Of a stretch of DNA of 12,209 nucleotides, positions 1 through 12,209 are shown one piece after another. Position numbers and translations under genes: made by a program. Origin of the DNA: Microcaldota archaeon (GTDB lineage: Archaea; Micrarchaeota; Micrarchaeia; Burarchaeales; Burarchaeaceae); contig QMVF01000008.1 in assembly GCA_003660965.1 (NCBI GenBank), forward strand, positions 1 to 12,209. The letters run 5' to 3'. Under the pieces are notes generated by a model. It was not told where the DNA came from. It saw nothing but the letters and a program-made list of their open reading frames with translations, and made no database searches. The first letter of the stretch is position 1. Every line of letters begins with the position of its first letter.

Positions 1-29
1 AATTTACCCAGTAGCATAACCTAGTTATG

Positions 30-35
30 AAAAAA
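30..35 (-). terminator. possible T-tract terminator after ald
   Basis: Beginning about 25 bases after the ald stop codon, the minus strand has an AT-rich stretch with a run of six T (30-35) and a shorter T run just before it. Archaeal RNA polymerase can stop at such U-tracts without a hairpin. The same AT-rich stretch could equally be part of the promoter of a gene lying beyond the window. Confidence 0.35.
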
Positions 36-59
36 TATTTAAATTTAAAACTGTCGTGC

Positions 60-1163
60 TCAGAGCAGATTTTCAGGGTCGAAGTATTTCATTTCAAAGG
101 CATCTGCAACCCCCTTGCAGGTGAGCTTGCCCTTATAGGTGTTCAGGCCCAATCTCAGTGCGGGGTTTTCCTTAACCGCATTGATTCCTCCATCTGCAAG
201 CAAGAGCATGTAGGGCAAAGTTGCATTGGTGAGTGCTATTGTCGAGCTGCGGGGGTATGCACCAGGCATGTTGGTAACTCCATAGTGAACTACGCCCTCG
301 ACTTCATAAACCGGGTTTGAATGCGTAGTTGGCTTGGTAGTTTCCGTGCAACCTCCCTGATCAACAGCCACATCGACTATTACAGAGCCAGGCTCCATGC
401 TTGCGACCATGTCCTTGCTCACGAGCTTAGGAGCTTTTCCTCCAGGTACTAAAACAGCTCCCACCAGCACATCTGCAACCTGCAACTCCTCCTCCAGAAT
501 TGCGTGGTTTGATTTCAAAATTGTTGCTTTTGGCATAAGATCTTTTAGAGTGCGTATGCGCGGAATGCTCCTCTCCAGAATTGTAACATCTGCACCCACG
601 CCGTAGGCAACTGTTGCCGCATTGGTGCCAACGAATCCTCCGCCGAGTATCAGAACACTGGCTGGTTTTGTGCCAGGCACTCCGGGCATTATAACTCCCT
701 TCCCGCCATGGGGCTTCTGTAAATAATGCGCTGCCACTAGAATCGACATCCTGCCTGCAACCTCGCTCATCGGCGCAAGCAGAGGAAGATAGCCGTTTTC
801 GGAAACCGTTTCATAGGCTATTCCAGTTGCATTTGTAGCCAGAAGGCCTTCGGTAAGCTTCCTGTCAGCTGCCAAGTGCAAGTAGGTAAATAGAATCTGC
901 CCCTCTCTGAGCATATTGAGCTCTGATTGCTGGGGCTCCTTTACCTTTACAATCATATCAGCCTTTTTGAAAACCTCATCCGCACTCTCGATTATCTCAG
1001 CTCCTGCTTTTTTGTACATCTCATCCTTGAAGCCGCTTTCAGCTCCCGCATTCTTCTCAACTATAACTGAGTGCTTGCTGCGCTTCAGCTCAACAGCGCC
1101 TGCAGGAGTTAATGCAACGCGGCTCTCATTATCCTTAATCTCCTTTGGTACTCCAATGATCAT
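60..1163 (-). CDS. ald: L-alanine dehydrogenase
   Basis: This cytosolic enzyme interconverts L-alanine and pyruvate plus ammonia using NAD(H). The 367-residue product has the family layout. The N-terminal catalytic part opens with GVPKEIKDNESRVALTP. A Rossmann NAD-binding segment carries LILGGGFVGTNAA near residues 171-183, followed by the VDVAVDQGG loop near 263-271. The known catalytic and substrate residues fall at canonical positions when the ATG at 1163 is used: Arg15, Lys75, His96, and an Asp at 268 equivalent to Asp270 of the mycobacterial enzyme. That numbering, plus a GGTGA motif five bases upstream of this ATG, decides the start. A longer in-frame ATG at 1238 would run into the upstream gene and past the TATA box. 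An ATG at 1169 is the nearest alternative. The gene follows the pilin-like cluster but appears to have its own promoter. Function is firm from family knowledge; its physiological direction (alanine breakdown or synthesis) cannot be read here. Confidence 0.95.
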   Translation of the reverse strand: MIIGVPKEIKDNESRVALTPAGAVELKRSKHSVIVEKNAGAESGFKDEMYKKAGAEIIESADEVFKKADMIVKVKEPQQSELNMLREGQILFTYLHLAADRKLTEGLLATNATGIAYETVSENGYLPLLAPMSEVAGRMSILVAAHYLQKPHGGKGVIMPGVPGTKPASVLILGGGFVGTNAATVAYGVGADVTILERSIPRIRTLKDLMPKATILKSNHAILEEELQVADVLVGAVLVPGGKAPKLVSKDMVASMEPGSVIVDVAVDQGGCTETTKPTTHSNPVYEVEGVVHYGVTNMPGAYPRSSTIALTNATLPYMLLLADGGINAVKENPALRLGLNTYKGKLTCKGVADAFEMKYFDPENLL

Positions 1164-1205
1164 CAACATCACCCCCCTGCTCAGAATTGAGGATTGGCAG
1201 TTAAA

Positions 1206-1214
1206 CTTTATATG
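1206..1214 (-). promoter_or_regulatory. TATA-like promoter element for ald
   Basis: On the minus strand the sequence reads CATATAAAG, with its centre about 47 bases upstream of the preferred ald start codon at 1163. A start site about 25 bases downstream would leave a leader of roughly 20 bases containing the GGTGA motif. It lies in the gap just after the stop codon of the last pilin-like gene (1226). This is a sequence pattern only, and read-through from the pilin block is also possible because no strong T-tract separates the two. Confidence 0.5.
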
Positions 1215-1225
1215 CGTTAATTGAA

Positions 1226-1921
1226 TTACGGACGCCATACTTGCACGCGGAGCTTTACCAGTTCGTGTGGATTGCTGTCAGGCCTTGCATCTATCAGTAC
1301 TATGCGCTCTGCAGTTGCAATCTCTGAAGGCGTGGTTGGGTGATTTGCGGGATCTTTGCCTGCTTCTGCGGCATATGGTGGGCTGCCTCCAATATAGGGA
1401 GTTACTGGTCCTTGCACTGTGATTGGAGTTCCATCTGTATCCTCAAGAGTAATCCAGAACTCATACTGCGGTATGCCGAGCTTTTCCTTGACTTCTGCGT
1501 AGTAATAGGAGCCGCTTGGAAGGCCTGTGCCGCTGCACATCATTCCAAAATCTATGAATAGCCAGGGGTCTATTTCATTTGGTGTTTCTGAATTTGATAC
1601 AAAGCGAATGAAAGGAATCATTACATAATCATCAAGCTTTCGCGCATTGGGATCGCCCCCGCCGATCACCGCATAATCCCAGAATTCAGCATACCACTGG
1701 CTCGGTGGTGGTTCGGTATCTGGAACCATAAGCTGATTTGCAATTCTCTCGGCCTCGCTCTGCAGATCATAGGTTTGCTGTGCTAATTGATTCTGCGCAT
1801 TTATCCAGTAGAATGCAAGTAGGAAGAATGCCAGGAGGAAGATTACGGAGCTTGCTATCACGTCGAATGAAAAGAACTGGCCCCTTAAAGTTTTATTGAG
1901 TGAATTCAATTTTACCACCAT
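1226..1921 (-). CDS. pilin-like membrane-anchored protein, Gly-Gln-Phe-Phe type N-terminus
   Basis: The 231-residue product has a short basic N-terminus, the motif RGQFFSFD at residues 13-20, and one hydrophobic helix to about residue 40. The rest is a soluble, probably extracellular domain rich in Pro, Trp and Tyr, ending in the strand-like KLRVQVWRP. The layout matches archaeal type IV pilin-like proteins. However, the acidic residue (Asp20) is six positions after the Gly, not five as in classical class III signals. It seems paralogous to the gene at 4528-5205, which has a similar N-terminus and a similar last strand (RVNIWT). It is the last gene of a six-gene block and overlaps its upstream neighbour by 29 bases. 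The ATG at 1921 has only a distant GGAG. A TTG at 1909 preceded by GGTGGT is an alternative start, so the first four residues are uncertain. The specific role is unknown. Confidence 0.8.
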   Translation of the reverse strand: MVVKLNSLNKTLRGQFFSFDVIASSVIFLLAFFLLAFYWINAQNQLAQQTYDLQSEAERIANQLMVPDTEPPPSQWYAEFWDYAVIGGGDPNARKLDDYVMIPFIRFVSNSETPNEIDPWLFIDFGMMCSGTGLPSGSYYYAEVKEKLGIPQYEFWITLEDTDGTPITVQGPVTPYIGGSPPYAAEAGKDPANHPTTPSEIATAERIVLIDARPDSNPHELVKLRVQVWRP

Positions 1922-2381
1922 TTCCAGTTTCTCCTGGCAGGAGCTCCACGCGTTTTATGTTTATTTTTTCATCGGGGTCTAGGGTGAGGGGGTTTGCATC
2001 AAGTATGGGAGTGCTTCCGGTCCATAAATTCCTTGAAGCTAAGGGTGAGGAGTACTCGTATTCAGTGCCTCCCTTGGTCCACCTAACCTCTGCATAGGCA
2101 GTTGCAAACTCATCGTAATTTGTTATTCTAAGCTCATATTCAGACGTTCCAAGGGTTGAGGGAAGTACGAAGCTCTTTTCATAGCCAGGGCCTGCCAGCA
2201 GTGCTGCATGCACCTCATAGGCTATGCGCGAAGTTACCTCGCTTGCAAGCAAATATTCCCTGTCCACAATCTGGCTTCTTTGAAGGCTTGCAAAATAGCC
2301 TGTAAGCAGAAGGAATATGAAGAGGAAGAAGGCTGCCAGCAGCAGAAATTCCAGTGCAGCCTGTCCTTTTCTAGCCTCCAT
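1893..2381 (-). CDS. class III signal peptide (type IV pilin-like) protein
   Basis: The 162-residue product begins MEARKG followed by QAALEFLLL. This fits the archaeal class III prepilin signal: a basic n-region, cleavage after Gly, then Gln at +1, Glu at +5 and Leu at +9, with Ala in place of Ser at +3. A hydrophobic helix continues to about residue 30, followed by a compact, strand-rich domain with no cysteine. Such proteins are cut on the cytoplasmic side by a FlaK/EppA-type peptidase and assemble through the helix into pili. The start is the ATG at 2381, because GGTGAT lies five bases upstream. A TTG two codons earlier overlaps that motif. The gene overlaps the end of the preceding pilin gene by 11 bases, pointing to coupled translation. 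Pilin character is confident; whether it is a major or minor subunit is not visible. Confidence 0.85.
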   Translation of the reverse strand: MEARKGQAALEFLLLAAFFLFIFLLLTGYFASLQRSQIVDREYLLASEVTSRIAYEVHAALLAGPGYEKSFVLPSTLGTSEYELRITNYDEFATAYAEVRWTKGGTEYEYSSPLASRNLWTGSTPILDANPLTLDPDEKINIKRVELLPGETGNGGKIEFTQ

Positions 2382-2823
2382 ATTCAATCACCACTTGCCC
2401 TCCAGTATTTGTTATGCGCACTGGCTTTGTGCCTGCACCTAAATAATTAATCAGGGGCGAGGTTCCATAATCAAGTGGGCCGAGAGTAAGGAAAACTATG
2501 TCTGAAGGCCCGTTTCTGGTTTCCACTGTTATCGTAATCTCGCCCCTGCTCTGACCATCTGCATCTACATAATTTACAAGCTGAAAATCAGAAACTTTTG
2601 AGGGGAAGAGCATGTTTTCAACAGTGGTTGCTCCATCCCCTTGTAAATAGATTTCATCAGCATTATCTGCAAGCCTTCTTCCAAGCTGATAGGCCTGCGC
2701 AAGCGAGCTCTCATCGCCCTTTTCTGAAGATAGATCAAGCATGGTAAGGGCTAGTGGGATCAGAAAGATCATGAAGAAGGCTACTAGAACCAGAAATTCT
2801 ATGCTCGCTTGTGCTCTTTCCAT
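2371..2823 (-). CDS. class III signal peptide (type IV pilin-like) protein
   Basis: The product begins MERA followed by QASIEFLVL, an exact QxSxExxxL class III prepilin motif, then a hydrophobic helix to about residue 26. A soluble domain of about 120 residues follows, with clear beta-strand alternation (for example GEITITVETRNG and GGQVVIEYGG at the C-terminus). Counted from the ATG at 2823 the protein has 150 residues. A second ATG at 2829 adds two. The imperfect motif GCTGAT sits four bases before 2823, so that start is preferred. The two genes before and after are also pilin-like. The large Cys-rich gene stops 10 bases upstream and the next pilin starts within this gene's stop region, so all three are probably made from one transcript. 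It is expected to be processed by a prepilin peptidase encoded elsewhere. Its partner specificity is unknown. Confidence 0.85.
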   Translation of the reverse strand: MERAQASIEFLVLVAFFMIFLIPLALTMLDLSSEKGDESSLAQAYQLGRRLADNADEIYLQGDGATTVENMLFPSKVSDFQLVNYVDADGQSRGEITITVETRNGPSDIVFLTLGPLDYGTSPLINYLGAGTKPVRITNTGGQVVIEYGG

Positions 2824-2833
2824 GTTCATCAGC

Positions 2834-4537
2834 TTATGGCGTGTTGTCCTCGCATGAAGCATAAACGCCTCCTTCTATGCATGCCAGGCGGTCTGCTGGA
2901 TCATAGTCATCCCAGTGCAGATCATCAAATGCAAAGTGGCCGAATGGGCAGCCTTGACCTACAGAAGTGAAATATGAGCACTGCTCCCAAGTCTTGCAAC
3001 CCGGCATTGCCTTTGCCTTGTGCTCATCATTGTCAGGCACTGGGGGGAGGGTTGGTGCAAGCAGGTATCTGCCCGCTATGTAGTCTATATTAGAGTATAC
3101 ATCTGCATCAGCAGGCAGATTGGGCTTGTAAACATTTGGGATGTGCTTGGTTATAAGGAAGCTTTCAATTCCGTTTGGATCGCCTGCAAATGAATCAGAG
3201 ATCCAGTCATCAGTCATTCTCTGAAGGAAATTGGGCGCGCGCGGGTTGTTCACGTAGAAGCCGCATACTGAAACTGCTCTCAAATTTTCAACAGTCCATA
3301 GGCGCTTCTGGTCAGGATGGCCTGAGATGGTGTTGTGCCAGGTGCCCGAATTTATAATTAGATACTTGCCTATGAGCTCTGCTGGATCAAAGCCGTCAAC
3401 AGAATCTGCAAGTGAGGGTACGGTTATGAAGGGCACGTCTATCTCACCTGCGAACACCCCCAGCCTAACTTTCCACAAAGGGTCATTCACGTTTTCGCAC
3501 TCTCCTTGAATAAGCCCGGTAGGAGAATAGCGCAGGCAGTCAAGGCACCATTCAGTATCTTCGTGAATATAGACTGGTGTAGTTGGCGCATCCGGGCAGT
3601 AGAACTGCGGCGTGTTGGGCGGCGCATAGCCCAGTATCCAGTCAGTGGGCTCTCCAACTACTATTATTGCGCCATATTCATTCAATTTATCAAAGTCAGG
3701 AACCACTCCAATATCGTAAACCACCGCAATGCAGCTCTTCTTTTCATCTGCATCTGGGTAGCATTCGTCATTAACGGGATTCCAGAAATCAGTGGTCTTG
3801 CCGTAGAACCAACCCTTGCCGCGCAAGCCAACACAGGGACTAGCCCACTCTCCTTTGCAGTTTTGGAGTTGAAGTTCCCCCAAAGTATCCAAATCCTCAT
3901 TAAACCAAATTTGTTTCATCATGCCTTCGCCAGCGTGGCCAAATACCTTGTTATATGTTGAATAGAATACAAGTGCATCATCATAGCCGTTTATGTCTAT
4001 AAGCGCGGGCTCACTAACGTCATCCTCAATGGTTACGCCTGTGCCCCTATCTGTAATGGTGTAGGAGATCGGGTAGTCGACTTGCACCGTGTCGAAGTCG
4101 GCCATTGAAATTTGGCAGGTGCCAAAGCTTATGTCAACATCCAAGCCAAGCTCATCTCCAAGTGCTATAACCTCGGTGCGCCAGTCATTCATTGCGTCTT
4201 CGAGATTGCTTGGGTTAGAGGAGCTTGTGCAGAAATAGTTCTGAAGATTTGCTTCAGTATTATAGAGAGTTTGGGTATCGAAGATGCGCTTGTTGGTTTC
4301 AAAAAGCGAAAGCTCGGCCCCTACTTGCAAAGCGCGTTCATTATAGGTAAGAAGGCTCTGCTCGAAATTCTGAAGGTTCTGGCCCTGCGTAAGCAGGGGT
4401 GCGCGCTGTGCTTTTGACTGAGAGTATAAAAGCCAAAGAGTGGTTGAGGCTATTAGAAGCACGAGCAGAATTGCAACTGCGCCGCTGAAGAAAAAGCCCT
4501 TCTTTGTGTGCCGGGTTGAATTTTTGCTCAGGTCCAT
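2834..4537 (-). CDS. large Cys-rich pilin-like surface protein
   Basis: The 567-residue product has a basic N-terminus and the motif KKGFFFSGAV at residues 12-21. One hydrophobic helix follows to about residue 37, then a probable helical stalk rich in Gln, Leu and Glu to about residue 100. The rest is a large extracellular region with 16 cysteines, many Asp, Pro, Trp and Tyr, and no recognised enzyme motif. The N-terminus matches those of the genes at 1226-1921 and 4528-5205, but the acidic residue they carry is Ala (residue 20) here. By analogy only, GspK of type II secretion is also the largest minor pseudopilin, lacks Glu5 and sits at the tip. The ATG at 4537 has GGGTGA about five bases upstream and overlaps the upstream gene's stop by 10 bases. 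The even Cys count fits disulfides formed outside the cell. The role is inferred, and I recognise no named family for the large domain. Confidence 0.8.
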   Translation of the reverse strand: MDLSKNSTRHTKKGFFFSGAVAILLVLLIASTTLWLLYSQSKAQRAPLLTQGQNLQNFEQSLLTYNERALQVGAELSLFETNKRIFDTQTLYNTEANLQNYFCTSSSNPSNLEDAMNDWRTEVIALGDELGLDVDISFGTCQISMADFDTVQVDYPISYTITDRGTGVTIEDDVSEPALIDINGYDDALVFYSTYNKVFGHAGEGMMKQIWFNEDLDTLGELQLQNCKGEWASPCVGLRGKGWFYGKTTDFWNPVNDECYPDADEKKSCIAVVYDIGVVPDFDKLNEYGAIIVVGEPTDWILGYAPPNTPQFYCPDAPTTPVYIHEDTEWCLDCLRYSPTGLIQGECENVNDPLWKVRLGVFAGEIDVPFITVPSLADSVDGFDPAELIGKYLIINSGTWHNTISGHPDQKRLWTVENLRAVSVCGFYVNNPRAPNFLQRMTDDWISDSFAGDPNGIESFLITKHIPNVYKPNLPADADVYSNIDYIAGRYLLAPTLPPVPDNDEHKAKAMPGCKTWEQCSYFTSVGQGCPFGHFAFDDLHWDDYDPADRLACIEGGVYASCEDNTP

Positions 4538-5205
4538 ATATTCACCCTTATCACTGTTGGCCCCAGAAGGGTTCCGCCTGTGTAGGTAAGATCATCGCCA
4601 TCTTGACCGAATGCAAAGTCTGCGCAGGGCATCACACCGCCTCCACCCGCACAATAGTCTGCATTGGGGCTGTTGACAGGATAGTCGAAATTAGATTCCT
4701 CGTCTGGAGTGAAGCTGGTTGCATAGCCCATCAGAACATAGCTTGCGCTTGACTGAATTCTAGTGAATGGTACGGTATCGCGTCCTGGTACGGCTATTTC
4801 CTGCCAGTTATTACCCACCTTTACGCTTATGCTTGCGCCATACCTTTCAGGTATAAGGGGTGAAGTGCCTGTTGTGAGCAGACTGATCAGTTGATCCCTT
4901 CTTCCAGCATCTCCGTTAAGGTGCTCCTTTACAATCTGCTCAATCACAGTGTGATCATCCTCGCTCTCTTCCGGGTAAATCGGTATCCATATATTGCTGT
5001 CAGGGCCTGATTTTAAATCGCCTATGGTGAGCGTGCTCAGAGTGCCCACCACATCGCGCGCATAATCATAGGTTTGAACCTGCTGGGAGAAGAATGCTGA
5101 TGGAATTGAAAGCTGGTAGACTATTACGAATATTATAAGCGAAACTAAAATTAGGGCTACAAAGGCATCTACTGTGAATATAAAGCCTTGTTTTTTTGAA
5201 TTCAT
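4528..5205 (-). CDS. pilin-like membrane-anchored protein, Gly-Phe-Ile-Phe type N-terminus
   Basis: Using the ATG at 5205, the 225-residue product begins MNSKKQGFIFTVDAF and continues as a hydrophobic helix to about residue 30. The soluble part contains a helical section and then strand-rich sequence, with two cysteines close together (residues near 190-200) and a final strand RVNIWT. The GFIFTVD start with Asp six residues after Gly is a recurring archaeal N-terminus on single-pass proteins near pilin genes; that is from memory, not from a search. The start at 5205 is chosen because its ATG overlaps the upstream TGA as ATGA and GGAGTGA lies six bases before it. An ATG at 5211 is two codons longer. 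The gene at 1226-1921 looks like a paralogue. Export and anchoring are well supported, the function is not known. Confidence 0.8.
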   Translation of the reverse strand: MNSKKQGFIFTVDAFVALILVSLIIFVIVYQLSIPSAFFSQQVQTYDYARDVVGTLSTLTIGDLKSGPDSNIWIPIYPEESEDDHTVIEQIVKEHLNGDAGRRDQLISLLTTGTSPLIPERYGASISVKVGNNWQEIAVPGRDTVPFTRIQSSASYVLMGYATSFTPDEESNFDYPVNSPNADYCAGGGGVMPCADFAFGQDGDDLTYTGGTLLGPTVIRVNIWT

Positions 5206-5579
5206 GCGCATTCACTCCATCCAGTACCGCATTCATTGCAAGTTTGCATACCATGAGTGCCGCAGTTCGCACCCTCTGGTTTGTATATGCACGAGCGCGT
5301 TGAGCCTGGCTCGCATACAAATGGAACTATACAATCAGTCCACTGGCCATTGAAGCACATTTTCATGCCCTCGCATCCGCTGGGAAGGGTGCAGGCCAGC
5401 TGCTCGCCTTCTGTGCATACGGGTGAGGGGGTTGGCATTTCAACTGAGGGCAGGGAAGGCTCTGGAAGATCGGAGTGGTAGGGTGCGTTTAATGAGAGGT
5501 AAACGATGTACATGGCTATACAGCCCAGTGCGAGCGCAAATGCGCCTGAAATCGTGTCGCGCATTGTATTGTCTTTCAT
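5202..5579 (-). CDS. short membrane-anchored protein with two Cys-rich repeats
   Basis: The 125-residue product has one hydrophobic helix (about residues 9-30), a Pro/Ser-rich linker (about 34-52), and a C-terminal half with 11 cysteines in two related units. Each unit starts with Cys, seven residues, Cys, and ends in a Trp-x-x-Cys element: CTEGEQLAC to QWTDC, then CEPGSTRSC to GWSEC. This Cys/Gly pattern recurs in extracellular proteins of several prokaryotes and suggests a disulfide-stapled outer module. The gene is first in the pilin-like block, and its stop overlaps the next start as ATGA. The start is uncertain. The ATG at 5579 lies only about 15 bases from the centre of the TATA-like element, whereas the ATG at 5564 would sit just after the predicted transcript start and give a near-leaderless 120-residue protein. 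No function can be assigned. Confidence 0.75.
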   Translation of the reverse strand: MKDNTMRDTISGAFALALGCIAMYIVYLSLNAPYHSDLPEPSLPSVEMPTPSPVCTEGEQLACTLPSGCEGMKMCFNGQWTDCIVPFVCEPGSTRSCIYKPEGANCGTHGMQTCNECGTGWSECA

Positions 5580-5589
5580 AGCCCGCCAT

Positions 5590-5600
5590 TTATATATTTT
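5590..5600 (-). promoter_or_regulatory. TATA-like promoter for the six-gene pilin-like block
   Basis: The minus strand reads AAAATATATAA in the short gap between the short ogt-type gene (stop 5600-5602) and the first gene of the pilin-like block. With its centre near 5595, transcription would begin near 5568-5570. That is upstream of the ATG at 5564 but downstream of the ATG at 5579. The element overlaps the end of ogt. Confidence 0.5.
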
Positions 5601-5866
5601 TAGAGAGCCCCCTCGCGCTTCAGAAGCTCAATTTTGCGCTTCCTTCCACCTTTTGCAGAGTAGCCTCCGGCTGAACCAGTTGAGCGAATTACGCGGTGGC
5701 AGGGTATTTTGGGTGTGTAGGGGTTGCGCGCTAGTGCATTCCCAACTGCGCGCGCTGCCTTCGGCCTGCCTATTGCACGGGCTATTTGAGCATAAGTTCT
5801 TACCTCGCCCTTTGGAATTCGTGAAACTTCCTTCAGAACTTCCTTTTGAAATTCAGTTAATTCCAT
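5600..5866 (-). CDS. ogt: methylated-DNA cysteine methyltransferase, single-domain (Ogt/MGMT-like)
   Basis: The family repairs O6-alkylguanine by moving the alkyl group onto its own cysteine, once per molecule. The 88-residue product is almost only the DNA-binding/active-site domain. It has the helix-turn-helix region with Tyr25 (TYAQIA), the arginine-finger helix RAVGNA with Arg39, the active site PCHRV with Cys56, and the glycine turn GGYS followed by RKRKIELLKREG. Full archaeal Ogt proteins carry an extra N-terminal domain and are usually 150-175 residues, so this is a minimal form. Cys56 is kept, unlike alkyltransferase-like proteins that have PWHR. Its ATG overlaps the upstream stop as TAATG, so it is co-expressed with the DHH gene. 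Either active repair or a damage-binding role is possible; family membership is firm. Confidence 0.88.
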   Translation of the reverse strand: MELTEFQKEVLKEVSRIPKGEVRTYAQIARAIGRPKAARAVGNALARNPYTPKIPCHRVIRSTGSAGGYSAKGGRKRKIELLKREGAL

Positions 5867-6798
5867 TATTTCAGCCTTTGTAGTGCGAGCTTAGAGCATA
5901 AATCTAGAGCCTCATCCAGCCTGTCTGCATTCGGACCTGTTGCACCGGCTGCACCAGGGTGGCCGCCTCCGCTTCCGCCTAATAGTTTGCCTGCTTCAGC
6001 CATTATGTCAGTCAACTTCACCTTAGGTGCAAGCCTCAGGGAAGTTCGGGCTGAAATGCGCGCATCCCTGCCAGCATAGCCTACGAATGAGACATTTGCA
6101 CCCAGCTCTAAAAGGGATTCTGCTGCATATGATTCAAATGAATTTACCCGCGAGGTTGCAACTAAATAGTCGCCCTGCCTATCAATTTTTGCTCGCTGGC
6201 ATGCTTTCAGAACAGCCATTCGCTGTGAAAGGTTGCGGGGCATTTCAAGCAGACCCATGAGGTCTTTGTATTCAATCTCAGCAAGCTTCAAAAGCTCGCC
6301 CATGTAGGTAAAGGTGCGCTCGTGTGAGTTTCTGAAATTTGCAGAATCAAGAATTATGCCTGCTGCTAGCAGCAGCGCAATTTCTGGCTCTAAAGAAAAT
6401 TTCTTTTCCCGCAGGTATTCATAAACTATTTCGCAGGTTGAGGAATAGCTTTCATCTATGAACTTGTGCTCAGACTCGATTGGATCACTGTGTGCGGAGT
6501 GATGGTCTATCACTGCATATGTATTTGCAGTTGAAAACCTGCCCATTAAGATGCGTGAGTTGCAGTCTAGAACTATGAGCGCATCACGTTCGCAAGGTTC
6601 ATCAAGTTTTAGGCCAGCATGCTCAAGCAGCTTTCTTGAAAGCGCAGTTATGCTGTCTGCTGGTACAACTGACGCTTTGCCTAAATAGCTCTTAAGCGCA
6701 AATGCAGCCCCCAGCCCATCCGGATCGCCTAGGGAGTGGGAAGTTAGAACTGTGCGCTTTCCCTTCAGCGCTTCTAAAAAGCCGAGGTCAGCAGCCAT
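5866..6798 (-). CDS. DHH/DHHA1 family phosphoesterase
   Basis: The 310-residue product is a cytosolic metal-dependent phosphoesterase related to RecJ and to NrnA nano-RNases. Visible motifs are SHSLGDPDG (His21, Asp25, Asp27), LDCN with Asp78, the signature DHH at 98-100, ILDSANF with Asp151, and the C-terminal DHHA1 substrate-binding motif GGGHPGAAG at 277-285. All metal ligands expected for the family are present, so it is probably active. The substrate (single-stranded DNA, short RNA oligonucleotides or a cyclic dinucleotide product) cannot be told apart from the sequence. Its place directly after prefoldin beta at the end of the exosome gene block favours a role in clearing short RNAs, which is inference. 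The start at 6798 lacks a strong ribosome-binding site. It lies 10 bases after the preceding stop. Confidence 0.88.
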   Translation of the reverse strand: MAADLGFLEALKGKRTVLTSHSLGDPDGLGAAFALKSYLGKASVVPADSITALSRKLLEHAGLKLDEPCERDALIVLDCNSRILMGRFSTANTYAVIDHHSAHSDPIESEHKFIDESYSSTCEIVYEYLREKKFSLEPEIALLLAAGIILDSANFRNSHERTFTYMGELLKLAEIEYKDLMGLLEMPRNLSQRMAVLKACQRAKIDRQGDYLVATSRVNSFESYAAESLLELGANVSFVGYAGRDARISARTSLRLAPKVKLTDIMAEAGKLLGGSGGGHPGAAGATGPNADRLDEALDLCSKLALQRLK

Positions 6799-6808
6799 GG
6801 AACCGTGC

Positions 6809-7150
6809 CTATAGTTTCTTATTGAGTACTGATTCCAGCTCGCTCTTCAGCGCTTCCGCGCGCTGGCGTATAGTATCCTCCTGCTTTGCAAGCGTGTTCA
6901 TGCGTACGTTTATGAGCTCCTTCTTTTCAGTAAGATCTTTTCGTGCATCATCCTTGCTGGACTTGATCATAATAAGACCTGCATTCAAATAAAGCTCGCC
7001 GCTTGCCTTTTCAAGCTCCTGCAGTGCAAAATCAGCATCCCTCATCTGCATCTGATACTGCTGTTTCTGATACCTCATGAACTGAAGCTGTGCCTGTATT
7101 GATTGAAATTCTGCAATTTTTTTCTGCGTTTCTGGAGAAAGTTCAGCCAT
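6809..7150 (-). CDS. pfdB: prefoldin subunit beta
   Basis: Prefoldin is a hexamer (two alpha, four beta) that captures unfolded proteins and hands them to the thermosome. The 113-residue product has the beta-subunit layout. An N-terminal coiled-coil helix (about 8-50) is rich in Gln, Lys and Glu. A short beta-hairpin segment follows with SGELYLNAGLIMIKSS (about 50-67). A second coiled-coil helix runs to the C-terminus. The ATG at 7150 is chosen because GAGGTG lies five bases upstream. The TTG directly before it is less likely. The gene lies nine bases after pcc1. The pcc1-prefoldin beta pairing is common in archaeal exosome gene blocks, which supports the call. Confidence 0.92.
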   Translation of the reverse strand: MAELSPETQKKIAEFQSIQAQLQFMRYQKQQYQMQMRDADFALQELEKASGELYLNAGLIMIKSSKDDARKDLTEKKELINVRMNTLAKQEDTIRQRAEALKSELESVLNKKL

Positions 7151-7159
7151 CAAAACACC

Positions 7160-7411
7160 TCATGTTTTCTTTTCAAGCACATCAGACACTGCACCCATTA
7201 CCTGCAGATGGCGCAAGTACGTGTTGAGCGTGGCCCTCATTGCTACAATATCGTCTGCCTGAATTAATATTGTAAGGGAACGGTTTTTTATCCTTACCTT
7301 TGCGCTCCCCCGCTTTTTGAAGGAAGTTTCGTGCTTCAGAATTGCGCCCGCACGCTTGGCATCGGCTGCAGAACCGAAATGAACCGTGAGTTTGCAATCA
7401 GAGTGCGGCAT
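7160..7411 (-). CDS. pcc1: KEOPS complex subunit Pcc1
   Basis: Pcc1 forms the dimer at the centre of the KEOPS complex (Kae1, Bud32, Cgi121, Pcc1), which adds threonylcarbamoyl to A37 of tRNAs that read ANN codons. The 83-residue product shows the family's simple alpha-beta pattern: KLTVHFGS, a helix AADAKRAGAILKHET, strands AKVRIKNRSLTILIQ, and the most conserved segment ADDIVAMRATLNTYLRHL. The ATG at 7411 is preferred because GGTGA lies seven bases upstream. A TTG at 7432 would overlap the rpoP stop codon. It sits between rpoP and prefoldin beta, its usual neighbourhood. Identity is supported by both sequence and context. Confidence 0.9.
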   Translation of the reverse strand: MPHSDCKLTVHFGSAADAKRAGAILKHETSFKKRGSAKVRIKNRSLTILIQADDIVAMRATLNTYLRHLQVMGAVSDVLEKKT

Positions 7412-7428
7412 TTGGGCTTCACCAGAGT

Positions 7429-7560
7429 TCAATCAGTCTTAATGTCCCGGGTAATGGGCTGGCGCTTTTTGAACAGGATGCGGGAGCCGCACTTCGGACA
7501 CCGTATGAATGAAGGGTCGAGTTCAGGTATTTCTTCCTCACATTTCCAACAGGTGTACAT
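7429..7560 (-). CDS. rpoP: DNA-directed RNA polymerase subunit P (Rpb12-like zinc ribbon)
   Basis: This 43-codon gene is easily missed because of its length. Translated from the ATG at 7560 it begins MYTCWKCEEEIPE, continues FIRCPKCGSRILFKKR, and ends in a TGA at 7429-7431. The four zinc ligands are Cys4, Cys7, Cys21 and Cys24, and the RCPxCGSRIL segment is the hallmark of archaeal subunit P and eukaryotic Rpb12. The protein helps hold the Rpo3/Rpo10 assembly platform of RNA polymerase. A very strong GGAGTGAT motif lies three bases before the ATG. The gene fits between rpl37ae (four-base gap) and pcc1 (17-base gap), the standard order in archaea. It is slightly shorter than the usual 45-50 residues. 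Confidence 0.93.
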   Translation of the reverse strand: MYTCWKCEEEIPELDPSFIRCPKCGSRILFKKRQPITRDIKTD

Positions 7561-7564
7561 AAAA

Positions 7565-7813
7565 TCACTCCTTCTTGCGCGCTCGCATATCATCAAGTGC
7601 CTTGGTTCCGATCTGGCCCATGGGCGTGGTCAGGGAATAGGCGCCGCCTGCGAATACCTTTTTGCATGACCTGCACTTCCATTTAGCATTTGAAATGCGC
7701 CTTACAGCCCTCTTGCCGCAGACTGGGCAGGGGTAGCTTGCACGCTTCAGCTTGTCCGCTGAATCAGCCCGCTTTCTGAGCTCTGAACCAGATCTTACAT
7801 CTCTATTTACCAT
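7565..7813 (-). CDS. rpl37ae: 50S ribosomal protein L37Ae (eL43)
   Basis: This is a small zinc-ribbon protein of the large ribosomal subunit that binds 23S rRNA. The 82-residue product carries Cys29, Cys32, Cys47 and Cys50 in the pattern CPVCGK then WKCRSCKKVFAGGAYSLTTP, which is diagnostic of the family. The N-terminal arm before the zinc ribbon looks shorter than in typical archaeal homologues. The start at 7813 is forced, because the codon just before it in frame is a stop. No clear Shine-Dalgarno motif precedes it, so translation may depend on a short leader from the internal promoter proposed at 7848-7860 or on coupling. It lies between rrp42 and rpoP as in other archaea. Confidence 0.93.
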   Translation of the reverse strand: MVNRDVRSGSELRKRADSADKLKRASYPCPVCGKRAVRRISNAKWKCRSCKKVFAGGAYSLTTPMGQIGTKALDDMRARKKE

Positions 7814-7847
7814 TTAACCGCCAATCGTGCCTCTTTTTGTACCTCAT

Positions 7848-7860
7848 AATATTATTTAAG
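7848..7860 (-). promoter_or_regulatory. possible internal TATA element before rpl37ae
   Basis: The minus strand reads CTTAAATAATATT, overlapping the rrp42 stop codon, with its centre about 40 bases before the rpl37ae ATG. It falls in the largest gap (42 bases) of the superoperon. A start about 26 bases downstream would leave a 13-base leader. It could boost rpl37ae, rpoP, pcc1, pfdB and the genes after them independently of the upstream proteasome and exosome genes. It is a pattern match only. Confidence 0.3.
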
Positions 7861-8662
7861 CTTTCAACTTGCCCCTCAGCTCCTCTCCTTTCTTAAGAGC
7901 AAGGTCCATGCAGTAGTCAAGCTCAGCGCGGCTAAGGCCACCGCCTCCTGATTTCTGGCATGCGCATATGTGGTCCTTTACAGTAGCTATGGTGAGCTTT
8001 GAGTCAAGGCTCACCTCCTCAGCATAGCACGGGTCCAGTATAATCTTATCTGCTATCTTTCCAAATGTGCAGGAAAGGGCAGTTGCCTTCGATGGCAGCG
8101 GCCCTGTCTTCTCCTCCCTTACTATCTGCCCATCCTCGTACTTGGGCAGCTGGGTGTTCAGAATGGCACTCATTGCCGCAAGCCCTGCAGCATCCTGCAA
8201 GTTACCGTCATGGTCTATAACATATATGTCCAAGAAGGTGATCCACACTTTGGGCCTTCCCTCTTCATCCTCGCCCAAAGAGAGGGATGCGATGTCAACT
8301 GCATTCGCGCTCCTTATTCCCCTGTCCACTACGCGCGCAAGCTCAATCGAATCCTCGCGCGGAGGGCCTGACTCAAAGGTTGAGGATGCGAGGGGGAGGA
8401 ATTCCGCATTGGTCATCAGAATGCCCTCGGAGGGCCTGTCTGGAAATGGTGAGCCCACTCCTATCTTAACTCCAACCAGCACCTCACTCTTACCGATTCT
8501 GGCGCGGGCAGAGCCCTCTGCAGAAGTTATCATACCCTGCTCGACCTCAACTTTCCTGTACTCATCGAAAGCGCGGTTGTCTATTCGCTTGTTCTGCTTG
8601 ACCATATCGCGAATATAGCCTCTTTTTATTTGGTCAAGTACGTCTAAAACTGCCATGCTCAT
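7856..8662 (-). CDS. rrp42: exosome complex component Rrp42
   Basis: Rrp42 is the non-catalytic RNase PH-fold subunit that pairs with Rrp41 in the hexameric ring of the archaeal exosome, which degrades RNA 3' to 5' using phosphate and can add A-rich tails. The 268-residue product contains the family segments NKRIDNRAFDEYRKVEVE, SEGSARARIGKSEVLVGVKI-like strands, PFPDRPSEGIL, and REDSIELARVVDRGIRSA, and it ends in a helical KKGEELRGKL tail. Length is normal for Rrp42 (about 260-275). The ATG at 8662 overlaps the rrp41 stop as TGATG and has GGAGG four bases upstream. A second ATG at 8656 is possible. Close coupling with rrp41 matches the 1:1 stoichiometry of the ring. Confidence 0.94.
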   Translation of the reverse strand: MSMAVLDVLDQIKRGYIRDMVKQNKRIDNRAFDEYRKVEVEQGMITSAEGSARARIGKSEVLVGVKIGVGSPFPDRPSEGILMTNAEFLPLASSTFESGPPREDSIELARVVDRGIRSANAVDIASLSLGEDEEGRPKVWITFLDIYVIDHDGNLQDAAGLAAMSAILNTQLPKYEDGQIVREEKTGPLPSKATALSCTFGKIADKIILDPCYAEEVSLDSKLTIATVKDHICACQKSGGGGLSRAELDYCMDLALKKGEELRGKLKA

Positions 8663-9411
8663 CAATCCTCCTTGGCTTCAACCTCTTGCTTTTTGGATTC
8701 ATAGACCCGCTTTAGTGCCTCCACCTGCAGCTGATGGACTTTTTCGCACGCCTTTGTACCCATGTCAAGAGCCTGGTTTATCTGCTCCTTTGTGAGCACG
8801 CCGTCCATCTGGAACAGCATGAGCTCCTTGTTCCTTCCAGCCAGTGCAAACGGTATGTCGCTGTCCCCATAATTGTCCTCAACTCCTGTTAAGTCGAGTG
8901 CAATCTGGTCATTTATCTTTCCAACTGCAACTGCGCTCACCAAGTCCTTCATTGGTATGCCTGCATCTGCAAGCGCAACTGAAGCTGCAACCAGCGATGC
9001 GCATCTGGTGCCCCCGTCTGCTTCCAGAACTTCAACTGTAAGCTCGATCATTGTTTGTGGAAATTGCTCGAGCAGAACTCTGCTCTCAAATGCCTCCCGT
9101 ATTACCTTGGAAAGCTCGATTGAGCGCCTGTTGGGCCCGGCCCTTCCATGATCCGAGGTGGAGAAGGGCGCGAGCCTGTATCTGCTCTTTATTATTGCCC
9201 TGTAAGGGTCCATCATGCGCTTTGGGTGGCAGGGCCTTGGACCGAATACGCCTGCAATCACCTTGTTCTTACCCCATTCAATATAGGCTGAACCGTCTGC
9301 ATTGTTGAGAACCGAGGCAGTTATTTTTACAGGCCTCAGCTCGTCAAGAGCCCTTCCATCCAGCCGTTTTCCATCTACCATAAGTTCCTTTGTAGTAGCT
9401 CCTCCAACCAT
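8662..9411 (-). CDS. rrp41: exosome complex component Rrp41 (catalytic RNase PH subunit)
   Basis: Rrp41 is the phosphorolytic active subunit of the archaeal exosome. The 249-residue product has the start DGKRLDGRALDELRPVKI, the phosphate/RNA-contacting GPNRRSIELSKVIREA (Arg95, Arg96), the LEADGGTRCAS segment near 129-139, and the catalytic loop EDNYGDSDIPFA with Asp179 and Asp185 six residues apart, as in characterised archaeal Rrp41. Catalytic residues appear intact. The ATG at 9411 has GGTGAT three bases upstream, deciding the start over the in-frame ATG at 9381. It lies four bases after rrp4 and overlaps rrp42 by one base, so all three exosome subunits should be translated from one message. 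Confidence 0.95.
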   Translation of the reverse strand: MVGGATTKELMVDGKRLDGRALDELRPVKITASVLNNADGSAYIEWGKNKVIAGVFGPRPCHPKRMMDPYRAIIKSRYRLAPFSTSDHGRAGPNRRSIELSKVIREAFESRVLLEQFPQTMIELTVEVLEADGGTRCASLVAASVALADAGIPMKDLVSAVAVGKINDQIALDLTGVEDNYGDSDIPFALAGRNKELMLFQMDGVLTKEQINQALDMGTKACEKVHQLQVEALKRVYESKKQEVEAKED

Positions 9412-9415
9412 TCAA

Positions 9416-10033
9416 TCACCCTTTAGTATCGCCAGATTCCTTTTTCATGAATTCCGCGACTCTGTCTGTAAGACCGCTGGTGTGAGCCTCACGCTCCACC
9501 ATGAGAATTGCCCGCACTGCAAGCGCTATATTGCCTCCCTTAAGCCAGATTCTTCCATTCCTTCCAACCAAAATTTCGCTTCCAGAGCCCTTCATAATAG
9601 TATCGAGCATTGAATTTCTCTTCCCTATAATCCTAGGCACCTTTACCGAGCTAACCTCAAGAATTTCGCCTCCCAGCAGGCGCTTTGGAGTTTTCAGATC
9701 GATTCTTTTAGCCTCGTCAATTTTTTCAACCTGTGCAGCAACCACATCCCCCAATGCGAATTCAGTTTTGGTCATTTTTGAGAGTATGAAGCCAGGATAT
9801 GGGCATTTTATATCAACATCATTCCCAGCATATTTTACAGACTGCACAACCCCGATCACCCAATCGCCAGGCTGGGGCATGTACTTTCCCTTGAGTGCAA
9901 TCACTCTGCTCCCCTTTTCATCAGCAAGCCCTACCACAGTTGACCTGAGCTTTCCCTCCTCTGAGTAGGCGTGAAGCCCGGGCTTTTTGCCCTCGCTTAT
10001 AGTTTCTCCGGGTACTACGAGTTTTCCTGCCAT
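9416..10033 (-). CDS. rrp4: exosome complex RNA-binding subunit Rrp4
   Basis: Rrp4 forms the RNA-binding cap on the exosome ring. The 205-residue product has an N-terminal domain (about 1-52, opening KLVVPGETI), an S1 domain (about 56-115) with GDWVIGVVQSV and VDIKCPYPGF, and a KH domain (about 120-185) with KVPRIIGKRNSML and EILVGRNGRIWLKG. Two features look divergent. The KH GxxG loop reads GKRN, losing the second Gly, and the S1 domain is about a dozen residues shorter than I recall for other archaea between its VDI strand and the LGDVV strand. The ATG at 10033 has GGTGGT three bases upstream. A TTG at 10057 would overlap the SBDS end and is rejected. It lies between SBDS and rrp41 as usual. 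Confidence 0.93.
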   Translation of the reverse strand: MAGKLVVPGETISEGKKPGLHAYSEEGKLRSTVVGLADEKGSRVIALKGKYMPQPGDWVIGVVQSVKYAGNDVDIKCPYPGFILSKMTKTEFALGDVVAAQVEKIDEAKRIDLKTPKRLLGGEILEVSSVKVPRIIGKRNSMLDTIMKGSGSEILVGRNGRIWLKGGNIALAVRAILMVEREAHTSGLTDRVAEFMKKESGDTKG

Positions 10034-10049
10034 AAAACCACCATGAGCA

Positions 10050-10742
10050 TCAATCAAGAACCTTGGTTTCCACCCTTCCGCTTGTAAGCTTATTTATCCT
10101 ATCGTAAAAGGTTCCCTGCATGCCTGCTGAAATTTCAACAACAGCTATGAGCGAACCATCCTTCTGCCATTCATCCTTCTGCATGTTGAACTCCTTGAGC
10201 ACCCCGTATGATTTTGGTGCATATTCAGGGGGAACCTTTACAGCTATGCGTAGCTTTTCAAATTTCAGAGGCAGAAGGGGCCTGAGTGCGCTTACTACAG
10301 ATTCCATCTGGCTTTCCGCATCCTTGAATGCGTCTATGTGCACCTTAGCTTCATCAAGCGCCTTTTCAATGCGCTGAGGAGGGTGGGGTGCCTTTGTGCG
10401 CGGGTCAATTGCCTCGCGCGCAATCAATGCAACTATCTGCTTCTTCTTCTCCTCAAGCATCTTCCTGCGCTGGTCTGTAGTCAGTTGAATCTCACCTCTC
10501 TCAAATATCTGCTTTGCTATTTCATTAATGTCAGTTGATTTGAAAACCTTCTGCAGGGTTTCATTCTTGTGCCTGTCCCCCTTCTTCGCATCTTTGAATA
10601 CCTCCTCTACAATCAGCACATTCACTAAATCTGTTTTCTTGCCGGTTTTGTACATATAGGCAAGGTCTGGATCTACCAGAAGTTCGAAGTGCTCCCCCTG
10701 TGCATCCAAATGTGCTATTATCGCGTTTTCCAATGACGACAT
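10050..10742 (-). CDS. sdo1: ribosome maturation protein SBDS (Sdo1)
   Basis: The SBDS/Sdo1 family works with an EF-2-like GTPase in late maturation of the large ribosomal subunit by displacing the anti-association factor aIF6. The eukaryotic mechanism is well described; the archaeal one is taken by homology. The 230-residue product has the full three-domain length. An N-terminal FYSH domain (about 1-90) includes [18 protein letters not shown] and [20 protein letters not shown] helical middle domain contains [26 protein letters not shown] sequence. The C-terminal ferredoxin-like domain contains [11 protein letters not shown] and [15 protein letters not shown]. The ATG at 10742 follows the psmA stop by 22 bases with GAGGG five bases before the ATG. 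Position between psmA and rrp4 is standard in archaea. Confidence 0.95.
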
Positions 10743-10764
10743 AAAATGCCCTCAGCGGGCAGGC

Positions 10765-11472
10765 CTAAAGGTATTTTGCAACTTCCTCTGGCTCAAGAAC
10801 TTTGAAATCTTTGGAGGCCTTGGTAGCTATTGCTATATCCACATTCTCGGGCTTGAACTTCACGTTTTCGCTCTTCTTAAGCGCCTTCAATGCCAGTGCA
10901 ATTCCTTCATCCACTTTCAAACCATCCTTATACTCCTTTTCAAAATAGGCCTCTGAATCCTTTTTGCCTGACCCAATAGCATCAGCCTTATAACCTGTCA
11001 ATGCGCCGCTCGGCTCAGCCTCGTAAAGGCGGGGCTCTCCATCGACGCCTGCAACCAGCAGGGAAACACCGAAAGGCCTTATTCCTCCATACTGAGTGTA
11101 AATCTGCATCAAATCGCAAAGGTGCCTGCTGAGCTGCTCAACGGGTATCGGCTCGTTGTACTGAAGCTTGTGCCTCTGCGCCTCCAGCCTTGCTATGTCT
11201 ATCAGCCTGCGCGCATCGGCAACCAGCCCGCTTGCAGTTGCGGCTATGTGGTCATCAATTCTGTAAATCTTCTTCATTGACTCGTAAACTAAAAGCGGTG
11301 AGGTTACATTCTTGTATGCGACCAGAACTACCGCATCCTTGCATATGATTCCTACTGCAGTAGCCCCTCTTCTCACAGCCTCCTTGGCATACTCAACCTG
11401 AAAGAGCCTACCGTCTGGGCTGAATACTGTGATGGCACGATCATAGGCCTGTGGATTTACTGCTGGATACAT
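10765..11472 (-). CDS. psmA: proteasome subunit alpha
   Basis: Seven copies form each outer ring of the archaeal 20S proteasome, gating entry and docking the PAN or Cdc48 ATPase. The 235-residue product begins with the diagnostic alpha-type N-terminus YDRAITVFSPDGRLFQVEY (residues 10-28), whose Tyr-Asp-Arg element forms the gate, followed by the helix EAVRRGATAVGI. Later family segments are ESMKKIYRIDDHIAATASG, IRPFGVSLLVAG and GYKADAIGSGK. It lacks a catalytic N-terminal Thr, as expected for alpha. The ATG at 11472 has GAGGTGA six bases upstream. It heads the exosome superoperon, immediately downstream of a TATA-like promoter, with SBDS next. The C-terminus is short but within the family range. 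Confidence 0.96.
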   Translation of the reverse strand: MYPAVNPQAYDRAITVFSPDGRLFQVEYAKEAVRRGATAVGIICKDAVVLVAYKNVTSPLLVYESMKKIYRIDDHIAATASGLVADARRLIDIARLEAQRHKLQYNEPIPVEQLSRHLCDLMQIYTQYGGIRPFGVSLLVAGVDGEPRLYEAEPSGALTGYKADAIGSGKKDSEAYFEKEYKDGLKVDEGIALALKALKKSENVKFKPENVDIAIATKASKDFKVLEPEEVAKYL

Positions 11473-11520
11473 TCGAATTCACCTCTGTGAGCAGAATACT
11501 GTGAAGTAGTTAGAGCAGCA

Positions 11521-11530
11521 TATATTTAAA
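11521..11530 (-). promoter_or_regulatory. TATA-like promoter of the psmA-exosome superoperon
   Basis: The minus strand reads TTTAAATATA, centred about 53 bases before the psmA ATG. A start site about 26 bases downstream (near 11499) would give a leader of about 27 bases that contains the GAGGTGA ribosome-binding motif. It lies in the 75-base gap after the uncharacterised upstream gene. It is the best TATA candidate for the whole block. Confidence 0.6.
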
Positions 11531-11547
11531 ACAGTTTAGCGCGCTGC

Positions 11548-12198
11548 CTAGGCATCCTCTTGCGCGTGATGGTGGGAAAGATGCATTGAATATGGTCGCG
11601 CAGATGATTCCTGAATCCTGGGCGGAAGCGAGCCCCGTGGCCCGCGCCGGGTCATGTAGGCTTTGTCTGCCTCAGTTACCAACCCTGCTTCGAGCAGCGC
11701 ATAATATGCAGAAGAATGCTTGCATTGCGTCAAGAGCGCTTGGAGGCCGTTGCCCGCGAAGTCTTCTGAGCAAACCAATCGCACATCGCTCGGCTTCAGC
11801 ACCTCATTCACCAGGTAGCGCGTTGCCTTTATTCTGTTCTCCCTACTCTTCCAGATGTTATCTGCCACGGACCGCCTAGTGGCTGAGAGCCAGCCCTGCC
11901 CGTCGAGCCATTTGCGCATCTTTGCCTCCTGAGTGGTCATTATAGTTTCGCCAAACGGTTCGCGATGGCGCATATGCCTCCGCATTCGAAGAAGAATCCT
12001 GTCTGCCTCCCGCTTACCCTGCGGGGGTTGAATGCCATACGCACGCATGCCGGCCACGGCGCCGGTGAAGAAATACCTCTGCAGACAGGTAGGAAAGTTT
12101 TCAAAAGAACCATGGCGCTTGATCAAATACCTCAGATACTCTGCCATCTGAGTCTTGTAGGTCTGAAACCACTGCCTTTCGCGCACTGCAGCAGCCAT
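11548..12198 (-). CDS. uncharacterised Arg-rich protein, possibly truncated by the window edge
   Basis: I do not recognise this 216-residue product. It is basic and rich in Arg, with an Arg/His-rich segment near 63-80 (RILLRMRRHMRHREP), two tryptophan-containing helical stretches (around WLDGQGWLSATRRSVADNIWKSR), an alanine/leucine helix SSAYYALLEAGLV, and a His-rich tail HLSHHHAQEDA. No signal peptide, membrane helix or known catalytic motif is visible, so a cytosolic nucleic-acid-binding protein is a guess from charge only. The ATG at 12198 is 11 bases from the window edge with no in-frame stop before it, so the real start may be further upstream. In many archaea this place next to psmA is held by RNase P subunits; nothing here resembles Pop5 or Rpp30. 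The coding call rests on length, absence of a better frame, and good fit to strand and spacing. Confidence 0.6.
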   Translation of the reverse strand: MAAAVRERQWFQTYKTQMAEYLRYLIKRHGSFENFPTCLQRYFFTGAVAGMRAYGIQPPQGKREADRILLRMRRHMRHREPFGETIMTTQEAKMRKWLDGQGWLSATRRSVADNIWKSRENRIKATRYLVNEVLKPSDVRLVCSEDFAGNGLQALLTQCKHSSAYYALLEAGLVTEADKAYMTRRGPRGSLPPRIQESSARPYSMHLSHHHAQEDA

Positions 12199-12209
12199 GC
12201 CCGCTATCT

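Follow-up and report, generated by a model that had tools for sequence, protein, structure and literature searches.

Background

In Methanococcus maripaludis several minor pilins of the Epd pili are encoded together in one operon, and the genes of the ATPase and of the two platform proteins, as well as that of the major pilin, all lie apart from it (PMC3875500). Furthermore, most genomes with archaeal type IV pili of clade 1 have at least five minor-pilin candidates per locus, and pairs of ATPase and TadC genes that use pilins encoded in trans have been described (Makarova et al. 2016, PMC4858521). Therefore, a minor-pilin operon apart from its motor is already known in archaea. Regarding the DPANN lineages, they are not mentioned in the available sections of Makarova et al. 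2016 (PMC4858521), and those of Denise et al. 2019 (PMC6668835) treat archaeal type IV pili without the word DPANN. The micrarchaeote Mia14 has been reported to have two type IV pilus systems, one of them of clade 1, and one FlaK-like peptidase (PMC5498576). In bacteria, the minor pilins form a tip complex whose cap is a subunit without Glu5 (PMC10191384), and this subunit does without the glutamate because nothing stands above it (PMC10628169). We found no defined tip complex of an archaeal pilus described in the open-access literature searched.

Here we analyse a block of genes from a micrarchaeote that resembles these systems in several respects. Like the Epd and clade 1 loci, it gathers several minor-pilin candidates, with the ATPase and platform genes located elsewhere; unlike them, it shows no peptidase or DUF2341 gene, and its largest member (B) has no Pfam match. 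Like the bacterial HIJK sets (GspHIJK and PilHIJK; PMC10191384, PMC10628169), it combines several small subunits with a large one that has no acidic residue, but it comprises five families instead of four and two of its subunits use Asp at +6.

Gene content of the window

The window, that is, the whole stretch of 12,209 nucleotides that was analysed, corresponds to contig C8. The assembly has 138 contigs that add up to 812,789 bases, and it is 77% complete. The ORF table places six ORFs between 1226 and 5579 of the minus strand, with abutting or overlapping ends (Table 1). We named them in the order of transcription: F (the Cys-rich one), A, B, C, D and E. With starts at 5205 for A, at the ATG 2829 for C and at the ATG 2381 for D, F and A overlap by 4 nt and C and D by 11 nt, and 4 nt separate B from C. 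A and B overlap by 10 nt, D and E by 29 nt.

Table 1. Genes of the block, in order of transcription
Gene	Coordinates	Strand	Description
F	5202..5579	-	crosses the membrane once; 125 aa with 12 Cys; 11 conserved Cys in the outer domain; non-pilin
A	4528..5211	-	pilin-like, G^FIFTVD, Asp at +6; likely start 5205
B	2834..4537	-	pilin-like, the large subunit (567 aa with 16 Cys); +1 to +20 free of acidic residues; proposed apex
C	2371..2862	-	class III pilin-like, A^QASIE, Glu at +5; likely start 2829
D	1893..2387	-	class III pilin-like, G^QAALE, Glu at +5; likely start 2381
E	1226..1921	-	pilin-like, G^QFFSFD, Asp at +6

The preliminary description of this DNA had reported six consecutive minus-strand genes with overlapping or near-touching ends, and both the ORF table and the junctions agree with this. 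It had described the block as one of pilin-like proteins, one of them a Cys-rich anchor protein. Pilin-like holds for A to E, as in the window and in the relatives these proteins have a basic n-region, a cleavage site and one hydrophobic helix; the sixth, F, is a single-pass, Cys-rich protein that is not pilin-like. The 567-residue member with 16 Cys that it singled out is B. Of the two QxSxExxxL-type signals that it listed, the one of C fits QxSxE and the one of D reads QAALE, both being of the class III type. The PF04021 search that it proposed gave no member above the cut-off: D scored 13.2 bits against 23.7, and the other five were not listed at E values up to 1. A matched the profile of its own family with 187 bits.

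According to the Pfam search, the block is flanked upstream by MGMT-like and DHH-family genes on the same strand and downstream by an alanine dehydrogenase gene. The ORF of the latter as listed (60-1238) has its start inside E, and a start near 1163 would remove the overlap. At the contig end there is a 216-aa ORF (11548-12198) with no Pfam match above the cut-off.

Some haloarchaeal families gave weak matches to the set. DUF7287 matched 9 of 18 members of the E family, the best of them at 9.2e-8, and the E of the window scored 18.9 bits, below the cut-off of 27. DUF7266 weakly matched 2 of 18 members of D, and DUF7288 2 of 17 members of A. Among 14 control genomes DUF7287 was matched only in Haloferax volcanii, and we found no mention of it in the open-access literature searched.

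Conservation of the gene order

The preliminary description had left the conservation of the gene order in related genomes to be checked. We scanned species-representative genomes with a pattern built from E alone and obtained 65 loci, at least 17 of them on contigs that, as their lengths show, had already been examined before this wide scan. The family profiles found A-B-C-D-E in this order on one strand in 53 of the 65 loci, and in 41 of the 48 located outside the previously examined contigs. The five genes are closely packed, with no gap longer than 100 bases in 49 of the 53 full-order loci (the largest gap, 996 bases, is in L151). Regarding the remaining 12 loci, nine are truncated by a contig start that falls within the set (L135, L143, L159, L166, L167, L175, L189, L191 and L195), in L136 an overlong ORF swapped the order of two hits, in L172 B is split over two ORFs, and L141 has C-D-E without A-B.

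Our first sample consisted of 20 loci, each chosen for a B match and read from ORF tables and motifs. The full order was found in 13 of them (L041-L045, L047-L050, L054, L056, L057 and L059); two were cut (L051 and L053), L046 had A-B only, and L052, L055, L058 and L060 had another arrangement, which is treated below. In L046, two small class III genes after B had been read as C and D. We dropped this reading before the profile comparisons described below, because a similar pair is present on contig C13 of the genome of the window and because E, with D just upstream, lies on another contig of the L046 genome. This class III pair (L066, on C13, around 3345-3982; L046, 8218-8895, beside the A-B of G004) may be another small pilin system.

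The neighbours of the set, with gene names assigned by eye, vary by family: L041 and L042 have alanine dehydrogenase and exosome genes there, L049 and L050 elongation factor 2, and L047 a LonB-like gene. Among 60 relatives, E was present in 53 according to its profile, and B was matched in 24 by a single sequence query. The ATPase profile gave no hit within the DNA of the 65 loci; as only 43 of them extend 5.5 kb or more before E and 3 kb or more after it, this absence refers to the DNA covered. TadC genes were found as a pair in L139, and L132 gave a weak TadC hit (17 bits).

Acidic residues and protein models

We scored the positions of the acidic residues over the 65 loci. A has Asp at +6 in 52 of 55 cases. 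A Glu at +5 is present in 59 of 61 C proteins (2 not parsed) and in 57 of 60 D proteins (6 not parsed), and two among the D hits, in L136 and L139, are probably major pilins. All 64 parsed E proteins have Asp at +6 (1 not parsed), a figure that follows from the search pattern having been built from E. In B, no acidic residue occurs at +5 or +6 in any of the 54 parsed sequences, and 51 of these have none in the first 20 residues, the other three having a Glu only at +17; seven further B sequences were not parsed, six of them being fragments or split. By analogy with the bacterial tip complexes, B would fit the role of the apex subunit.

Regarding the protein models, that of D was built from 41 sequences and reached a pLDDT of 94.4; it shows eight strands besides a single helix that spans residues 3 to 65. 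One long helix followed by strands is the usual architecture of pilins. The model of B was moderate, its better part being the first 190 residues, which form a sheet and an approximately 75-residue helix. Compared with solved structures, the models of B and D had no clear pilin match among the matches listed; the likeness of A-E to HIJK is one of subunit composition and acid pattern.

Paralogous sets linked to ATPase and TadC genes

Nine further loci carry the same five types, whole or in part. The order is C-D-E-A-B in L052, L055, L073, L082 and L087 (L052 and L055 gave no full ORF for D) and A-B followed by C-D-E in L058, while L067, L072 and L090 have partial sets. In seven of these nine loci the set adjoins an ATPase gene and two TadC genes; at L055 and L067 none of these was found within the DNA covered. 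L067 is the second set of the genome of the window (contig C71), with C-D-E-A ended by the contig edge; its A has at least 658 aa and its E was matched by the E profile at 6.6e-17.

We compared the stand-alone families (18-21 rows) with the linked families (5-9 rows) by HHalign in all 25 pairs, after removing the first 42 residues because the common helix could otherwise drive the match. The probabilities of the five like pairs were 91, 98, 98, 99 and 98 and those of the other 20 pairs were 3 at most; signal motif and gene order had served to sort the linked rows before the comparison. Judging from these alignments, A-E are one-to-one paralogs of the sets that lie beside ATPase and platform genes.

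Additionally, we read the E locus in nine genomes that belong to two families. In seven of them (G023, G028, G032, G036, G040, G043 and G051) the whole or a part of D-E-A-B adjoins ATPase-TadC-TadC, and in G018 and G057 no ATPase-TadC-TadC was found beside the E locus. In G028 and G036 a further gene separates the two, G023 has a C hit ahead of D, and G043 showed no separate B. With the helix removed, the identities of B (98), D (97) and E (100) in these adjacent sets were confirmed, and that of A was not. In the B tree the adjacent sets join the linked sets at 91/79, and neither in this tree nor in that of E are they nested within the stand-alone sets, so these trees do not show co-inheritance of the adjacent and the stand-alone sets.

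ATPase, platform and peptidase genes

The preliminary description had supposed that the ATPase, the platform protein and the peptidase are encoded elsewhere in the genome. This is so for the first two, with six T2SSE hits and ten T2SSF domain hits in the genome of the window, and T2SSE was found in all 60 relatives. The prepilin peptidase was not found in the 77% complete assembly, though it was in 55 of the 60 relatives, including both genomes of the same family.

In an ATPase tree of 35 rows, built without reference ATPases, the ATPases of the seven adjacent sets share a 97/100 branch with the one on contig C87 of the genome of the window and with ATPases from genomes that carry A-E at another place. 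The ATPase on contig C69 of the same genome groups at 100/100 with ATPases that are mostly beside linked sets. We examined nine ATPase loci of the C87 branch in genomes with A-E elsewhere (L078, L079, L080, L081, L084, L085, L086, L091 and L121). None of them had a hit to A, B or E (L078 is cut), six had one weak C/D-type hit and L079 had a class III gene recognised by eye, as expected of a major pilin. Since the ATPases of the adjacent sets share the C87 branch and the nine loci examined are without A, B and E, the C87 ATPase, together with a TadC pair on contig C44, is most likely the partner of A-E among the candidates of this genome. The E and B trees, in which the adjacent and the stand-alone sets stay apart, count against this.

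The ATPase on contig C21, whose N-terminal domain has a full-length match in many relatives, was rejected as the partner: seven genomes with A-E or part of it have no full-length match to this ATPase (G006, G016, G039, G042, G048, G050 and G059), and its branch includes a linked E-A-B set (G031). In L057, an ATPase-TadC-TadC-pilin locus with a C21-related ATPase lies just upstream of A-E, and a C21-type ATPase is a possible partner in G017.

These loci also bear on whether one of A-E could serve as the major subunit in a filament of its own, with a borrowed ATPase and platform. The set is self-contained and alone in nearly all of the 65 loci and C and D have ordinary class III signals, all of which would suit such an appendage. 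However, seven of the nine C87-branch loci have their own class III gene beside the TadC genes, and B, A and E are atypical as bulk subunits. Therefore, we consider a separate appendage, which the preliminary description had given as an alternative, unlikely.

F and the genes upstream of A

F is an accessory protein and not a pilin. Among 20 hand-picked F-like proteins, 18 have 11 aligned Cys columns in common; in the remaining two, aligned over their last 140 residues only, a comparable Cys-rich stretch sits closer to the N terminus. In two loci the F-like protein extends into a second domain with an HExxH motif (L148, 2813-3889, HEFAH; L156, 707-1822, HEFGH), of the kind present in zinc peptidases.

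The gene just upstream of A varies among the 55 loci that hold A: it is F-like in 14, an S49 peptidase in 15 and another ORF on the same strand in 11, while nothing lies within 250 bases in 14 and one has the contig start there. The S49 (SppA-like) peptidase is often found directly before A or F (L048, L049, L050, L057, L059, L074 and L129); two of these calls were made by Pfam and the rest by a profile built in this analysis.

It is very unlikely that A-E form a pseudopilus for protein secretion, like the short piston of bacterial type II systems, whose cargo would be bound by F and by the Cys-rich part of B. Five subunits, one of them large and acid-less, do recall a pseudopilin set, and the S49 peptidase adjoins A in more than a quarter of the A-holding loci; nevertheless, a secretin is not to be expected in these cells and no linked cargo was found. 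It is highly improbable that A-E are membrane-anchored surface proteins that merely carry pilin-like leaders, as the large Cys-rich outer part of B, the 11-Cys protein F and the PF04021 scores might suggest, because their one-to-one paralogy with the ATPase- and platform-linked sets and their near-fixed acid positions are hard to explain without polymerisation.

Proposed role of the set

We think that A-E are probably minor pilins that start and cap an archaeal type IV pilus, and that the genes of its ATPase and of its two TadC-like platform proteins lie at other loci. That they form a minor-pilin set with its machinery encoded elsewhere, as the preliminary description proposed, is well supported by the conserved order, by the ATPase and platform families of the same genome and by the peptidase of the relatives. 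As for the tip or priming complex that it also proposed, the single large acid-less subunit fits it, and we infer the tip position from the bacterial analogy. Counting against the proposed role are the lack of a peptidase hit in this assembly, the PF04021 result, the E and B trees, the A of the adjacent sets and the structure comparisons of B and D.

All five proteins would be trimmed by the prepilin peptidase and would assemble in the membrane into a starter complex. B would be placed on top, because it alone lacks the acidic residue that pairs with the subunit above. The ATPase and the platform would then insert the major pilin beneath this complex, which would end at the pilus tip and display the large Cys-rich part of B, possibly for adhesion. 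F would take part as a membrane-anchored accessory.

In the open-access literature searched we found no description of the five-family set, its paralogy with linked sets, the acid pattern or the 11-Cys partner. A broader reading is that archaeal pili are started and capped by a fixed five-subunit complex following the bacterial-type rule of a large acid-less apex, and that in Micrarchaeota this complex is a detachable module that was coupled to and uncoupled from different machines over time and bears a cell-contact part; this is conceivable, but we regard it as doubtful at present.

In bacteria, a type IV pilus contributes to host binding in Saccharibacteria (PMC12206443). The set described here names five candidate subunits and predicts both the apex subunit and the machine that would build the pilus. 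If this is true, it would provide a candidate cell-contact structure in a lineage thought to be dependent on other archaea.
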